From: Micromonospora nigra
GTDB lineage: Bacteria > Actinomycetota > Actinomycetes > Mycobacteriales > Micromonosporaceae
Length of the DNA: 64,000 nt
Assembly: GCF_900091585.1 (NCBI RefSeq)
Contig: NZ_FMHT01000003.1
Location: 1,240,001-1,304,000, forward strand
Reading direction: 5' to 3'
Part shown: piece after piece, positions 1 to 64,000 of the stretch
Layout: every line of letters starts with the position of its first letter
Numbering within the stretch: position 1 is the stretch's first letter
Notes under the pieces: model-generated
Told to the model about the DNA's origin: nothing
The model's database searches: none
Seen by the model: the letters and a program-made list of their open reading frames with translations, nothing else
Translations under genes and position numbers: made by a program

Positions 1-1
1 G

Positions 2-1402
2 GTGGCCCACCTGGTCGACGGGGTGACCAAGTTCGACAAGGCGTTCTACGGCAAGGCCGCCGAGGCCGAGACGATCCGCAAGATGATCGTCGCGGCGGGC
101 AAGGACGTCCGGGTCCTGATCATCAAGCTGGCCGACCGGCTGCACAACATGCGTACCCTCGGAGTGCGCTCGGCTGCATCCCGGGAGCGGATCGCCCGCA
201 AGACCCAGGAGGTGCTCGTCCCGCTGTGCGACCGGCTGGGCATCCAGACCCTCAAGCGGGAACTCGACGACGTGGTGCTGCTGCACCTGGAACCCGACGA
301 GCACGCCCGCATCGCGCGGCACGTGCACGACCGCCCCGGCTGGGACGCCTACCTCTCCGACGTGGTGGCCAGGGCCAGGGTCGCGCTGCGGCGCAGCCGG
401 GTCGACGCGGAGGTCACGCCCCGCCCCCGGCACCTCTACTCGATCTGGAAGGACACGGTGGCCGGCAGCCACGCCACCCCGTTCGACCTGCCCCGCATCG
501 TCGTGGTGGTCGACGGTCCGGCCACCGACTGCTACGCCGCGTTGGGCGCGATCCACGGCACCTGGCGGCCGGTGCCCGGCCGGTTCAAGGACTTCATCGC
601 CTCGCCGAAGAACAACCTCTACCGCTCGCTGCACACCAGCGTGTGCGGGCCGAAGGACCGCACGGTCGAGGTGCTCATCCGCACCGAGGAGATGCACCGC
701 GCCGCCGAGTACGGCATCGCCGCCGACTTCCGCTTCCCGCCCTCCGGCGGTGCCGCCGCGGCCCGCTCCCAGCAGTTGGACTGGCTGCGCCGGGTGCTGG
801 GTTGGGAGCAGGACGCGCCCGACCCGGCGCAGTTCCTGGAGTCGTTGCGGTGCGACCTGGCGGAGGCCCAGATCCAGGTGGTGGCCGACGGCCGTCAGGT
901 GGTGCTGCCGGCCGGGGCCACCCCCGTCGACCTGGCCTACGAGTTGGGCACCGAGTGCGGCGAGCGATGTCTGGCGGCGCGGATCAACGGTCGACTGGCC
1001 CCGCTGTCGTCGGAACTGGCCGAGGGCGACGTGGTGGAGATCTACACCGAGACGGATGCCGAGAACGGTTTCGACGCCGTCGTCGCGCCGCGGGGGCCGC
1101 GCCGCGAGTGGTTGGGCTTCGTCAAGTCCCCGCACGCGCAGATGCAGATCAACCGGTGGTTCGCCGACCACACCGAGCCCGGCATCTCCATCGCCGACAA
1201 GGTACGACTGGGCCGCGCCACCATCGGCCTGGCCCTGCGCCAGCACAACCGGGGCCTGGCCAGCGACCTGCCGCTGCTGCGGCTGTCGGAGGAACTCGGC
1301 TATCCCGACCTGGAGACCCTGCTGGTCGCCGTCTTCGACCGGGTGATCGCACCGGACGAGGTGGTCCGCCAACTGATCGACCTGGTCGACCACCGGCAGT
1401 GA
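2..1402 (+). CDS. RelA/SpoT-family (p)ppGpp synthetase/hydrolase homolog, 5'-truncated
   Basis: The reading frame is open from the window edge, so the N-terminal part of the HD hydrolase domain is missing; 466 residues are visible. In order one sees the end of the HD domain (KLADRLHNMRTL near visible residue 42), a synthetase-like domain (RPRHLYSIWKD, GRFKDFIA, SLHTSV, EVLIRTEEMHRAAEYGIAA, roughly 140-245) and a TGS domain (LPAGATPVDLAYELG, roughly 305-350). The protein ends about 115 residues after the TGS domain, so the zinc-finger and ACT regulatory domains of long Rel enzymes are absent. The usual DLxAxR and EVQIRT synthetase motifs read DLPRIV and EVLIRT, so synthetase activity may be reduced (inference). 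It looks like a shorter second Rel paralog rather than the main housekeeping Rel. Confidence 0.85.
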   Translation: MAHLVDGVTKFDKAFYGKAAEAETIRKMIVAAGKDVRVLIIKLADRLHNMRTLGVRSAASRERIARKTQEVLVPLCDRLGIQTLKRELDDVVLLHLEPDEHARIARHVHDRPGWDAYLSDVVARARVALRRSRVDAEVTPRPRHLYSIWKDTVAGSHATPFDLPRIVVVVDGPATDCYAALGAIHGTWRPVPGRFKDFIASPKNNLYRSLHTSVCGPKDRTVEVLIRTEEMHRAAEYGIAADFRFPPSGGAAAARSQQLDWLRRVLGWEQDAPDPAQFLESLRCDLAEAQIQVVADGRQVVLPAGATPVDLAYELGTECGERCLAARINGRLAPLSSELAEGDVVEIYTETDAENGFDAVVAPRGPRREWLGFVKSPHAQMQINRWFADHTEPGISIADKVRLGRATIGLALRQHNRGLASDLPLLRLSEELGYPDLETLLVAVFDRVIAPDEVVRQLIDLVDHRQ

Positions 1403-1445
1403 CCGCGACGCCGCCCGTGCCGCGCGGGGCACTTTCGGCGGCCAC

Positions 1446-1451
1446 TAGCCT
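1446..1451 (+). promoter_or_regulatory. -10 hexamer TAGCCT of a probable leaderless promoter
   Basis: TAGCCT fits the actinobacterial TAnnnT -10 pattern and lies six bases before the ATG of the Nudix gene, where no separate Shine-Dalgarno site would fit. The start codon also sits in the middle of a GGGGG-ATGAT-CCCCC inverted repeat. No convincing -35 is visible. Confidence 0.5.
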
Positions 1452-1457
1452 GGGGGG

Positions 1458-2000
1458 ATGATCCCCCGCAGCCGCGCCGCCGGACGTGCCGTCGTCTACC
1501 AGGTCTTCTACCGGCTGCCGCTACCCCTGCGCCGCCGCCTGGTGCGGCTCGCCGTGCCGAAGTACATCGTCGGCGCGGTCACCCTGGTCCGCGACAGCGA
1601 GGCCGAGGGGGCGGGCCGGCTGCTGCTACTGCGCCAACCCCCGGGCAGGGGCTGGACGCTGCCGGCCGGCCTGCTCCAGAAGGGCGAGGCCCCGGTGGTG
1701 GGCGCGGCCCGGGAACTGTACGAGGAGTCCGGCGTCCGGCTGCCCCCCACCGCCCTGCGGCCGGCCACGCCCAACGCGATCGTGCACGCCAAGGGCTGGG
1801 TGGACGTGGTGTTCACCACCGAGGTGCCGGCCTCGTCCACCGCGTTCACGGTCGACGGGGCGGAGGTCTTCGAGGCCGCCTGGCACCCGCTGGACGACCT
1901 GCCCAAGCTGACCTGGCCGACGGCGCGGCTGCTCGCGTACTACGACATCGGGCCACTGGCCGGGCAGTTCCCCCCGCCGGTGCCCGACGCGCTGCCGTGA
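1458..2000 (+). CDS. Nudix hydrolase
   Basis: A 180-residue protein with a perfect Nudix box (G-x5-E-x7-RE-U-x-EE-x-G-U) spanning GLLQKGEAP through RELYEESGV at about residues 75-97. Nudix enzymes hydrolyse nucleoside diphosphates linked to another moiety using a metal bound by the box glutamates. The N-terminal 35 residues are basic and hydrophobic and precede the fold. The substrate cannot be told from sequence. Its last codons overlap the GTG start of the next gene by four bases (GTGA), so the two are probably translationally coupled, and the partner is a nucleotidyltransferase, which suggests a nucleotide-sugar or nucleotide-housekeeping role (inference). Confidence 0.88.
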   Translation: MIPRSRAAGRAVVYQVFYRLPLPLRRRLVRLAVPKYIVGAVTLVRDSEAEGAGRLLLLRQPPGRGWTLPAGLLQKGEAPVVGAARELYEESGVRLPPTALRPATPNAIVHAKGWVDVVFTTEVPASSTAFTVDGAEVFEAAWHPLDDLPKLTWPTARLLAYYDIGPLAGQFPPPVPDALP

Positions 2001-2833
2001 CCGTCGAGATCTGCGCCGTCGTCCTCGCCGCCGGCGAGGGCACCCGGTTGCGTCCGCTGACCGACCGGCTGCCCAAGGCGCTCTGCCCGGTCGGCAACGT
2101 GCCGCTGCTCGACCGGGCCCTGCACCGGCTCGCCGGGCTCGGCCTGACCGGGCCGACCCGCGTCGCGGTGAACGCCTGCTACCTCGGCGGCCGGGTCGTC
2201 GCGCACGTCGGCGACCGGGCCCACCTGTCCGTGGAACCGGGCGACCCGCTGGGCACCGCGGGCGGGGTGGCCCGCCTGCGGAACTGGATCGACGGCCGGG
2301 GCGTGCTGGTGGGCAACGCCGACGCCTACCTGTCCGCCCCGACGGCACCGCCCGGCCCCGACGTGGCGGCGCTGCTGCACGGGTGGGACGGCGACTCGGT
2401 GCGCCTGCTCGGTCAGCCCGCGCCGGATCCGGCCGCTCCGGGGACCTTCGACGGCCACCTGTTCACCGGCTTCTCACTGTTGCCGTGGCGGCTGGTCCGC
2501 GATCTGCCGCAGGGCTTCGGTGACCTGGTCCGGGCGGTGTGGCGGCCCGCCGAGGCCGCCGGCCGGCTCGCCGTGGTGCCGTACCGGGGGACGTTCCTCG
2601 ACACCGGCACCCCGGCCGACTACCTCGCCGCCAACCTGCACGCGGCCGACGGCGGTGTCCTGGTCGCCGCCGACGCCACGGTGACGGGCCGCTGCCGGGA
2701 GTCGGTGGTCGGTGCGGGCGCGACGGTGCGCGGCGACATCACCCGCACGGTGGTCTGGCCGGGTGCCACGGTCGGTCCGGACGAACGCCTGCACGACGTG
2801 GTCCGCACCCCCACCGGCACCGTCCGGGCCTGA
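1997..2833 (+). CDS. Sugar-phosphate nucleotidyltransferase (mannose-1-P guanylyltransferase-like)
   Basis: This 278-residue protein opens with the pyrophosphorylase signature AVVLAAGEGTRLRPLT and the lysine of LPKALCPVGN, the nucleotide-binding P-loop of NTP_transferase family enzymes. The middle keeps GTAGGVARL and VLVGNADAYL, the metal-binding aspartate region. The last 60 residues (GGVLVAADATVTGRC onward) look like a few hexapeptide turns of a left-handed beta helix, as in mannose-1-phosphate guanylyltransferases. It should form NDP-sugars from sugar-1-phosphates; GTP and mannose are the likeliest substrates but this is inference. The GTG start overlaps the Nudix stop codon. Confidence 0.85.
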   Translation: MTVEICAVVLAAGEGTRLRPLTDRLPKALCPVGNVPLLDRALHRLAGLGLTGPTRVAVNACYLGGRVVAHVGDRAHLSVEPGDPLGTAGGVARLRNWIDGRGVLVGNADAYLSAPTAPPGPDVAALLHGWDGDSVRLLGQPAPDPAAPGTFDGHLFTGFSLLPWRLVRDLPQGFGDLVRAVWRPAEAAGRLAVVPYRGTFLDTGTPADYLAANLHAADGGVLVAADATVTGRCRESVVGAGATVRGDITRTVVWPGATVGPDERLHDVVRTPTGTVRA

Positions 2834-2918
2834 CCCCGGCCGGGTGCCGGCTGTTCGCGGCGGGGCCGGCGGGAAGGCTCTACCATGAGCGGGACGTCGA
2901 CGAACGGAGAAGCCGCCC

Positions 2919-3206
2919 GTGATCACCGCGATCGTGCTGATCGACTGCGCCACCGACTCGATTCCCGAGGTGGCCGAGACCCTGGCCGCGCTGCCCGGCG
3001 TCAGCGAGGTCTACTCGGTGGCCGGGCACGTCGACCTGATCGCCATGGTCCGGGTCCGCGAGTTCGAGCAGATCGCCCAGGTCATCGCCGGCAGCATCTC
3101 CAAGGTCCCGGGCGTACTGAACACCGACTCGCACATCGCCTTCCGGGCGTACTCGCAGCACGACCTGGAGGAGGCGTTCGCGATCGGGTTGGCGAACGCC
3201 GACTGA
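2919..3206 (+). CDS. Lrp/AsnC ligand-binding (RAM) domain protein
   Basis: A 95-residue protein that consists only of the AsnC C-terminal sensory domain: alternating beta strands and helices with PEVAETLAALPGVSEVYSVAGHVDLIAMV, and no helix-turn-helix. Stand-alone RAM domains oligomerise and bind small effectors such as amino acids; they may modulate full-length Lrp proteins. The GTG start is chosen because GGAG lies nine bases upstream. It is followed by a strong hairpin shared with the convergent DUF4142 gene. Confidence 0.85.
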   Translation: MITAIVLIDCATDSIPEVAETLAALPGVSEVYSVAGHVDLIAMVRVREFEQIAQVIAGSISKVPGVLNTDSHIAFRAYSQHDLEEAFAIGLANAD

Positions 3207-3277
3207 ACCGCCCCCGGCGGCGCGCGGGCGAGGGCTCGACGGCGGAGCGGACCGACCCGCCCAGGCGGCGCGCGGAC

Positions 3278-3314
3278 GATGGCCGGCCCACCCGTGAGGG
3301 GTGGACCGGCCATC
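3278..3314. terminator. Bidirectional hairpin between convergent genes
   Basis: Arms of 15 bases (3278-3292 and 3300-3314) pair with one mismatch around a seven-base loop. The hairpin lies between the stop codons of the AsnC-type gene and the DUF4142 gene. Confidence 0.75.
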
Positions 3315-3328
3315 AGTCACCGGATGGT

Positions 3329-3952
3329 TCAGCTCTGCTGCGGAACCGGTGTCTCGGTGGTGGTGCCACCCGGGGCCGGGGTCATGGTGCCGCCCGGGGT
3401 GGGCGTACCGGTACCGGAGGCCTGCGGGACCGGGATGCCCATGTGCTCGGCCAGCTGCACCAGCGCGTCGTAGTGCGCCTGCAGGACCGGCAGCGCGGTC
3501 TGGGCCAGCTGGACCACCTGCGGCTCGCTACCCTGCGAGATCTCCGTCTGGGTGGCCTGGATGGCCGTGACGTGGCCGTTCAGCGACTGCGTCACCCACA
3601 GCCGGTCGAACTCCTCACCGCTGGCGTTCCTGAGCTGCTCCAGCCCCTGCTTCTGCTCGCCCATGAGTTCGGTCGGCAGTTCGATGCCCAGTTGCTGCGC
3701 CAACTCCCGCACCGACTGGTCGAGCTGGGTGTGGTCGATGTAGAGCTTCTGGGCGAGTTCCTTGACCTCCTGACTCTGCGCCTTCTGCTGCGCCAGTTCG
3801 CCGGCTTCGATCTCGTACAGGTTGGCCTGGTGGACCGCCTGCACGTACTGGGTGTCCTGCTCCGACGGCTGCGCCGCCTGCGCCGCCGCAGCGGGCGCCA
3901 ACCCGACCAGCACCAGCACGGCCAGCAGGCCCAGGCGTTTGATACCCAACAT
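3329..3952 (-). CDS. Secreted DUF4142 (ferritin-like four-helix) protein
   Basis: A 207-residue exported protein. The ATG at 3952 is preferred over an upstream in-frame start because a GGGGGGAAG ribosome site precedes it. A typical signal peptide (basic IKRLG, hydrophobic core, AAAAQA cleavage region) covers about residues 1-28. The mature part is almost entirely helical, rich in Gln, Glu and Leu (VQAVHQANLYEIEAGELAQQ), typical of DUF4142, whose members resemble ferritin-like bundles. A Thr/Gly/Pro tail of about 35 residues ends the protein. Function is unknown in the family. It lies just downstream of qcrB but has its own orientation-matched hairpin boundaries. Confidence 0.85.
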   Translation of the reverse strand: MLGIKRLGLLAVLVLVGLAPAAAAQAAQPSEQDTQYVQAVHQANLYEIEAGELAQQKAQSQEVKELAQKLYIDHTQLDQSVRELAQQLGIELPTELMGEQKQGLEQLRNASGEEFDRLWVTQSLNGHVTAIQATQTEISQGSEPQVVQLAQTALPVLQAHYDALVQLAEHMGIPVPQASGTGTPTPGGTMTPAPGGTTTETPVPQQS

Positions 3953-4037
3953 GCTTCCCCCCCTTGAGACGTTGGACCGCACGGATACCCGACTGGCCGG
4001 GGATATTCCTGCGATCGCTCACCGGGCGGAAACGCCA

Positions 4038-4071
4038 CGTGGCGCCCCCGGATCGCTCCGGGGGCGCCACG
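4038..4071 (-). terminator. Terminator of the qcr operon
   Basis: A perfect 15-bp stem (4038-4052 with 4057-4071) around a four-base loop begins about 15 bases past the qcrB stop codon. Confidence 0.75.
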
Positions 4072-4085
4072 ACGTGTCGCGAGGG

Positions 4086-5705
4086 TCAGCGGCGCTCGCC
4101 GCTGCCGATCTCCTCCCGCCCGGGGGCGGGCTCGACGGGCGGGTGGCCCGGCGAGACCGGTGCCTCGGCCGGCCGCTCGATCGGGTAGAAGAAGCCCCGG
4201 ATGGCCGGCCCGAGGGCCCCCAGCCGGTTCATCTTCTTCGGCACGACCCAGTCGGAGTACTCCAGCTCACCGTGCCCGTCGGCGGCGGCGCTGAGCGGCT
4301 GGTGCACCTCGACGAACCGGCCGTCGGGCAGGCGCCGGATGATGCCGGTCTCCACGCCGTGGGCCAGCACCTCCCGGTCGTGCTGTTGCAGGCCGAGGCA
4401 GATGCGGTAGGTGAGGTAGTAGGCCAGCGGCGGCAGGATCAACAGGCCGATCCGACCGGCCCAGGTCATCGCGTTCAGGCTGATGTAGAACTTGTCGGCG
4501 ATGACGTCGTTCGCCCCGGAGAGGGTCAGCACGACGTAGAAGGTGATGGCCATGGCGCCCAGGCCGGTCCGGAACGGGACGTCCCGGGGCCGCTGGAGCA
4601 GGTTGTGGCTCCTGCGGTCCTTCAGGTGCCGGGCCTCCATGAAGGGGTAGAGCGTGGAGAGCGCCACCAGGATGCCCGGTAGGACCACGGTCGGCCAGAA
4701 CAGCGGCGGAATGACGTACCCGTCGCCGATCGGAATGTTGATCTCCCAGGCCGGCATCAGTCGGGTCGAACCGTCGAGGAACATGACGTACCAGTCGGGC
4801 TGGCTGGCGGCCGAGACCACCCACGCCTCGTACGGGCCGAACAGCCAGATCGGGTTGATCTGGAACAGACCGCCCATGAGGGCCACCACGCCGAAGACGA
4901 CCATGAAGAAGCCGCCCTGCTTCAGCGCGTAGCGCGGGAACATCCGCTCGCCCACCACGTTGCCGTTGGTCCGGCCGGGGCCGGGCCACTGGGTGTGCTT
5001 CTGCTTGAAGACCAGACCGAGGTGGGCGCTGATCAGCGCCACCAGCAGGCCCGGGATGAGCAGCACGTGGGCGATGAAGAACCGGCTGATGATGATCGTG
5101 CCGGGGAACTCGCCGTCGAAGACCGCGGCGGTCACCCAGGAACCGATCACCGGGATGGACAACATGATCGCCGAGGCGATCCGCAGGCCGGTGCCGGACA
5201 GGCCGTCGTCCGGCAGCGAGTAGCCGGTGAAGCCGGCGAGGAAGCCGACCCAGAACAGCAGCGAGCCGATGATCCAGTTGGTCTCCCGCGGCTTGCGGAA
5301 CGCGCCGGTGAAGAACACCCGCATCATGTGCACCACGATCGCGGCCATGAACAGCAGCGCCGACCAGTGGTGCATCTGCCGCATGATCAGACCGCCGCGG
5401 ACGTCGAACGAGATGTCCAGGCTGGAGGCGTAGGCGGCCGACATCGGCGTGCCCCGCAGCGGGGCGTAGCTGCCGTTGTAGATGACCTCGGTCATCGCCG
5501 GCTCGTAGAAGAAGGTGAGGAACACGCCGGTCAGCAGCAGGATCACGAACGAGAAGAGCGCGATCTCGCCGAGCAGGAACGACCAGTGGTCGGGGAAGAC
5601 CTTGTTCAGCAGCCGACGCAGGGGCGTGGCCACCTGGAACCGGTCGTCCACCCCGCGAGCGGCGTTGCCTGGTACCGCTGCCATGTCAAACTTGCGCCGT
5701 TTCAC
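4086..5705 (-). CDS. qcrB: Cytochrome bc1 complex cytochrome b subunit
   Basis: A 539-residue polytopic membrane protein that carries the two b hemes and quinol sites of the menaquinol:cytochrome c oxidoreductase. Heme histidines are visible in MHHWSALLFMAAIVVHMM (His112, His126) and RFFIAHVLL...SAHLG (His213, His228). The Qo-site motif reads PDWY, as in actinobacterial enzymes. A soluble C-terminal extension of about 120 residues follows the last membrane segments, also typical of Actinobacteria. The GTG at 5705 overlaps the qcrA stop codon (GTGA), so translation is probably coupled; an ATG seven codons later is the alternative. Order in transcription is ctaE, qcrC, qcrA, qcrB. Confidence 0.95.
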   Translation of the reverse strand: MKRRKFDMAAVPGNAARGVDDRFQVATPLRRLLNKVFPDHWSFLLGEIALFSFVILLLTGVFLTFFYEPAMTEVIYNGSYAPLRGTPMSAAYASSLDISFDVRGGLIMRQMHHWSALLFMAAIVVHMMRVFFTGAFRKPRETNWIIGSLLFWVGFLAGFTGYSLPDDGLSGTGLRIASAIMLSIPVIGSWVTAAVFDGEFPGTIIISRFFIAHVLLIPGLLVALISAHLGLVFKQKHTQWPGPGRTNGNVVGERMFPRYALKQGGFFMVVFGVVALMGGLFQINPIWLFGPYEAWVVSAASQPDWYVMFLDGSTRLMPAWEINIPIGDGYVIPPLFWPTVVLPGILVALSTLYPFMEARHLKDRRSHNLLQRPRDVPFRTGLGAMAITFYVVLTLSGANDVIADKFYISLNAMTWAGRIGLLILPPLAYYLTYRICLGLQQHDREVLAHGVETGIIRRLPDGRFVEVHQPLSAAADGHGELEYSDWVVPKKMNRLGALGPAIRGFFYPIERPAEAPVSPGHPPVEPAPGREEIGSGERR

Positions 5706-6787
5706 GGCCGCTCCCAGAAGTCGGGCCCGACGGTCTCGGTGTAGTCGGACTTCGCCACGAAGTAGCCCTCCGAGTCCACCTCGATCGGCAGTTGCGGCAG
5801 TCGCCGGCTGGCCGGGCCGAAGATGGGCTTGGCGTTGTCGGTGATCAGGAACTGCGACTGGTGGCACGGGCACAGCAGCCGGTTGGTCTGCTGCTCGTAC
5901 AGGCTGGCGGGGCAGCCGGCGTGCGTGCAGATCTTGGAGTAGGCGGCGTAGTTGCCCCACATGTAGCCGCCGTTGCCCGCGCGCTCGTTGTTGCGGCGCG
6001 AGATCTCCGCGTCCGAGTCCCGCAGGTGGATCAGCAGGGTCGGCGACTCGGCGTACTGGTTGCTGACGCCGTGCGGCACGCCCGGGAACACGGTGATCTG
6101 GCCGCCGGCGCTGACGTCCGCCGGCCGGATCGGCCGGCCGTCCTCGCGGACCAGTCGGATGCGCTCACCGTCCCGAGGCGCGAAGCCGGTGGTGAACATC
6201 TGGTTGTCCTCGTGCGGCTGGGAGATCAGCCCACCCACCAACGGCGCCGCGGCGACCGCGCCGACCGGCGCGAGGCCCGCCAGCAGCGACAGGCCCAGCA
6301 GCGGACGACGCTTCACGCCCAGTTCGTCGGCCATGTACAGCATGGTCTGGCCGGTGATGGTCCGGTCGTCGGCCGAGAAGGCGCCCTCGTGCCGGTCCTG
6401 GATCGAGACCTCCTTGGGCAGCAGCTTCTTGCCCCAGGTGAGGATGCCGAAGCCGATGCCCAGCAGGGCGACGCCCAGGGTCAGGCCGAGCAGCGGGGTG
6501 TAGAACTCGTCACCGCCACGACCGGCGGAGTACTCCCACGGCCACCAGATGTAGACCACCAGGAAGGCGGTGGCCGCCAGGCCGGTCAGCAGGAAGAACG
6601 CGGCGACCACGCGGGTCAGCCGGCGCTCGGCCTTGCTGCCCGGGACGACCTGCGGCTCGTAGTGGACGATCTCGATGTCGTCCCGGCGGGCGCCCTCGCG
6701 GACGATGTCGAACTGGGTCACCCCGGGGGCGTGCACGTCGAGCGGCTCCCGACCCTGTTGGGCCCGGTGCTCAATCTGGGTGCTCAT
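5702..6787 (-). CDS. qcrA: Rieske iron-sulfur subunit of the cytochrome bc1 complex
   Basis: A 361-residue protein with the Rieske [2Fe-2S] motifs CTHAGC (Cys287, His289) and CPCHQS (Cys306, His309), plus the disulfide cysteines 292 and 308. The N-terminal half contains three predicted membrane segments (about 58-82, 97-118 and 163-186), the long actinobacterial form rather than the single-anchor mitochondrial form. It transfers electrons from quinol to the cytochrome c subunit QcrC. It overlaps qcrB by four bases and lies 67 bases downstream of qcrC. Confidence 0.95.
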   Translation of the reverse strand: MSTQIEHRAQQGREPLDVHAPGVTQFDIVREGARRDDIEIVHYEPQVVPGSKAERRLTRVVAAFFLLTGLAATAFLVVYIWWPWEYSAGRGGDEFYTPLLGLTLGVALLGIGFGILTWGKKLLPKEVSIQDRHEGAFSADDRTITGQTMLYMADELGVKRRPLLGLSLLAGLAPVGAVAAAPLVGGLISQPHEDNQMFTTGFAPRDGERIRLVREDGRPIRPADVSAGGQITVFPGVPHGVSNQYAESPTLLIHLRDSDAEISRRNNERAGNGGYMWGNYAAYSKICTHAGCPASLYEQQTNRLLCPCHQSQFLITDNAKPIFGPASRRLPQLPIEVDSEGYFVAKSDYTETVGPDFWERP

Positions 6788-6854
6788 GCCGTCACCTCGC
6801 TACGGGCGGTGCCGGGGCACGGCACCGCGGCGCTGATTCCAACAGTCGGCCCGG

Positions 6855-7691
6855 TCACGACTTGCCCGCAATCCACAGGCTGGCGAAGACGAGCGCGACG
6901 ATGCCCACCAGGAAGATCGCGAGACCCTCGGTGGAGGGGCCGTACCGACCCAGGTTGAACCCGCCCGGGTCCCCGTCGTTCTTCAGCGTCTCCTGGATGT
7001 AGGCGATGATGTCCGCCTTCTCCTCGGGAGCGAGCTGGTTGTCGCCGAAGACCGGCATGTTCTGCGGGCCGCTCAGCATGGCGGCGTAGATCTGCCGGTC
7101 GGTGGCCGGGGCGAGGCTCGGGGCGTACTTGCCGGACGAGAGCGCGCCGCCGCCGCCGCTGAAGGCGTGGCACTGCGAGCAGTTGATCCGGTACAGCTCG
7201 CCACCCCGGGCGACGTTGCCGTCGGCGTGGAGGTTGTCGCCGGCCGGCACCTGCGGGCCGCCGCCCAGTTCCTGGATGTACTGCGCGAGCTGACGGGTCT
7301 CCTCGTCGGTGAAGACCTCCGGCTTGCGGGCCGCCTGGACCTCCTGGCGGGCCATCGGCATGCGTCCGGTCCCGACCTGGAACTCCACGGAGGCGGCGCC
7401 GACGCCGATCAGGCTCGGCCCGCGGTCCTCGACGCCCTGGGCGTTGCGGCCGTGGCACGTCACACAGCTCACGTCGAACAGCGCCTTGCCCTCGGCTGCG
7501 GCGCCGCTCAACGGCGGGTTTTCCTGCGCCTGCACGCCGGGGGCGAAGACGGTGTAGGCACCGCCGGCCAGCATCAGCGCGGCGACCAGCCGGACCGCGG
7601 CGCCCAGCCGGCGGCGGCCCCTGCTGCGCGCGGCGGGCCGCTCGCGCAGCCGCGCGAGCAGACCGCGTCGGCGGTCGTTGTCAGAAGTCAT
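6855..7691 (-). CDS. qcrC: Diheme cytochrome c subunit of the bc1 complex
   Basis: A 278-residue protein with two c-type heme sites, CVTCH (Cys76, Cys79, His80) and CSQCH (Cys171, Cys174, His175). An N-terminal membrane segment after an arginine-rich stretch (about 33-53) and a C-terminal anchor (about 252-272) place both heme domains outside the membrane. Actinobacteria use this diheme subunit to pass electrons straight to cytochrome aa3 oxidase, so no soluble cytochrome c is needed. It is transcribed after ctaE and before qcrA. Confidence 0.95.
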   Translation of the reverse strand: MTSDNDRRRGLLARLRERPAARSRGRRRLGAAVRLVAALMLAGGAYTVFAPGVQAQENPPLSGAAAEGKALFDVSCVTCHGRNAQGVEDRGPSLIGVGAASVEFQVGTGRMPMARQEVQAARKPEVFTDEETRQLAQYIQELGGGPQVPAGDNLHADGNVARGGELYRINCSQCHAFSGGGGALSSGKYAPSLAPATDRQIYAAMLSGPQNMPVFGDNQLAPEEKADIIAYIQETLKNDGDPGGFNLGRYGPSTEGLAIFLVGIVALVFASLWIAGKS

Positions 7692-7764
7692 GACCTGTGT
7701 CCTTAACCGGTTGGACCTTGCCTGAGAGGGACGGAGCAGAGGCGCGGTTCGTGACGCGCCAAGA

Positions 7765-8364
7765 TCACTGAAGCCAGTAGATCATGGCGTAGAGCCCGAT
7801 CCACACGACGTCGACGAAGTGCCAGTAGTAGGACACGACGATCGCCGAGGTCGCCTGGGCGGGTGTGAACCGGCCCATCGTCGTGCGGATCATGAAGATC
7901 ACGAAGGCGACCAGACCGCCGGTCACGTGCAGGCCGTGGAAGCCGGTGGTCAGGTAGAACATTGAACCGTAGCCGTCTGCGTTGATCTTGATGCCCTCGT
8001 GCACCAGCTCGCGGTACTCGTTGAGCTGGCCGAGAACGAAGATCAGGCCCATCACGAAGGTGATCGTGAACCAGCGCCGCAGGGCGTGCACGTCCCCCTT
8101 CTCCGCAGCGAAGACACCGAGCTGGCAGGTCACCGAGGACAACACCAGGATCACCGTGAACGTCGTCGCGTACGGGATGTTCAGGTGCTGGGTGTGCTCC
8201 GCCCACTGCTCCGGCGCCGCCGCGCGGATGGAGAAGTACATCGCGAACAGCGCCGCGAAGAACATGAGTTCGCTGGAGAGCCACACGATCGTTCCGACGC
8301 TGACCATGTTCGGCCGCGTCAGGGAGTGGATCCGGCTCTTGTCAATGGCTGGGGCCGCAGTCAC
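7765..8364 (-). CDS. ctaE: Cytochrome c oxidase subunit III
   Basis: A 199-residue integral membrane protein of the heme-copper oxidase subunit III family. It keeps [24 protein letters not shown] near the N-terminus and TTGFHGLHV and WHFVDVVWI motifs in the later helices. The GTG at 8364 matches the usual N-terminus; an in-frame GTG eight codons upstream is an alternative. It is the first gene of the ctaE-qcrCAB block and is divergent from the CtaG-like gene across about 110 bases. Confidence 0.93.
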
Positions 8365-8459
8365 GCGGTCATTATTGCCCCTGACCACGGCCGGCGATCA
8401 GCGGGGGGCCAAACCTGTGGTCCGGGTGGCCCGATCGGTACCGTCCGGTTCGCCTGACC

Positions 8460-8465
8460 TAGGCT
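8460..8465 (+). promoter_or_regulatory. -10 hexamer TAGGCT of a probable leaderless promoter
   Basis: TAGGCT lies seven bases before the GTG of the CtaG-like gene, and no purine-rich ribosome site is present between them. Confidence 0.5.
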
Positions 8466-8472
8466 GATTGTC

Positions 8473-9465
8473 GTGCTGCACGTCGATCCGATCTCCGTCG
8501 CCACCTCGACGGGGCCGCAGCTGACCGGGGCCACGAGCGACCCGGCCGGCGGCCCGGTGGCGTCCGGGGTGCTGGCCGCGGAACCCCCGCCGCCGTTCTC
8601 CGTCACCACCGTGTTCACCGAGACCCAGCTCGACAGCTGGCTCGCCCTCGGGCTGGTCCTCGCCGCCGGACTCTACCTCTACGGTGTGCACCGGCTGCGG
8701 GTACGCGGCGACCGCTGGCCGGTGGCCCGCACGATCTTCTTCCTCGGCCCCGGACTGGGCGGCATCGCCTCGGTCACCGTCAGCGGCCTGCACGCGTACG
8801 ACACGGCCCTGCTGTCGGTGCACATGGTCCAGCACATGGTGCTGTCGATGATCTCGCCGATCTTCCTGGCGCTGGGCGCCCCGGTGACCCTGGCCCTGCG
8901 GACCCTGCCGGCGCGCCCCCGCAAGCGGCTGCTGGCGGTCGTGCACAGCCGGGTCGCCCGGATCTACACCTTCCCGCTGGTGGCCTTCGCCATCTTCGTG
9001 GTCAACCCGTTCGCGCTGTACTTCACCGACCTCTACCGCTACACCCTCGAACACGTCTGGGCCCACGAGCTGGTGCACGCGCACTTCATCATGACCGGCT
9101 GCGTGTTCTTCTGGCCGCTGCTCGGCCTGGACCCGCTGCCCGGCCGCTGGCCGTACCCCGGACGGGCCCTGCTGATGCTGCTGTCGGTGCCGTTCCACAC
9201 CGTGCTCGGGCTCACCATCATGCAGTCCACCACACTGTTCGGCGGCGACTGGTATCCCTCCCTGGGCCTCGACTGGGCCGACCCGTGGGAGGACCAGGTG
9301 CTGGCCGGGGGCATCCTGTGGGCCGGCGGTGAGTTCGTCAGCGTGACGATGCTCGCGGTGCTGGTCGTGCAGTGGATGCGCCAGGCCGAACGAGAGGCCC
9401 GCCGCGTCGACCGCGACCTCGACCGCCAGGAGGCGCGCCAGCGCGCCGCGGAATCCGCTGCCTGA
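8473..9465 (+). CDS. CtaG-family cytochrome c oxidase assembly membrane protein
   Basis: A 330-residue polytopic protein of the caa3_CtaG family (PF09678). Conserved histidines occur in VHMVQHMVLSMISP, HVWAHELVHAHFIMTG and VPFHTVLGLTIM, spread over roughly seven membrane helices; these are thought to handle copper delivery to the oxidase. The tail is a charged coiled-coil-like helix (RQAEREARRVDRDLDRQEAR). Divergent orientation from ctaE, together with ctaC and ctaF nearby, supports a role in aa3 oxidase biogenesis. This family is distinct from the mitochondrial Cox11-type CtaG. Confidence 0.88.
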   Translation: MLHVDPISVATSTGPQLTGATSDPAGGPVASGVLAAEPPPPFSVTTVFTETQLDSWLALGLVLAAGLYLYGVHRLRVRGDRWPVARTIFFLGPGLGGIASVTVSGLHAYDTALLSVHMVQHMVLSMISPIFLALGAPVTLALRTLPARPRKRLLAVVHSRVARIYTFPLVAFAIFVVNPFALYFTDLYRYTLEHVWAHELVHAHFIMTGCVFFWPLLGLDPLPGRWPYPGRALLMLLSVPFHTVLGLTIMQSTTLFGGDWYPSLGLDWADPWEDQVLAGGILWAGGEFVSVTMLAVLVVQWMRQAEREARRVDRDLDRQEARQRAAESAA

Positions 9466-9570
9466 GGCCCTCGCGCCGGTACGCCCGCCGCGCCGGCCCG
9501 GGATGTCACGCGCGCCACAGCGACCGGTACGATCGACCCCGCAGCTACGAGGTGGGAGCCACTAACCGTC

Positions 9571-9966
9571 ATGAGCGATCGTCTGTGCACCGTCCTGCTC
9601 TACAGCGACGACCCGCAGGTCCGCGACCGGATGCGGCTCGCCGTCGGCCCCCGTCCCGCCCCCGGGCTGCGGATCGAGTTCGTCGAGGCGTCCACCTACG
9701 CCGAGTGCATCCGGCTGGTCGACGACTACGAGATCGACCTGATGGTGCTCGACGGTGAGGCCAGCCCCGGTGGCGGCATCGGCATCGCCCGGCAGATCAA
9801 GGACGACCGGGACGACGCCCCCCCGACCTGCGTGGTCATCGCCCGCGCCGCCGACCGGTGGCTCGCCGCGTACGCCGAGGTCGACGCCACCCTGGTGCAC
9901 CCCCTCGACCCGGTGACCACCGGCACGACGGTGGCCGAGCTGCTGCGGACGCACGCCCCCGCCTGA
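9571..9966 (+). CDS. Receiver-like (response-regulator fold) stand-alone protein
   Basis: A 131-residue single-domain protein with the CheY-like layout: acidic pair in YSDDPQV, a candidate phospho-acceptor Asp in [12 protein letters not shown], and a conserved TCVVIARA strand. The invariant lysine near the C-terminus is missing: the usual KP segment reads HPLDP. It may therefore be a pseudo-receiver that binds partners rather than a classical phosphorylated switch (inference). There is no output domain. GGTGGGAG precedes the ATG. It lies between the CtaG-like gene and trpD, on the same strand. Confidence 0.75.
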
Positions 9967-10051
9967 CGTTTCCGCTGCGGCACCGCCCGCGGCGGCTGGA
10001 CGAGCCGACGCCGGTTCCGCCCCACCGCACTCGTACGCTCGGGAGGCCCGC

Positions 10052-11098
10052 ATGGGCGATCGGACCTGGCCCCATCTGCTCACCACGCTGCTGCGCGGCG
10101 AGGAGCTCTCCACGGCCGACACCGCCTGGGCCATGGGCGAGATCATGTCCGGCGCGGCGACCCCGGCCCAGATCGCCGGCTTCGCCATGGCGCTGCGCGC
10201 CAAGGGCGAGACCCCGGCCGAGGTGGCGGGGCTGGTCGAGGCGATGCTCGGGCACGCGGTCCCGGTCGACCTCCCCGAACCGACCCGCGCCACCGCCCTC
10301 GACGTGGTCGGCACCGGCGGTGACCTCGCCCACACCGTGAACATCTCCACCATGACGGCGCTGGTGGTCGCCGGCGCGGGGGTCCGCGTGGTCAAGCACG
10401 GCAACCGGGCCGCCTCCTCCTCCTGCGGCACCGCCGACCTGCTGGAGTTCTTCGGCATCCCGCTCGACCTGGGCCCCGGTGGCGTGGCCCGGTGTGTCGA
10501 GGAGGCCGGCATCGGCTTCTGCTTCGCCGCCCGCTTCCACCCCGGCATGCGTCACGCCGGCCCGGTACGCCGCGAGCTCGGCGTGCCCACCGCGTTCAAC
10601 TTCCTCGGCCCGCTGACCAACCCGGCCCGGCCCCGGGCCGGCGCGGTGGGCTGCTTCGACCTGCGGATGGCGCCGGTCATGGCGGCCGTCTTCGCCGCCC
10701 GGGGCGACTCGGTGGTGGTGATGCGCGGCGAGGACGGTCTCGACGAGTTCACCACCGCCGCCCCCACCCGCTTCTGGGTGGCCCAGGGCGGCACCGTCCG
10801 GGAGACCCTGGTCGACGCGACCGACCTCGGGGTACCCCGTGCCACCCTCGCCGACCTGCGGGGCGGCGACGCCCCGCACAACGCCGACGTCGCCCGCCGC
10901 CTGCTGGCCGGCGAGCCCGGCCCGGTACGCGACGCCGTCCTGGTCAACGCGGCGGCAGCCCTGGCCACCCAGGGCCCGCTCGACGGCGACCTGCCCGAGG
11001 CGCTGCGCGCCGGAATGCAGCGGGCCGCCGACGCGATCGACTCGGGCGCTGCCGCCCGCACCCTGGACCGTTGGGTCGAGGTCGCCCGCACGGCCTGA
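10052..11098 (+). CDS. trpD: Anthranilate phosphoribosyltransferase
   Basis: A 348-residue enzyme that joins anthranilate to PRPP in tryptophan synthesis. The PRPP site GTGGD (87-91), NIST (97-100) and KHGNRA (115-120) are intact. Length agrees with the family. GGGAGG ends about five bases before the ATG. It stands alone, away from other trp genes, as in mycobacteria where trpD is beside ctaE. Downstream is a 400-base spacer with a tandem repeat and no obvious terminator. Confidence 0.95.
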
Positions 11099-11219
11099 CC
11101 TCGCGCCTGCCACGGCACGGCCTGACCCGCACGGCCTGACCACGCGACCGCGGCGGCGTGGCCGCACCCGGAGCGTGGCCCGGCCCGGCGGGAAGCGGAC
11201 GGGCCACCGGCGAGAGCAC

Positions 11220-11314
11220 CGGCCCGGCGGGAAGCGCGCGGACCGTCGGGAAGCGCGCGGACCGGCGGGAAGCGCGCGGACCGTCGGGAAGCGCGCGGAC
11301 CGTCGGGACGGCGC
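11220..11314. repeat. 19-bp tandem repeat, five copies
   Basis: Copies begin at 11220, 11239, 11258, 11277 and 11296; the unit is CGGACCGTCGGGAAGCGCG with one or two changes per copy, and the last copy is degenerate. A related GGCGGGAAGCGGACGG lies just upstream. The period is not a multiple of three, so it is unlikely to be coding. It fills the 402-base gap 11099-11500, in which I see no gene. Confidence 0.8.
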
Positions 11315-11500
11315 GACGGGACCGCCGGGCCCGTTCCAGGGTCGGGGGTGGCGGAGTCAGGAACGTCGGACCCCCGTGGGAAACTACAGACGAGTAATTC
11401 CCACGATCAGGTCCGCGACCGTCGGCCGGTCACCGACCGACGCGCCACTGCCGCCCGGAGACCGGGTGGTGTTCGTGGCCAGCAGCGAGAGGAGCCGCCC

Positions 11501-11707
11501 GTGTCGGAGCGCGAGCTTCACTGCGACACCTGCGAGGGCGTTCAGCCGTTCGAGGCGCCACCGTGCGTCGACGACCACGGTGCCGACTGCCCCGAACTGA
11601 TCTGCACCCGTTGCGGTACGGCGGTGCTCATCGCCACGTTCGCCTTCGGCGCCGCGCGCATGGCCGCTCGCCGACGCCGCCCGCCGGTCCACCGCCGCGC
11701 CGCCTGA
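11501..11707 (+). CDS. Small zinc-ribbon-like protein
   Basis: A 68-residue protein starting at GTG, with GAGAGGA nine bases upstream. It contains paired cysteines CDTC (8-11) and C-x5-C-x2-C (Cys29, Cys35, Cys38), consistent with a zinc ribbon, followed by a short hydrophobic stretch and a strongly basic tail (RMAARRRRPPVHRR). I do not recognise a named family. The basic tail suggests nucleic-acid or membrane-surface contact (inference). A very strong hairpin follows before the convergent ctaF gene. Confidence 0.65.
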   Translation: MSERELHCDTCEGVQPFEAPPCVDDHGADCPELICTRCGTAVLIATFAFGAARMAARRRRPPVHRRAA

Positions 11708-11807
11708 GCTGACCGGTCTCCCCCGCCGCCTTCCCCCACCGCCGGGCACCGCGCCACCGCCCGCACCTCGACCGGGCCACCACGGGCCGCAGGCCCACCC
11801 GCGCACC

Positions 11808-11859
11808 CGACACGCGACAGCCCGCCTTCCCAGCTCGGAAGGCGGGCTGTCGCGTGTCG
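11808..11859. terminator. Strong bidirectional terminator hairpin
   Basis: A perfect 23-bp stem (11808-11830 with 11837-11859) around a six-base loop, ending four bases before the ctaF stop codon. It is the longest perfect hairpin I noticed in the window. Confidence 0.85.
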
Positions 11860-11863
11860 CGGG

Positions 11864-12289
11864 TCAGTGCTCGGCGGTGCGCCGGGTGCCCGTGTAGTAC
11901 TCGAACAGCAGTCCGCAGGTGGCGAGGATGACCGCCAGCAGGCCGACGCCCAGCAGCCAGAGCTGCCAGAACACCAGGCCGAGACCGGCGGTCGCGGCGG
12001 CGAGCGCCAAGCCGAACGGCCAGTAGCTGCCCGGGCTGAAGAAGCCGATCTCACCGGCGCCGTCGGCGATCTCACCGTCCGGCCGGTCCTCCGGGCGCAG
12101 GTCGATGCGGCGGGACACGAACCAGAAGAAGCCGCCGCACATCGCGCAGAGCAGAAACGACAGGGCCAGCGCCACGGTGCCGATCCACTCGACCCGGCTG
12201 GCCTCGGCGGCGGTCCAGCCGCCGTAGAGCACCGTCGCGAAGAGCAGGAACCCGGCGATGGTGAGGAAGATGCGCCACTCGGTCTTCAT
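11864..12289 (-). CDS. ctaF: Cytochrome c oxidase subunit IV (actinobacterial type)
   Basis: A 141-residue membrane protein starting MKTEWRIF, a start conserved in actinobacterial oxidase subunit IV. Four predicted membrane helices (about 7-27, 36-58, 91-108 and 110-130) are separated by an acidic linker (RPEDRPDGEIADGAGE). It is a small structural subunit of the aa3 oxidase. It lies ten bases downstream of ctaC, so the two form an operon. Confidence 0.92.
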   Translation of the reverse strand: MKTEWRIFLTIAGFLLFATVLYGGWTAAEASRVEWIGTVALALSFLLCAMCGGFFWFVSRRIDLRPEDRPDGEIADGAGEIGFFSPGSYWPFGLALAAATAGLGLVFWQLWLLGVGLLAVILATCGLLFEYYTGTRRTAEH

Positions 12290-12299
12290 GCCCGCTGCC

Positions 12300-13271
12300 T
12301 CAGCTTCCCGCGCCGGCCGGAGCGTTGTCCGGGTTGAAGTTGCTCTCGGTACGCCGCGTGTCGAACGGCCTGGTGGTGACCGCGTACGGTTCCTCGCCGA
12401 TCGAGGTCAGCGCCTCCTGGGTCGACGCGCCGCCCTGCTTGGCCGCCAGGAACTGGTCGTACTGCTCGGGCGAGACCACCCGCAGCTCGAAGTTCATGAA
12501 GGCGTGGTAGCTGCCGCACAGCTCGGCGCAGCGGCCCACGTACGCGCCCTCGGCCTCCAGCTCGGAGACCTGGAACTCGTTACGGATGTTGCCGGGCATG
12601 ACGTCGCGCTTGAACAGCATCTCCGGCACCCAGAAGGAGTGGATGACGTCGCGGCTGGTCTCCTCGAAGCGGATGGACCGGCCGGTCGGCAGCACCAGGA
12701 TCGGGATGACCTCGCTGGTGCCGAGCACCGAGGCGACGGTGTTGGCCTCCGGGCCCTGCCCGTCGCGGTAGTTGAACTGCCAGTTCCACTTGAAGGCCAC
12801 GACCTCGACGGTGACGTCGGGGTTGCGGGTCGTGCGCACCACGTCGGTCTGCACGATCGCCGTGTAGTAGAAGAGCACGGAGACGATCAGGATCGGCGCG
12901 ATGGTGTAGAGGAACTCCATCGGCAGGTTGTAGCGGGTCTGCACCGGCAGCTCGTTGCCCCGCTTGCGGTAGCGCACGACGCACCAGAAGATCAGGCCCC
13001 ACACGAAGACGCCGACCGCGAGCGCCGCGATGCACGAGGCGATCCACAGGTCGTACATCCGCTGGGCCTCCGGCGTGATGCCGCCCTGCGGCCAGCCGAA
13101 GCCGCCGAACGCCGCGCCGACGTCACAGCCCGTGAGCAGGACCAGCAGCGCCGTCGCGCCGAACCCGAGCCCGGCGACACGCCCGGCACCAGGCTTCCGG
13201 CGCCCACCGGCCCCCGCCGAAGCGCTGCGCCGTACGCCCGCGGGCCGTACCTCCGAACTCCTTGCGACCAC
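12300..13271 (-). CDS. ctaC: Cytochrome c oxidase subunit II
   Basis: A 323-residue protein whose CuA ligands are all visible: His211, and Cys248, Cys252, His256 and Met259 in CAELCGSYHAFM. Two membrane helices (about 75-100 and 118-140) anchor the outward-facing cupredoxin domain. The N-terminus is an arginine-rich signal with a lipobox-like LLTGC (Cys49), so it is probably a lipoprotein, as in other Actinobacteria. The aromatic patch KWNWQFNY for electron entry is present. The subunit I gene ctaD is not in this window. GTG start; a short GC hairpin (13321-13337) lies in the leader. Confidence 0.95.
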   Translation of the reverse strand: MVARSSEVRPAGVRRSASAGAGGRRKPGAGRVAGLGFGATALLVLLTGCDVGAAFGGFGWPQGGITPEAQRMYDLWIASCIAALAVGVFVWGLIFWCVVRYRKRGNELPVQTRYNLPMEFLYTIAPILIVSVLFYYTAIVQTDVVRTTRNPDVTVEVVAFKWNWQFNYRDGQGPEANTVASVLGTSEVIPILVLPTGRSIRFEETSRDVIHSFWVPEMLFKRDVMPGNIRNEFQVSELEAEGAYVGRCAELCGSYHAFMNFELRVVSPEQYDQFLAAKQGGASTQEALTSIGEEPYAVTTRPFDTRRTESNFNPDNAPAGAGS

Positions 13272-13454
13272 CTGGTCCTGCCTCCCTAGCGCGCCGCGGG
13301 TGTCTGTCCCGGTCTGGTGTCCTCCGCGTCGCGGAGGGACCGCACCGGCGGCAAAGGCGTCACCGACGGTCGCAGATTACTCGACCATGACGGGCTGGAC
13401 CGTGTTGGGGTCAGTCTCCGCACCCTTCGGGGGATCTTGACGGCGGTGACGCGC

Positions 13455-13460
13455 TAGCCT
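13455..13460 (+). promoter_or_regulatory. -10 hexamer TAGCCT of a probable leaderless promoter
   Basis: TAGCCT lies eight bases before the GTG of the cysteine desulfurase gene. A TTGACG occurs 12 bases upstream of it, too close for a standard -35. Confidence 0.45.
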
Positions 13461-13468
13461 GGGCAGTC

Positions 13469-14620
13469 GTGAGCCCCACCCCGGTCTACCTGGACTCGGC
13501 CACCGCCGCTCCGCTGCATCCGGTCGCCCGGCAGGCGCTGCTGGCGGCGCTCGACGACGGCTGGGCGGATCCGGGCAGGCTGTACTCGCGCGCCCGCCGC
13601 GCCCGTCAGCTGCTCGACGCCGCGCGGGAGGCCACCGCGGTCACGCTCGGCGTCCGCGCCGACGAGCTGTCCTTCACCCCCAGCGGCACGACGGCCGCGC
13701 ACGGCGCGGTGCTGGGCGGCCTGGCGGGTCGCGGTCGGGTGGGCCGGGTGCTGGTGCACTCGGCGATCGAACACTCGGCCGTGCTGCACGCGGCGGAGCG
13801 CCACGTCGCCGACGGCGGCGTCGCGACGAGCGTGCCGGTGGACCGCCTGGGCGGGCTGGACCTGGACGCCTGGTCGGCGGCGGTCGCCGCGCCGGGGGTG
13901 GCGCTCGCCACGCTGATCGCGGCCAGCCACGAGGTGGGCACCGTGCAGCCGGTAGCGACGGCGGCGGCGACCTGCGCCGACGTGGGGGTTCCGCTGCACG
14001 TGGACGCGGCGCAGGTGGTGGGGCGGTGCCCGCTGCCGACCGGCTGGTCGCTGCTCACCGCCAGCGCCCACAAGTGGGGCGGCCCGCCCGGGGTGGGCCT
14101 GCTGGTGGTGCGCAAGGGCACCCGCTGGGAGTCGCCGTGGCCGGCCGACGAGCGGGAGTCGGGGCGTACCCCGGGGACGTTGAACCTGCCGGCGGTGGTG
14201 GCGGCGGCGGCGAGCCTGCGCGCGGCGGCGGCCGACGCGGCGGCCGAGGCGGCCCGGCTGGCGCCGCTGGTGGACCGGATCCGGGCGCGGGTGGCGGCAG
14301 AGGTGCCGGACGTGGAGGTGGTGGGTGACCCCGACCACCGGCTGCCGCACCTGGTGACGTTCTCGTGCCTGTACGTCGACGGCGAGGCGCTGCTGCACGC
14401 GCTGGACCGGCGGGGCTTCGCCGTGTCGTCGGGATCGTCGTGCACGTCGTCGACGCTGCGCCCGTCGCACGTGCTGGCGGCGATGGGGGTGCTGTCGCAC
14501 GGCAACGTACGGGTGTCGCTGCACCGGGAGACCACGGAGGCGGACGTGGAGCGGTTCCTGGCGGAGCTGCCGGGGGTGGTCGCCGGCCTGCGCGCCGAGG
14601 CCGGGGTGATGGGGCTGTGA
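13469..14620 (+). CDS. Cysteine desulfurase (aminotransferase class V, NifS/IscS-like)
   Basis: A 383-residue PLP enzyme that removes sulfur from cysteine as an enzyme-bound persulfide. The PLP lysine is in SAHKWGGPPG (Lys202), the cofactor aspartate in LHVDAAQ (Asp179), and the catalytic cysteine in SSGSSCTSSTLRPSHV (Cys325). The stop codon overlaps the GTG of a TusA-like gene, so the desulfurase probably passes sulfur to that protein for thio-cofactor or tRNA modification (inference). Whether it also feeds Fe-S assembly cannot be told. Confidence 0.9.
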   Translation: MSPTPVYLDSATAAPLHPVARQALLAALDDGWADPGRLYSRARRARQLLDAAREATAVTLGVRADELSFTPSGTTAAHGAVLGGLAGRGRVGRVLVHSAIEHSAVLHAAERHVADGGVATSVPVDRLGGLDLDAWSAAVAAPGVALATLIAASHEVGTVQPVATAAATCADVGVPLHVDAAQVVGRCPLPTGWSLLTASAHKWGGPPGVGLLVVRKGTRWESPWPADERESGRTPGTLNLPAVVAAAASLRAAAADAAAEAARLAPLVDRIRARVAAEVPDVEVVGDPDHRLPHLVTFSCLYVDGEALLHALDRRGFAVSSGSSCTSSTLRPSHVLAAMGVLSHGNVRVSLHRETTEADVERFLAELPGVVAGLRAEAGVMGL

Positions 14621-14850
14621 CGATGCCGGCGGAGGTGCTCGACTGCCGTGGCCAGCGGTGCCCGCTGCCGGTGATCGCGCTGGCCCGCCGACTGCCCGAC
14701 GTGCCGGTGGGCACGGCGGTGCGGGTGCTGGCCGACGATCCGGCCGCCGCCGTGGACATCCCGGCGTGGTGCCGGATGCGCGGCCAGGAGTTCCTGGCGA
14801 CCGTCACCGGCCCCGACGGCCCCGCCTACGACGTCCGTCGCACCCACTGA
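14617..14850 (+). CDS. TusA-like sulfurtransferase
   Basis: A 77-residue protein with the TusA signature LDCRGQRCPLPVI; the cysteine of the CPLP motif (about residue 15) carries the persulfide. The fold and length match TusA/SirA proteins, which relay sulfur from a desulfurase to acceptors. The GTG at 14617 overlaps the desulfurase stop (GTGA); an ATG two codons later is an alternative start. Coupled translation with the desulfurase strongly suggests a donor-acceptor pair. Confidence 0.88.
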   Translation: MTMPAEVLDCRGQRCPLPVIALARRLPDVPVGTAVRVLADDPAAAVDIPAWCRMRGQEFLATVTGPDGPAYDVRRTH

Positions 14851-14906
14851 GCGTCCGCGCCGTTCCGCCACGCCGAGCCGTCCTGCCACGCCGAGCCGTT
14901 CTCCCC

Positions 14907-14975
14907 CGCTCCTGCGCTGCCGGAACCCGACGAAGCGGGCAGCGGCCGTGATCCGGGGCCGAGAGCGCAGGAGCG
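14907..14975. terminator. Possible composite hairpin between convergent genes
   Basis: Twelve-base arms (14907-14918 and 14964-14975) enclose a smaller inner hairpin near GCTGCC/GGCAGC. It separates the convergent TusA-like and kinase genes. Confidence 0.45.
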
Positions 14976-14988
14976 ACGCGGGAAGCGG

Positions 14989-16164
<1,176 letters not shown>

Positions 16165-16533
16165 TCAGCTGAACGAGTCGCCGCAGGCGCAGGAGTTGCC
16201 CGCGTTGGGGTTGTCGATGGTGAAGCCCTGGGCGTCGATCCGGTCGGCGAAGTCGATCGTCGCGCCGGTCAGGTAGGGAGCGCTCATCCGGTCGACGACG
16301 ACCTCGACGCCGTCGAAGTCGGTGACGACGTCACCGTCGAGCGAACGCTCGTCGAAGAAGAGCTGGTATCGCAGGCCGGAGCAGCCACCCGGCTGCACGG
16401 CGACCCGGAGCCGCAGGTCGTCACGGCCTTCCTGCTCGATCAGGGCCTTGACCTTCTGCGCCGCGACGTCGGTGAGGACGACGGACGTGGGGGCCTTGGC
16501 CTCGGTCGAGTCGGTCTGCGCTGGCGTGGTCAC
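16165..16533 (-). CDS. erpA: Iron-sulfur cluster insertion protein (A-type, ErpA-like)
   Basis: A 122-residue A-type carrier that delivers Fe-S clusters to target enzymes. The three ligand cysteines are present: Cys51 in GGCSGLRYQ and Cys115/Cys117 in NSCACGDSFS. The GTG at 16533 has AGGGAG about nine bases upstream, which decides the start over a longer in-frame extension. Possible clients in this window are NadA, LipA and the Rieske subunit (inference). A TACAAT hexamer at 16622-16627 on the minus strand could be its -10. Confidence 0.92.
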   Translation of the reverse strand: MTTPAQTDSTEAKAPTSVVLTDVAAQKVKALIEQEGRDDLRLRVAVQPGGCSGLRYQLFFDERSLDGDVVTDFDGVEVVVDRMSAPYLTGATIDFADRIDAQGFTIDNPNAGNSCACGDSFS

Positions 16534-16714
16534 GTGGAATTCTCCCTGCGCGCGTTCGGTGTGGTCTCTCCTGGCCAACGTAGGCCGCCGGTCGGTGATT
16601 CCCACAGTGGTCCAGCTACTGATTGTAGGCCGCCCGGGGCCGGGCCACCCGGCGGCGTGACCAGGCCCGCCCCGGAGCCGGCCGGCCCGCGCGCCCCGGG
16701 CGCCCGCGCAGGCG

Positions 16715-17854
16715 TCACCTGCTCCACTGGCGGGCCAGTCGCGCGCCGAGCGCCCGCAGCCCCTCGGCGGGCCGCTCCAGCGCGGCCGTCAGGCCGCCGC
16801 GCTGCTCGCCCCCGAAGTGCTCCACCAGGCTGTACGCGTCGGTCACTCCCGCCGCGGCGGCCTCCCGGCGGCCGGTGCTCACCTGACCGGCGAGCACCAC
16901 GCAGGGCAGCCCCCGGTCCCGGGCCCCACCGGCCACCCCGGCGACCACCTTGCCGCGCAGCGACTGGTGGTCGAAGGATCCCTCCCCCGTCACGACCAGG
17001 TCGACGGTGTCGAGGGCCGCGTCCAGACCGGTGGCGCGGGTGACGAGGCCGATGCCCGACTCGCGGTGCCCACCCAGCGCCAGCACCGCCGCCCCCAGCC
17101 CGCCGGCCGCACCGCCGCCGGGCAGCGCGCCGAGCCCGTGCGGGCAGCCGGGCAGGTCCCGTTCCAGGACGTCCGCCCAGCGTTGCAGCGCCGCGTCGAG
17201 CAGCAGCACGTCGGCACGGTCGGCACCCTTCTGCGGGCCGAACACGTTGCTCGCCCCGTGCAGGCCCAGCAGCGGGTTGTCCACGTCGCTGGCGGCGACC
17301 AGCCGGGCGTCGCGCAGCCGGGGCGCGCCGTCCAGCGCGGCCACGCCCACCAGTGCGGCGCCGCCGTACGGCAGGGCCAGTCCGGTGGCGTCGAGCGGGG
17401 TCACCCCGAGCGCGGTCAGCAGGCCCGCGCCGCCGTCGTTGGTGGCGGAGCCGCCGAGCCCGACCAGCACGGTGCGGGCACCGGCCTCCACCGCGGCGGT
17501 GACCAGCAGTCCCAGCCCGTACGAGGTGGTGACCTTCGGGTCGCGTTCGGCAGCGGCGAGCAGGTGCAGGCCGCACGCCTGGGCGCTCTCCAGCCAGGCG
17601 GTCGCCCCGTCGTCGGTGAGCAGGATCTCACCGGTCACGGGCCGGCCCAGCGGGTCGACGGTGGGCACGGGCACCCGCCGACCGGGCACCGCCCCCGCGA
17701 GCACGTCGAGGAAGCCGGGGCCGCCATCGGACAGGGGGCGGAGCAGCAGCTCGTCGGCGGGGGCGACCTCCCGCCAGCCCTCGGCGACCGCCGAGGCCGC
17801 CTGCGGGGCCGACAGCGTGCCGGCGAACGTGTCGGGGCAGAGCAGGACGCGCAT
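16715..17854 (-). CDS. Glycerate kinase
   Basis: A 379-residue member of the GlxK/GarK glycerate kinase family. Diagnostic features are the N-terminal LCPDTFAGTLSAPQAA, the acidic LSDGGPGFLD, the GLGGSATNDGGAGLLTALG nucleotide loop, and VTGEGSFDHQS near the C-terminus. It phosphorylates D-glycerate. The ATG at 17854 begins at the conserved MRVLLCPD. It is upstream of erpA on the same strand with a 180-base spacer, the arrangement also seen for Rv2205c-Rv2204c, and is divergent from nadA. Confidence 0.9.
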   Translation of the reverse strand: MRVLLCPDTFAGTLSAPQAASAVAEGWREVAPADELLLRPLSDGGPGFLDVLAGAVPGRRVPVPTVDPLGRPVTGEILLTDDGATAWLESAQACGLHLLAAAERDPKVTTSYGLGLLVTAAVEAGARTVLVGLGGSATNDGGAGLLTALGVTPLDATGLALPYGGAALVGVAALDGAPRLRDARLVAASDVDNPLLGLHGASNVFGPQKGADRADVLLLDAALQRWADVLERDLPGCPHGLGALPGGGAAGGLGAAVLALGGHRESGIGLVTRATGLDAALDTVDLVVTGEGSFDHQSLRGKVVAGVAGGARDRGLPCVVLAGQVSTGRREAAAAGVTDAYSLVEHFGGEQRGGLTAALERPAEGLRALGARLARQWSR

Positions 17855-17922
17855 GCCGAGCAGTGTGGCAGCACACATCTTCGGCGGCTGCGGGCGGACG
17901 GCGTTGTGGGAGCATGGGGTAC

Positions 17923-19098
17923 GTGACTTCGACCTGGGTTGAGCCGTCCAACACCGCGACCGCGCTGCTGCTCCTCGGCCGGGGCAGCGACCCCGCCACC
18001 GAGCGCGGGGTCGAGTGCCCGGGCGACCTGCCGGCGCCGAGCGACCCCGACCTGGTGGCCCGGGCCGCGGCGGCCAAGGCGGCGCTGGGCGAGCGGGTGT
18101 TCGTGCTGGGGCACCACTACCAGCGCGACGAGGTGATCCAGTTCGCCGACGTGACCGGCGACTCGTTCAAGCTGGCCCGGGAGGCGGCGGCCCGGCCCGG
18201 CGCGGAGTACATCGTCTTCTGCGGCGTGCACTTCATGGCCGAGAGCGCCGACATCCTCACCTCCGACGCCCAGAAGGTGATCCTGCCCGACCTGGCCGCC
18301 GGCTGCTCGATGGCCGACATGGCCGTGCTGTCGCAGGTCGAGAAGGCGTGGGACGTGCTGACCGAGCTGGGCGTCGCCGCCGACACCGTGCCGGTGACCT
18401 ACATGAACTCGTCTGCCGACATCAAGGGGTTCGTGGGGCGCAACGGCGGGGTGGTGTGCACCTCGTCGAACGCGAAGCGGGCCCTGGACTGGGCGTACGA
18501 GCAGGGCGGGAAGGTGCTCTTCCTGCCCGACCAGCACCTGGGCCGCAACACGGCGGTGCTGGAGATGGGCTTCTCGCTCGACGACTGCGTGCTCTACGAC
18601 CCGCACAAGCCGAACGGCGGGCTCAGCCCGGAGCAGCTGCGCGACGCGCGGATGATCCTCTGGCGGGGGCACTGCTCGGTGCACGGCCGGTTCACCCTCG
18701 ACAGCGTCAACGACGTCAGGGAGCGGGTGCCCGGGGTCAACGTGCTGGTACACCCCGAGTGCCGGCACGAGGTGGTGCGGGCCGCCGACCTGGTGGGCTC
18801 GACGGAGTACATCATCCGCACGATCGAGTCTGCGCCGGCCGGCTCGGCGTGGGCGGTCGGCACCGAGCTGAACCTGGTGCGGCGGCTGGCGCTGGCCCAC
18901 CCGGACAAGCAGATCATGTTCCTGGACAAGGCGGTCTGCTACTGCTCGACCATGAACCGGATCGACCTGCCACACCTGGTGTGGGCCCTGGAGGAGCTGG
19001 TGGCCGGCCGGGTGGTCAACCAGATCACCGTGGATGCCGACACCGCGCACCACGCGCGCGTCGCGCTGGACCAGATGCTGGCGCTGCCCGGGGCCTGA
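17923..19098 (+). CDS. nadA: Quinolinate synthase
   Basis: The enzyme condenses iminoaspartate with dihydroxyacetone phosphate to quinolinate in NAD synthesis, using a [4Fe-4S] cluster. The substrate motif GHHYQRDEVIQFAD, the cluster cysteines in AAGCSMADM, WRGHCSVHGRF and AVCYCSTMNR, and the GVHFMAESADIL block are all present. About 391 residues. GTG at 17923 is chosen; an ATG three codons upstream (17914) is equally possible. No nadB or nadC is next to it, unlike many bacteria where the three form an operon. Confidence 0.93.
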   Translation: MTSTWVEPSNTATALLLLGRGSDPATERGVECPGDLPAPSDPDLVARAAAAKAALGERVFVLGHHYQRDEVIQFADVTGDSFKLAREAAARPGAEYIVFCGVHFMAESADILTSDAQKVILPDLAAGCSMADMAVLSQVEKAWDVLTELGVAADTVPVTYMNSSADIKGFVGRNGGVVCTSSNAKRALDWAYEQGGKVLFLPDQHLGRNTAVLEMGFSLDDCVLYDPHKPNGGLSPEQLRDARMILWRGHCSVHGRFTLDSVNDVRERVPGVNVLVHPECRHEVVRAADLVGSTEYIIRTIESAPAGSAWAVGTELNLVRRLALAHPDKQIMFLDKAVCYCSTMNRIDLPHLVWALEELVAGRVVNQITVDADTAHHARVALDQMLALPGA

Positions 19099-19327
19099 TC
19101 CGCCCGGCCTCGATCACGCACAGTGACACCTCTGGCACACAAAAGTGCCGGATCACCGATAAGTACCCCGCAGTACGGTGTGACCCGGTCCAGCGTCGTC
19201 ACCGAGGGCTATGCTGCCGGAGCGACGACGCACATGGGCCGATTCGACCTGGACACATCCCGGGTAGCGATCACCCCATCGTGCGCTGCACCCCTGACAC
19301 GGCACCATCGACGCGCTGGAGGTTGCG

Positions 19328-20683
19328 TTGACCGACGACGTCCTGGTCGTACACGGAGGCACTCCGCTGGAAGGGCGGATCCGCGTGCGCGGCGCGAAGA
19401 ACCTGGTCTCCAAGGCGATGGTCGCCGCCCTGCTCGGTGACAGCCCGAGCCGGCTGTTCGACGTGCCGAAGATCCGCGACGTCGAGGTGGTACGCGGCCT
19501 GCTCGGCCTGCACGGCGTGAAGGTCACCGACGGCGGCGAGGACGGCGAACTGGTCTTCGATCCGGCGAACGTCGAGAGCGCCAGCACCGACCAGATCAAC
19601 GTGCACGCCGGTTCCAGCCGCATCCCGATCCTGTTCTGCGGGCCGTTGCTGCACCGGCTGGGCCACGCCTTCATTCCCGACCTGGGCGGCTGCCACATCG
19701 GCCCGCGCCCCATCGACTTCCACCTGCGGGCGCTGCGGGAGTTCGGCGCGACGGTCGAGAAGACCCCGGAAGGGCTGCACCTGTCGGCCCCCAACGGCCT
19801 GCACGGCACCAAGTTCGCGCTGCCGTACCCGAGCGTCGGCGCGACCGAGCAGGTGCTGCTGACGGCGGTGATGGCCGAAGGGGTCACCGAGCTGCGCAAC
19901 GCGGCGGTCGAGCCGGAGATCATCGACCTGATCTGCATCCTGCAGAAGATGGGCGCGATCATCAAGGTGCACACCGACCGGGTGATCGAGATCCAGGGCG
20001 TGCCGAAGCTGCACGGCTACACCCACCGGCCGATCCCCGACCGGATCGAGGCGGCGAGCTGGGCGGCGGCGGCGCTGGCAACCCGGGGGCACGTCGAGGT
20101 GCTCGGCGCGCAGCAGGCCGACATGATGACGTTCCTCAACGTGTTCCGCTCGGTCGGCGGCGAGTACGAGGTCACCGACGCCCGCCCGCCGAAGCTGGGC
20201 GACCCGGGCCAGGAGGGCGGCATCCGGTTCTGGCACCCGGGCGGCGAGCTGCACGCCGTGGCGCTGGAGACCGACGTGCACCCGGGCTTCATGACCGACT
20301 GGCAGCAGCCCCTCGTCGTGGCGCTGACCCAGGCGCGCGGCCTGTCCATCGTCCACGAGACGGTGTACGAGCAGCGGCTGGGCTACACCGAGGCACTGAA
20401 CTCGATGGGCGCGAACATCCAGGTCTACCGGGACTGTCTGGGCGGCACCCCCTGCCGCTTCGGCCGGCGCAACTTCAAGCACTCGGCGGTCATCGCCGGG
20501 CCGAGCAAGCTGCACGCCGCCGACCTGGTCATCCCCGACCTGCGGGCCGGTTTCAGCCACCTGATCGCGGCGCTGGCCGCCGAGGGCACCTCCCGGGTGT
20601 ACGGCGTCGACCTGATCAACCGGGGCTACGAGGACTTCGAGGCGAAGCTCGCCGACCTGGGCGCGCACGTCGAGCGCCCCTGA
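19328..20683 (+). CDS. murA: UDP-N-acetylglucosamine 1-carboxyvinyltransferase (MurA family)
   Basis: A 451-residue EPSP-synthase-fold enzyme for the first committed step of peptidoglycan precursor synthesis. The Lys-Asn pair in RGAKNLVSKA (24-25) and the loop cysteine in GGCHIGPRPID (Cys122), which binds PEP and is the fosfomycin target, are both present. It is about 30 residues longer than E. coli MurA. The TTG start is supported by GGAGG five bases upstream. Actinobacteria often have two MurA paralogs; which one this is cannot be told. A 229-base leader separates it from nadA, and I see no clear riboswitch there. Confidence 0.88.
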   Translation: MTDDVLVVHGGTPLEGRIRVRGAKNLVSKAMVAALLGDSPSRLFDVPKIRDVEVVRGLLGLHGVKVTDGGEDGELVFDPANVESASTDQINVHAGSSRIPILFCGPLLHRLGHAFIPDLGGCHIGPRPIDFHLRALREFGATVEKTPEGLHLSAPNGLHGTKFALPYPSVGATEQVLLTAVMAEGVTELRNAAVEPEIIDLICILQKMGAIIKVHTDRVIEIQGVPKLHGYTHRPIPDRIEAASWAAAALATRGHVEVLGAQQADMMTFLNVFRSVGGEYEVTDARPPKLGDPGQEGGIRFWHPGGELHAVALETDVHPGFMTDWQQPLVVALTQARGLSIVHETVYEQRLGYTEALNSMGANIQVYRDCLGGTPCRFGRRNFKHSAVIAGPSKLHAADLVIPDLRAGFSHLIAALAAEGTSRVYGVDLINRGYEDFEAKLADLGAHVERP

Positions 20684-20726
20684 ACCGACCGGCCCGACGG
20701 CCACGCAGGTCGACCTCGACCATCGA

Positions 20727-20768
20727 CGCCCGCGCCCGGTGCACCGCGATGTGCACCGGGCGCGGGCG
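20727..20768 (+). terminator. Terminator downstream of murA
   Basis: A perfect 18-bp stem (20727-20744 with 20751-20768) with a six-base loop lies between murA and the next promoter. Confidence 0.8.
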
Positions 20769-20774
20769 TTTGGC

Positions 20775-20780
20775 TACCCT
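20775..20780 (+). promoter_or_regulatory. -10 hexamer TACCCT of a probable leaderless promoter
   Basis: TACCCT lies six bases before the GTG of the DUF3043 gene and directly follows the murA terminator hairpin. Confidence 0.45.
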
Positions 20781-20786
20781 TGCCGC

Positions 20787-21386
20787 GTGCCGTCGCTGTT
20801 TCGCCGCAAGTCCGCCGACCTCGTCGACGAGGCCGTCACCCCGGTGACGCCCGACGAGGAGTCCGAGTCCGCCCGCCCCCGGGGCTACACCCCGGCCAAG
20901 GGACGTGAGACGCCGAAGCGGCCTGCCGCGGGTCGCCGTCCGGCCGGGGCCACCAAGCCGCTGACCAAGGAGGAGGCGCGGGAGCGCCGGCGGCAGCAGC
21001 GGGCCGAGTCGGCGGCGGAGTTCCGCCGCGAGGGCGGCCCACGCGACCGGGGCCCGGAGCGGCTGCTGGCCCGCAACGTGGTCGACTCGCGGCGCACCGT
21101 CGGCACGTGGTTCTTCGGCGGGGCGCTCATCGTGCTGATCGGGTCCAACGCGGCGATGCCGCCGGCGATCCGGCTGGCCTCGAATCTGCTGTGGGGTGCG
21201 CTGGCCGTCGGCCTGGTGATCGACTCGGTGCTGATCTCGCGGAAGATCAAGAAGCTGGTCCGGGACCGGTTCCCCCACACCGACCAGCGGATGGGCTCCC
21301 TCTACTTCTACGCGATCATGCGGGCGATCACCTTCCGCAAGCTGCGTACCCCCGAACCGAGGGTGAAGATCGGCGACCCGATCTGA
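20787..21386 (+). CDS. DUF3043 membrane protein
   Basis: A 199-residue protein starting PSLFRRKSADLV, the usual N-terminus of DUF3043. The first 100 residues are charged and probably disordered (KPLTKEEARERRRQQRAESAAEF). Two membrane helices follow (about 107-122 and 129-148) and then the conserved basic tail RFPHTDQRMGSLYFYAIMRAITFRKLR. The family is restricted largely to Actinobacteria and has no assigned function. It is transcribed alone between two hairpins. Confidence 0.85.
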   Translation: MPSLFRRKSADLVDEAVTPVTPDEESESARPRGYTPAKGRETPKRPAAGRRPAGATKPLTKEEARERRRQQRAESAAEFRREGGPRDRGPERLLARNVVDSRRTVGTWFFGGALIVLIGSNAAMPPAIRLASNLLWGALAVGLVIDSVLISRKIKKLVRDRFPHTDQRMGSLYFYAIMRAITFRKLRTPEPRVKIGDPI

Positions 21387-21401
21387 GTCCGGCCGGCTCC
21401 T

Positions 21402-21436
21402 GCGGCCCCTTCCCCGGTCCCGGGGCGAGGGGCCGC
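21402..21436. terminator. Bidirectional hairpin between DUF3043 and ABC genes
   Basis: GCGGCCCCT-type arms (21402-21416 and 21421-21436) pair with one bulge around a short loop, between two convergent stop codons. Confidence 0.65.
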
Positions 21437-21438
21437 TG

Positions 21439-22404
21439 TCATGCCGGGGTGCGGTAGAGCCGCGTGACGACGTCCTCGATCGCCGGTTCGACGATCGAGA
21501 CGTCCCGTAGCGTGCCCAGCCCGGCCAGCGCGGCGACCACCTCGGCCACGCCGGCCGACTCCAGGACGAACACCAGCCGGTGCCCGTCGGCCTCCACCCG
21601 CAGCAGCGGCGCGCCGGGCAGCGTCGGCGGCGTGGGCAACGCCGTGTCCAGGTCCGCCACGACGAGCCGCCGGGAGCCGTACCGCTCGTGCAGTGCGGCG
21701 ATCGTGCCGTCGTGCACCACCCGGCCGTGGTCGATCACCACCAGCCGGTGGCAGAGCCGCTCGATGTCGGCGAGGTCGTGGGTGGTCAGCACCAGGGTGG
21801 TGTCGCCGGTGCCGCCCAGTTCGGCGAGGAAACCGCGCACCGCCTGCCGACTGACCACGTCCAGGCCGATGGTGGGCTCGTCGAGGAACAGCACCTCGGG
21901 GCCGTGCAGCAGCGCGGCGGTCAGCTCGCCCCGCATCCGTTGGCCGAGGGAGAGCTGCCGCACCGGCACGTCCAGGAAGGGATCCAGGTCGAGCAGGACA
22001 CGGCAGCGACGCAGCCGGGCGGCGTGGTCGCCGGCCGGCACCCGGTAGACGTGCCGCAGCAGGTCGAACGACTCCCGCAGCGGCAGGTCCCACCACAGTT
22101 GGGACCGCTGCCCGAAGACCACGCCGATGCGCAGCGCGAGCCGGGTGCGCCGGGCCACCGGCGCCAACCCGCACACCAGGGCCGTGCCGGAGGTGGGCGT
22201 CAACACGCCGGTGAGCATCTTCAGGGTGGTGGACTTGCCCGCACCGTTCGGGCCGATGTAGCCGAGCAGCTCGCCCCGGCCGACCCGCAGATCGACCCCG
22301 TCGACGGCGGTGACCAGCCGCCTGGTTCGGCGCAGCCGGCCGACCTTCACCAGGACGGTGAACTCCTTGCGCAGCGCGTGCGCCACGATCACGTCGTCGC
22401 TCAT
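21439..22404 (-). CDS. ABC-2 type transporter ATP-binding protein
   Basis: A 321-residue ATPase subunit with Walker A GPNGAGKST (51-59), signature LSLGQRMRGELTAALL, Walker B VLFLDEPTIGLD and the switch histidine in TTHD. The C-terminal 90 residues form an extra domain seen in DrrA-like and multidrug ABC-2 ATPases. With the two following permease genes it should form an exporter; the cargo is unknown. It overlaps the upstream permease by four bases, so the three genes are one operon. Confidence 0.93.
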   Translation of the reverse strand: MSDDVIVAHALRKEFTVLVKVGRLRRTRRLVTAVDGVDLRVGRGELLGYIGPNGAGKSTTLKMLTGVLTPTSGTALVCGLAPVARRTRLALRIGVVFGQRSQLWWDLPLRESFDLLRHVYRVPAGDHAARLRRCRVLLDLDPFLDVPVRQLSLGQRMRGELTAALLHGPEVLFLDEPTIGLDVVSRQAVRGFLAELGGTGDTTLVLTTHDLADIERLCHRLVVIDHGRVVHDGTIAALHERYGSRRLVVADLDTALPTPPTLPGAPLLRVEADGHRLVFVLESAGVAEVVAALAGLGTLRDVSIVEPAIEDVVTRLYRTPA

Positions 22405-23201
22405 GACCCCGTACTCCGGTAGTGGCGGACCCCCGCGCGCCAGGCCGCCGCGGCGAGCGCGGCGGCGACCAGCGCGACGGCCGGCGAGACCCGACCCACC
22501 CAGGCGGGCAGGCCCAGCGGGTCGGCCCGGCCGAGCAGCGCCAGCGCCGGGTGGTAGCTGACGAAGGCGAACCCGAGGCCGTACGCGAACAGCGCGCGGA
22601 ACCAGCCGTCGTAGACGGTCATCGGGTACGAGGTGAAGTCCCGCCCCCCGTAGGTGACCGAGTTGGCCAGCTCGCCGGAGTCGACCCAGCGGAACGACAG
22701 TGTCGCCGTGGCCACGAACACCGACCCGAAGAACACCACCGCGGCCACCGGTGCGACCACCGCGAGCAGCAGCCGCCCCGGCGTCCAGTCGATCTCCGCG
22801 GAGCGCAACGCCACCAGGTAGACCGTCAGCCCGAAGGCCGCCCGGGAGAGCTTGCGCAGCGGCAGCTCCATCAGCAGCAGCTGCGGCAGGGCACCCAGCG
22901 GACGCACCAGGACGGCGTCGAACAGGCCGGTGCGCACGTACCGGGGCAGCCGTTCGATGTTGCCGACCAGCAGGTCGGCGACGGCGAACGAGACGGCCGT
23001 CAGCGCCACCAGCACCAGCGACTCGCGCAGCGTGAAGCCACCCAGTTCGCGGGTCACCCCGAAGATGACCAGCACGGTCAGCACGTCGAGGACGGTGGCC
23101 CCGACGTTGCCGACGAGGTCGACGGCGAACGAGGTGCGGTACGCCGCCTGCGAGCGGGCCTGGCCCCGCAGCAGCGCCCAGTACGCGGCCGGCTCACCCA
23201 C
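22401..23201 (-). CDS. ABC-2 type transporter permease (DUF990-like)
   Basis: A 266-residue membrane protein with about six hydrophobic segments. The N-terminal pattern YWALLRGQARSQAAYRTSFAVDL, an amphipathic helix before the first membrane span, is typical of ABC-2 family transporter proteins grouped as DUF990. It overlaps the ATPase gene by four bases and the other permease by eight. The two permeases are related in layout and probably form a heterodimer. Confidence 0.88.
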   Translation of the reverse strand: MGEPAAYWALLRGQARSQAAYRTSFAVDLVGNVGATVLDVLTVLVIFGVTRELGGFTLRESLVLVALTAVSFAVADLLVGNIERLPRYVRTGLFDAVLVRPLGALPQLLLMELPLRKLSRAAFGLTVYLVALRSAEIDWTPGRLLLAVVAPVAAVVFFGSVFVATATLSFRWVDSGELANSVTYGGRDFTSYPMTVYDGWFRALFAYGLGFAFVSYHPALALLGRADPLGLPAWVGRVSPAVALVAAALAAAAWRAGVRHYRSTGS

Positions 23202-24060
23202 CCTGCGCCACCATCCGGCGCTCGGCGCGGTGCTGCACCAGCCGGCAGGCCGCCAGCACCAGCCCCGCCCAGGCGACCTGAAGGGCGACCAGGCCGAGCT
23301 GGGTACCCGTCGGGTCCCGCTCGACCAGCACGTCGAGCGAGGTCTGGAGCAGGCTCGGGAACGGGGTGCCCAGCCAGAGGACGAGCTGGAGCCAGTCGGG
23401 CAGGAAGCGCAGCGGGAAGTACAGCCCGGCGAGCCCGGTGGAGGCGAGCAGCCACAGGATCATCGGCCCCCGTACGTCGTGCAGCCAGTACGCGGTGGCG
23501 TTGACCAGGAACCGGCAGCCGAAGCCGAGGACCACGGCGACCGGCACGGACAGCAGGAACAGCGGCACGGTGGCGGGACGGTCGGGCAGGTGGACGGGGA
23601 AGAACAGCGGTCCGACGAGCAGTGGGGGCGGCAGCCGGGTCAACGCGGCGTACCAGGCGCGGCCCAGGTCGGCGGCGAGCAGGCTGGTGACCGGGTGGAC
23701 GGGACGCAGCAGGTCGGTGACCACCTCCCCGGTGCGGATCCGGTCGGCCAGCTCGGTCCACGAGCCGACCAGAATCACGGCGAGCAGGCCCTGGCTGGCC
23801 CAGACGAAGGTGACCAGCTGCGCGCGGTCGTACCCGGCCACGGTGCCGGCGGCCCCGGCCACGGCGAGCAGGACGTAGCAGCGCAGGAAGCCGAAGACGG
23901 TGTTGGTGACCACGCCGGCCACGGTTGCCTGCCGGTAGGTGGAGTATCGTCGGAAGCCCGATCCGGCTATAGCCCTAAATGTCCGGAACCATAGGATAAC
24001 GTTTGACGCCGGGGGCGGTGCCACAGTGGCGGTGACCGAGCCCACGCCGCTACCCTCCAT
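23194..24060 (-). CDS. ABC-2 type transporter permease (first gene of operon)
   Basis: A permease of up to 288 residues with about six membrane segments, similar in layout to its neighbour (LWFRTFRAIAGSGFRRYSTYRQ parallels the partner's N-terminal helix). The start is uncertain: ATG 24060 or GTG 24024. The conserved helix argues against a later start. The codons at about 23964-24003 include CTA, ATA, AGG, GTT and TTT, all unusual for this genome, and form an AT-rich pocket that also contains a -10-like TATCCTA. Confidence 0.82.
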   Translation of the reverse strand: MEGSGVGSVTATVAPPPASNVILWFRTFRAIAGSGFRRYSTYRQATVAGVVTNTVFGFLRCYVLLAVAGAAGTVAGYDRAQLVTFVWASQGLLAVILVGSWTELADRIRTGEVVTDLLRPVHPVTSLLAADLGRAWYAALTRLPPPLLVGPLFFPVHLPDRPATVPLFLLSVPVAVVLGFGCRFLVNATAYWLHDVRGPMILWLLASTGLAGLYFPLRFLPDWLQLVLWLGTPFPSLLQTSLDVLVERDPTGTQLGLVALQVAWAGLVLAACRLVQHRAERRMVAQGG

Positions 24061-24148
24061 CCGCAGCCACGACGTGCCGGAGGGGCGACTCTACCGGCAC
24101 GTCGAGGGGCCCAGCGCGACAATTCCCGACGAGGTGACATCGCCGTGA
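24032..24148 (+). CDS. Possible 38-residue open frame, uncertain
   Basis: A short frame starting at GTG (MTEPTPLPS) and ending just at the next GTGAGCGAG repeat. It overlaps the N-terminal region of the permease on the other strand. A TAGGAT hexamer lies upstream at 23992-23997. I recognise no family and record it only because the local base composition differs from the surroundings. Confidence 0.15.
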   Translation: MTEPTPLPSIRSHDVPEGRLYRHVEGPSATIPDEVTSP

Positions 24149-24198
24149 GCGAGCGGACGCGAGCCGGCCACCGGGACACGGCCGTGAGCGAGCGGACG
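24142..24198. repeat. Direct repeat GCCGTGAGCGAGCGGACG, two copies
   Basis: Identical 18-base copies at 24142-24159 and 24181-24198, 39 bases apart, in the spacer between the ABC operon and the WG-repeat gene. Confidence 0.75.
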
Positions 24199-24290
24199 TC
24201 GACCGGGCGGCTCCGCCCGCACCGGGATCGCCCCGGCCACCGCACCCCGGTCCTCCTCCGCCACGGCTGCCCGGACGACAGGTCGCAGGG

Positions 24291-27200
24291 ATGAGTCGCG
24301 GCTACGCCGACCGGTGGCACGACCCGGCCGAACCCTCCTGGGTCGCCGAGCCGACCAGCGAGTGGCAACCCCAGTTCCCCGGCCAGCGCTACCCCGGCGA
24401 CATCGGCGTCCAGTACCTCCCCCCGACCGGCGCGCCCCGGGGAGGCTCCGCCATCGGCCGCGCCGAGGTGCCTCCGCTCGCACCCACCCGGCCCGACGGC
24501 ACGTACCTGGGCCGGTCCTGGGACGAGGAGCCCGACCACGGGTACGCGGCCCCCGGCCGGCGGAGCTGGGACGACCCCGAACCGCACGGCTGGGACCACT
24601 CCGGCCCGACCCGGCACGGCACCGCCGACGCGCGACGCCGGGACGGCACCGGGGCCCTCCCCGGCGGCGGCAGAGGCCCACGCCGGGACGGCACGGACGC
24701 CCGGTGGGAGCGTCCGCGGGCACGACGCGACGACGTCGGCGGGCCGCGCCAGCCGGACAGCTACGACCACACCCTGTACCAACGGCCCCACCCCGACCGG
24801 CCGGCACCCGACGGCGGGTTCGTCGGCGGCGACCTCCACCGGCCCGGCGACGAGCGACGCGCCGACCGCCGGACGAGGTCGGACCAGGCCTGGGCCGCCG
24901 ACCCCACCGTCGACCGCCGGACAGGGCCCGATCAGGCATGGGCTGGCGACCGGCAGCAGCCGGTCGCCGGGCAGCCGCGCGGCCGGGGCGAGGTGACCTG
25001 GTCCGACTACGGCCACCCCGAACGACCCGCACGGGAGCAGGGTCGCCGCCCCGACCGCACGGAACCGGAGCGGCCCGGGCCGACCGACTGGGAGCGGCGG
25101 GTCGAGGTGACCCCCGTCTCCCCCGCCAGCCACGGCGAACCCGACTGGCTGCCGGAACCCGGGGAGCGGACCCACCGGTCGAGCCGCTATCCACGGCCCG
25201 CCGAGGGGACGCAGCGACGGGTCCCCGGCGACGCTGAGCGCCGCCCCCGGTACCAGTGGAGCGACCACCCCGGCGGGCCCAGGTACGACGACGAGGCGGA
25301 CCGTGACGCCGCCCGAGCCCAGCACCGAGCCGTCCCGCTCGCCGAGCCGGCGTACCCGGACAGCTACGTGGACGACGACCCGCCGGTACCACCCGTGCCC
25401 CGCAGCCACCCGGACGACCGGCCCCGCGTCGACGAGCGCCGCCGGACCGACCGCGACGAGCAGTGGACGAACCGCGACGGCGCGGGAGACCGGCCGCGCC
25501 GCGAGGACCCCCAGCCGACGACCCCGGTCCGGGGCCACCTGCCGTGGCCGGCCGAGGGCCCACTGCGCCCCGGCTACGGCCCCGAGCCGGTGGGTCACGC
25601 CGAGCCGGTGGGTCACGCCGATCCGGGCGGGTCACACCGGTCGGCGAGAGCCTCCGCGCCGCCACCACTGTCCCACCAGGGCGACATCCGGCCCTCCGGC
25701 CCGCAGACCCCGCCGCAGCGTCCACACCTTCGAGTGGTACGCGATCCGGACGAGCGGGAGCGCGAGGTGCCCTCCTCCCGTCAGTCCGTCTCCCCGGCGC
25801 CGCCCGAGCACCCGGTCTCCCCGGCGTCGCCGCCCCGACGACCGGCCGGCCCCGACCGCCCGGTCTCCCCCGCCGCCGGGTACGAGCGTCCGGCCTCCCC
25901 CGCCCCGGCATACCAGCGCCCCGAACCACCCACCGCCGACCAGCGCCCCGAATCACCCGCCGGACACGAACACCCCACCGGTGCAGAGGCGGTCCCGCCC
26001 GTCGCTGCGGAGAGGCCCGTGTCGCCAGCCCCGGCCGGCGAGCGCCCGCACCGTCCCGCACCCGCACCCGCACCCGCACCCGCACCCGCACCCGCACCCG
26101 CACGGGAACGCCCGGCAGTCGCCAGCGATACGGTCGTGCCCGCGCCGACGGACCGGCACCCGACTCGACACCCGGCTCAGGACCGCCCGGCCCCGCCTCC
26201 ACCGGCCCAGGCCCGTCCAGCCCCGCCCGTCCCGACCCCGCACCGGCCGCTGCCGCCCTCCCCGGAGCAGCCGGCACCGCCGAGCACGTCCGACCCGCGC
26301 CCGGCACCGCCGGGAACGTCCGCCCCACGCCCGACACCGCCGAGCACCGCCCCACGCCCGACACCGCCGAGCACGCCCGGCCACGACCCGTCACCGCCGC
26401 TTGTCGCCCCGCGGCCACAGGATGTTCCCCCACCCCCGGCAGCCGGGCCGACGACCCGACCGGACGCACCGGACACCGGCCCCGCACCACAGTCACCTGC
26501 CGCCCGACTGCGCATGGAGTTCCTTCCGGCCCCATCCGGCGAGACTCCCGCTTCGCGGGATCGTCCGTCGTCGGAAGTGCCCGGACCGGGACAGCCCCGG
26601 CGGTACGTCCCCCCGCCGCCAACCGATCCCGAACCGGCTCCCCGCGCCGCCCGGCCGCCGTCGGGCGGTCCGGCCGCGTGGTTCCAGCCCGCCCGTCCTC
26701 CGGCGCCGGACGGGCCGGTGGACGGCACCGGCGCGGTGGTCGACGACGCGGAGCCGGAGGCACCGATCCCACCCCGGCCAGTCCGCGACGTCGACCTGGC
26801 CCCCGCCCGCCCTGCTCCACCGGCGTCCCACGAGGTGGCCCCGGTCTCCGCCCCGCCCGGCCGACCCGACGAGCCCGGGCCGGCGACCGCCGACGGTACG
26901 CCGGACGAACCGGCGGCACCGTCCACAGCCGACGGCACCGCACCAGCGGCGACCGGCCCGTCCGACCCCGCCGCTCCGGCCGTCCCCGCCCCCACGCCCC
27001 CGGACACTCCCGACCCCGTACCGCCGACCGTGGAACCCGGTTCGGCAGTCGAGCAGGATCCGGTCGCGCACCGAACCGACCCCGCCCCCACGGTCGAACC
27101 GGCACCTGCCAGCCCACCCACACCCGAAGACCCCGCGTTGCCCGGCGCTGTCGCAACCCACTCCGCCCCACCGCCGGGCCCGACGCCATCGGCACCACCA

Positions 27201-28952
27201 CGGCCGGTGCCGCCCGACGAACCACGGTCGACACCGCCGGTCGAACCACGGCCGGTGCCGGAGGAAGCCGCGCCGGAGCCACTCGCGACGGCTGTCCCGG
27301 CAGCCGCCGCGTCCGCTCCACCGCAAGGCCCGGCCGACACTCCGCCGGGCGGTCCCACCGCCACCGACGCTTCCCCGGCGACCCCGCCCCCCGTCCCCGC
27401 ACCGCAGCCGGCCCGGCCGGTGTCGGCGCCACCTACCGCCGCGCCGCCCGTCCCGGCACCACCCGCACCACCCGCACCACCCGCGCCGCCCGTCCCGACA
27501 CCACCCGCGCCGCCCGTCCCGGCACCACCCGCGCCGCCCGTCCCGACACCACCCGTCTCAGCACCACCCGTCTCAGCACCACCCGCAACCCCCACCTCGG
27601 CACCACCTGTGGGGCCGGGACCGGGCGGGCGGTCCGACCTGACCCCGGGCCCGCAGGTGGATCCCGAGCAGGTGCTCGCCGGATATCCGTGGCGGTTGCA
27701 CCCGGAGAAGCTGCGCGAGCTGGTCGACGAGCCGGAGGACCTGCGATCGGTACGCCGCCGGCTCACCGAGAAGCTCGGTACGGCTCTCGACAACCGGTCC
27801 CGGGCCCGACTGCTCAGCCTGCGCTCGGTGGTCTCCCGCGTTCTCGACGACCTCGACGACGCGCTGTCCGACGGTCGGCTGGCGGTCACGTACGCCGAGG
27901 CGACCGGTGAGCTGCGTCGGACCGCCATCGCCCAGGCACGACTCGCCCACGTGCTCCAGTGGCGGGGCGAGTACGCCGAGGCGGACCGGCTCTACGCCGA
28001 GGCGAACTCACCCGAGCTGCCGGCCCGGCTCCGGGCGACCCTGCACGAGCACGCCGGCCGGTCCTGTTACGACCAGGGCCGGCTGATCGAGGCGTGCCAC
28101 CACTTCGAACGCGCGTTGGACCTGCGCGGGGTGCAGGACCGGGAGCTGACCGCACGCATCGAGGTGTCGCTGGACGCGATCGCCGCGCGGGCCGCCAGGG
28201 ACGGCTTCGGGCCGCCACCACGGACCCTGGCCGAGGTGCGGGACCTCGGCCGCGAACCGGTGTTGACGTTCGACGAGCGGCAGCGACGCTGGGGGTACGC
28301 CGACAGCGAGGGCGATCTGGTGCTCGACGGGTACGCCGAGGCCAGGCCGTTCCAGGAGGGGGTGGCGTGGGTACGGCGACCCGACCGGGCGACCTGGGAA
28401 CTCATCGACACCACCGGGTCGACGCTTCTCGGGCCGCACTTCCGGGCCGTCGGGTCCTTCTCCGACGGGTTGGCCTGGGTGTCGGTCGACGGCACGGGTG
28501 ACTGGTTCGCGATCGACCGGGCGGGTGAGGTGGTCGTCCCACCCGGTTTCGAGGACGTACGCCCCTTCCGCCGGGGCGTGGCGGCGGTGCGCCGGGGCGG
28601 CTGGGGTGCCGTCGACCGCACCGGCCGGCTGGTGGTGCCGACGCGCTACCACGGCATGACCACCCCGCTCGCGGACGGCCGGTACGTCGACGGTTTCACC
28701 GACGAGGGACTGGCGGTGGTGGACGCCGGTGGGCGGCGTGGCGTGGTGGACCGGACGGGACGGACGGTCGTGCCCGCGGCGCACCCGGTGCTGGTCATCC
28801 ACCCGGTGGCCTTCCTGGTCGGCGACGGGGCGGGACGCTGGGGTGCGCTCGACCGGCGCGGCGCCCCGCTGATCGAGGTGGCACACCGCAGCCCGGCCCG
28901 GTTGGTCGAGGAGATCGACCAGTTGCTCACCGACACCCGGCCGGTGCTCTGA
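24291..28952 (+). CDS. Giant disordered TPR/WG-repeat protein
   Basis: A 1553-residue protein with three parts. Residues 1 to about 1115 are low-complexity and probably disordered: first Arg/Asp/Gly-rich (RRDGTDARWERP), then Pro/Ala-rich with long PAPAPA and APPVPTPP tracts. Residues about 1124-1306 are helical with TPR-like repeats (AQARLAHVLQWRGEYAEADRLYAEA, SCYDQGRLIEACHHFERAL). Residues about 1330-1530 hold six WG-type repeats (WGYADSEGDLVL, WFAIDRAGEVVVP, WGAVDRTGRLVVP, WGALDRRGAPL). There is no signal peptide or membrane segment, so it is probably cytoplasmic. WG and TPR modules mediate protein contacts; no function is established. Codon use and GC content fit the neighbours. The ATG follows a GACAGGTCGCAGGG stretch. 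Confidence 0.85.
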   Translation: MSRGYADRWHDPAEPSWVAEPTSEWQPQFPGQRYPGDIGVQYLPPTGAPRGGSAIGRAEVPPLAPTRPDGTYLGRSWDEEPDHGYAAPGRRSWDDPEPHGWDHSGPTRHGTADARRRDGTGALPGGGRGPRRDGTDARWERPRARRDDVGGPRQPDSYDHTLYQRPHPDRPAPDGGFVGGDLHRPGDERRADRRTRSDQAWAADPTVDRRTGPDQAWAGDRQQPVAGQPRGRGEVTWSDYGHPERPAREQGRRPDRTEPERPGPTDWERRVEVTPVSPASHGEPDWLPEPGERTHRSSRYPRPAEGTQRRVPGDAERRPRYQWSDHPGGPRYDDEADRDAARAQHRAVPLAEPAYPDSYVDDDPPVPPVPRSHPDDRPRVDERRRTDRDEQWTNRDGAGDRPRREDPQPTTPVRGHLPWPAEGPLRPGYGPEPVGHAEPVGHADPGGSHRSARASAPPPLSHQGDIRPSGPQTPPQRPHLRVVRDPDEREREVPSSRQSVSPAPPEHPVSPASPPRRPAGPDRPVSPAAGYERPASPAPAYQRPEPPTADQRPESPAGHEHPTGAEAVPPVAAERPVSPAPAGERPHRPAPAPAPAPAPAPAPARERPAVASDTVVPAPTDRHPTRHPAQDRPAPPPPAQARPAPPVPTPHRPLPPSPEQPAPPSTSDPRPAPPGTSAPRPTPPSTAPRPTPPSTPGHDPSPPLVAPRPQDVPPPPAAGPTTRPDAPDTGPAPQSPAARLRMEFLPAPSGETPASRDRPSSEVPGPGQPRRYVPPPPTDPEPAPRAARPPSGGPAAWFQPARPPAPDGPVDGTGAVVDDAEPEAPIPPRPVRDVDLAPARPAPPASHEVAPVSAPPGRPDEPGPATADGTPDEPAAPSTADGTAPAATGPSDPAAPAVPAPTPPDTPDPVPPTVEPGSAVEQDPVAHRTDPAPTVEPAPASPPTPEDPALPGAVATHSAPPPGPTPSAPPRPVPPDEPRSTPPVEPRPVPEEAAPEPLATAVPAAAASAPPQGPADTPPGGPTATDASPATPPPVPAPQPARPVSAPPTAAPPVPAPPAPPAPPAPPVPTPPAPPVPAPPAPPVPTPPVSAPPVSAPPATPTSAPPVGPGPGGRSDLTPGPQVDPEQVLAGYPWRLHPEKLRELVDEPEDLRSVRRRLTEKLGTALDNRSRARLLSLRSVVSRVLDDLDDALSDGRLAVTYAEATGELRRTAIAQARLAHVLQWRGEYAEADRLYAEANSPELPARLRATLHEHAGRSCYDQGRLIEACHHFERALDLRGVQDRELTARIEVSLDAIAARAARDGFGPPPRTLAEVRDLGREPVLTFDERQRRWGYADSEGDLVLDGYAEARPFQEGVAWVRRPDRATWELIDTTGSTLLGPHFRAVGSFSDGLAWVSVDGTGDWFAIDRAGEVVVPPGFEDVRPFRRGVAAVRRGGWGAVDRTGRLVVPTRYHGMTTPLADGRYVDGFTDEGLAVVDAGGRRGVVDRTGRTVVPAAHPVLVIHPVAFLVGDGAGRWGALDRRGAPLIEVAHRSPARLVEEIDQLLTDTRPVL
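26055..26102. repeat. Hexanucleotide repeat (CCCGCA) x8
   Basis: Eight perfect tandem CCCGCA units inside the WG-repeat gene encode a Pro-Ala run. The unit length is a multiple of three, so copy changes would alter protein length without breaking the frame. Confidence 0.9.
27440..27596. repeat. Imperfect 24-bp repeats encoding APPVPTPP
   Basis: Repeated CACCCGCGCCGCCCGTCCCG-type units within the WG-repeat gene, plus a duplicated CCACCCGTCTCAGCA. They encode a proline-rich tract just before the helical domain. Confidence 0.8.
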
Positions 28953-28985
28953 CCGGGGACACCCGCCGGCCGCGACCTGCTCGCC

Positions 28986-29012
28986 GTGACCGCCCGACAA
29001 CCTGGCGGTCAC
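28986..29012. terminator. Hairpin between convergent genes
   Basis: A perfect nine-bp stem (GTGACCGCC with GGCGGTCAC) around a nine-base loop, between the WG-repeat gene and the convergent lipoprotein gene. Confidence 0.55.
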
Positions 29013-29033
29013 CGTGGCAGGTGCCGCCGTCGG

Positions 29034-30626
29034 TCAACTCGGCGCGGGTCCGCAGGTTCTGACGTCGGGGACGACCTCCTCGTTGGCGTACACCTTCGCC
29101 TTCGCGTGGATCCCACCCGTGGTCTTGATCGGTGGCAGGCTGAACAGGCTGAGGAAGCGGTTGATCGCGTTGGCCACCGGTTGCAGGATGGAGTAGCCGA
29201 TCCCGAACGTCGCCGTCACGCCGAGGCCGACTCCCCGGCAGAGCGCGTAGGGGGCGCCGAGGGCCGAGCCCATCGTCATGCCGTAGCGGGTGGCGAGTTC
29301 GAAGTAGACACCGGCGGTCAGGACCAGGGCGTTGAATCCCACGGTGAACCGCACGCGGTGTTCGAGCACCATCCCCATGACCCCGACCGGCACCCCGGTC
29401 AGCGAGTTGAGCAGGCTCTTCTTCCGGGCGAAGTTCATCCGCACCTGAGGGCCGAACGAGCCGTCCGCGTACCCGTAGCCGAGGCTGGAGGCGAGGGAGA
29501 ACTCGCCTGACCCCTTGACGGTGCCGAGGGTGGCGCCGAACGCCGACGCTATCCGCAACGACTGGCCGATGGTGAACGTGAGCGGCACGCCGAACACCTG
29601 GGCGATGGGGAAGGAGAAGTCGGCCCCGATCGGAAACTCGGCCCTGATGTTCCTGCCGCTCTCCGTGCCGGCCTCGACGTCGACCCGGATCCCGAAGCCG
29701 CCGCTGATCTCCAGTTCGGCGCGGGTCACCGAGCCGCCCCGGATCGCCAGGTGGAAGTCCGCCGAGGGCTTGCGGAAGCTCAGGGTCACGGTGCCGTTGA
29801 GCCGGGTGCCGGCCTCGGCGTACCGGAAGTGGGCGCCGACCCCGTCGGTGCAGCAGGAGGCGAACACCGAGTAGGCGCCCGCCCTGGTGCCGATCCCGCC
29901 GCCACCCCGTCTCGGCGGCGGACGGTCCGGCCGGTCGGACGCCACCGGAGGCCCCGCCGGTATCGCGCGCCCGCCGTCACCGACGCCACCGGCCGGTACG
30001 CCGACGGGTGGTGCCGGCAGGGCGATGCCGGCCGCCGACCGGGGGCCGGGTCGACCGGACCGGTCGCCGTGCTCGGCAACCGGAACCGGGCGGCTGCGGC
30101 CGAACCGGCCGGATGGGAGGGGCCCACCGCCGCCGGTGCCCCCGTCGTCCGGGTCGGCCCAGAACGGCTCTCCGGCCGGGTAGACGACCGGGGTGTCGAG
30201 GGTCAGTCCCTGCCGGTCGAAGGTTCCGTCCCTGATCACCTCGGTCACGTCGACCGGCCCGACCGTCACCACCAGGTCCCGGTCGTCCCGGCGCACGTCG
30301 AGCACCCGACCGACGCTGCGGCCCGTGACGAACATGACCCGCCCCGGAGCGAGTTCGTCGGCGCGGGCGGCCCGGGGGTCGATGCGCCAGGTCAGTCCGT
30401 CGGCGGTGACCGACCTGATCGACTCGCCGCCCCCGGCGACGACGACCACGTCAGGTTGCAGGGTCACCTCGGGGGAGGCCAGCGGTGCCAGCCCGTGTCG
30501 CAGCGCGGCGTCGCTCCACGGATCCTGCCCGCCACCCCCGGCCGGGGACCCGGAGCCGCATCCCGTCGCCAGCAGCAGCGCCACGACGACGAACGCGCCG
30601 GGTCGGGTCCAGGTTAGGGTTCGCAC
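29034..30626 (-). CDS. Large lipoprotein with beta-rich C-terminal domain, family unknown
   Basis: A 530-residue protein beginning VRTLTWTRPGAF, with a hydrophobic core and the lipobox-like LLLATGC (Cys about 23), so probably lipid-anchored outside the membrane. GAGGTGG precedes the GTG. An N-terminal module (RVMFVTGRSVGRVLDV, VGPVDVTEVIRDGTF) is followed by a Gly/Pro/Arg linker (about 175-265) and a domain of about 260 residues made of alternating hydrophobic strands (FHLAIRGGSVTRAELEISGG, VRFTVGFNALVLTAGVYFELA) ending in a cysteine-containing tail. I do not recognise the family. It is the last gene of a lipoprotein cluster divergent from a TetR gene; a 65-base spacer separates it from the preceding lipoprotein. 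Confidence 0.75.
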   Translation of the reverse strand: MRTLTWTRPGAFVVVALLLATGCGSGSPAGGGGQDPWSDAALRHGLAPLASPEVTLQPDVVVVAGGGESIRSVTADGLTWRIDPRAARADELAPGRVMFVTGRSVGRVLDVRRDDRDLVVTVGPVDVTEVIRDGTFDRQGLTLDTPVVYPAGEPFWADPDDGGTGGGGPLPSGRFGRSRPVPVAEHGDRSGRPGPRSAAGIALPAPPVGVPAGGVGDGGRAIPAGPPVASDRPDRPPPRRGGGGIGTRAGAYSVFASCCTDGVGAHFRYAEAGTRLNGTVTLSFRKPSADFHLAIRGGSVTRAELEISGGFGIRVDVEAGTESGRNIRAEFPIGADFSFPIAQVFGVPLTFTIGQSLRIASAFGATLGTVKGSGEFSLASSLGYGYADGSFGPQVRMNFARKKSLLNSLTGVPVGVMGMVLEHRVRFTVGFNALVLTAGVYFELATRYGMTMGSALGAPYALCRGVGLGVTATFGIGYSILQPVANAINRFLSLFSLPPIKTTGGIHAKAKVYANEEVVPDVRTCGPAPS

Positions 30627-30691
30627 GACGTTCCACCTCACGGTCGGACGGGATCGGACGGGTCGGTGCCGCACCGGTGGGTCGGGGGCGT

Positions 30692-31207
30692 TCAGCCGTC
30701 GATGGCGTCGAGCAGGCGGCGCAGGACCTGGTCGTAGCCGGCCGGGTCGAGCCGGGTGAAGCTGCTCATGGTGAGGGTGTACGCCCCGGTCCCGTCGACC
30801 AGCACGGCCTCGCCCTCGATGTCCTTCACGGCGACGTACGCCATGTCGCCCTGGTCGAGGTCGTCGACCCGGTCGTACCGTTTGCCGGCCTGCTCCCGCT
30901 GGTAGGCGAAGGTGCCGTTGCCGGCGATGGTGGACGCGGTGGTGACGGTGAGGCTGGCGACGCCGGCACCGTCGGTGAACAGGCAGCGTCCCTCGTCGAC
31001 CATCGGCTGCCCGACGAGCGTCGACACCTGCTCGGCGGTGAACGGGCAGGGCGGCGGCCCGGCGGCGACCGCATCGGACTGCGTCTCCGTCTCCGCCCGG
31101 TCGGGCGCCGGTGCCGTCCCGGAGGACCCGCAGCCGGTCACCCCGAGCAGGGCGACGACAGCGGGTACGAGCAGGCGACGGATCACCGGGTGACGTGGTT
31201 GTCGCAT
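30692..31207 (-). CDS. Lipoprotein, DUF3558-like
   Basis: A 171-residue putative lipoprotein (signal RRLLVPAVVALLGVTGC, Cys about 26). The mature part has a cysteine pair in PPCPFTAEQVSTLVGQPM and GRCLFTDGAGVASLTVT, like the CxLLT...C layout of actinobacterial DUF3558 lipoproteins. GAGAGGA lies about seven bases before the ATG, and the ATG lies only 11 bases past the stop of the preceding lipoprotein gene, so they are cotranscribed. Function unknown. Confidence 0.78.
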   Translation of the reverse strand: MRQPRHPVIRRLLVPAVVALLGVTGCGSSGTAPAPDRAETETQSDAVAAGPPPCPFTAEQVSTLVGQPMVDEGRCLFTDGAGVASLTVTTASTIAGNGTFAYQREQAGKRYDRVDDLDQGDMAYVAVKDIEGEAVLVDGTGAYTLTMSSFTRLDPAGYDQVLRRLLDAIDG

Positions 31208-31218
31208 GACGGTTCCTC

Positions 31219-31779
31219 TCAGATGCGGGTGGCCACGGTGCGGGCCGCCTCGGCGAGCGGTTCGGCGTTCTCGGCGGGGTCGACGAGGCGCACCAGGCGC
31301 ACGGACACCCAGAGGTCCCCCCGGCGGACGAAGATCTCGGACTCGTCGGCAAGGCACTCGTCGCCGATGCCGGGAAGGGTCCGCAGCTCGTGGCCGAGGC
31401 TGCGCTGGATGTCGAGGTACTTCTTGGCGCCGTCACCGACGAAGACCTCGACCTGCGCCGTCGGGCCGGTCACCGGCCCGGTGCGGGTGCAGGTCAGCCC
31501 GGCGGGGACCGGATCCTGCAGCGGGGTGCCGGCCAGCCGCTCGGCCTCCTCGTCGGTCAGCAGCATGCAGGGGTCCACCGTCACCGGGGCTGCCGTCGCC
31601 GGGTCCACCGCCGTCGGGGTGTCCGCCGGGACGGTGGGTGCCGTCAGCGGGGCGTCCGACCCGGACGGGGTGGCGGCGACCGGGGCGTCGGCGGGTGTCG
31701 AGCAGCCGGTCAGCGCGATGACCACCGCAGCGGCCAGACCGGCCACGGGCAGACGCAGCGGGACGGGAGGGGTGGTCAC
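31219..31779 (-). CDS. DUF3558-type lipoprotein
   Basis: A 186-residue lipoprotein: signal peptide ending in VIALTGC (Cys about 26), a Thr/Pro/Ala linker of about 45 residues, then a domain with DPCMLLTDEEAERLAGTPL and a second cysteine in AGLTCTRTG, the DUF3558 pattern. AGGAGG lies eight bases before the GTG at 31779, which rules out the longer in-frame extension. It is the first gene of the lipoprotein cluster and faces the TetR gene across an AT-rich spacer. Confidence 0.82.
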   Translation of the reverse strand: MTTPPVPLRLPVAGLAAAVVIALTGCSTPADAPVAATPSGSDAPLTAPTVPADTPTAVDPATAAPVTVDPCMLLTDEEAERLAGTPLQDPVPAGLTCTRTGPVTGPTAQVEVFVGDGAKKYLDIQRSLGHELRTLPGIGDECLADESEIFVRRGDLWVSVRLVRLVDPAENAEPLAEAARTVATRI

Positions 31780-31854
31780 GGGCCTGCCTCCTGGTCGGGT
31801 TCGGGGTGCGCGGCCATCTTCGAGAGACAAGGGATCTTGAATAGCCGAGCGTAC

Positions 31855-31887
31855 TTTCGATAGCTGACAAACTTTTCGATAGTCAGC
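31855..31887. promoter_or_regulatory. Candidate TetR operator in AT-rich divergent spacer
   Basis: TTTCGATAG occurs at 31855-31863 and again at 31874-31882, 19 bases apart, and GCTGAC (31863-31868) forms an inverted repeat with GTCAGC (31882-31887). The spacer 31836-31910 is strikingly AT-rich for this genome. It lies between the divergent lipoprotein and TetR genes. Confidence 0.55.
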
Positions 31888-31922
31888 GTTATATCCATTG
31901 TGCTGCTAGTATGGGCAGCGCC

Positions 31923-32582
31923 ATGGCCGACGTCAAGGACACAAAGCCGACCCGGCGTTACCACTCCCCCGTGCGGGAGGAGAACGCCCGCCGCACCCGG
32001 CGTGCGGTGGTGGCCGCCGCGACCGAACTCTTCGTCGCCCGGGGGTACACCGCCACGTCGCTGGCCGACGTCGCCGCCGCCGCGGGGGTGGCCCGCCCCA
32101 CCGTGGCCGCCGCCTTCGGCTCCAAGCCGGCACTGCTGCGGCAGGTGCTCGACGAGGCACTGGCCGGCGACGACGCTCCGGTGCCGGTGGCCCAACGCCC
32201 CTGGTACAAGCCCGTGTGGGACGCCGACACCCAGCCGGCGGTCCTCGACGCGTACGCCGGGGTGTGCACGCTGATCGGCGGCCGGACGGCGGCGATCTTC
32301 GAGACGGTGCGCCGGGCGGCGGACACCGCCGAGGAGGTGGCCGAGGTCTGGGAGACCCTGCTGCGCAACCGCCGGATCGGCGCGCGCAGCGTGGTCGAGC
32401 GACTGCGCTCGCTGGGCGGCCCCCTGCGTCAGGGTGCGGACGCGGAGCGGGCGGCCGACGTGGTGTGGTTCTTCAACGATCCGGCGCACTACGCCGCGCT
32501 GGTGCAGCGGGCCGGCTGGTCGCCGGACGAGTTCCGGGGGTGGCTCGCCGCCCGGATGCGCGACGCCCTGCTGCCCGACTGA
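31923..32582 (+). CDS. TetR-family transcriptional regulator
   Basis: A 219-residue regulator with a clear N-terminal helix-turn-helix (RRTRRAVVAAATELFVARG, then TATSLADVAAAAGVARPTV and AFGSKPALLRQVLDEAL). The C-terminal ligand-binding domain is divergent, so the ligand cannot be guessed. Two ATG starts are possible, 31911 and 31923; the latter is preferred because a -10-like TAGTAT overlaps the former. It is divergent from the three lipoprotein genes and probably represses itself and them through the repeats in the spacer (inference). Confidence 0.88.
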   Translation: MADVKDTKPTRRYHSPVREENARRTRRAVVAAATELFVARGYTATSLADVAAAAGVARPTVAAAFGSKPALLRQVLDEALAGDDAPVPVAQRPWYKPVWDADTQPAVLDAYAGVCTLIGGRTAAIFETVRRAADTAEEVAEVWETLLRNRRIGARSVVERLRSLGGPLRQGADAERAADVVWFFNDPAHYAALVQRAGWSPDEFRGWLAARMRDALLPD

Positions 32583-32673
32583 TCCACCCGACCTGAGCCG
32601 CCCGCCGACGACTCCCCGGCGACCCGCCCGGAGTGCCGCGGGCACACCGGATGTGGGACGGGCCGGTCCGCAC

Positions 32674-32679
32674 TAGGGT
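32674..32679 (+). promoter_or_regulatory. -10 hexamer TAGGGT next to the aldo/keto reductase start
   Basis: TAGGGT ends six bases before the ATG at 32686, leaving essentially no leader. Confidence 0.45.
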
Positions 32680-32685
32680 CGGAGC

Positions 32686-33684
32686 ATGGAATTCCGACAC
32701 CTGGGCCGCTCCGGCCTGATGGTCAGCGAGATCTCGTACGGCAACTGGATCACCCACGGCTCGCAGGTGGCGGAGGACGCCGCGTTCGCGTGCGTCCGGG
32801 CCGCCCTGGACGCCGGCATCACCACCTTCGACACCGCAGACGTGTACGCCGGAACCCGCGCCGAGGACGTGCTCGGCCGGGCGCTGCGGGACGAGCGGCG
32901 CGAGGGCCTTGAGATCTTCACGAAGGTCTACTGGCCGACAGGTCCCGGCCGCAACGACCGCGGCCTGTCCCGCAAGCACATCATGGAGTCGATCGACGGC
33001 TCGTTGCGCCGGCTGCGAACCGACTACGTGGACCTCTACCAGGCCCACCGGTACGACTACAGCACCCCGCTGGAGGAGACGATGGAGGCGTTCGCCGACG
33101 TCGTGCACTCCGGCAAGGCCCACTACATCGGTGTCTCCGAGTGGAAGGCGTCGCAGCTCCGCGAGGCCCACCGGCTGGCCCGGGAGCTGCGCATCCCCCT
33201 GGTGTCCAACCAGCCGCAGTACTCGATGCTGTGGCGGGTCATCGAGACCGAGGTGGTGCCCACCAGCGAGGAACTGGGCGTCGGGCAGATCGTCTGGTCG
33301 CCGATGGCACAGGGCGTATTGTCCGGCAAGTACCTGCCCGGCCAGCCCCCGCCGGCGGGTTCCCGGGCCACCGACGAGAAGTCCGGCGCGGGCTTCATCG
33401 CCAAGTGGCTGACCGACGACGTGCTGGTTCGGGTGCAGCAGCTCAAGCCGCTGGCCGAGCAGGCAGGGCTGAGCATGGCGCAGCTCGCCCTGGCCTGGGT
33501 GCTGCAGAACCCCAACGTCTCGTCGGCGATCGTCGGGGCGTCCCGCCCCGAGCAGGTGCACGACAACGTCAAGGCCGCCGGCGTCAAGCTCGACGCCGAC
33601 CTGCTCAAGGCCATCGACGAGATCGTGGAGCCGGTCACCGAACGCGACCCGGCCCGCACCGAGTCCCCCGCCGAACGGCCGTGA
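32686..33684 (+). CDS. Aldo/keto reductase
   Basis: A 332-residue NADPH-dependent TIM-barrel oxidoreductase similar to the YghZ and potassium-channel-beta-subunit group. The catalytic tetrad is visible: Asp and Tyr in FDTADVYAG, Lys in EIFTKVYW, His in LYQAHRYDY. The C-terminal nucleotide-binding stretch SSAIVGASRPEQVHDN is intact. It ends with a disordered tail rich in Pro and Glu. Substrate unknown. It is transcribed alone, after the TetR gene. Confidence 0.9.
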   Translation: MEFRHLGRSGLMVSEISYGNWITHGSQVAEDAAFACVRAALDAGITTFDTADVYAGTRAEDVLGRALRDERREGLEIFTKVYWPTGPGRNDRGLSRKHIMESIDGSLRRLRTDYVDLYQAHRYDYSTPLEETMEAFADVVHSGKAHYIGVSEWKASQLREAHRLARELRIPLVSNQPQYSMLWRVIETEVVPTSEELGVGQIVWSPMAQGVLSGKYLPGQPPPAGSRATDEKSGAGFIAKWLTDDVLVRVQQLKPLAEQAGLSMAQLALAWVLQNPNVSSAIVGASRPEQVHDNVKAAGVKLDADLLKAIDEIVEPVTERDPARTESPAERP

Positions 33685-33720
33685 CGCCCGGTCCGGCCGG
33701 CGCGGACGCGTCGGCCGGGC

Positions 33721-34524
33721 TCAGGGCCGCCAGATACGGATCAGGTCGAGTCCCAGCGCGTACAGGCCGGAGGGCAGTCCGAGCAGGTCGGCGACGGCGA
33801 AGACCCCGCCGAAGAACCGTTCGCCGATGGCCGGGTTCCACAGCAGCGCGAACAGCAGGATGAAGCCGTACGGGGCGAACAGGTCGTACATCCGGCGGTA
33901 CGGGGGGCTCAGCCACGGCTGGAGCATGTTGCCACCGTCCAGGCCCGGCACCGGCAGCAGGTTCAGCACGCTGGCGGTGAGTTGGAGGAAGGCCAGCAGC
34001 GCCCACCCGGCCCAGAACTCCAGCGTCCCGCCGCCGGGGGCGACGAGCCGCAGCACCGCCACCAGCACGAGGGTGAACAGCACATTGGTGGCCGGGCCGG
34101 CCAGGCTGACCAGGGTGTGCCGCAGGCGCCCCGGTATCGCGTGCCGGTCCACCCAGACCGCCCCACCGGGCAGGCCGATGCCGCCCAGCAGCACCACCAC
34201 CACGGGCAGCACCACCGACAGCAGCGGGTGGCTGTACTTCAACGGGTTCAGCGTGAGATAGCCGCGGTGGGCGACGCTGCGGTCGCCGGCCCGGAAGGCG
34301 ACCACCGCGTGGGCGTACTCGTGCAGGCAGAGCGAGACCAGCCAGCCGGTGACGACGAAGCCGAACACGGCCAGCCGTACGTTGCCGGCTCCCTGCCAGG
34401 CCAGCACGCCGCAGGTGACGAAGAGCGCGACCAGGCCGAGGAACACCGGGCTGGGCCGCAGCGCCGCCCGGGGGACGCCGAGCACCAGTGGCTCGCCGTC
34501 CCCCGGCCGGTCGTACGCCGTCAC
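33721..34524 (-). CDS. Site-2-protease-like M50 membrane metalloprotease
   Basis: A 267-residue polytopic membrane protein with the zinc motif HEYAH (68-72) in a membrane helix and the second motif LNLLPVPGLDGG, whose Asp is the third ligand. Such proteases cut membrane-embedded substrates, for example anti-sigma factors. No PDZ domain is present. The GTG at 34524 overlaps the stop codon of the upstream 66-residue gene (GTGA), so the two are coupled; I see no anti-sigma or sigma gene nearby. Confidence 0.9.
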   Translation of the reverse strand: MTAYDRPGDGEPLVLGVPRAALRPSPVFLGLVALFVTCGVLAWQGAGNVRLAVFGFVVTGWLVSLCLHEYAHAVVAFRAGDRSVAHRGYLTLNPLKYSHPLLSVVLPVVVVLLGGIGLPGGAVWVDRHAIPGRLRHTLVSLAGPATNVLFTLVLVAVLRLVAPGGGTLEFWAGWALLAFLQLTASVLNLLPVPGLDGGNMLQPWLSPPYRRMYDLFAPYGFILLFALLWNPAIGERFFGGVFAVADLLGLPSGLYALGLDLIRIWRP

Positions 34525-34721
34525 TCCGCCGCGGGTTGCAGGCTCATCCGGTAGTCCACCCGGTCGTCCTCGACGAGCGCGACCGAGGTGACGCCGGACG
34601 CCGCGAGTTCCCGCCAGGTCTGGCCGATCCAGGACTCGGCGTCCGCCTGGCTGCTGAACGACTCGGCCGGCCCCTCGACCGGCTCGCCGTCCACACCCTC
34701 GTACCGCCAGCTCCACGCCAT
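34521..34721 (-). CDS. Small conserved hypothetical protein
   Basis: A 66-residue acidic protein (MAWSWRYEGVDG, FSSQADAESWIGQTWREL) with a small alpha/beta appearance. GAGGGGAG lies eight bases before the ATG. It overlaps the M50 protease gene. The sequence style is like small actinobacterial conserved hypotheticals, but I cannot assign a function. Confidence 0.72.
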   Translation of the reverse strand: MAWSWRYEGVDGEPVEGPAESFSSQADAESWIGQTWRELAASGVTSVALVEDDRVDYRMSLQPAAE

Positions 34722-34796
34722 GTGCGCGTCTCCCCTCGCCGCTGATGCCCTGTCGGACGGACCCCGACAGCGTAGTCGGCCCCGACGGCGACGGCC

Positions 34797-34872
34797 GGTC
34801 CGCGCCGACGGCAACCGGCCGTGGTCCGCACCGGCGGGGGTCCGGTCCGCGCCGGCGGGGACCGGCCGTGGT
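34797..34872. repeat. Imperfect 29-bp direct repeat in divergent spacer
   Basis: Copies at 34797-34825 and 34844-34872, each GGTCCGCGCCG(A/G)CGG and then ACCGGCCGTGGT. They fill the 229-base spacer between two divergent small genes; I see no other element there. Confidence 0.7.
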
Positions 34873-34950
34873 TCCCCGGCGCGTGGCGGGGTAACCCGGA
34901 TATGTCGGTGGCGGGGCGAACCCGCCCGTTCCGAGGACGAGGGAGGCACG

Positions 34951-35157
34951 ATGACCCGGCCGGTACAGGAAATGGACACGGCGGAGCTGCGGGCCATGGC
35001 GGTACGCGGCGGGATCGAGGGCGCGCGGGACATGGACCGGGAGGATCTGGTCGTCTCGCTGCTCGCCCGGCCCGGTGAGGGCGCCTGGCAGGAGGATCCG
35101 AAGCCCGCCGACGTCAACCCCAACGACTACCGCTTCCACGCCCCCGACGAGCCGTGA
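34951..35157 (+). CDS. Small Rho N-terminal-like (SAP-like) domain protein
   Basis: A 68-residue protein. Residues 8-40 (DTAELRAMAVRGGIEGARDM) resemble the helix-extended-loop-helix of the Rho N-terminal domain, which binds nucleic acid. The tail is acidic and proline-rich. GAGGGAGG precedes the ATG. It may bind DNA or RNA (inference). Confidence 0.7.
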   Translation: MTRPVQEMDTAELRAMAVRGGIEGARDMDREDLVVSLLARPGEGAWQEDPKPADVNPNDYRFHAPDEP

Positions 35158-35217
35158 GCCGGCTGCGGCGGGCCCGCCGGTGGCACACCTGCGGTGCCGC
35201 GCGGCCCTGGCTGCCTC

Positions 35218-35223
35218 TAAGGT
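35218..35223 (+). promoter_or_regulatory. -10 hexamer TAAGGT of a probable leaderless promoter
   Basis: TAAGGT lies six bases before the ATG of the cobU-cobT gene. No B12 riboswitch-like leader fits between the upstream gene and this promoter. Confidence 0.5.
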
Positions 35224-35229
35224 ACGGGC

Positions 35230-37128
35230 ATGTCCGTTGACGGGTGGAACACCCTCCTGGTGCTCGGCGGTGTCCGGTCCGGCAAGTCCGAGTTCGCCGA
35301 GTCCCTGGTGGTCGACGCGCCCACGGTCCGGTACGTGGCCACCGCCGCCGACCCGACCGACGACGACGCCGAGTGGGCCGCCCGCATCGCCGAGCACCGC
35401 TCCCGCCGCCCGGAGACGTGGCACACCGAGGAGACCGCCGACGACCCGCGCCGGCTGGCCGACGTGATCGCCGCCGCCGCGCCCCACGAGACGCTGCTCG
35501 TCGACGACCTCGGCGGCTGGGTGACGGTGCTGCTGGATCCGGTCCACCAGCCCGCCGACGACACCGCCACCATCACCGAGCTGGCCCGGGCCGTCCGCGG
35601 CTGCGCGGCCCGGCTGGTGCTGGTCAGCCCCGAGGTGGGGTTGTCCCTGGTGCCCACCACCGCGCTGGGCCGGGCGTTCACCGACGCACTCGGCACGGCC
35701 AACCGGGCGGTGGCCGACGCCTGCGACGCGGTGGTGCTGGTGGTCGCCGGTCAGCCGTGCTGGCTCAAGCCGACCGCCGGCCCCACCTCGCCCGCCGGCA
35801 CCGGGCCGGACTCCACCCGCGTCGCCGGCACCGGATCCGGCCCGACGACCGCCGCGCCCACCACCGACACCGTCCCGGCCGCCGGCCCGCCGCCGGTGCC
35901 CGCCCAGGGCGCCCCCGCCATAACCGGGACCCCCGCCGACCCGGACGGCACCCCCTGGGCGGCCCCCACCATGGCCCTGCCGATGGTGGCCACGGGCCTG
36001 GTCATCCAGCCCGGCATGGAACTGCCCATGCCCGACGAGTACGCCGGCCCCCAGGCCGTCGAGCGGCTGGCCACGCTGGACGTTCCCGGGGCCGGTCTCG
36101 GCGTGCTCGAACGGGTGGTCGGCTTCGCCGCCGCCACCCAGGGCACCCCCGTCCCGGCCCCCTGGACGGCGGCGCGGGTGCTGCTGCTGCACGGTGACCA
36201 CACCGGCGGGGCCACCGCCGGAACCCCGGCCGGCCAGTCGGCCCGTCGGGCCGCCCAGGCCCGCGCCGGACAGGGCGTCCTGGCCCGGCTGGCCGCAGAC
36301 GGCGATGCCGACCTCCGGGTGGTGGACGCCCCCTCCTCCGCCCCGATCGAGGACGGGCCGGCGCTGGACGCCGAGCGGGTCGAGGCGGCACTACGTGACG
36401 GTTGGCGGCTCGCCGAGGAGGCCGCCGACGCGGGCGTACGCCTGTTGGTGCTGGCGGCGTGCGGCGCGGGCGCCGACGCGGCGGCGGCGGCGGTGCTGGC
36501 GGCGACCGCCGGCGCCGAGCCCCCCACGGTGCTCGGTCGGGTGGTCACCGCCTCGGGCGAGTACGACGACAACGCCTGGATGACCCGGTGTGCGACGGTC
36601 CGCGACGCGTTGCACCGCACCCGCAACTCACCGCGCACCGCGAAGGACGTGCTGGCCGAACTGGGGGGCGGCGAGATCGCCGTGGCCACCGGCGTCCTGC
36701 TCGGCGCGACCGCCCGACGGTTGCCGGTGCTGCTGGACGGCCCGGTCGGCGTGGCCGCCGGCATGGTCAGCCGCGACCTGGCCGGCCAGGCCCGGCACTG
36801 GTGTCTGCTCGCCGACCACGGCGGGCACCCCGCGGTGCGGCTGGCCGCCGACGTGCTCGGCCTGACCCCGCTGGTCGACCTGCGTCTCGACCTGGGCGAG
36901 GGCGCGAACGCCCTGACCGTCCTGCCGCTGCTGCGCTCGGTGCTGTCGCTGGCCGCCGCGCTGCCGGCCCGCCCGTCCGACGACCCGACGGGCGCACCGC
37001 GACCCGACCACGACACGTCCGGCGGGGAACCCGACGACGACGCGCCGGAGTTCGCCGAGCCGGAGCCGGCCGGGCCGGGTCCCACCACCACCGAGCCCGC
37101 CCCGGACCACGCCGGCTGGCGTGCCTGA
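35230..37128 (+). CDS. Fused adenosylcobinamide kinase/guanylyltransferase (CobU) and CobT-like phosphoribosyltransferase
   Basis: A 632-residue fusion. Residues 1 to about 175 are CobU: P-loop GGVRSGKS (13-20), EHRSRRPETWHTEE, the catalytic-His region and LLVDDLGGWV. A Pro/Thr/Ala linker of about 80 residues follows. Residues about 265-585 resemble CobT, the nicotinate-nucleotide:dimethylbenzimidazole phosphoribosyltransferase: HGDH near 320, a degenerate ACGAGADAAAAAVLAAT where GEMGIGNTT is expected, and GEGANALTVLPLLRS, which keeps the catalytic glutamate. An acidic Pro/Asp/Glu tail ends the protein. The GTG of cobS overlaps its last eight bases. Together these genes complete the late nucleotide-loop assembly of cobalamin. 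Confidence 0.85.
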   Translation: MSVDGWNTLLVLGGVRSGKSEFAESLVVDAPTVRYVATAADPTDDDAEWAARIAEHRSRRPETWHTEETADDPRRLADVIAAAAPHETLLVDDLGGWVTVLLDPVHQPADDTATITELARAVRGCAARLVLVSPEVGLSLVPTTALGRAFTDALGTANRAVADACDAVVLVVAGQPCWLKPTAGPTSPAGTGPDSTRVAGTGSGPTTAAPTTDTVPAAGPPPVPAQGAPAITGTPADPDGTPWAAPTMALPMVATGLVIQPGMELPMPDEYAGPQAVERLATLDVPGAGLGVLERVVGFAAATQGTPVPAPWTAARVLLLHGDHTGGATAGTPAGQSARRAAQARAGQGVLARLAADGDADLRVVDAPSSAPIEDGPALDAERVEAALRDGWRLAEEAADAGVRLLVLAACGAGADAAAAAVLAATAGAEPPTVLGRVVTASGEYDDNAWMTRCATVRDALHRTRNSPRTAKDVLAELGGGEIAVATGVLLGATARRLPVLLDGPVGVAAGMVSRDLAGQARHWCLLADHGGHPAVRLAADVLGLTPLVDLRLDLGEGANALTVLPLLRSVLSLAAALPARPSDDPTGAPRPDHDTSGGEPDDDAPEFAEPEPAGPGPTTTEPAPDHAGWRA

Positions 37129-37891
37129 GGCGTCGCTGACCGACGGCGTACGGCTGGCGCTGACCACCTTCACCACGGTGCCGGTGCGCGCCGGGCGCGT
37201 CGACCGGTCGGCCGCGGGCACGGCGATGGCGCTCGCCCCGGCCGTCGGCGCGGTGCTGGGTGTGCTCCTCGGCGGGGTGCTGCTGCTGGCCGGCGCGCTG
37301 ACCGCGCCGCTGGTCGCGGCCGGGGTGACCGTCGGGGTCGGCGCGCTGCTCACCCGGGGTCTGCACCTCGACGGGCTGGCCGACACCGTCGACGCGCTGG
37401 GTTCGTACCGGCGGGGCCCGGCCGCGCTGGAGATCATGAAGAAGCCGGACGTGGGCCCCTTCGGGGTGGTCGCGCTGGTGGTCGTCCTCCTGGTGCAGGC
37501 GGCGGCTCTCGCGGAGCTGGCGGCACGGTCGTGGCCGGCGCTGCTCGCGGCGGTGGTCACGGCCACGGCGGCGGGCCGGCTGGCCGTCGGGGTCGCCTGC
37601 CGGCGCGGGGTGCCGGCCGCCCGGCCCGAGGGCCTGGGCGCACTGGTCGCCGGCACGGTGGAGCCCGTCGCGCTGGTGGTGGGGGCGCTCGCCGTCGCGC
37701 TGGTCGCGGTGGCGGCGGTGCCGGACCGACCGTGGCAGGGGCCGCTCGCCGTCGTCGCCGCGCTGGCCGTCGCGGGGTGGCTGCTGGGGCACGTGGTACG
37801 CCGCCTCGGCGGGATCACCGGCGACGTGCTCGGCGCCGCCGTCGAGGTGGTCACCACGCTGGTCTACCTGGGACTGGTGCTGTCCGGCTGA
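37121..37891 (+). CDS. cobS: Adenosylcobinamide-GDP ribazoletransferase
   Basis: A 256-residue polytopic membrane enzyme that joins adenosylcobinamide-GDP to alpha-ribazole. The diagnostic RGLHLDGLADTVDALGS motif and GGITGDVLGAAVE near the C-terminus, both metal-binding, are present. The GTG start lies inside the 3' end of the cobU-cobT gene (eight-base overlap), a coupled arrangement. About seven hydrophobic segments. Confidence 0.92.
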   Translation: MPEASLTDGVRLALTTFTTVPVRAGRVDRSAAGTAMALAPAVGAVLGVLLGGVLLLAGALTAPLVAAGVTVGVGALLTRGLHLDGLADTVDALGSYRRGPAALEIMKKPDVGPFGVVALVVVLLVQAAALAELAARSWPALLAAVVTATAAGRLAVGVACRRGVPAARPEGLGALVAGTVEPVALVVGALAVALVAVAAVPDRPWQGPLAVVAALAVAGWLLGHVVRRLGGITGDVLGAAVEVVTTLVYLGLVLSG

Positions 37892-37956
37892 TTGGCGGCA
37901 CGGACGGCGGGTAGCGTTCTCCCACGACAGCACCGGCGCGGCCACCGGGGGACGAC

Positions 37957-39252
37957 ATGCTCATCACGGACGACTTCCTGCCCGTCCCGGTCCCGGAGTC
38001 GCTGAGCGCGACCTATCTGGTGCCGATGGCGGGGCTGCCGAAGGTCAGCGCGAAGACGGCGGTGCGCGGGTTGGCTGGCCGGCTGGCCGAACCGGTGCAC
38101 GGCCTGGCCCGGCAGATGCTGGACAGCCCGCTGATGAGCGTGGACACCCGGCCCATCGGCGAGTTCCCCGAGCTGCCGCCCGACCTGCTCACCGCGTTCG
38201 GCGCGACCGAGGAGCAGCTGGGCCGGCTGGCCGCGGCGAGCCACCTGGTGGTCGTGCAGGCCGAGTACCGGCCGGGGTGGCCGCCGGCGCACGAGTGGGC
38301 CGCCCGCGCGGTCGCCGCCGCCGTGGCCGAGACGGCCGGCAGCGACGTGGTCGACGTGTTCGGTCTCCAGTTCCTCGACCCGGCAACGGCGCTGCGTTCG
38401 CTGCCCGACGACCAGGGACGGATCCGGCTGGTCGACTGGGTGCTGGTGCCCTACTCCTCGGACGCGGAGGGGCTGTGGTTCACCACGAAGGGCCTGCGCC
38501 GGTTCGGGTTGCTGGAACTGCAGACGCAGGGCGTGCCCGACCACCTGACCCGGGCGTGGGGCGCGGTGATGACCGGAGCAGCCCGCCGGCTGCTGCGGGA
38601 CTGGACCGACGGGCTGGCCGGCGAGGAGGTGCCCGCCTTCGTACCGCTGCCGGTGCTGGCCACGGTGACCGGGCACGACATCGCGGTGGCGTACGGCAAT
38701 CCGGAGCAGCACGGGGCGACCGCGCCGGTGCTGCTGCGGCTGGAGCTGGATCCGGCCACCGACCCGGAGGCCGACTCGTTCCTCAGCCTGCGCCCACCGG
38801 CCGGTCACCCGGGTCCGGCGGGGCGCTACTTCGCCGCCGCGTGCGCCACGCTGTTCACCGGGATCCAGCCGGATGTGCGCTATGCCCGCCCCGGTGACGC
38901 CATGAGCCGGGCGATCGCCACGGCCCGCGGCGCGCTGGGCGACGTGCGGGCACGGTTCGTCGCCGGTCAGCTTCCGCCGCAGACGCAGCTGGTGGTCAAG
39001 TACGGCCTGCCGGGCGACGACGGCCCGGAGTACGTGTGGGCGGGGGTCACGTCGTGGGAGGCGCCCGAGCGGATCGTGGGAGCCAGCGCCAGCGACGCCC
39101 ACACCGACCCGAGCGTCCGGATCGGTTCCCCGGTGGTGGTGGAGACCGCTGACGTCGTCGACTGGGCCCTGCTGGACGCCTCGGGCGTCATCGAGGGCGG
39201 CTGGACCCAGGCCGTCCTCGACGCCGGCGAATCCCCCCCTCCCCCACCCTGA
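37957..39252 (+). CDS. DUF2314-containing protein
   Basis: A 431-residue protein. The last 110 residues (LVVKYGLPGDDGPEYVWAGV, VGSPVVVETADVVDWALLD, GVIEGGW) match DUF2314. The first 300 residues (THLVVVQAEYRPGWPPAHEW-like block with DVFGLQFLDPATALRSL and VDWVLVPYSSDAEGLWFTTKG) look like a related domain that handles the same fold. No signal peptide or membrane segment. It lies where mycobacteria have ilvE, between cobS and gcvT. GGGGGAC precedes the ATG. Function unknown. Confidence 0.75.
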   Translation: MLITDDFLPVPVPESLSATYLVPMAGLPKVSAKTAVRGLAGRLAEPVHGLARQMLDSPLMSVDTRPIGEFPELPPDLLTAFGATEEQLGRLAAASHLVVVQAEYRPGWPPAHEWAARAVAAAVAETAGSDVVDVFGLQFLDPATALRSLPDDQGRIRLVDWVLVPYSSDAEGLWFTTKGLRRFGLLELQTQGVPDHLTRAWGAVMTGAARRLLRDWTDGLAGEEVPAFVPLPVLATVTGHDIAVAYGNPEQHGATAPVLLRLELDPATDPEADSFLSLRPPAGHPGPAGRYFAAACATLFTGIQPDVRYARPGDAMSRAIATARGALGDVRARFVAGQLPPQTQLVVKYGLPGDDGPEYVWAGVTSWEAPERIVGASASDAHTDPSVRIGSPVVVETADVVDWALLDASGVIEGGWTQAVLDAGESPPPPP

Positions 39253-39273
39253 CCCGGGCGGGGCGGGCGGAGG

Positions 39274-40401
39274 TCACTTGACCGAGGGGGTGACGAAAGG
39301 GGGACGGGTCAGGCGCATGGCGACGCGCCGGCCACGGATGTCGACCTCGACGGTGTCGTCGTCGGTGAGGTCGGCGGCGGTGTCGATGAGCGCCAGGGCG
39401 ACGCCCTGCTTCCTGGTCGGGCTGAAGGTGCCGCTGGTGACCGTGCCGACCCGCGCGTCGCCGCTGAACACGGCCATTCCCGGACGCGGGATGGCCCGAT
39501 CGACGGCCACCAGGCCGCGCAGCGTACGACGGGGGCCGGCGGCCTTCTCGGCGAGCAGCGCGTCGCGCCCCCAGAAGGCCGGCTTGTCCCAGCCGACCGC
39601 CCACCCGGCGCGGGCCTGCACGGGGGTGATCTCCAGGGACAGGTCCTGACCGTGCAGCGGGTAGCCCATCTCGGTGCGCAGGGTGTCCCGGGCGGCCAGC
39701 CCGCAGGCGCGCGGCGCGAACCCGTCGACGCCGAACACCGCGTCCCACACCGCGACGGCGTGCTCCGCCGGTACCACCAGTTCGTAACCCAGCTCCCCCG
39801 TGTAGCCGGTGCGGCAGACGGTCAGCTCCGCCCCCGCCACCGACCCCGGCGAGAAGCTCATGTAGCCGTGCTCCGTCGGCAGTCCCAGCGCGCCCAGCAG
39901 TTCCGCCGAGCGCGGCCCCTGCACGGCGAGGACGGCGTACGCCTCGTGTTCGTCGGTGACGGCGACCGACGGTGGGGCGGCGGTGCGCAGCCGGCGCACC
40001 ACCTCGGCGGTGTTCGCGGCGTTCGGGACGAGGAAGACGTGATCGTCGGCGTACAGGTAGGCGATGACGTCGTCGACCACGCCGCCGGTGGCGTCATCGC
40101 AGCACAGGGTGTACTGGGCCCGGCCCGGCGCGATGCGCCGCAGGTCGTTGCTGAGGCAGGCGTTGACGAGGTCGGCCGCGCCCGGCCCGGTCACCCGGGC
40201 CTTGCCCAGGTGGGACACGTCGAAGATCCCGACATCGGTCCGCACGGCGGTGTGTTCCCTGAGCACCCCGCCACCGGCGTACTCCAGGGGCATCTCCCAA
40301 CCACCGAACGGGGCGAACTTGGCGCCGAGCGAGGTGTGCCGCTCGTGCAGCGGGGAACGGCGCAGCCGGGTCTCGGCGGCACCGGAGGTCACGTCGGTCA
40401 T
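39274..40401 (-). CDS. gcvT: Glycine cleavage system T protein (aminomethyltransferase)
   Basis: A 375-residue enzyme that moves the methylene group from aminomethyl-lipoyl-H protein to tetrahydrofolate. Motifs include [34 protein letters not shown], the folate-site [14 protein letters not shown] and [11 protein letters not shown]. The start at MTDVTSG (40401) is preferred over a long N-terminal extension with atypical composition. gcvP and gcvH are not here. It is divergent from pepA, as in M. tuberculosis. Confidence 0.93.
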
Positions 40402-40559
40402 GGGTGGCAACTTACCGGGGTCAGCGGGCCTGGTTAGCATCGGCGGGACCCGTCGAACCATCGGCGGGCAGCCCACCCGTCCGGCGGATGCCCCATCCGT
40501 CGGAGCCTCCACCGCCGGTCGCGACGCCGCGACCGGCCAGGCCCGCCGGAGTAGCCCTC

Positions 40560-42125
40560 GTGACATCGCCCAGCACCACACTGAGCCTGGTCGACACCGA
40601 CCCCGCCGAGCTCGCCGTCGACGCGATCGTGATCGGCGTGCACAGCCAGACGGGGGACGCCGCCGACGGCCCCGCCGCCGCCCTGCTGCTGGCCAGCGGC
40701 GCGGAGAGCATCGCGGCGGCGTTCGACGGCAAGCTGACCGAGACGCTGGCGCTGCTCGGCGCGACCGGCAGCCCCGGCGAGGTGGTCAAGCTGGCCACGC
40801 TCGGCACCGTCACCGCTCCGCTGGTCGCCGCGGTCGGCCTCGGCCCCGAGCCGTCCGGTGCCGCTCCGGCGCCGGAGACCCTGCGCCGTGCCGCCGGCGC
40901 GGCCGTGCGGGCCCTGGCCGGCGCGCCCCGGGTGGCACTGGCCCTGCCGGTGCCGGACGACGCGGACGCCGCCGCGGCCCTGCGCGCGGTGGCGGAAGGC
41001 GCGCTGCTGGGCAGCTACCGCTTCGCCGGCTACAAGACCCGCCCGCAGCCGGCCCGCCGGGAGCCGGTGGCCGAGGTGCTGGTGGCCGTGCCGGACGCCG
41101 GTGACGCGGGCGCGCGGGCCGAGATCGACCGGGCGACGATCGTGGCCGGGGCCGTGCGACGCACCCGCGACTGGGTCAACGCCGCGCCGAACGAGCTGCG
41201 TCCGCCGACGTTCGCCGACGCTGTTGCCGAGGCCGCCCGGGAGGCCGGCCTGGGCGTCGAGGTGCTCGACGAGGCCGCGCTGCGCGAGGGCGGGTACGGG
41301 GGCATCACCGCCGTGGGCCAGGGCTCGGAGGCCCCGCCGCGCCTGGTCAAGCTTACCTGGACGCCCGAGGGTGGCGGTTCGGGCAAGCGGGTGGCGCTGG
41401 TCGGCAAGGGCATCACCTTCGACACCGGCGGCGTCTCGATCAAGCCCGCGCAGGGCATGTGGGAGATGAAGTCCGACATGGCCGGCGCGGCGGCGGTGGC
41501 CGGGGCGATGCTGGCGGTCGCGGCGCTGCGGCCGGCGGTGGCCGTGACCGCGTACGTGCCGATGGCGGAGAACATGCCGTCGGGCAGCTCGTACCGGCCG
41601 GGTGACGTGATCACCATGTACAACGGCAAGAAGGTGGAGGTGCTCAACACCGACGCCGAGGGCCGGCTGATCCTCGGCGACGCGATCGCCCGAGCCTGTG
41701 AGGACGGCTGCGACTACCTGTTCGAGACGTCCACCCTGACCGGCGGGCAGGTCGTGGCACTGGGGAAGCGGATCGCCGGCGTGATGGGCACCCCGGAGCT
41801 GTGCGAGCGGGTGAAGGCGGCCGGCGAGGCGGTGGGCGAGCTGGCCTGGCCGATGCCGCTGCCGGACGACGTGCGCAAGGGCATGGACTCCGAGGTCGCC
41901 GACATCTCCCAGGTCAACGCCGGGATGGACCGCGCCGGCCACATGCTCCAGGGCGGGGTGTTCCTGCGCGAGTTCGTCACCGACGGGGTCGCCTGGACGC
42001 ACATCGACGTCGCCGGGCCGAGCTACCACTCGGGTGAGGCGACCGGCTACTGGACCAAGGGCGGCACCGGCGTCCCCGTCCGCATGCTGCTCCAGCTCGT
42101 CGACGACATCGCCGCCAACGGCTGA
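40560..42125 (+). CDS. pepA: Leucyl aminopeptidase (M17)
   Basis: A 521-residue two-metal aminopeptidase. The M17 signature [10 protein letters not shown] and the metal/catalytic stretch [16 protein letters not shown] are intact, with a typical variable N-terminal domain. GGAG lies about ten bases before the GTG at 40560, which decides the start. It acts in the cytoplasm on peptides and cysteinylglycine. A 34-base-spaced duplication of its last codons follows the stop codon. Confidence 0.93.
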
Positions 42126-42175
42126 CCGGGCGCACAGTCCCGGAGCCGCCAACGGCTGACCGGGGCGCGGAGTCC
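42111..42175. repeat. Short duplication of the pepA 3' end
   Basis: GCCGCCAACGGCTGACCGGG occurs at 42111 and again at 42145, the first covering the stop codon. The following bases are also similar (AGTCC at the end of each copy). Confidence 0.8.
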
Positions 42176-42176
42176 A

Positions 42177-42206
42177 CGGGCGCCCTCCCGCGTGGGAGGG
42201 CGCCCG
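42177..42206. terminator. Terminator hairpin after pepA
   Basis: A perfect 13-bp stem (42177-42189 with 42194-42206) around a four-base loop, between convergent genes. Confidence 0.75.
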
Positions 42207-42273
42207 GGGCAGCCTCACGTACGGCGTCGGCTGTCCGGGCTGGTCGATCCGGCTCGGTCGCCCCGGGTGGGTC

Positions 42274-42603
42274 TCAGTACAGCTCGGGACGGCGCTTGCG
42301 GCGTTCGTTGTAGTCGCGCATGCGCTGCGGGTAGCCCATCAGCGCCACGTCGTAGACCGGGATGCCCACCCGGTACGCGAACCGCCGCGCCCCCTCGGGG
42401 CCCTCGACGCGGCGGCGCGTCCACTCCCCGTCGTCGGCGATCAGCATGACGGTGGTCTCGGTCACGGTCGTCCGGGGTTCGATGTACGCCTCCACCCCGC
42501 GCCGGGTGCGGACGAAGGTCTCCAGATGTTCCAGGTCGGCGCGGTCGGCCGTGCGATCGAGGCTTCCCGCGGGCGCCTTCCTGCGTCGCCGGAAAAGTGC
42601 CAC
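42274..42603 (-). CDS. Conserved hypothetical protein
   Basis: A 109-residue protein starting ALFRRRRKAPAG, basic at both ends (MRDYNERRKRRPELY). The middle (LEHLETFVRTRRGVEAYIEP, VTETTVMLIADDGEWTRRR) looks like a small alpha/beta fold. GGGGGGAG precedes the GTG at 42603; an ATG seven codons upstream is an alternative. It lies between pepA and lpdA on the opposite strand. I do not recognise a function. Confidence 0.72.
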   Translation of the reverse strand: MALFRRRRKAPAGSLDRTADRADLEHLETFVRTRRGVEAYIEPRTTVTETTVMLIADDGEWTRRRVEGPEGARRFAYRVGIPVYDVALMGYPQRMRDYNERRKRRPELY

Positions 42604-42785
42604 CGCGCCGTCTCCCCCCACCATGCGTCATCGAAGGCCGTGCCAAGCGTACGTGGCGGTGACGTGTCGTTGGGCACCTCGGTACGCGGCCTGCTCGCGG
42701 TGGTGACAAGATGACCGAGGTGGGGTGTGCCCGTTCACCCCTCCGTGAGACGCCCCGAAGCAGCGAAGCGACCTGGGAGTTGGAC

Positions 42786-44177
42786 GTGAGCGAGCCGAAC
42801 GACGCAACCTTCGACATCGTCATCCTCGGAGGTGGCAGCGGCGGCTACGCCACCGCCCTGCGCGCCGCCCAGCTCGGACTGACGGTCGCGCTGGTCGAGA
42901 AGGGCAAGCTCGGCGGCACCTGCCTGCACAACGGCTGCATCCCGACCAAGGCGCTGCTGCACGCGGCGGAGATCGCCGACCAGACCCGCGAGTCGGAGCA
43001 GTTCGGCGTGAAGGCCGAACTGGTCGGCATCGACATGGCGGCGGTCAACTCGTACAAGGACGGCGTGATCTCCCGGCTGTACAAGGGCCTGCAGGGCCTG
43101 GTGGGCGGCTCGAAGGGCATCACCTTCGTGGCGGGTGCCGGCAAGCTGGTCGCGCCGAACGCGGTCGAGGTGGACGGCAAGCGGTACACCGGCCGCAACG
43201 TGGTGCTGGCCTCCGGCTCGTACGCCAAGAGCCTGCCCGGCCTGGAGGTCGACGGCGAGCGGATTCTCACCAGCGACCACGCTCTCACCCTGGACCGGGT
43301 CCCGGCGTCGGCGATCGTGCTCGGCGGCGGCGTGATCGGCGTCGAGTTCGCCAGCGTGTGGAAGTCCTTCGGCGTGGACGTGACGATCGTCGAGGCGCTG
43401 CCCCGGCTGGTGGCCGCCGAGGACGAGGAGTCGTCGAAGGCGCTGGAGCGGGCCTTCCGCAAGCGGAAGATCAACTTTAAGGTCGGCAAGCCGTTCGAGA
43501 AGGTCGAGAAGACCGACCAGGGCGTCCGACTGACGATCGCCGGCGGCGAGACCGTCGAGGCGGAGCTGCTCCTGGTCGCCGTCGGCCGGGGCCCGAACAC
43601 GGCCGACCTCGGGTACGAGGAGCAGGGCGTCAAGATGGACCGCGGCTACGTGCTGACCGACGAGCGGCTGCGCACCAGCGTGCCGAACGTCTACGCGGTC
43701 GGCGACATCGTGCCCGGCCTCCAGCTCGCCCACCGCGGCTTCCAGCAGGGCATCTTCGTCGCCGAGGAGATCGCCGGGCAGAACCCGGCCGTGATCGACG
43801 AGGCGGGCATCCCGCGGGTCACCTACTCCGATCCGGAGCTGGCGTCGGTCGGCCTCACCGAGGCGAAGGCCAAGGAGCAGTACGGTGCCGACAAGGTGAA
43901 GGCCTACAACTACAACCTGGGCGGCAACGGCAAGAGCCAGATCCTCAGGACGGCCGGCTTCGTGAAGCTGGTCCGGGTGGTCGACGGCCCCGTCGTCGGC
44001 GTGCACATGGTCGGCGCCCGGGTCGGCGAGATGGTCGGCGAGGCGCAGCTCATCTTCAACTGGGAGGCGTACCCGGCCGAGGTGGCGCAGCTCGTGCACG
44101 CCCACCCGACGCAGAACGAGGCCCTGGGCGAGGCGCACCTGGCTCTCGCCGGCAAGCCGCTGCACGCGCACGCCTGA
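42786..44177 (+). CDS. lpdA: Dihydrolipoamide dehydrogenase
   Basis: A 463-residue FAD flavoprotein that reoxidises dihydrolipoamide of 2-oxoacid dehydrogenases and the glycine cleavage system. The FAD motif VILGGGSGGY (13-22), redox cysteines GGTCLHNGCIPTK (Cys46, Cys51), NAD motif LGGGVIGVEFASVW and active-site HPTQNE (His-x4-Glu) are all present. The GTG at 42786 has GGGAG upstream. It lies 70 bases upstream of sucB, its physical partner. Confidence 0.93.
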   Translation: MSEPNDATFDIVILGGGSGGYATALRAAQLGLTVALVEKGKLGGTCLHNGCIPTKALLHAAEIADQTRESEQFGVKAELVGIDMAAVNSYKDGVISRLYKGLQGLVGGSKGITFVAGAGKLVAPNAVEVDGKRYTGRNVVLASGSYAKSLPGLEVDGERILTSDHALTLDRVPASAIVLGGGVIGVEFASVWKSFGVDVTIVEALPRLVAAEDEESSKALERAFRKRKINFKVGKPFEKVEKTDQGVRLTIAGGETVEAELLLVAVGRGPNTADLGYEEQGVKMDRGYVLTDERLRTSVPNVYAVGDIVPGLQLAHRGFQQGIFVAEEIAGQNPAVIDEAGIPRVTYSDPELASVGLTEAKAKEQYGADKVKAYNYNLGGNGKSQILRTAGFVKLVRVVDGPVVGVHMVGARVGEMVGEAQLIFNWEAYPAEVAQLVHAHPTQNEALGEAHLALAGKPLHAHA

Positions 44178-44247
44178 CACGAGAACACCGCGGCGTCCGG
44201 CGGCAGACGGGCGAGATCGCACCAGGGGAATGAAGGAGTCGTAGAAG

Positions 44248-46107
44248 ATGCCGGTATCGGTCACCATGCCCCGGCTCGGCGAGAGCGTCACCGAGGGCAC
44301 CGTCACGCGCTGGCTCAAGCAGGAGGGCGACACCGTCGAGGTCGACGAGCCGCTGCTGGAGGTGTCCACCGACAAGGTCGACACGGAGATCCCGTCCCCC
44401 GCGGCCGGCGTGCTGACCCGGATCGTGGTGGGCGAGGACGAGACGGCCGAGGTCGGCAGCGAGCTGGCCGTGATCTCCGGCGAGGGTGAGTCGGAGGGTG
44501 GCGGGGCCGCCCCGCAGCAGGAGCAGGCCCCGGCCGAGCAGGCCGCCGAGGCTGCCGCGCAGCCGCAGGCCGAGGCGGAGCAGTCGGCCGTCGAGGAGCC
44601 GGCGCAGGCCGAGGCCGCCCCCGCGCCGTCGGGCGAGGGCACCCCGGTGAAGATGCCGGCCCTCGGCGAGAGCGTCACCGAGGGTACGGTCACCCGCTGG
44701 CTCAAGCAGGTCGGCGAGACCGTCGAGGTCGACGAGCCGCTGCTGGAGGTGTCCACCGACAAGGTCGACACGGAGATTCCGTCGCCGGTCGCCGGCACCG
44801 TACTGGAGATCACCGTCGCCGAGGACGAGACGGCCGAGGTCGGCGCGACCCTGGCAGTCGTCGGCGCGGCCGGAGCCGCCCCGGCGGAGGCGAAGCCCGA
44901 GCCGAAGCCCGAGCCGAAGCCCGAGCCGAAGCCCGAGCCGAAGGCGGAAGCGAAGCCCGAGCCGGAGGCCACGCCGCAGCCGAAGGCCGAGGAGAAGCCG
45001 CAGACGAAGGTCGAGGAGCCGACGCCGGGCCTGTCCTACAACGAGCCGTCCGCCGAGGCCGAGGTCGCCGCGGATCCGGCCGAGGCGGAGCGGGCGGCCA
45101 CCCCCTCCGCGGCGGCCACGACCCCGCAGCGCCCGTCGACGGCCGCCCAGAACGGCGACGAGGGTGCCGGGTACGTGACCCCGCTGGTGCGCAAGCTGGC
45201 GAACGAGCACGGCGTGGACCTGTCCTCGGTCAACGGCACCGGCGTGGGTGGCCGGATCCGCAAGCAGGACGTGCTGGAGGCGGCGGAGAAGGCCAGGGCG
45301 GCCAAGGCCGCCCCCGCGCAGCAGCCCGCAGCGGCGCAGGCGGCCCCGGCGGCGAAGCCGGCCGCGAAGCCGCAGCCGAGCGCGAAGCGCGGCACGACCG
45401 AGAAGCTGCCCCGGATCCGCGCGGCCATCGCCAAGCGGATGCAGCAGTCGCTGCACGAGATGGCGCAGCTCACCACGGTGATCGAGGTGGACGTCACCCG
45501 GATAGCCAAGCTGCGTGCGCGGGCCAAGGAGTCGTTCCCGCAGCGGCACGGCGTCAAGCTGTCGTTCCTGCCGTTCTTCGCCCTCGCGGCCATCGAGGCG
45601 TTGCAGCGGTACCCGATCGTCAACGCGCAGATGGACCTCGACGGCGGAACGATCACCTACCCGGAGTCCGAGAACCTCGGCATCGCCGTGGACACCGAGC
45701 GCGGGCTCCTCGTACCGGTCATCCACAACGCCGGTGACCTCAACCTGGGCGGCATCGCCAAGCGCGTCGCCGACCTGGCGGAGCGCACCCGCACCAACAA
45801 GATCAGCCCGGACGAGATCGCCGGCGCGACCTTCACGCTGACCAACACGGGCAGCCGGGGCGCGCTGTTCGACACCCCGATCGTGCCGTCGCCGCAGTCG
45901 GCGATGCTCGGCACGGGTGCCGTGGTGAAGCGTCCGGTCGTGGTCAACGACCCGGAGCTGGGCGAGGTCGTCGCCGTCCGGTCGATGGTCTACCTGGCCC
46001 TGTCCTACGACCACCGGCTGATCGACGGCGCCGACGCGGCCCGTTTCCTGGTCGCGGTCAAGGAGCGGCTGGAGGCCGGTGCCTTCGAGGCCGAGCTGGG
46101 CCTGTAA
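44248..46107 (+). CDS. sucB: Dihydrolipoamide succinyl/acetyltransferase (E2)
   Basis: A 619-residue E2 core protein. Two lipoyl domains (about 1-77 and 131-207), each with the lipoylation site STDKVDTEI, are joined by Ala/Glu/Pro linkers. An E3-binding domain follows ([20 protein letters not shown], about 308-345), then the catalytic domain with [15 protein letters not shown], whose His and Asp are catalytic. In mycobacteria the corresponding protein serves both pyruvate and oxoglutarate complexes, so substrate choice is open. GAAGGAG precedes the ATG. The two lipoyl segments are nearly identical at DNA level. Confidence 0.92.
44893..44940. repeat. 12-bp tandem repeat (AAGCCCGAGCCG) x4
   Basis: Four perfect copies in the second linker of sucB encode a Lys-Pro-Glu-Pro run, a flexible charged hinge for the lipoyl domain. 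Confidence 0.88.
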
Positions 46108-46114
46108 CACGTAC

Positions 46115-46160
46115 CGCCGACGGGCGTTCCGGTCCACCTGGACCGGGGCGCCCGTCGGCG
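46115..46160 (+). terminator. Terminator downstream of sucB
   Basis: Arms 46115-46136 and 46139-46160 pair over 22 bases with two adjacent G-U pairs; it starts eight bases after the sucB stop codon. Confidence 0.8.
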
Positions 46161-46200
46161 TTCGGCAGCCGGGCGGGCAGGACGCTGCCAGAGTGATCTG

Positions 46201-47547
46201 GTGGACAGCGGACGGGGACGAGGACGGCTGGGGCCGGCCGTGCCGGTGGCGCCCGGCGCCCGCGTCGACCGGTTCGAGATCTTCTTCGACCTGGTCTTCG
46301 TCTTCTCGTTCTTCATCATCACGCGGGCCACCGCCGCGCACATCAGCGGCACGCAGCTGCTACAGGCCATGCTGGTGCTCGCCGTGCTGTGGTGGAGCTG
46401 GGTGGTGCACAGTCTGGTGGCCACCCGGGTACGTCTCGGCGAGGGTTTCGTCCCGGTGCTGATGGTCGTCGGCATGGCCGCGCTGTTCTGCTTCGCGCTG
46501 GGTCTGCCGCAGGCGTTCGCGGATCCTCGCGCCAACGCCGCCGGGCCGATGGTGGTGGCGGTCAGCTACCTGGTCGTCCGGGTCGTGCACTTCGTGCTGT
46601 TCTGGCACGCCATCCGCCACTCTTCCGAGCTGCGCCGCAGGGGGCTCCGCTTCGTGCCGGAACTGGCCTTCAGCACGGTGCTGCTGCTGGTCGCCGCGCT
46701 GCTGCCGCCTCGCATCGACGACATCGGGCAGGCGGAGACGGCCCGCGACAGCCTGTGGTTGGGCGTCGTCCTGCTCCAGTACGCCACGGGCCTGATCGCC
46801 CGTCCGCAGAGCTGGAACGTGATCTCGGCCGAGCACTGGACCGAACGGTACGACCTCATCCTGATCATCGCGTTGGGTGAGTCGGTGATCTCGGTGGGCA
46901 TCGGCAGCAACCTGCTCGGTCAGCCGCCGACCTGGGCCGCCGTCGCCGCCGCCGTGCTCGGCATCTTCTTCACCGCCGCGCTGTGGTGGGTGCACTACGA
47001 CATGGTCGGCCCCGCCGCCCGGATCGCCCTGCACGCCTCGACGGGCACGGCCCGGGTGACCATGGCGCGCGACGCGTACGCGTACCTGTACCTGCCGATG
47101 ATCGCGGGCATCATCCTGTTCTCGCTGGGCGCCGAGGAGATCGTGCACGACATCACCGACGTGAACGTCCCCCTCTCGGCACCCTCGCAGGGGCCCGGCG
47201 TACCGCTGCTGTTCGGCGGGGTGATCTGCTACCTGGTCGGCAACATGCTGTTCCAGCTGCGTACCCTGCACACCCTGTCGTGGACGCGGGTGGGCGCGGT
47301 CGGGCTGCTGGCCGTCGCCCTGCCGGCGGCCATGCCGCTGCCGGGACTGGCCGCGATGACCGTGCTCACCGCGATCTGCATCGGGCTGGTCGCGGTGGAG
47401 GTCGTCGTGTACGCCGACGCCCGGCACGCCCTGAACCGGCTCGTCTTCGCGGAGAAGACCACCCACGAGACGCACGAGGCCGCCTTCCGGGCCCGCTGGC
47501 ACGACGACGAGCCGACTCGACCGGGCCCGGACGCCAGCGAGTCGTGA
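46201..47547 (+). CDS. Low temperature requirement A (LtrA) family membrane protein
   Basis: A 448-residue polytopic membrane protein with the LtrA signatures DRFEIFFDLVFVFSFF near the N-terminus and ERYDLILIIALGESVISVG in the middle, with about eleven hydrophobic segments. Named from a Listeria cold-growth phenotype; its biochemical role is not established. GTG start directly after the sucB terminator. No ribosome site is obvious. Confidence 0.87.
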   Translation: MDSGRGRGRLGPAVPVAPGARVDRFEIFFDLVFVFSFFIITRATAAHISGTQLLQAMLVLAVLWWSWVVHSLVATRVRLGEGFVPVLMVVGMAALFCFALGLPQAFADPRANAAGPMVVAVSYLVVRVVHFVLFWHAIRHSSELRRRGLRFVPELAFSTVLLLVAALLPPRIDDIGQAETARDSLWLGVVLLQYATGLIARPQSWNVISAEHWTERYDLILIIALGESVISVGIGSNLLGQPPTWAAVAAAVLGIFFTAALWWVHYDMVGPAARIALHASTGTARVTMARDAYAYLYLPMIAGIILFSLGAEEIVHDITDVNVPLSAPSQGPGVPLLFGGVICYLVGNMLFQLRTLHTLSWTRVGAVGLLAVALPAAMPLPGLAAMTVLTAICIGLVAVEVVVYADARHALNRLVFAEKTTHETHEAAFRARWHDDEPTRPGPDASES

Positions 47548-47749
47548 CACCGTCGGCACCATCGGCACCGCCGCCGGGCACGGCCTCGGGGCGAAGGCAC
47601 GCCCACCGGCAGACCACGCAGTGCAACGCCGCTCCACGACGCCGATCCGGTCACGCGCGGTGCGTGGCGGGGCGGTTCCGTGCCGTGCGGGGATGGTTGC
47701 TCACCGGCTCCGTGCATCCGGACCGTCGCTCGTACCCGAAGATGGGAGT

Positions 47750-48649
47750 ATGCGGATCCTCATGGCCGGCGCGTCCGGCTTCCTCGGCACCCGGCTGGTC
47801 GACCTGTTCACCGCCGACGGGCACCAGGTCGTCCGGCTGGTCCGTCGGGCGCCGCGCGGCCCCGACGAGCGGCGGTGGAACCCGTCGGCGGCCCAGCTCG
47901 ACCCGACGCTGGTCGCGGAGGCCGACGCGGTGGTCAATTTGGCCGGTGCGGGCGTGGGCGACCGGCGGTGGAACGAGGAGTACAAGCGGCTGATCCGCGC
48001 CAGCCGGGTGGACACCACCAGCACCCTGGCGATCACGATCGCCGGGTTGCCGGCCGCCGACCGCCCCGAGGTTCTGGTGAACTCCTCGGCGATCGGCTGG
48101 TACGGCAACACCGGTGACCGGGCCGTCGAGGAGGACGCGCCGGCCGGCGAGGGGTTCCTCGCCGACGTGGCCCGGGTCTGGGAGGCGGCGACCCGGCCGG
48201 CCGAGGACGCGGGGGTCCGGGTGGTTCGGCTACGCACCGGGCTGCCGCTGCACCGCGACGGCGGGCTGCTCAAGCCGCAGTTGCTGCCGTTCAGGCTGGG
48301 CATCGCGGGCCGGCTGGGCAGTGGACGGCAGTGGGTGCCCTGGATCTCCATGACGGACTGGCTGAACGCCGCCGCGTTCACTCTCGCCAGGGCCGACATC
48401 GCCGGTCCGGTGAACGTGGTGGGGCCGACCCCGGTGACCAACGCCGAGTTCACCCGGGAACTGGCCCGCCAGCTGCACCGTCCGGCGGTCATCCCGATCC
48501 CGGCACTGGCCCTGAAGGTGGCCCTGGGCGGCTTCGCACAGGAGGCGCTGACCAGCACCAGGGTCCTCCCCGGCGTCCTCAACCGCGCCGCCTTCACCTT
48601 CCGCCACCCCGACCTGCCCTCCGCCCTCACCGCCGCCCTGTCCCCCTGA
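47750..48649 (+). CDS. TIGR01777-type NAD-dependent epimerase/dehydratase
   Basis: A 299-residue short-chain dehydrogenase relative beginning RILMAGASGFLGTRLVD, the nucleotide-binding loop, and continuing with NLAGAGVGDRRW, the active-site-like SSAIGWYG and the C-terminal VGPTPVTNAEFTRELA. This matches the SDR group TIGR01777 (E. coli YfcH; Rv2216). The ATG at 47750 begins at the conserved RILM. Reaction unknown. It is separated from lipB by two inserted genes relative to M. tuberculosis. Confidence 0.9.
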   Translation: MRILMAGASGFLGTRLVDLFTADGHQVVRLVRRAPRGPDERRWNPSAAQLDPTLVAEADAVVNLAGAGVGDRRWNEEYKRLIRASRVDTTSTLAITIAGLPAADRPEVLVNSSAIGWYGNTGDRAVEEDAPAGEGFLADVARVWEAATRPAEDAGVRVVRLRTGLPLHRDGGLLKPQLLPFRLGIAGRLGSGRQWVPWISMTDWLNAAAFTLARADIAGPVNVVGPTPVTNAEFTRELARQLHRPAVIPIPALALKVALGGFAQEALTSTRVLPGVLNRAAFTFRHPDLPSALTAALSP

Positions 48650-48659
48650 CCCACCCCGG

Positions 48660-48688
48660 CCCACCCCGGCCTGCTCCGGCGGGGTGGG
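48660..48688. terminator. Hairpin between convergent genes
   Basis: CCCACCCCG (48660-48668) pairs with CGGGGTGGG (48680-48688) between the epimerase and esterase stop codons. Confidence 0.5.
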
Positions 48689-48712
48689 CGGGGGCACGGT
48701 GCGGGGTGGGGG

Positions 48713-49948
48713 TCAGCAGCCGATGGTCCAGTGGGCGGGGGCGGTCTGACGCAGGGTGGTGGTGTAGAAGATGTTGTAGAGGCCCATGCGCTGGTTCGAG
48801 CCCCTGGCGTAGGCGTATCCGCCGGAGTGGTACGCACGGCCCGCGCTCACGTGGGCGTAGTTGCTGGCGGTGACACACGTCGGGGGTGCCGTCGGGGTCG
48901 GGCTCGCCGTCGGGGTGGGGGTCGGCGTCGGGCCCGTGGTGGGACCGGCCGTGGGCGTGGGGCTCGGCCCCGCGCCGCCGTCGAGGCCGAAGAAGACCGC
49001 GTCGTGGTACGTCGAACAGATGGTGTCCAGGATGTACGCGGCGGCGGTGCCGCACTGGTCGGGGGCGGAGCCGGGGTCCACAGGGGTGCCGTGGCCCATG
49101 CCGGCCACCCGGTACACCCGTACGTCGTTGTTGCCGTACACCTCGAGGCTGGTGTTGGCGGGCAGCGACGCGGTGCTGGTCGGGGTCTGCGACACCCCGC
49201 GGACGTTGGTCCACTGGTCGCGCAGCTCGGTGGCGTTCGCCGGCACCACGACGTAGTCGGAGGTGCCGTGCCAGATGGCCACCCGCGGGCGCGGCCCGGT
49301 GTACCCGGGGTACGCGTTGCGCACCAGGTCACCCCAGGCTGCCGGGGACTTGTCCACCCCGCTGTACTGGCAGGTGCTCGTCGCGGCCGGCGGCGAGCAG
49401 CGGTACGGAAGACCGGCGATCACCGAGCCGGCGGCGAACACGTCCGGGTAGGTGGCGAGCATGACCGCGCTCATCGCGCCCCCGGCGGACAGGCCGCTGA
49501 CGAAGATCCGCTTCGGGTCGGTGCCGTAGGTGTTCCTGGCGTGGTCGGTCATCTGCCTGATGGACAGCGCCTCGCCGGAGCCGCGTCGGATGTCACCTTC
49601 GACGAACCAGTTGAAGCAGGAGGTGGCCTGGTTGGCGCTGGACTGCTGGGCGACGATCACGGCGAAGCGCCACTGGTCGGCGTACTTCTGCCAGCCGGTG
49701 TTGGCGAAGTAGCCGGCCGCGTTCTGGGTGCAGCCGTGCAGCAGCACGACGGCGGGGGCGCCGGCGGGCAGGTTGTCGGGACGGTAGGCGTACATGGTGA
49801 GGTTGCCGGGGTTCGAGCCGAACCCGGTGACCTGGGTCAGGGTGGCGGCCCGGGCGGGCACGGCGACGGCGACCGCGGCCGTGGCGGCGAGGACGGCTGC
49901 GGCGAGCGCGCCGGCCAGCCGGGCGAAGAGGGACGGGGTACGGCGCAC
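48713..49948 (-). CDS. Secreted PHB-depolymerase-like esterase with C-terminal binding domain
   Basis: A 411-residue secreted enzyme. The signal peptide (RRTPSLFARLAGALAAAVLA, cleavage near AVPARA, residue 34) is followed by an esterase domain of the PHB-depolymerase/feruloyl-esterase type with VVLLHGCTQNA and the nucleophile in SGLSAGGAMS (Ser154). A Thr/Pro linker (about 325-355) joins a small C-terminal domain (CVTASNYAHVSAGRAYHSGG, MGLYNIFYTTTLRQT) typical of secreted depolymerases and likely for polymer binding. AGGAGG lies four bases before the GTG. Two GTGA-N6-TCAC palindromes lie upstream. Substrate could be polyhydroxyalkanoate or a plant ester. Confidence 0.88.
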   Translation of the reverse strand: MRRTPSLFARLAGALAAAVLAATAAVAVAVPARAATLTQVTGFGSNPGNLTMYAYRPDNLPAGAPAVVLLHGCTQNAAGYFANTGWQKYADQWRFAVIVAQQSSANQATSCFNWFVEGDIRRGSGEALSIRQMTDHARNTYGTDPKRIFVSGLSAGGAMSAVMLATYPDVFAAGSVIAGLPYRCSPPAATSTCQYSGVDKSPAAWGDLVRNAYPGYTGPRPRVAIWHGTSDYVVVPANATELRDQWTNVRGVSQTPTSTASLPANTSLEVYGNNDVRVYRVAGMGHGTPVDPGSAPDQCGTAAAYILDTICSTYHDAVFFGLDGGAGPSPTPTAGPTTGPTPTPTPTASPTPTAPPTCVTASNYAHVSAGRAYHSGGYAYARGSNQRMGLYNIFYTTTLRQTAPAHWTIGC

Positions 49949-49968
49949 GGGACCTCCTTGTCGGGCGT

Positions 49969-49982
49969 GTGACCTGGATCAC
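49969..49982 (-). promoter_or_regulatory. CRP/GlxR-like palindrome, proximal
   Basis: GTGA-CCTGGA-TCAC fits the GTGA-N6-TCAC core of the CRP family, and a T precedes it as in TGTGA. It is 21-34 bases upstream of the esterase start codon. Confidence 0.5.
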
Positions 49983-50021
49983 CCGCGAATTGCCGTGACG
50001 TTACGCCCGAATGACAAGGCC

Positions 50022-50035
50022 GTGACATGGGTCAC
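50022..50035 (-). promoter_or_regulatory. CRP/GlxR-like palindrome, distal
   Basis: GTGA-CATGGG-TCAC, a second exact core match, 53 bases centre to centre from the proximal site, about five helical turns. It lies between the esterase gene and the divergent membrane-protein gene. Confidence 0.5.
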
Positions 50036-50110
50036 CGTCACACATTCACTGAGATCAGGATGTGTCCGTACCGGCTCGCGGGTCTGACCGAGCTGTCCCG
50101 GTCCGGTTGG

Positions 50111-50116
50111 TAACGT
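50111..50116 (+). promoter_or_regulatory. -10 hexamer TAACGT of a probable leaderless promoter
   Basis: TAACGT lies seven bases before the GTG of the membrane-protein gene at 50124. Confidence 0.45.
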
Positions 50117-50123
50117 CCGCTGC

Positions 50124-51944
50124 GTGTCGACCTCCCCGTCCCCGGCCTCCGCGCCCGAGGCGCCCCGGCGTCCCACCCGCGACCGACGCGCCGATCTGAT
50201 CGTCGCGCTGCTCGCGCTGGCGCTCGCCGGCTGGGTGACCAGCGGACTGTGGCGGGACCCGAACGTCCGCACCATCACCGTGAACTCCAGCGACCAGGCG
50301 CTGTTCGAGTGGCTGCTGGCCTTCGGCGGACACGCCGTCACCCACGGCGACAATCCGCTGTTCACCTACCTGATCAACGTCCCCGACGGGGTGAACCTGG
50401 CGGTCAACACCTCGATCACCGTGTACGCGGTGGTGTTCGCCCCGCTGACGTACCTGATCGGGCCGCCGGCCACGTTCCTGGTGATCCTCACCCTCAACCT
50501 GGCCGCCACCGCGTACGCCTGGTACTGGCTGCTGTCCCGGCACCTGGTCCGCAGCCCGCTCGCCGCCGCCGTCGGCGGGTTGTTCATCGGCTTCTCCCCC
50601 GGCATGGTGTCGCATGCCAACGCCCACCTGAACTGGACCGCCGGCTGGCTGGTGCCGCTGCTGGTGTGGCGGCTGTTCGCGCTGCGCCGCCCCGGCCACT
50701 GGCTGCGCGACGGGGCGGTGCTGGGGCTGTTGGTGGCGGTCGCCTTCTCCATCGCCGCCGAGGGCCTGTTCTTCACCGCGCTCGCCCTCGGCCTGTTCGT
50801 GGCCGGGTGGGCGCTGCACCCCGCCAACCGGGCGGAGGCACGGGCCGTGCTGCCGAACTTCCTGCGCGGGCTCGCGGTGACCGCGGTGGTCGCCGGGGTG
50901 CTGCTGGCGTACCCGCTGTGGCTGCACTTCGCCGGCCCGCAGCGCTACCACGGCACCGGCTTCGACGCGGTCATCCACTCCGAGGACATCGCCGCGTACG
51001 CGGCCTGGCCGCGCCGCTCGCTGGCCGGCGAGGCCGGCCTGGGCACCAGCCTGGCCCCCAACCCGACCGAGGAGAACTCCTTCTTCGGGGTGCCGCTGCT
51101 GGTGCTCGCCGTCGCCTGTTTCGTGCTGGTGTGGCGCCGCGCCGACCCGGCCCGCCGGGCCACCCTGTGGGCGTTGGGCATCACCGCCGTGGCCTTCACC
51201 GTGCTCTCCTTCGGGCCGGTGGCGAAGGTCGCCGGCCAGCGCACCGACCTGCCGATGCCGTTCGACCTGCTCGGCCAGTTGCCGGTGGTGAACGCCGCCC
51301 TGCCGGCCCGGTTGGCGTTGGTGGTGGCCCCGGTGATCGGGGTGCTGCTGGCGTACGCCGTGGACCAGCTCCGCGCCCGGCCGCCGCGCCGCCCGGCGGC
51401 GCTGGCGTGGGCGGCGGCGTTCGTGGTCGCGCTGCTGCCGTTGCTGCCGACGCCGCTGCTGACCAGCGAGCGGGAGCCGATCCCCGCGTTCATCACCTCC
51501 GGCGTGTGGCGGGAGTACGTGTCCCCCGGCGGCGTGCTCACCCCCGCGCCGCTGACCCTCGACGTCTACCCGGACGGGCAGCGCTGGCAGGCGTACGCCC
51601 TGTCGCACCGGCAGGGCGAGTTCGCCATCCCCTCCGGGTTCTTCCTCGGCCCCGGCGGCCCCGACGACCGGGGCCGGATCGGTCCGGTGCCGCGCCCCTT
51701 CAGCGCGCTGCTGGACCAGGCGGCCCGCAGCGGCACGACCCCGATCGTCACCGAGGGAACCAGGAACGAGGTGCGGGCCGACCTGGAACACTGGCGGATC
51801 GAGACGATCGTGCTGGCCGACGAGGTGCACGGCGCCAAGTGGCCGGTCGACGAGGACGCGCTCCGGCGCACACTGACCCTGCTGTTCGGCGAGCCGCAGC
51901 GGGTCGAGGACGTCTGGCTCTGGCGGGTCGGCCCGCCACGGTGA
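50124..51944 (+). CDS. Polytopic membrane protein, GT-C glycosyltransferase-like
   Basis: A 606-residue protein with about eleven membrane helices and a soluble C-terminal domain of about 130 residues. The first extracellular loop has the acidic [18 protein letters not shown] and [18 protein letters not shown], the kind of loop that carries the catalytic Asp in GT-C glycosyltransferases, and [15 protein letters not shown] follows. I infer a lipid-linked sugar transferase or related function; the substrate is unknown. It starts on a promoter with no leader and is followed 47 bases later by lipB. Confidence 0.68.
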
Positions 51945-51979
51945 GCCGGCTCACCGCAGGTGACCGGCCGGTACGCCGC

Positions 51980-51985
51980 TACGCT
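51980..51985 (+). promoter_or_regulatory. -10 hexamer TACGCT of a probable leaderless promoter
   Basis: TACGCT lies six bases before the lipB GTG. Confidence 0.45.
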
Positions 51986-51991
51986 GGTGCC

Positions 51992-52633
51992 GTGACCGCG
52001 ACCACCTCCGGCCTCACGGCCGTGCGCGCCGGCGTCCTCGACTACACCGCCGCCTGGGACGAGCAGCGCCGCCTCCACGAGGCGGTGGCCGCCGGCGAGC
52101 GCGGCGACACGGTGCTGCTGCTGGAGCACCCGAGCGTCTACACGGCCGGCAAGCGCACCGAGCCGTGGGACCGGCCGACGGACGGCACCCCGGTCGTCGA
52201 CGTCGACCGGGGCGGCAAGATCACCTGGCACGGCCCTGGGCAGCTCGTCGGCTATCCCATCGTGCGGCTGCCCGACCCGGTCGACGTGGTCGCCTACGTG
52301 CGACGCACCGAACAGTTGCTGATCGACGTGTGCGCGGAGTTCGGGCTGGCCGCCGGGCGGGTCGAGGGGCGCAGCGGCGTCTGGGTGCCGGAGGACGACC
52401 GGGGCCCGGCCCGTAAGGTCGCCGCCATCGGCATCCGGGTCGCCCGCGGGGTGACCCTGCACGGCTTCTCCATCAACTGCGACTGCGACCTGGCGTCCTT
52501 CGACCGGATCGTCCCGTGCGGGATCCGTGACGCCGGGGTCACCTCGCTGACGGCCGAGCTGGGCCGCCCGGTCACCGTCGCCGCCGTCCTGCCGGTCGTC
52601 GAACGCCACCTGCCCACCCTCGTCGACGCCTGA
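51992..52633 (+). CDS. lipB: Lipoyl(octanoyl) transferase
   Basis: A 213-residue enzyme that moves octanoate from acyl carrier protein to lipoyl domains. Family motifs [18 protein letters not shown], the catalytic lysine in [10 protein letters not shown] and cysteine in FDRIVPCGI are present. The GTG at 51992 is chosen because it starts the conserved region. lipB and lipA, normally adjacent, are here separated by a synthetase gene on the opposite strand. Confidence 0.94.
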
Positions 52634-52783
52634 CCCGCACCCGACCTCGGGCGACGGCGCTGCGGTGCTCCACCGCCGCCGGTTTCCCACAGCGCCGTGG
52701 CGTCTCCACAGCGCCGTGGCGACCAGGTCCCAGGCTGGGCCGCAGCGGCCACCTGAGGCCCGAGGTCGGGCGTGGTGGTGGGC

Positions 52784-54070
52784 CTAGGGGGTCAGGCGGT
52801 GCAGGTCGCGAGGGAACGCGGTGACCTCCCGGACGTTGGCCGCGCCGGTCAGGCGGGCGACGAGGCGTTCCAGCCCGATCGCGAAGCCGCCGTGCGGGGG
52901 CATGCCGTGCCGGAACGCGTCCAGGTAGCCGGCGTACGGTTCGACCGGCTCGCCGCGCGCCGCCAGGGCGGCCAGGTAGTCGCCGTGCCGGTGCAGGCGC
53001 TGCCCGCCCGTGACCAGCTCCACGCCCCGGAACAGCAGGTCGAACCCGTTGGAGTACGCCGGCCGCGCCGGGTCGGGGTGGGTGTAGAAGGGCCGCTTCG
53101 CCATCGGGTACCCGGTGACGAAGAGGAACTCGCAGTCGTGTTCACGCCGCGCCCACTCCCCCAGGGCCCGCTCGTGCGCCGGGGCCAGGTCCGGCTCGTC
53201 GGCCGGTGCCCCGGCGATCGTCAGCGCCTCGGTGAAGTGCACCGCCGGGATCTGCGCCGGCACCTGCGGCACGGTCACCCCGAGGGTGGCCAGCGCACCA
53301 CCGGCCCGGTCGGTCACCGTGGCGAGCATCCCGGCGAGGGTGTCGCGCAGCACCCGCATGACGTCCCGGTGGTCGGTGACGAAGCCCAGTTCGGCGTCGA
53401 GCGACGTGTACTGGGCCAGGTGCCGGACGGTGTCGTGCGGCTCGGCGCGGAACACCGGCCCGACCTCGTACACCCGCTCGAACACGCCCACCATCAGCTG
53501 CTTGTAGAACTGCGGAGACTGGGCCAGGTACGCGGGCCGGCCGAACCAGTCGAGGGCGAACACGTCGGCTCCGCTCTCGGTGGAGGCACCCACCACCTTC
53601 GGGGTGTGGATCTCCACGAAGTCCCGGTCGTCGAGGGTGGCCCGGAAGCCGGCGACCGCCGCCGCCGAGACCCGCAGCGCCGCCGCCCGGGTCGGGTGGC
53701 GCAGGGCGACGGGCGCGTGGTCGAGCTGGGTGGGCAGGGTGGCGGTGAGCGCCGGCCGGTACAGGTCGAACGGCGGCGGCACGGCGGGCGGGCCGAGCGG
53801 TCGTACCGCCGGGTCGGTCAGCTCGACCCCGGCGGGCGCGGTCGGGTTCGCCACCACGGTGGCGGTCACCTCGACGACGGTCTCCTCCGGCAGCCGCTGC
53901 ACCTCGGCGCGTACGCCCGGGTCGGTGACCACGACCTGGCTGAGGCCGGCGGCGTCCCGCACGATCAGGAAGGCCACCGACTTGAGCAGCCGACGGCGGT
54001 GGACCCAGCCGGCGACCCGGACGGTCGCGCCGACGTGGGCGGTGAGCTGGTGGGACAGGATGCGTTGCAC
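52784..54070 (-). CDS. aspS: Archaeal/eukaryal-type aspartyl-tRNA synthetase, probably non-discriminating
   Basis: A 428-residue class IIb synthetase: N-terminal OB fold (VRVAGWVHRRRL, about 17-28) that reads the anticodon, then the catalytic domain with motif 1 region TPKVVGASTESGADVF, AQSPQFYKQLM, motif 2 FRAEPHDTVRHLAQYTSLDAE and motif 3 GFAIGLERL. It lacks the large insertion of the bacterial AspRS, so it is the short archaeal kind. His24 and Pro79 fall where non-discriminating enzymes carry His and Pro, so it may also charge tRNA-Asn (alignment by eye). GTG 54070 is chosen because GGAGGT lies seven bases upstream. A T-box leader precedes it. It could be a second AspRS; the usual copy is not in this window. 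Confidence 0.88.
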   Translation of the reverse strand: MQRILSHQLTAHVGATVRVAGWVHRRRLLKSVAFLIVRDAAGLSQVVVTDPGVRAEVQRLPEETVVEVTATVVANPTAPAGVELTDPAVRPLGPPAVPPPFDLYRPALTATLPTQLDHAPVALRHPTRAAALRVSAAAVAGFRATLDDRDFVEIHTPKVVGASTESGADVFALDWFGRPAYLAQSPQFYKQLMVGVFERVYEVGPVFRAEPHDTVRHLAQYTSLDAELGFVTDHRDVMRVLRDTLAGMLATVTDRAGGALATLGVTVPQVPAQIPAVHFTEALTIAGAPADEPDLAPAHERALGEWARREHDCEFLFVTGYPMAKRPFYTHPDPARPAYSNGFDLLFRGVELVTGGQRLHRHGDYLAALAARGEPVEPYAGYLDAFRHGMPPHGGFAIGLERLVARLTGAANVREVTAFPRDLHRLTP

Positions 54071-54341
54071 GGCGGTTACCTCCTCGGTGTCTCGCAACGC
54101 GATCCCCAGGGAGGTGTGGGCGAGCGGGAGCCTCGCGGTGCCACCACACCTTCGCCCCCGCGCGGCGGAGGCCTCGTTCGTCGCCTTTTCACCGGGGCCA
54201 GCCGGGCGGGGTCTACTGGGCGTGCGCTGTTCTTCCCGCAGCTCGGGAGGGTCTTCACGCGTCGGCGGCAGACCGCCTCGCAGCAGCCGGCGGCTCTCTT
54301 CAACTGACGGTCGACGCGCTACTCGGCTCCGTCACAGCTCT
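54071..54341 (-). promoter_or_regulatory. T-box riboswitch (translational type), specifier GAC
   Basis: On the minus strand a TAGCGT -10 (54354-54349) is followed by a leader with T-box features in order. AGTA (54323-54320) and CGCGTCG (54318-54312) pair with CGACGCG (54264-54258), then GAA and specifier GAC (54253-54251, Asp). AAGAGAGCC and GGCTGCTGCGAG form the distal stem I. The T-box TGGCACCGCGA is at 54143-54133; its TGGC bulge fits the GCCA end of tRNA-Asp, discriminator G73. GGTGTGG can pair with CCACACC (antisequestrator), while ACCTCC (54115-54110) can pair with the GGAGGT ribosome site (54083-54078). Confidence 0.85.
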
Positions 54342-54466
54342 GGCGGGCACGCTAGCACCGCACGCCCCTCGGCGTGACGGCGTTTTCTCGGCTCCGGTGT
54401 CCGGCGTCACAGCAATCACGGCGTGACGGCGGTCGCCCGATGTGCATCGACCGCCACCGACGGGCG

Positions 54467-54472
54467 TAGGCT
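54467..54472 (+). promoter_or_regulatory. -10 hexamer TAGGCT of a probable leaderless promoter
   Basis: TAGGCT lies seven bases before the lipA GTG; the divergent synthetase promoter is about 115 bases away. Confidence 0.5.
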
Positions 54473-54479
54473 CGGTTCC

Positions 54480-55472
54480 GTGACGATCGAGCACTCCGCG
54501 CCGACGACCGGCCAGGCAGCGCGCACCGCGACGCCCGCCCCCGAGGGGCGGCGCCTGCTGCGGATCGAGGCGCGCAACGCCGAGACCCCGATCGAGCGCA
54601 AACCGCCGTGGATCAAGGTCAAGGCCAAGATGGGCCCGGAGTACACCCAGCTGCGCGGGCTCGTCTCGCGCGAGGGCCTGCACACGGTGTGCCAGGAGGC
54701 CGGCTGCCCCAACATCTACGAGTGCTGGGAGGACCGCGAGGCGACCTTCCTCATCGGCGGCGACCAGTGCACCCGGCGTTGTGACTTCTGCCAGATCGAC
54801 ACGGGCAAGCCGGCCGAGTTCGATGCCGACGAGCCGCGCCGGGTGGCCGAGTCGGTGGCCGCGATGGGCCTGCGCTACGCCACCGTCACCGGCGTCGCCC
54901 GCGACGACCTGCCCGACGGCGGCGCGTGGCTGTACGCCGAGACCGTCCGGCAGATCCACGCCCTCCAGGCCGGTTGCGGCGTGGAGTTGCTGATTCCCGA
55001 CTTCAACGCGGTGCCCGACCAGCTCGCCGAGGTGTTCGGCGCCCGGCCGGAGGTGCTGGCGCACAACGTCGAGACGGTGCCCCGGATCTTCAAGCGGATC
55101 CGCCCGGCGTTCCGCTACGAGCGGTCCCTCGACGTCATCCGGCAGGCCCGCGCCGACGGCCTGGTCACCAAGAGCAACCTCATCCTGGGCATGGGCGAGG
55201 AGCGGGCCGAGGTGTCCCAGGCGCTGCGCGACCTGCACGACGCCGGCTGCGAGCTGATCACGATCACGCAGTATCTGCGGCCCACCCCCCGCCACCACCC
55301 GGTCGCGCGGTGGGTCAAGCCGGAGGAGTTCGTCGAGCTGCGCGAGGAGGCCGAGGAGATCGGCTTCGCCGGCGTGATGAGCGGGCCGCTGGTGCGCTCG
55401 TCGTACCGGGCCGGCCGCCTCTACCGGCAGGCCCTGGACGCCCGCGCGTCGCAGGCCGTCGTCGCCCGCTGA
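54480..55472 (+). CDS. lipA: Lipoyl synthase
   Basis: A 330-residue radical SAM enzyme that inserts two sulfurs into octanoyl groups. The radical SAM cluster motif CTRRCDFC and the auxiliary-cluster cysteines in [13 protein letters not shown] are intact, and the C-terminal SSYRAGRLY, which supplies the serine ligand, is present. The GTG at 54480 is favoured by the adjacent -10. It depends on Fe-S supply, which the nearby erpA and desulfurase genes might provide (inference). Confidence 0.95.
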
Positions 55473-55569
55473 GCCGCGACCGACCCGGCACGATCCGGGT
55501 CGGTCGTGCCACGTTGCCGCGCCGCGCGGTCCCCGGGCGGGCGCGGATCAACGGGCGGACGCCGCCCAC

Positions 55570-55575
55570 TAGACT
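55570..55575 (+). promoter_or_regulatory. -10 hexamer TAGACT of a probable leaderless promoter
   Basis: TAGACT lies seven bases before the ATG of the DUF4191 gene. Confidence 0.45.
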
Positions 55576-55582
55576 CTGCGGC

Positions 55583-56272
55583 ATGGCAAAGCCCCAGGAG
55601 AAGGTCTCGTTCGGCCAGCGGCTGAAGCAGATCGGGATGGTGTTCAAGTTCACCGCCAAGCAGGACAGGTGGTTCGCGCCACTGGCCGCCGCGGCGGTGC
55701 TGATCCCGCTCGCGCTCACCGTGGTCGCCGTCCTGGTCTGGGGCTGGCTGTGGCTTCCGCTGGGCATCCTGTTCGCCCTGCTCTGCCTGCTGATCGTGCT
55801 CAACCTGCGGTCCAACCGGGCGATGATGAACGCGGCCGAGGGGCAGCCGGGCGCCGCCGCCCAGATCATGGAGAACATGCGGGGCGACTGGCGGGTGACG
55901 CCGGCGGTCAGCTCCACCACCCAGATGGACATGGTGCACCTGGTCATCGGCCGACCGGGCGTGATCCTGCTGGCCGAGGGCAACCCGCAGCGGGTACGCG
56001 GCCTGCTCGGTCAGGAGAAGCGGCGGCTGGCCAAGGTGATCGGCAACGCCCCGCTCTACGACTACATGATCGGCCAGGAGGAGGGCGAGCTGCCCATCCG
56101 CAAGCTGCGGATGACGCTGATGCGGCTGCCGCGCAGCCTCAGCGGCAAGGACGTCAACTCCCTGGACAAGCGGCTGAAGGCGCTGACCGCCCGGCCGCAG
56201 CTGCCCAAGGGCGCGCTGCCGAAAAACATGCGTCCGCCGCGCGGCGCGTTCCGCCAGAGCCGGGGCCGCTGA
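55583..56272 (+). CDS. DUF4191 membrane protein
   Basis: A 229-residue protein with two adjacent membrane helices (about 32-52 and 56-74) near the N-terminus and a conserved soluble part (QIMENMRGDWRVTPAVSSTTQ, VHLVIGRPGVILLAEG, SLSGKDVNSLDKRLKAL). This is the DUF4191 family (Rv2219), found beside lipA in Actinobacteria. Function unknown. A 19-bp hairpin ends the transcript. Confidence 0.88.
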   Translation: MAKPQEKVSFGQRLKQIGMVFKFTAKQDRWFAPLAAAAVLIPLALTVVAVLVWGWLWLPLGILFALLCLLIVLNLRSNRAMMNAAEGQPGAAAQIMENMRGDWRVTPAVSSTTQMDMVHLVIGRPGVILLAEGNPQRVRGLLGQEKRRLAKVIGNAPLYDYMIGQEEGELPIRKLRMTLMRLPRSLSGKDVNSLDKRLKALTARPQLPKGALPKNMRPPRGAFRQSRGR

Positions 56273-56287
56273 CCCCGAACCCCACAC

Positions 56288-56327
56288 GACGAACGAGAGC
56301 CGGCCCGCGGGCCGGCTCTCGTTCGTC
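56288..56327. terminator. Bidirectional terminator hairpin
   Basis: A perfect 19-bp stem (56288-56306 with 56309-56327) with a two-base centre, so the last few pairs likely open; it separates convergent DUF4191 and RDD genes. Confidence 0.8.
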
Positions 56328-56341
56328 CGGCGGTGCTGCGG

Positions 56342-56743
56342 TCAGGGGCGGGGGGCGGCGGTGATGACGGAGCCGGTCAGCCGGTCGTGCAGGCCCCGGC
56401 GGTGCTCGTCCATGAGCAGCGCCGGGACCACCAGGGCGAGCAGGAGGCCGCGCAGCAGGGCGCGGACCAGCCCGATCCGGCCACCGTCGTACCAGGCGAC
56501 GCAGCGGATCTTCGTGATGAACATGCCGGGTGTCTGGGCGAACAGGCCGAGGAAGAAGCCGTACTCGACGATCAGCACGACGACCGGCGCCCAGGCGTCC
56601 CGGGTCGGGTCGGCGAAGGTGTTCGCCACCAGCAGGCAGAGCACCCAGTCGATGACCAGCGCCCCGAACCGGCGACCCAGGTCGGGCGGGGTGAAGGCGG
56701 GGTCCGAGGCGGGCGGCGTGGGATGCTGCGGCGGGTTGGTCAC
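56342..56743 (-). CDS. RDD-family membrane protein
   Basis: A 133-residue membrane protein with the RDD pattern: RRFGALVIDWVLC in the first helix, QTPGMFITKIRCV in the loop and RRGLHDRLTGSVV-like end. Three to four membrane segments. The GTG at 56743 is chosen from the composition change upstream. The family's role is unresolved, possibly transport. It is divergent from glnA. Confidence 0.85.
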   Translation of the reverse strand: MTNPPQHPTPPASDPAFTPPDLGRRFGALVIDWVLCLLVANTFADPTRDAWAPVVVLIVEYGFFLGLFAQTPGMFITKIRCVAWYDGGRIGLVRALLRGLLLALVVPALLMDEHRRGLHDRLTGSVITAAPRP

Positions 56744-56899
56744 AGCGGTCAAGGGTATCGAGGGCCGAGGTCGGCGTTCCGTGCCGGTGGCGCAAAAACG
56801 GACTAACAACTGCAAGTGTCACTACACTGGCACAGCCGGGTCCGTCCCCCCGGTGTGCTCGTGGCCGCACGAGGCCGCAACCAGCGCTTCGCGAGGGAC

Positions 56900-56915
56900 G
56901 TAACACGGCAGAAAC
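56900..56915 (+). promoter_or_regulatory. Candidate GlnR half-box upstream of glnA
   Basis: GTAAC-ACGGCA-GAAAC matches the gTnAC-n6-GaAAC half of the actinobacterial GlnR box. The following half (GACAT-n6-GCAAC) is weak. It lies about 80 bases upstream of glnA. A -10-like TACACT is at 56823-56828. Confidence 0.45.
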
Positions 56916-56995
56916 ACTGGAGACATGGCCGGGCAACCCCGTGGCCATAGCGTCGCCAGCAGCCTAGCTACCCCGTGGACGTGCCAGGAGGACGT

Positions 56996-58420
56996 GTGTT
57001 CGCCAATCCCGAGGAACTCCTGCGATACCTCAAGAACGAGGACGTGAAGTTCGTCGACGTTCGTTTCTGTGACCTGCCCGGCGTGATGCAGCACTTCAAC
57101 ATGCCGGTGGAGTCGGTCGACGACGCGCTCCTCACCGAGGGTCTCGCTTTCGACGGCTCGTCGATCCGCGGTTTCCAGGCGATCCACGAGTCGGACATGC
57201 TCCTGCTCCCGGACGTCGCGACCGCCTTCATCGACCCCTTCCGGGCGCAGAAGACCCTCGCCCTGAACTTCTTCATTCACGACCCGTTCACCCGCGAGGC
57301 GTACACCCGCGACCCGCGCAACGTGGCGAAGAAGGCGGAGGCCTACCTGGCCGCCAGCGGCATCGCCGACACCGCCTACTTCGGCGCCGAGGCCGAGTTC
57401 TACATCTTCGACTCGATCCGCCACGAGACGTCGGCGCACCAGTCGTACTACTACATCGACTCGATCGAGGGCGCCTGGAACTCGGGCCGCGAGGAGGCGG
57501 GCGGCAACCGGGGTTACAAGACCGCCTACAAGGGCGGCTACTTCCCGGTGCCGCCGGTCGACCACTACGCCGACCTGCGGGACAGCATCGTGCGCCGCCT
57601 GGTCGACAACGGCTTCACCGTGGAGCGCTCGCACCACGAGGTGGGCACCGCCGGCCAGTCCGAGATCAACTACAGGTTCTCGACGCTGCTGCACGCCGCC
57701 GACCAGCTCCAGCTCTTCAAGTACATCGTGAAGAACGAGACCTGGGCCCACGGCAAGACCGCCACCTTCATGCCGAAGCCGCTCTTCGGCGACAACGGTT
57801 CGGGCATGCACACCCACCAGAGCCTCTGGCTCAACGGCGAGCCGCTGTTCTATGACGAGACCGGCTACGCCGGCCTGTCGGACACCGCCCGCTGGTACAT
57901 CGGCGGTCTGCTGCACCACGCTCCGTCGCTGCTGGCGTTCACCAACCCGACGGTCAACTCGTACCGCCGGCTGGTGCCGGGCTTCGAGGCCCCGGTCAAC
58001 CTGGTCTACTCGCAGCGCAACCGTTCCGCCTGCACCCGGATCCCGGTGACCGGTAGCGACCCGAAGGCCAAGCGGGTCGAGTTCCGGGTGCCGGACCCGT
58101 CCAGCAACCCGTACCTCGCCTTCTCGGCGATGATGATGGCCGGCCTGGACGGCATCAAGAACAAGATCGAGCCGCCGGCGCCGATCGACAAGGACCTCTA
58201 CGACCTGCCGCCGGAGGAGTGGGGCGACGTCAAGCAGGTGCCGGGCTCGCTGCCGGCGGTGCTGGACTCGCTGGAGGCCGACCACGACTACCTGCTCGAC
58301 GGCGGGGTCTTCACCCCGGACCTGATCTCCACCTGGATCAGCTGGAAGCGGGCCAACGAGGTCGACCCGGTGCGCCTGCGCCCGACCCCGCACGAGTTCG
58401 CGATGTACTTCGACTGCTGA
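56996..58420 (+). CDS. glnA: Glutamine synthetase type I
   Basis: A 474-residue enzyme that makes glutamine from glutamate, ammonia and ATP. Motifs [35 protein letters not shown] and [13 protein letters not shown] are intact. The adenylylation tyrosine is in [11 protein letters not shown] (about residue 401), so it is of the GlnE-regulated beta type. The GTG at 56996 with AGGAGG five bases upstream gives the expected N-terminus ([11 protein letters not shown]). A GlnR-like box lies upstream. Corresponds to mycobacterial glnA1 by synteny. Confidence 0.96.
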
Positions 58421-58444
58421 CGAGCGACACGAGAACCACCGGCC

Positions 58445-58476
58445 GGGCCGGCTCCGCGACCATGCGGGGCCGGCCC
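58445..58476 (+). terminator. Terminator downstream of glnA
   Basis: Arms 58445-58457 and 58464-58476 pair over 13 bases with one G-U pair and a six-base loop, 24 bases after the stop codon. Confidence 0.7.
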
Positions 58477-58782
58477 GACCGTGTCAGAGCCGGCCCGACC
58501 CGTGCCAAGGGCCAGACCGGCGCCCGGCCGGCGGCAGCACCGCGCCCCGCCGCAGACCTGGCATGAGCGACCCTCGACGCGAGCAGACCGACGGCACCGC
58601 CCGTGATCGGAAGCCCGGCACGAACGAGCCGCGGTGACCGCCGTCGGTCCCGCCCCACTGCCCGCGATGATCGCCCTACTGTCCGCGATGATCACCCTGC
58701 GCCGGCGGGTGACCGTGCCGGTGAACGCCGGGCGCTGCCCCACCTGTGGGACAGCCCGCTGACGGCCCGCCGGTCTCCGGTC
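58477..58782. other. Spacer without a recognisable gene
   Basis: About 300 bases between the glnA terminator and the stop of the mannosyltransferase. I see a repeated GCCGGCCCGACC (58469, 58489) and a duplicated GCGATGATC (near 58664 and 58686), but short frames here lack start context and family resemblance. Confidence 0.5.
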
Positions 58783-60393
58783 TCACCTGCGGGGCGACTC
58801 GACAGCGGTTCGGTCCGGGTCGACGATCGCGTGCCGCAGGCGGGGTAGGCCCCACACCGCCACGGCGACGAGCAGTGCGGTCATCGCCACCGCGCCGGGG
58901 GCCTTGGTCAGCCGGGCGAGGTTCGTGCCGTCGGGCAACGCGAGGAAGGAGGCCCCCACGGCGGGCGGTACGAACCAGAGGGTGTGCCGGGCGGCGACCG
59001 CCAGCAGGAGCAGCGGCCACGTCGCGTACCAGGGATGGAAGACCGGCGCGAGGGCGACCGTGGCGGTCAGCGCCAGGCCGGCGCCGAGCAGGGCGACCCG
59101 GGGCCGCCGGGCCGCCTCCACAGGGGTCATCCGCTGCCGGGCGTCGGTGAGCCCGCGCAGCGTCGTCCAGACCCGCCACCAGAGCAGGATCAGTAGCACG
59201 GCCAGCACCACGAGGGCCGCCGCCCGGGCCACCGGCACCGCCGCCGGAGCGCGCCCCGCCGCCTCGCCCACGTAGTCGGCGACCATGCCGACGGCGGTCG
59301 GCGGCGAGGTCCACTGCTCGGAGTCGCCGCTGCGGCCCAGCCCGGCCACCCAGCCCAGCCCCAACCCGGAGGCGACGGACACCCCCGCCAGCGCGGCCAG
59401 CGCCCCGCCGGCCAGCCAGCCGCCGCCACGCAGCAGCGTCGGAACCGTGTACCGGCCGGCGACCGCCGTCAGCGCCGCGAACGGCAGCACCACCAGGGCG
59501 GTCGCCTTCACCGCCACCGCCAGCCCGAGCAGCACCCCGGCCACGAGCAGCGCCCGGGGCCGGTCGGGGCGGCGGACCAGCACCAGCAGGCCGAGCAGCA
59601 GCAGGCCCAGCATGACCGCGTCGTTGTGCGCGCCGGCCACCAGATGCACCCCGACCAGGGGACAGGCCAGCGCCAGCCAGGCCGCCCGCCGGGTCGGCAC
59701 CCCGGCGGCGCGGGCCAGGCCCGGCAGGCAGGACGCGGCCAGCACCACCCCGCCGACGGCGACCATCCGCAACGCGACCACCACCCCGGCCAGGTCGCCG
59801 CCGACGGTCACCGCGAGGGCCGCCAGCAGGACGAAGAACGGCCCGTACGGGGCCGGCGTGTCCCGCCAGATCGGGGCGACCGCGTCCGCCCACGGGCAGC
59901 CGGCCGCAGCCACCCCCGTCGCGTACGGGTCGACGCCGTGCGCGTACGCCCAGCCCTGGCAGGCGTACGAGTAGACGTCCCGGCTGGCCAGCGGTGCGGT
60001 CAGCAGCAGCGGCAGGGCCCACAGCCCGGCGGTGACGTACGCCCAGCGGGTCGACGGCGCACCTCGGCGCAGTGCCCACCACGCGCCGGTCATCGCGGTG
60101 GTGCCGGCCAGCCACAGCGCGACGGTCAGCGGGCCGTCCTCGGCACGCCACACCCGCTCGGCGGTGGCGTCGGGCAGGGCCCCGCCCACGTAGCCGGCCA
60201 CGGCCAGCAGGACCGCGCCGACCAGCCCCGCCCAGCGGGCCCGCCCCGCCACGCGGGTCGACGGCACCGGCCCGACGGAAGCGAAGGGACCGCCAGGAGC
60301 AGCAGAGCCACCGGAGGCGGCGGACACGCCGGGGTCGGGCGGGCGGGCGGCGGACACGCCGGGGTCGGGCGGGCGGGCGGCGGGCTCCGTCAC
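58783..60393 (-). CDS. MptB-like polyprenol-phosphomannose-dependent mannosyltransferase
   Basis: A 536-residue membrane protein with about twelve helices. The blocks LASRDVYSYACQGWAYAHGV and IWRDTPAPYGPFFVLL, and the tail HPWYATWPLLLLAVAARH, are typical of alpha-1,6-mannosyltransferases MptA/MptB of the GT-C superfamily, which extend lipid-linked mannans on the outer face of the membrane. The N-terminal 40 residues are a Pro/Ser/Ala repeat and may be a spacer. It follows a paralog upstream on the same strand, 13 bases away. Confidence 0.85.
   Translation of the reverse strand: MTEPAARPPDPGVSAARPPDPGVSAASGGSAAPGGPFASVGPVPSTRVAGRARWAGLVGAVLLAVAGYVGGALPDATAERVWRAEDGPLTVALWLAGTTAMTGAWWALRRGAPSTRWAYVTAGLWALPLLLTAPLASRDVYSYACQGWAYAHGVDPYATGVAAAGCPWADAVAPIWRDTPAPYGPFFVLLAALAVTVGGDLAGVVVALRMVAVGGVVLAASCLPGLARAAGVPTRRAAWLALACPLVGVHLVAGAHNDAVMLGLLLLGLLVLVRRPDRPRALLVAGVLLGLAVAVKATALVVLPFAALTAVAGRYTVPTLLRGGGWLAGGALAALAGVSVASGLGLGWVAGLGRSGDSEQWTSPPTAVGMVADYVGEAAGRAPAAVPVARAAALVVLAVLLILLWWRVWTTLRGLTDARQRMTPVEAARRPRVALLGAGLALTATVALAPVFHPWYATWPLLLLAVAARHTLWFVPPAVGASFLALPDGTNLARLTKAPGAVAMTALLVAVAVWGLPRLRHAIVDPDRTAVESPRR
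60321..60380. repeat. 30-bp perfect tandem repeat
   Basis: Two identical copies (60321-60350, 60351-60380) in the N-terminal part of the mannosyltransferase gene encode a doubled Arg-Pro-Pro-Asp-Pro-Gly-Val-Ser-Ala-Ala stretch. Thirty is a multiple of three, so the frame is kept. Confidence 0.88.
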
Positions 60394-60406
60394 CGCGTAC
60401 CTCTCC

Positions 60407-61804
60407 TCAGTCGGTGGCCGGTTCTCTGGCCGCCCGCGCCGACCGTACCAAGCGCACGGCCACCCAGATGGTCAACAGCGTCATCAGCGGGGCACCGGGA
60501 ACCTTGGTGTACCGGGCCAGGCCGGTGCCGTCCGCGAGCACCAGGAACGACGCGACGACGGTCACCACGCAGAACCAGCCGGTGCGCCGGGCGGTGGCGG
60601 CGAGCAGCGCCAGCGGCCAGAACCAGTACCAGGGGTGGAACAGCGGCGCCAGGGCCACGGTCGCGGTCAGCGCCAGCGCGGCGTGCCACAGCGGGTCGCG
60701 GGTGCGGGCCCGCCACCACAGCCACACCAGCAGCACCGCCAGCACGGCCATGCCGATGCCCCGGGTCACCGGCAGCGCGTCGACGTGCAGGCCGAACGGC
60801 AGCACGAGGTAGCCGACGGTCTGCCCGACGGCGGTCGACGGTGACGTCCAGGCCACCACGTCGCCGCCCCGGGCCAGGCCGCTGATCCAGCCGAAGTCCA
60901 GACCGGCCGCGAGCGTGGTGCCGGCGACGGTGGCGATCGTGGCGGCGACCACCCAGCCGCCGTGACGCAGCAGCGCCCGCACCGAGTACGCCCCGACGAT
61001 CGCGGCGAGGGCCGCGAACGGCACCACCACCAGGGCGGTGATCTTGACCGAGGCGGCCAGGCCGAGCAGCGCTCCCCCGGCCAGCAGCGGTCCGGGGCGA
61101 CCGGGTCGGGACACCACCACGGCCAGCCCGGCCACCAGCAGGCCCACCATGAGCGCGTCGTTGTGCACCCCGGAGACCAGGTGCACGGCCACCAGCGGGC
61201 TGCCCAGGGCCAGCCACAGCGTCCGGGGCACCGGAACGCCGCAGCGGCGGGCCAGCACCGGCAGGCAGACGGCGGTCAACGCCACACCGGCCACCGCGAT
61301 CAGCCGGAACAGGGCGATGCTGCCGAACAGCGAGCCGGTGGCGGCGACCACCGCGCCGGAGAGCACCACGAACAGCGGCCCGTACGGAGCCGGCGTGTCC
61401 CGCCAGATGTACGAGATGGTGTCCAGCCAGGGGCAGGGCAGCGCCGACACGCCCTGCTCGTAGGGGTTGACGCCGGCGGAGTAGCTGGCCCCCTGGCAGG
61501 CGTACGCGTAGGCGTCGCGGCTGCCCAAGGGCGGCGCGAACAGCAGCGGCGCCAGCCAGAGCCCGACGGTGACCAGGGCCCAGCGCGCTGACGGCACCCG
61601 GTCGCGCAGGGCCCACCAGGCGCCGGCCATCGCGGCGGTGCCGACCAGCCACAGGCCGATGATCAGCGGCCCGTTCGGCCCCTGCCAGATGCTGACCGGG
61701 GTGGGGCGCAGGTCCCCGTCGGGCAGCGCCCCACCGAGGAACGCGGCCACGGCGAGCAGCGTCGAGCCGGCCAGTCCGATCCAGCGCGCGAGGTGGTGGG
61801 GCAC
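60407..61804 (-). CDS. MptB-like mannosyltransferase, second paralog
   Basis: A 465-residue membrane protein with the same layout as its neighbour: GSRDAYAYACQGASYSAGVNP, IWRDTPAPYGPLFVVLSG and HPWYWFWPLALLAATARR. The GTG at 61804 begins VPHHLARWIGLAG, just before the first helix; the longer frame upstream has no family resemblance. Thirteen bases separate it from the second mannosyltransferase, so the pair is an operon. It is divergent from the membrane-protein gene across about 45 bases, where both promoters must lie. Confidence 0.85.
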   Translation of the reverse strand: MPHHLARWIGLAGSTLLAVAAFLGGALPDGDLRPTPVSIWQGPNGPLIIGLWLVGTAAMAGAWWALRDRVPSARWALVTVGLWLAPLLFAPPLGSRDAYAYACQGASYSAGVNPYEQGVSALPCPWLDTISYIWRDTPAPYGPLFVVLSGAVVAATGSLFGSIALFRLIAVAGVALTAVCLPVLARRCGVPVPRTLWLALGSPLVAVHLVSGVHNDALMVGLLVAGLAVVVSRPGRPGPLLAGGALLGLAASVKITALVVVPFAALAAIVGAYSVRALLRHGGWVVAATIATVAGTTLAAGLDFGWISGLARGGDVVAWTSPSTAVGQTVGYLVLPFGLHVDALPVTRGIGMAVLAVLLVWLWWRARTRDPLWHAALALTATVALAPLFHPWYWFWPLALLAATARRTGWFCVVTVVASFLVLADGTGLARYTKVPGAPLMTLLTIWVAVRLVRSARAAREPATD

Positions 61805-61849
61805 GGAAGGACATGCTGCCAGTACCCTGGGCGGCCTACGGAGGTGGGC

Positions 61850-63612
61850 ATGCGGGGAATCCGGGTGGTGGTGCTGGCCACCGCGTCGGCAGCCGTGCTC
61901 GGCGTGGCGTACCTCACGCTCCCGCCGATGGGATCCGACCTCGCCGCCCAGGTGGCCCGGGCCGACTTCTTCGCGGCCCACGGTGGCACGCCGGTGGACC
62001 TGCGCTGGTACGGCGGGGTGCACCAGTTCGGCTACAGCCTGCTCACCCAGCCGGTGATGGCCGTCCTGGGTGTCCGGGTCACCGGGGCGCTGGCGCTGGT
62101 CGCGGCGGCGGCGGCGTTCGCGGCGCTGCTGGTGCGCGTCCGGGTGCCCCGACCGCTGGCGGGGGCCCTGGTCGGGGTGGCCGCGATCGCCGGGAACCTG
62201 GTCGCCGGTCGGGTCACCTACGGCGTGGGCGTGGCGTTCGGGCTGGCCGCACTGCTGGCACTCACCCTGCCGACCCACCGGCGGGGCGAGCCACCACCTC
62301 GGCCGGGCCGGCCGCCCCGCCAGCCTGGACTGTCGCACCGGCCGGGCCTGCGGCTGGGGCTCGCCGCCACCGGCGCACTGCTCGCCTCGGCGGCCAGTCC
62401 GGTGGCCGGGCTGTTCGTCGGCCTCGCCGGTGCGGCGCTGCTGCTGTCCCGCCGGTACGCCGACGGCCTGGCCCTCGGTGTCGCGGCGGCGCTGCCCCTC
62501 GGCGTGACGGCGCTGCTCTTCGGTGACGGGGGCTGGATGAACATCAGCCGCACCGACACCGTCCGCGCGGTGGTGACGGCGCTGCTGGTGGCGGCGCTGG
62601 TCGGATACCGGCCGGTGCGGGTGGGGGCGCTGCTGGCGGCGGGCGGGGTGCTGGTCGCCGCGCTGGTGCACACCCCGGTCGGCCTGAACGCGACCCGGCT
62701 GGCGGCGATGTTCGCCCTGCCGCTGCTGGCCGCCGCCGCCCGCCCGCCCGCCTGGGCGGCGCTGCTGCCGCGCCTGGGCACGGGGTCCAGCCGGGGGTCG
62801 GCGGGTCCCGGGGGCCAGCCGGCACGCGCGGCGGAACGGCCCCCCGAGGGCCAGCCGGCACGCGAGGCCGCGCGGGCCCGCGCGGCGGGGCGGGCACGCG
62901 AGGTCAGGCGCGCCGGCGAGGCGTCGAGGTGGCCGCCCTGGTGGCGCTGCTCGCGGCGGTGTGCTGGTGGCAGCCGCCGGTGGTCCCGGCCGACCTGCGC
63001 AGCATCGGCGACCCGACCAGCCGGGCGGCCTACTTCGCCCCGCTGCGCGACTTCCTCGCCGGGCAGCGCCTGACCGGACGGGTGGAGGTGCCGCCGACCC
63101 GCAACTACTGGGAGGCCGCGTCGCTGGGCGAGGTGCCGCTGGCCCGGGGCTGGCTGCGGCAGGCCGACATCGACCGCAACCCGCTGTTCTTCACCACGGT
63201 CCCCGGTGCCGCCGGCACCGGCGTGCCGCTGACCCCGGACACCTACCGGGCCTGGCTGGTCGAGAACGCCGTGCAGTTCGTGGCGGTCCCCGACGCGCCG
63301 CTGTCCTGGGTGGGGCGGGCCGAGGCGCACCTCGTCACGGCAGGGCTGCCGTACCTGACGCCGGTCTGGTCCGGCCCGCACTGGCGGGTCTGGGCGGTGA
63401 CCGACCCGACCCCGCTGGTCGGCGCACCGGGTGTGCTGGTCGCGCAGGACGGGGCCGCGGTGACGTTCGAGACGACCGGCCCGGGGGTGGTTCCGGTGCG
63501 GGTGCGCCACAGCCCCTGGCTGACGGCGTCCGGCGGCGGTGTCGTGCGGGCGTCCGGCGACTGGGTGACCGTGACCGTGCCCGGTGCCGGCCGCTACACC
63601 CTCGGCAGCTGA
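61850..63612 (+). pseudogene. Polytopic membrane protein gene with an apparent frameshift
   Basis: Two frames together look like one membrane protein. The first starts at ATG 61850 (MRGIRVVVLATASAAVLGV, with GAGGTGGG upstream) and gives about ten hydrophobic segments (GSDLAAQVARADFFAAHGG, VHQFGYSLLTQPVMA). It then runs on into Arg/Ser-rich nonsense to 63073. The next frame (open from before 62761) gives the expected last membrane helix VAALVALLAAVCWWQPP and the soluble domain (DPTSRAAYFAPLRDFLAGQ, TRNYWEAASLGEVPLARGW) to 63612. The switch lies somewhere in 62740-62930, a GC-rich repetitive linker with a CCCCCC run near 62840. A sequencing error, real inactivation or ribosomal frameshifting are all possible. 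Family: GT-C-like, function unknown. Confidence 0.65.
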
Positions 63613-63724
63613 ACACCGACTTTTGCCAAACCAGCAATCTTTCTTGCCGGTACGTGTGCGGCGCCGGACGATCGGTGCGGCGGGGCCCAGAGGATGGGGC
63701 CCGGCAACCACCTGAGGAGGAAGC

Positions 63725-64000
63725 ATGCGCCACGACGGCGAGACCGCACCGCGCACCCACCGGCAGCCGACGCAGGACCGGCCGGCCGGAGTGGACGACG
63801 AGACGGCCCGGTTCTGGGACGACCTCTACGGCCAGCGGGAACGACGCTGGAGCGGGCGGGCGAACCCGCACCTGGTCGACGTCGCCGGCCCGCTGCCCGC
63901 CGGCACCGTGCTGGACCTCGGCTGCGGCGAGGGCGGCGACGCGGTCTGGCTGGCCCGTCAGGGCTGGCGGGTGACCGCGGTCGACGTCTCGGCCACCGCC
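63725..64000 (+). CDS. SAM-dependent methyltransferase, 3'-truncated by the window
   Basis: The first 92 residues are visible. Class I motif I is clear: GTVLDLGCGEGGDAVWLARQGW, with the next acidic strand end TAVDVSATA. The N-terminal part contains ETARFWDDLYGQRERRWSGRAN, as in methyltransferases annotated with thiopurine or tellurite-type domains. AGGAGG lies seven bases before the ATG. The upstream region 63613-63724 contains an AT-richer stretch (TTTTGCCAAACCAGCAATCT) that may hold its promoter. Confidence 0.85.
   Translation, partial: MRHDGETAPRTHRQPTQDRPAGVDDETARFWDDLYGQRERRWSGRANPHLVDVAGPLPAGTVLDLGCGEGGDAVWLARQGWRVTAVDVSATA

Follow-up and report, generated by a model that had tools for sequence, protein, structure and literature searches.

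The question raised by this locus is how the aspS2 gene of Micromonospora nigra, which encodes an archaeal-type aspartyl-tRNA synthetase (AspRS2), may be controlled by the DNA in front of it. In the window, by which we mean the whole 64-kb stretch that was analysed (64,000 nt), lipA (lipoyl synthase, 54423-55472, plus strand) is divergent from and upstream of aspS2, so that the leader described here fills the intergenic region shared by the two genes. Sequence reading placed this leader at approximately 54341-54071 (minus strand, ~270 nt), from a TAGCGT motif to the aspS2 GTG. The original prediction had read it as a T-box with an Asp specifier, and all of the elements that it named were found in the minus-strand sequence of the window (Table 1). 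The answer reached here is that, very probably, a tRNA-Asp-specific T-box controls the translation of this second, archaeal-type AspRS and turns it on with uncharged tRNA-Asp.

Table 1. Features of the aspS2 locus, in window coordinates.
Feature	Coordinates	Strand	Basis or remark
aspS2, archaeal-type, predicted non-discriminating AspRS, 428 aa	52784..54070	(-)	NF003483, PDB 1n9w
TAGCGT, putative -10 element	54349..54354	(-)	transcript start expected near 54341
Stem I: AGTA/GAA specifier loop, AGAGAG and GGCTGCTGCGAG distal motifs	54246..54330	(-)	RF00230 match, covariation
Stem I strands CGCGTCG/CGACGCG	54318-54312 / 54264-54258	(-)	sequence reading
AGTA	54323-54320	(-)	sequence reading
AGAGAG, distal motif of Stem I	54299-54294	(-)	sequence reading
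GGCTGCTGCGAG, distal motif of Stem I	54288-54277	(-)	sequence reading
GAA-GAC	54256-54251	(-)	sequence reading
Specifier GAC (Asp)	54251..54253	(-)	directly after GAA; identical in 113 distinct full-length leaders
Stem II (GCGGG/CCCGC with GAAGAAC, AGTAGA) and stem IIA/B region	54186..54239	(-)	RF00230 alignment, limits by eye
Stem III (GCCTCCGC/GCGGGGGC)	54154..54172	(-)	RF00230 alignment, limits by eye
Antisequestrator: A1 GGTGTGG/CCACACC, bulge TGGCACC, A2 GCGAG/CTCGC	54113..54150	(-)	pairing and covariation
Bulge TGGCACC	54143-54137	(-)	sequence reading
Anti-SD ACCTCC	54110..54115	(-)	pairing with SD counted across relatives
Shine-Dalgarno (SD) GGAGGT	54078..54083	(-)	seven bases before GTG at 54070
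Helix X, candidate sequestrator hairpin: TCCCG (54129-54125) with TGGGG (54108-54104)	54104..54129	(-)	partial pairing support
Helix Y (candidate): GCGTTGC, partner GCAACGC (start codon base 3 to codon 3)	54094..54100, partner 54068-54062	(-)	association

AspRS2 scored 525.5 bits against the NCBIfam model NF003483 (aspartate--tRNA(Asn) ligase, cut-off 353) and 332.9 against TIGR00458, below the cut-off of 368.4. The Pfam domains were tRNA_anti-codon (OB fold) and tRNA-synt_2 (class II core) only; the bacterial GAD insertion domain was not listed by Pfam. The best solved relative was the non-discriminating AspRS2 of T. thermophilus (PDB 1n9w), over residues 3-428, which agrees with the archaeal type proposed originally. 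At two aligned positions AspRS2 shares His and Pro with 1n9w and 1wyd, whereas 3nel has Trp and Lys. We take His and Pro at these two positions, common to the M. nigra and T. thermophilus enzymes, to be marks of non-discriminating enzymes, and the archaeal-type AspRS2 is predicted to be non-discriminating. An ordinary bacterial AspRS is encoded at C3:5308094-5309833, distant from aspS2, which makes AspRS2 the second AspRS of the genome; the bacterial AspRS family was present in 198 of 200 genomes of the host family (Micromonosporaceae; the "family genomes" below), the source genome included. An AsnRS over the cut-off was found in none of the 21 genomes searched (source genome and 20 relatives), and GatB was found in the source genome. 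Asn-tRNA should therefore be made through Asp-tRNA-Asn, and since no AsnRS exceeded the cut-off, the ordinary AspRS is expected to be non-discriminating as well. AsnRS is present, by contrast, in T. thermophilus and D. radiodurans, according to the accessible part of PMC4206432. A third gene, shorter and resembling class II synthetases of the D/N type, was seen at G000 C3:5720246-5721166; it matches positions 132-452 only of the AsnRS model, with 142 bits, under the cut-off.

A default cmscan search of the 64-kb window with the Rfam T-box model RF00230 gave no match at the gathering threshold, because the gathering score of this model is 93 bits, a score reached in 0 of the 200 family genomes. 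When matches were listed by E-value, 54344-54113 (minus strand) matched the model over positions 1-219 of 219 with 57.1 bits (E = 6.2e-12, below the gathering score), so that the covariance-model check suggested in the original prediction returned a full-length match. Of the seven matches listed in 54000-54450 it alone was strong, the other six having E-values of 0.69-7.5. Across the full 6.36-Mb genome (three contigs) its E-value was 2.0e-11, and the single further match at E up to 10 (L002, 18.9 bits, E = 0.14, with a short Stem I and ATC) lay before a frame named by eye as IleRS-like; the ordinary AspRS gene had no RF00230 match in this whole-genome scan at E up to 10. At E 0.01, RF00230 matched in 163 of the 200 family genomes, independently of the hand-made patterns used below, and the 32 matches whose DNA was inspected stood some at AspRS2 and others at IleRS-like genes.

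AspRS2 exceeded the NF003483 cut-off in 151 of the 200 family genomes. Upstream DNA was examined for the 148 genes among the matches listed (the window, 30 loci and 117 fetched stretches), and the T-box core TGGNA[CT]C[GA]CG was found upstream of 145 of these 148 distinct genes. Of these 145, 113 had a full-length GAA-GAC leader, 30 a shortened 5' part, and two a Stem I interrupted by a repeat. Among the three genes lacking the core, L287 has enough upstream DNA and L284 likewise, the protein of L284 groups with genes from outside the family, and for L291 only 38 nt of upstream DNA exists. The sampled family members that carry aspS2 thus appear nearly all to keep the switch. Proteins 72-91% identical to AspRS2 were encoded at 80 named loci, mostly in Micromonospora but also in Plantactinospora, Actinoplanes and their kin, in a comparison from which the source genome's own records were possibly left out. 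In a sample of 396 genomes of the phylum, 11 matched NF003483 at E 1e-80; ten of these were over the cut-off, and two are family members. None of the nine AspRS2 genes outside the family had TGGNACC in the 600 nt upstream, and within this sample T-box control of aspS2 is, as judged from these upstream regions, a putative trait of the family. In L289 and L290, from genomes of the same genus, a short GGTAGAGGAAGGGCCCCTTCTTAAC-like repeat was seen inside Stem I with the 3' parts intact, and perhaps the same GGTAGAGGAAGGGCCCCTTCTTAAC-like repeat is in Stem I of L054 and L105.

Helices of the leader were compared among these relatives. For Stem I, 80 of 92 distinct full-length segments were used (12 with ill-set ends were dropped, and the ill-anchored L207 was kept), and 14 of the 18 predicted pairs changed on both sides while staying paired. 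Paired cells amounted to 95.0%; shuffles gave 83.5% and slid registers 29-49%. The covariation score was 0.399 versus 0.185, with 0 of 500 shuffles as high, these shuffles ignoring kinship. In the antisequestrator (92 distinct sequences) 99.0% of cells were paired and both-side changes occurred in four of 12 pairs; in shuffles that likewise ignore kinship, four changed pairs were reached in 15 of 500, and the 33 changed cells (mean 6.6) in 0 of 500. The pairing and the compensatory changes of Stem I among relatives disfavour an origin by chance. The homologue comparison that the original prediction had called for thus turned up compensatory changes, and these, in Stem I and the antisequestrator, together with the RF00230 match, bear out its identification of a T-box. 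Single-sequence folding went the other way, as the minimum free energy structure of the whole leader differs from the T-box fold and lacks excess stability (z = +0.97, with 79 of 100 shuffles at least as stable). With a family-model match, a specifier loop whose codon fits the gene, a UGGN bulge and covarying helices, the aspS2 leader is a real, full-length T-box.

The putative -10 element is common among the relatives as well: of the 89 parsed full-length leaders, 79 have TANNNT no more than 36 nt before the point where GACGG..GAGTA begins, and in a control stretch lying further upstream it was seen in 0 of 85. A strict sigma-70 scan gave no promoter match at the leader.

GAC follows GAA in 113 of 148 leaders, all of recognisable full-length form, a class defined by GAAGAC itself, and no full-length leader with another codon was found among the 148 AspRS2 upstream regions. 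A codon-blind pattern read GAC in 105 of 111 rows; the six other readings were three false anchors (with GAAGAC elsewhere in the leader), two short forms, and L290 with its broken Stem I. The Asp specifier of the original prediction therefore held in all 113 full-length leaders, without the variation to other codons that would have spoken against it. The tRNA scan gave 49 matches in the genome, 30 of whose loci were fetched, and the tRNA-Asp (GUC) and tRNA-Asn (GUU) genes both have G73. The bulge is TGGC in the window leader, which bears out the proposal that C lies opposite G73 of tRNA-Asp; in the family it is TGGC in 118 of 145 leaders and TGGT, where a U-G pair is possible, in 27. Both bulges are able to face G73, with the discriminator base as in the source genome.

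AspRS2 is predicted to charge both tRNA-Asp and tRNA-Asn, and a leader that senses both was therefore considered; its GAC might recognise tRNA-Asn (GUU) too, with a single G-U pair. We regard this as unlikely. The G73 shared by the two tRNAs and the probable route to Asn-tRNA by way of Asp-tRNA-Asn (AsnRS over the cut-off in 0 of 21 genomes, GatB present) would suit it, and in C. acetobutylicum the T-box of a transamidation operon reads both tRNA-Asn and tRNA-Glu (Saad et al. 2013, as described in the accessible text of PMC4052509). That two-codon T-box is likewise linked to tRNA-dependent amidation, but it is described there as transcriptional, whereas the aspS2 leader has an Asp codon; no full-length leader with AAC was found, and GAC, the Watson-Crick choice for tRNA-Asp, stands in all 113.

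Shortened leaders were found in genera g9, g16, g17, g19, g23, g39, g40, g42 and g44 and in two genomes of g29. In the 30 shortened leaders a GAC in a small hairpin is tentatively taken as the specifier; it was set by eye and by the pattern TGAC[AG] in the hairpin, which chance can give, and the hairpin chosen by the script was clearly wrong in several rows. A quick protein tree was built from 54 rows, taken selectively from the 148 and joined by outside genes, with L340 left out; on it the short form requires five changes, at least two of them forced by well-supported branches. In g29, g18 and g31, 38 of 41 full-length leaders have 48-65 nt between specifier and T-box, scarcely enough space for Stem II. 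Pattern-based assignment of Stem II is approximate, having missed it in seven of 34 same-genus full-length leaders whose spacing (at least 110 nt) fits.

Such reduced leaders in several lineages, together with L289 and L290, which keep the gene though a repeat breaks Stem I, would fit an inherited RNA in decay, or one whose stable antisequestrator keeps the gene always on. The computed energies lean the same way: in the window the antisequestrator has -17.1 kcal/mol and the OFF-state parts are smaller (local hairpin -3.3, helix X -2.8 and SD pairing -8.7 kcal/mol; the best fold of the helix X piece has -4.9 kcal/mol), so that the OFF state is not clearly favoured by energies. A dead leader would scarcely have preserved such strong covariation in Stem I, however, and the specifier is constant in full-length leaders; the odds of a decaying or constitutive leader are therefore judged to be low.

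The level of control was read from the 3' part of the leader. The antisequestrator runs at its 3' end into TCC, and the resulting ACCTCC can pair with the SD. Contiguous SD/anti-SD pairs numbered at least six in 98 of 146 rows, five in 30 and four in 16 (one gene counted twice), and two of the 146 rows had no recognised SD. Each strand is a base shorter in L269, where complementarity is retained (CACTCC/GGAGTG). Attenuation of transcription, by which the leader would end or continue the transcript and the ribosome site would not be hidden, is how most annotated T-boxes act according to the accessible part of PMC7583486, but it is improbable here, as no terminator-like site was found in 54000-54500 on either strand, the leaders inspected have no long T run after the antisequestrator, and the SD complement lies at the end of the antisequestrator. 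With no terminator and an SD that can pair with ACCTCC, control is most likely at the level of translation, the level named in the original prediction.

Under translational control by a tRNA-Asp-specific T-box, uncharged tRNA-Asp would pair with the GAC specifier in Stem I, and the G73-CCA at its 3' end with the TGGC bulge. This contact would hold the A1/A2 antisequestrator and keep its 3' strand (...CACACCUCC) off the ribosome site. Once tRNA-Asp is charged, the 3' strand would be released, perhaps to be held in the loop of helix X, and would pair with GGAGGU and close the ribosome site. AspRS2 synthesis would then set in whenever charging of tRNA-Asp by the ordinary AspRS falls short. Computation shows the element with its conservation, covariation and specifier, the G73 of tRNA-Asp and the existence of a second AspRS; from these we infer the tRNA binding, the direction of the switch, the translational level and the role of an inducible back-up.

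The candidate helix X would enclose A2', A1' and the anti-SD by joining the C run of the A2 loop to the G run just after A1'; examples in relatives are CCCAAA/TTTGGG, CCCTT/AAGGG, CCCGA/TCGGG and CCCTTC/GAAGGG. Pairing was counted in 65 distinct types, which omit L278 and two without the C/G core (L215, L239), against shuffles that ignore kinship. Both positions beside the C/G core paired in eight of the 65 (shuffle mean 1.07, a count reached by 0 of 5000). Taken by itself, the first flanking position paired in 51 of 65 (mean 45.5, reached by 62 of 5000 shuffles), and 33 of these pairs were Watson-Crick (mean 28.7, reached by 729 of 5000). The whole-helix score was not significant when compared with permuted tails (own 12.84, permuted 12.70, with 116 of 400 reaching the former). 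In 142 of 144 rows 3-6 nt separate A1' from the G run, a geometry by which helix X could hardly coexist with the full antisequestrator; it should therefore belong to the OFF state. As a lead, helix X with the SD pairing would form an H-type pseudoknot sequestrator.

A second lead is helix Y, a candidate pairing of the leader with codons 1-3. All 106 distinct leaders that contain GCGTTGC are followed by GCRACGC at the gene start, as are 15 of the 39 that do not, kinship being uncontrolled. Among 79 named genes, Gln at codon 2 was CAA in 72 of 72, and their other Gln codons were CAG in 719 of 765. CAA at codon 2 is kept in some leaders without GCGTTGC, which may point to a general effect of the start region instead of helix Y.

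A joint reading of these observations is tentative, and we hold it to be less probable than its negation. The aspS2 leaders would be a natural deletion series of one orthologous T-box, in which a Stem I of ~85 nt gave way to a small GAC hairpin, on several occasions according to the best tree, and some members lack Stem II; the smallest forms would hold little beyond the specifier hairpin, Stem III and the antisequestrator. The OFF state would be the H-type pseudoknot, with helix X presenting the anti-SD, beside its own 3' strand, to the SD, and AspRS2 could replace an inhibited ordinary AspRS. Since the family has leaders that keep and leaders that lack the distal part of Stem I and Stem II before the same gene, the need for each T-box module is testable in one orthologous set, and the pseudoknot sequestrator, if true, would be another way for a T-box to hide the ribosome site. 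Induced AspRS2 could also give tolerance to AspRS inhibitors. In the distant phylum genome of L298, the AspRS2 gene starts directly after a frame that by eye resembles an NRPS carrier-protein domain, a position that would fit a self-resistance enzyme.

The original prediction knew of no described aspS T-box in this group, and no report of an actinobacterial aspS2 T-box turned up in a literature search with poor coverage of subscription papers. TBDB scanned the actinobacterial reference genomes, as stated in the accessible part of PMC7778990, and its tables may list these leaders. In C. acetobutylicum one of three aspS genes is T-box controlled (PMC2494555, accessible part); there, too, the T-box sits on one of several AspRS copies, but these Firmicutes belong to another phylum and the survey, as far as its accessible text goes, treats anti-termination. 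An Asp-specific T-box on a second AspRS of foreign type suggests that the mechanism holds a spare synthetase in reserve.

The actinobacterial T-boxes found in the literature sit before ileS and are translational (Seliverstov et al. 2005, accessible part of PMC1262725). Judged from that text, the aspS2 leader has in common with them the lack of a terminator and, as predicted here, a hairpin that hides the SD, and differs in its GAC in place of ATC, in the gene it precedes, and in the full-length Stem I of the window copy. The source genome, like the genomes with ileS T-boxes, has the weak RF00230 match before an IleRS-like gene (L002). Other T-boxes of the family were seen before genes that by eye are IleRS-like (L113, L114, L117-L120, L123, L126-L128, L130, L133, L139-L141), most of them with a long Stem I and with ATC (Ile) after GAA.
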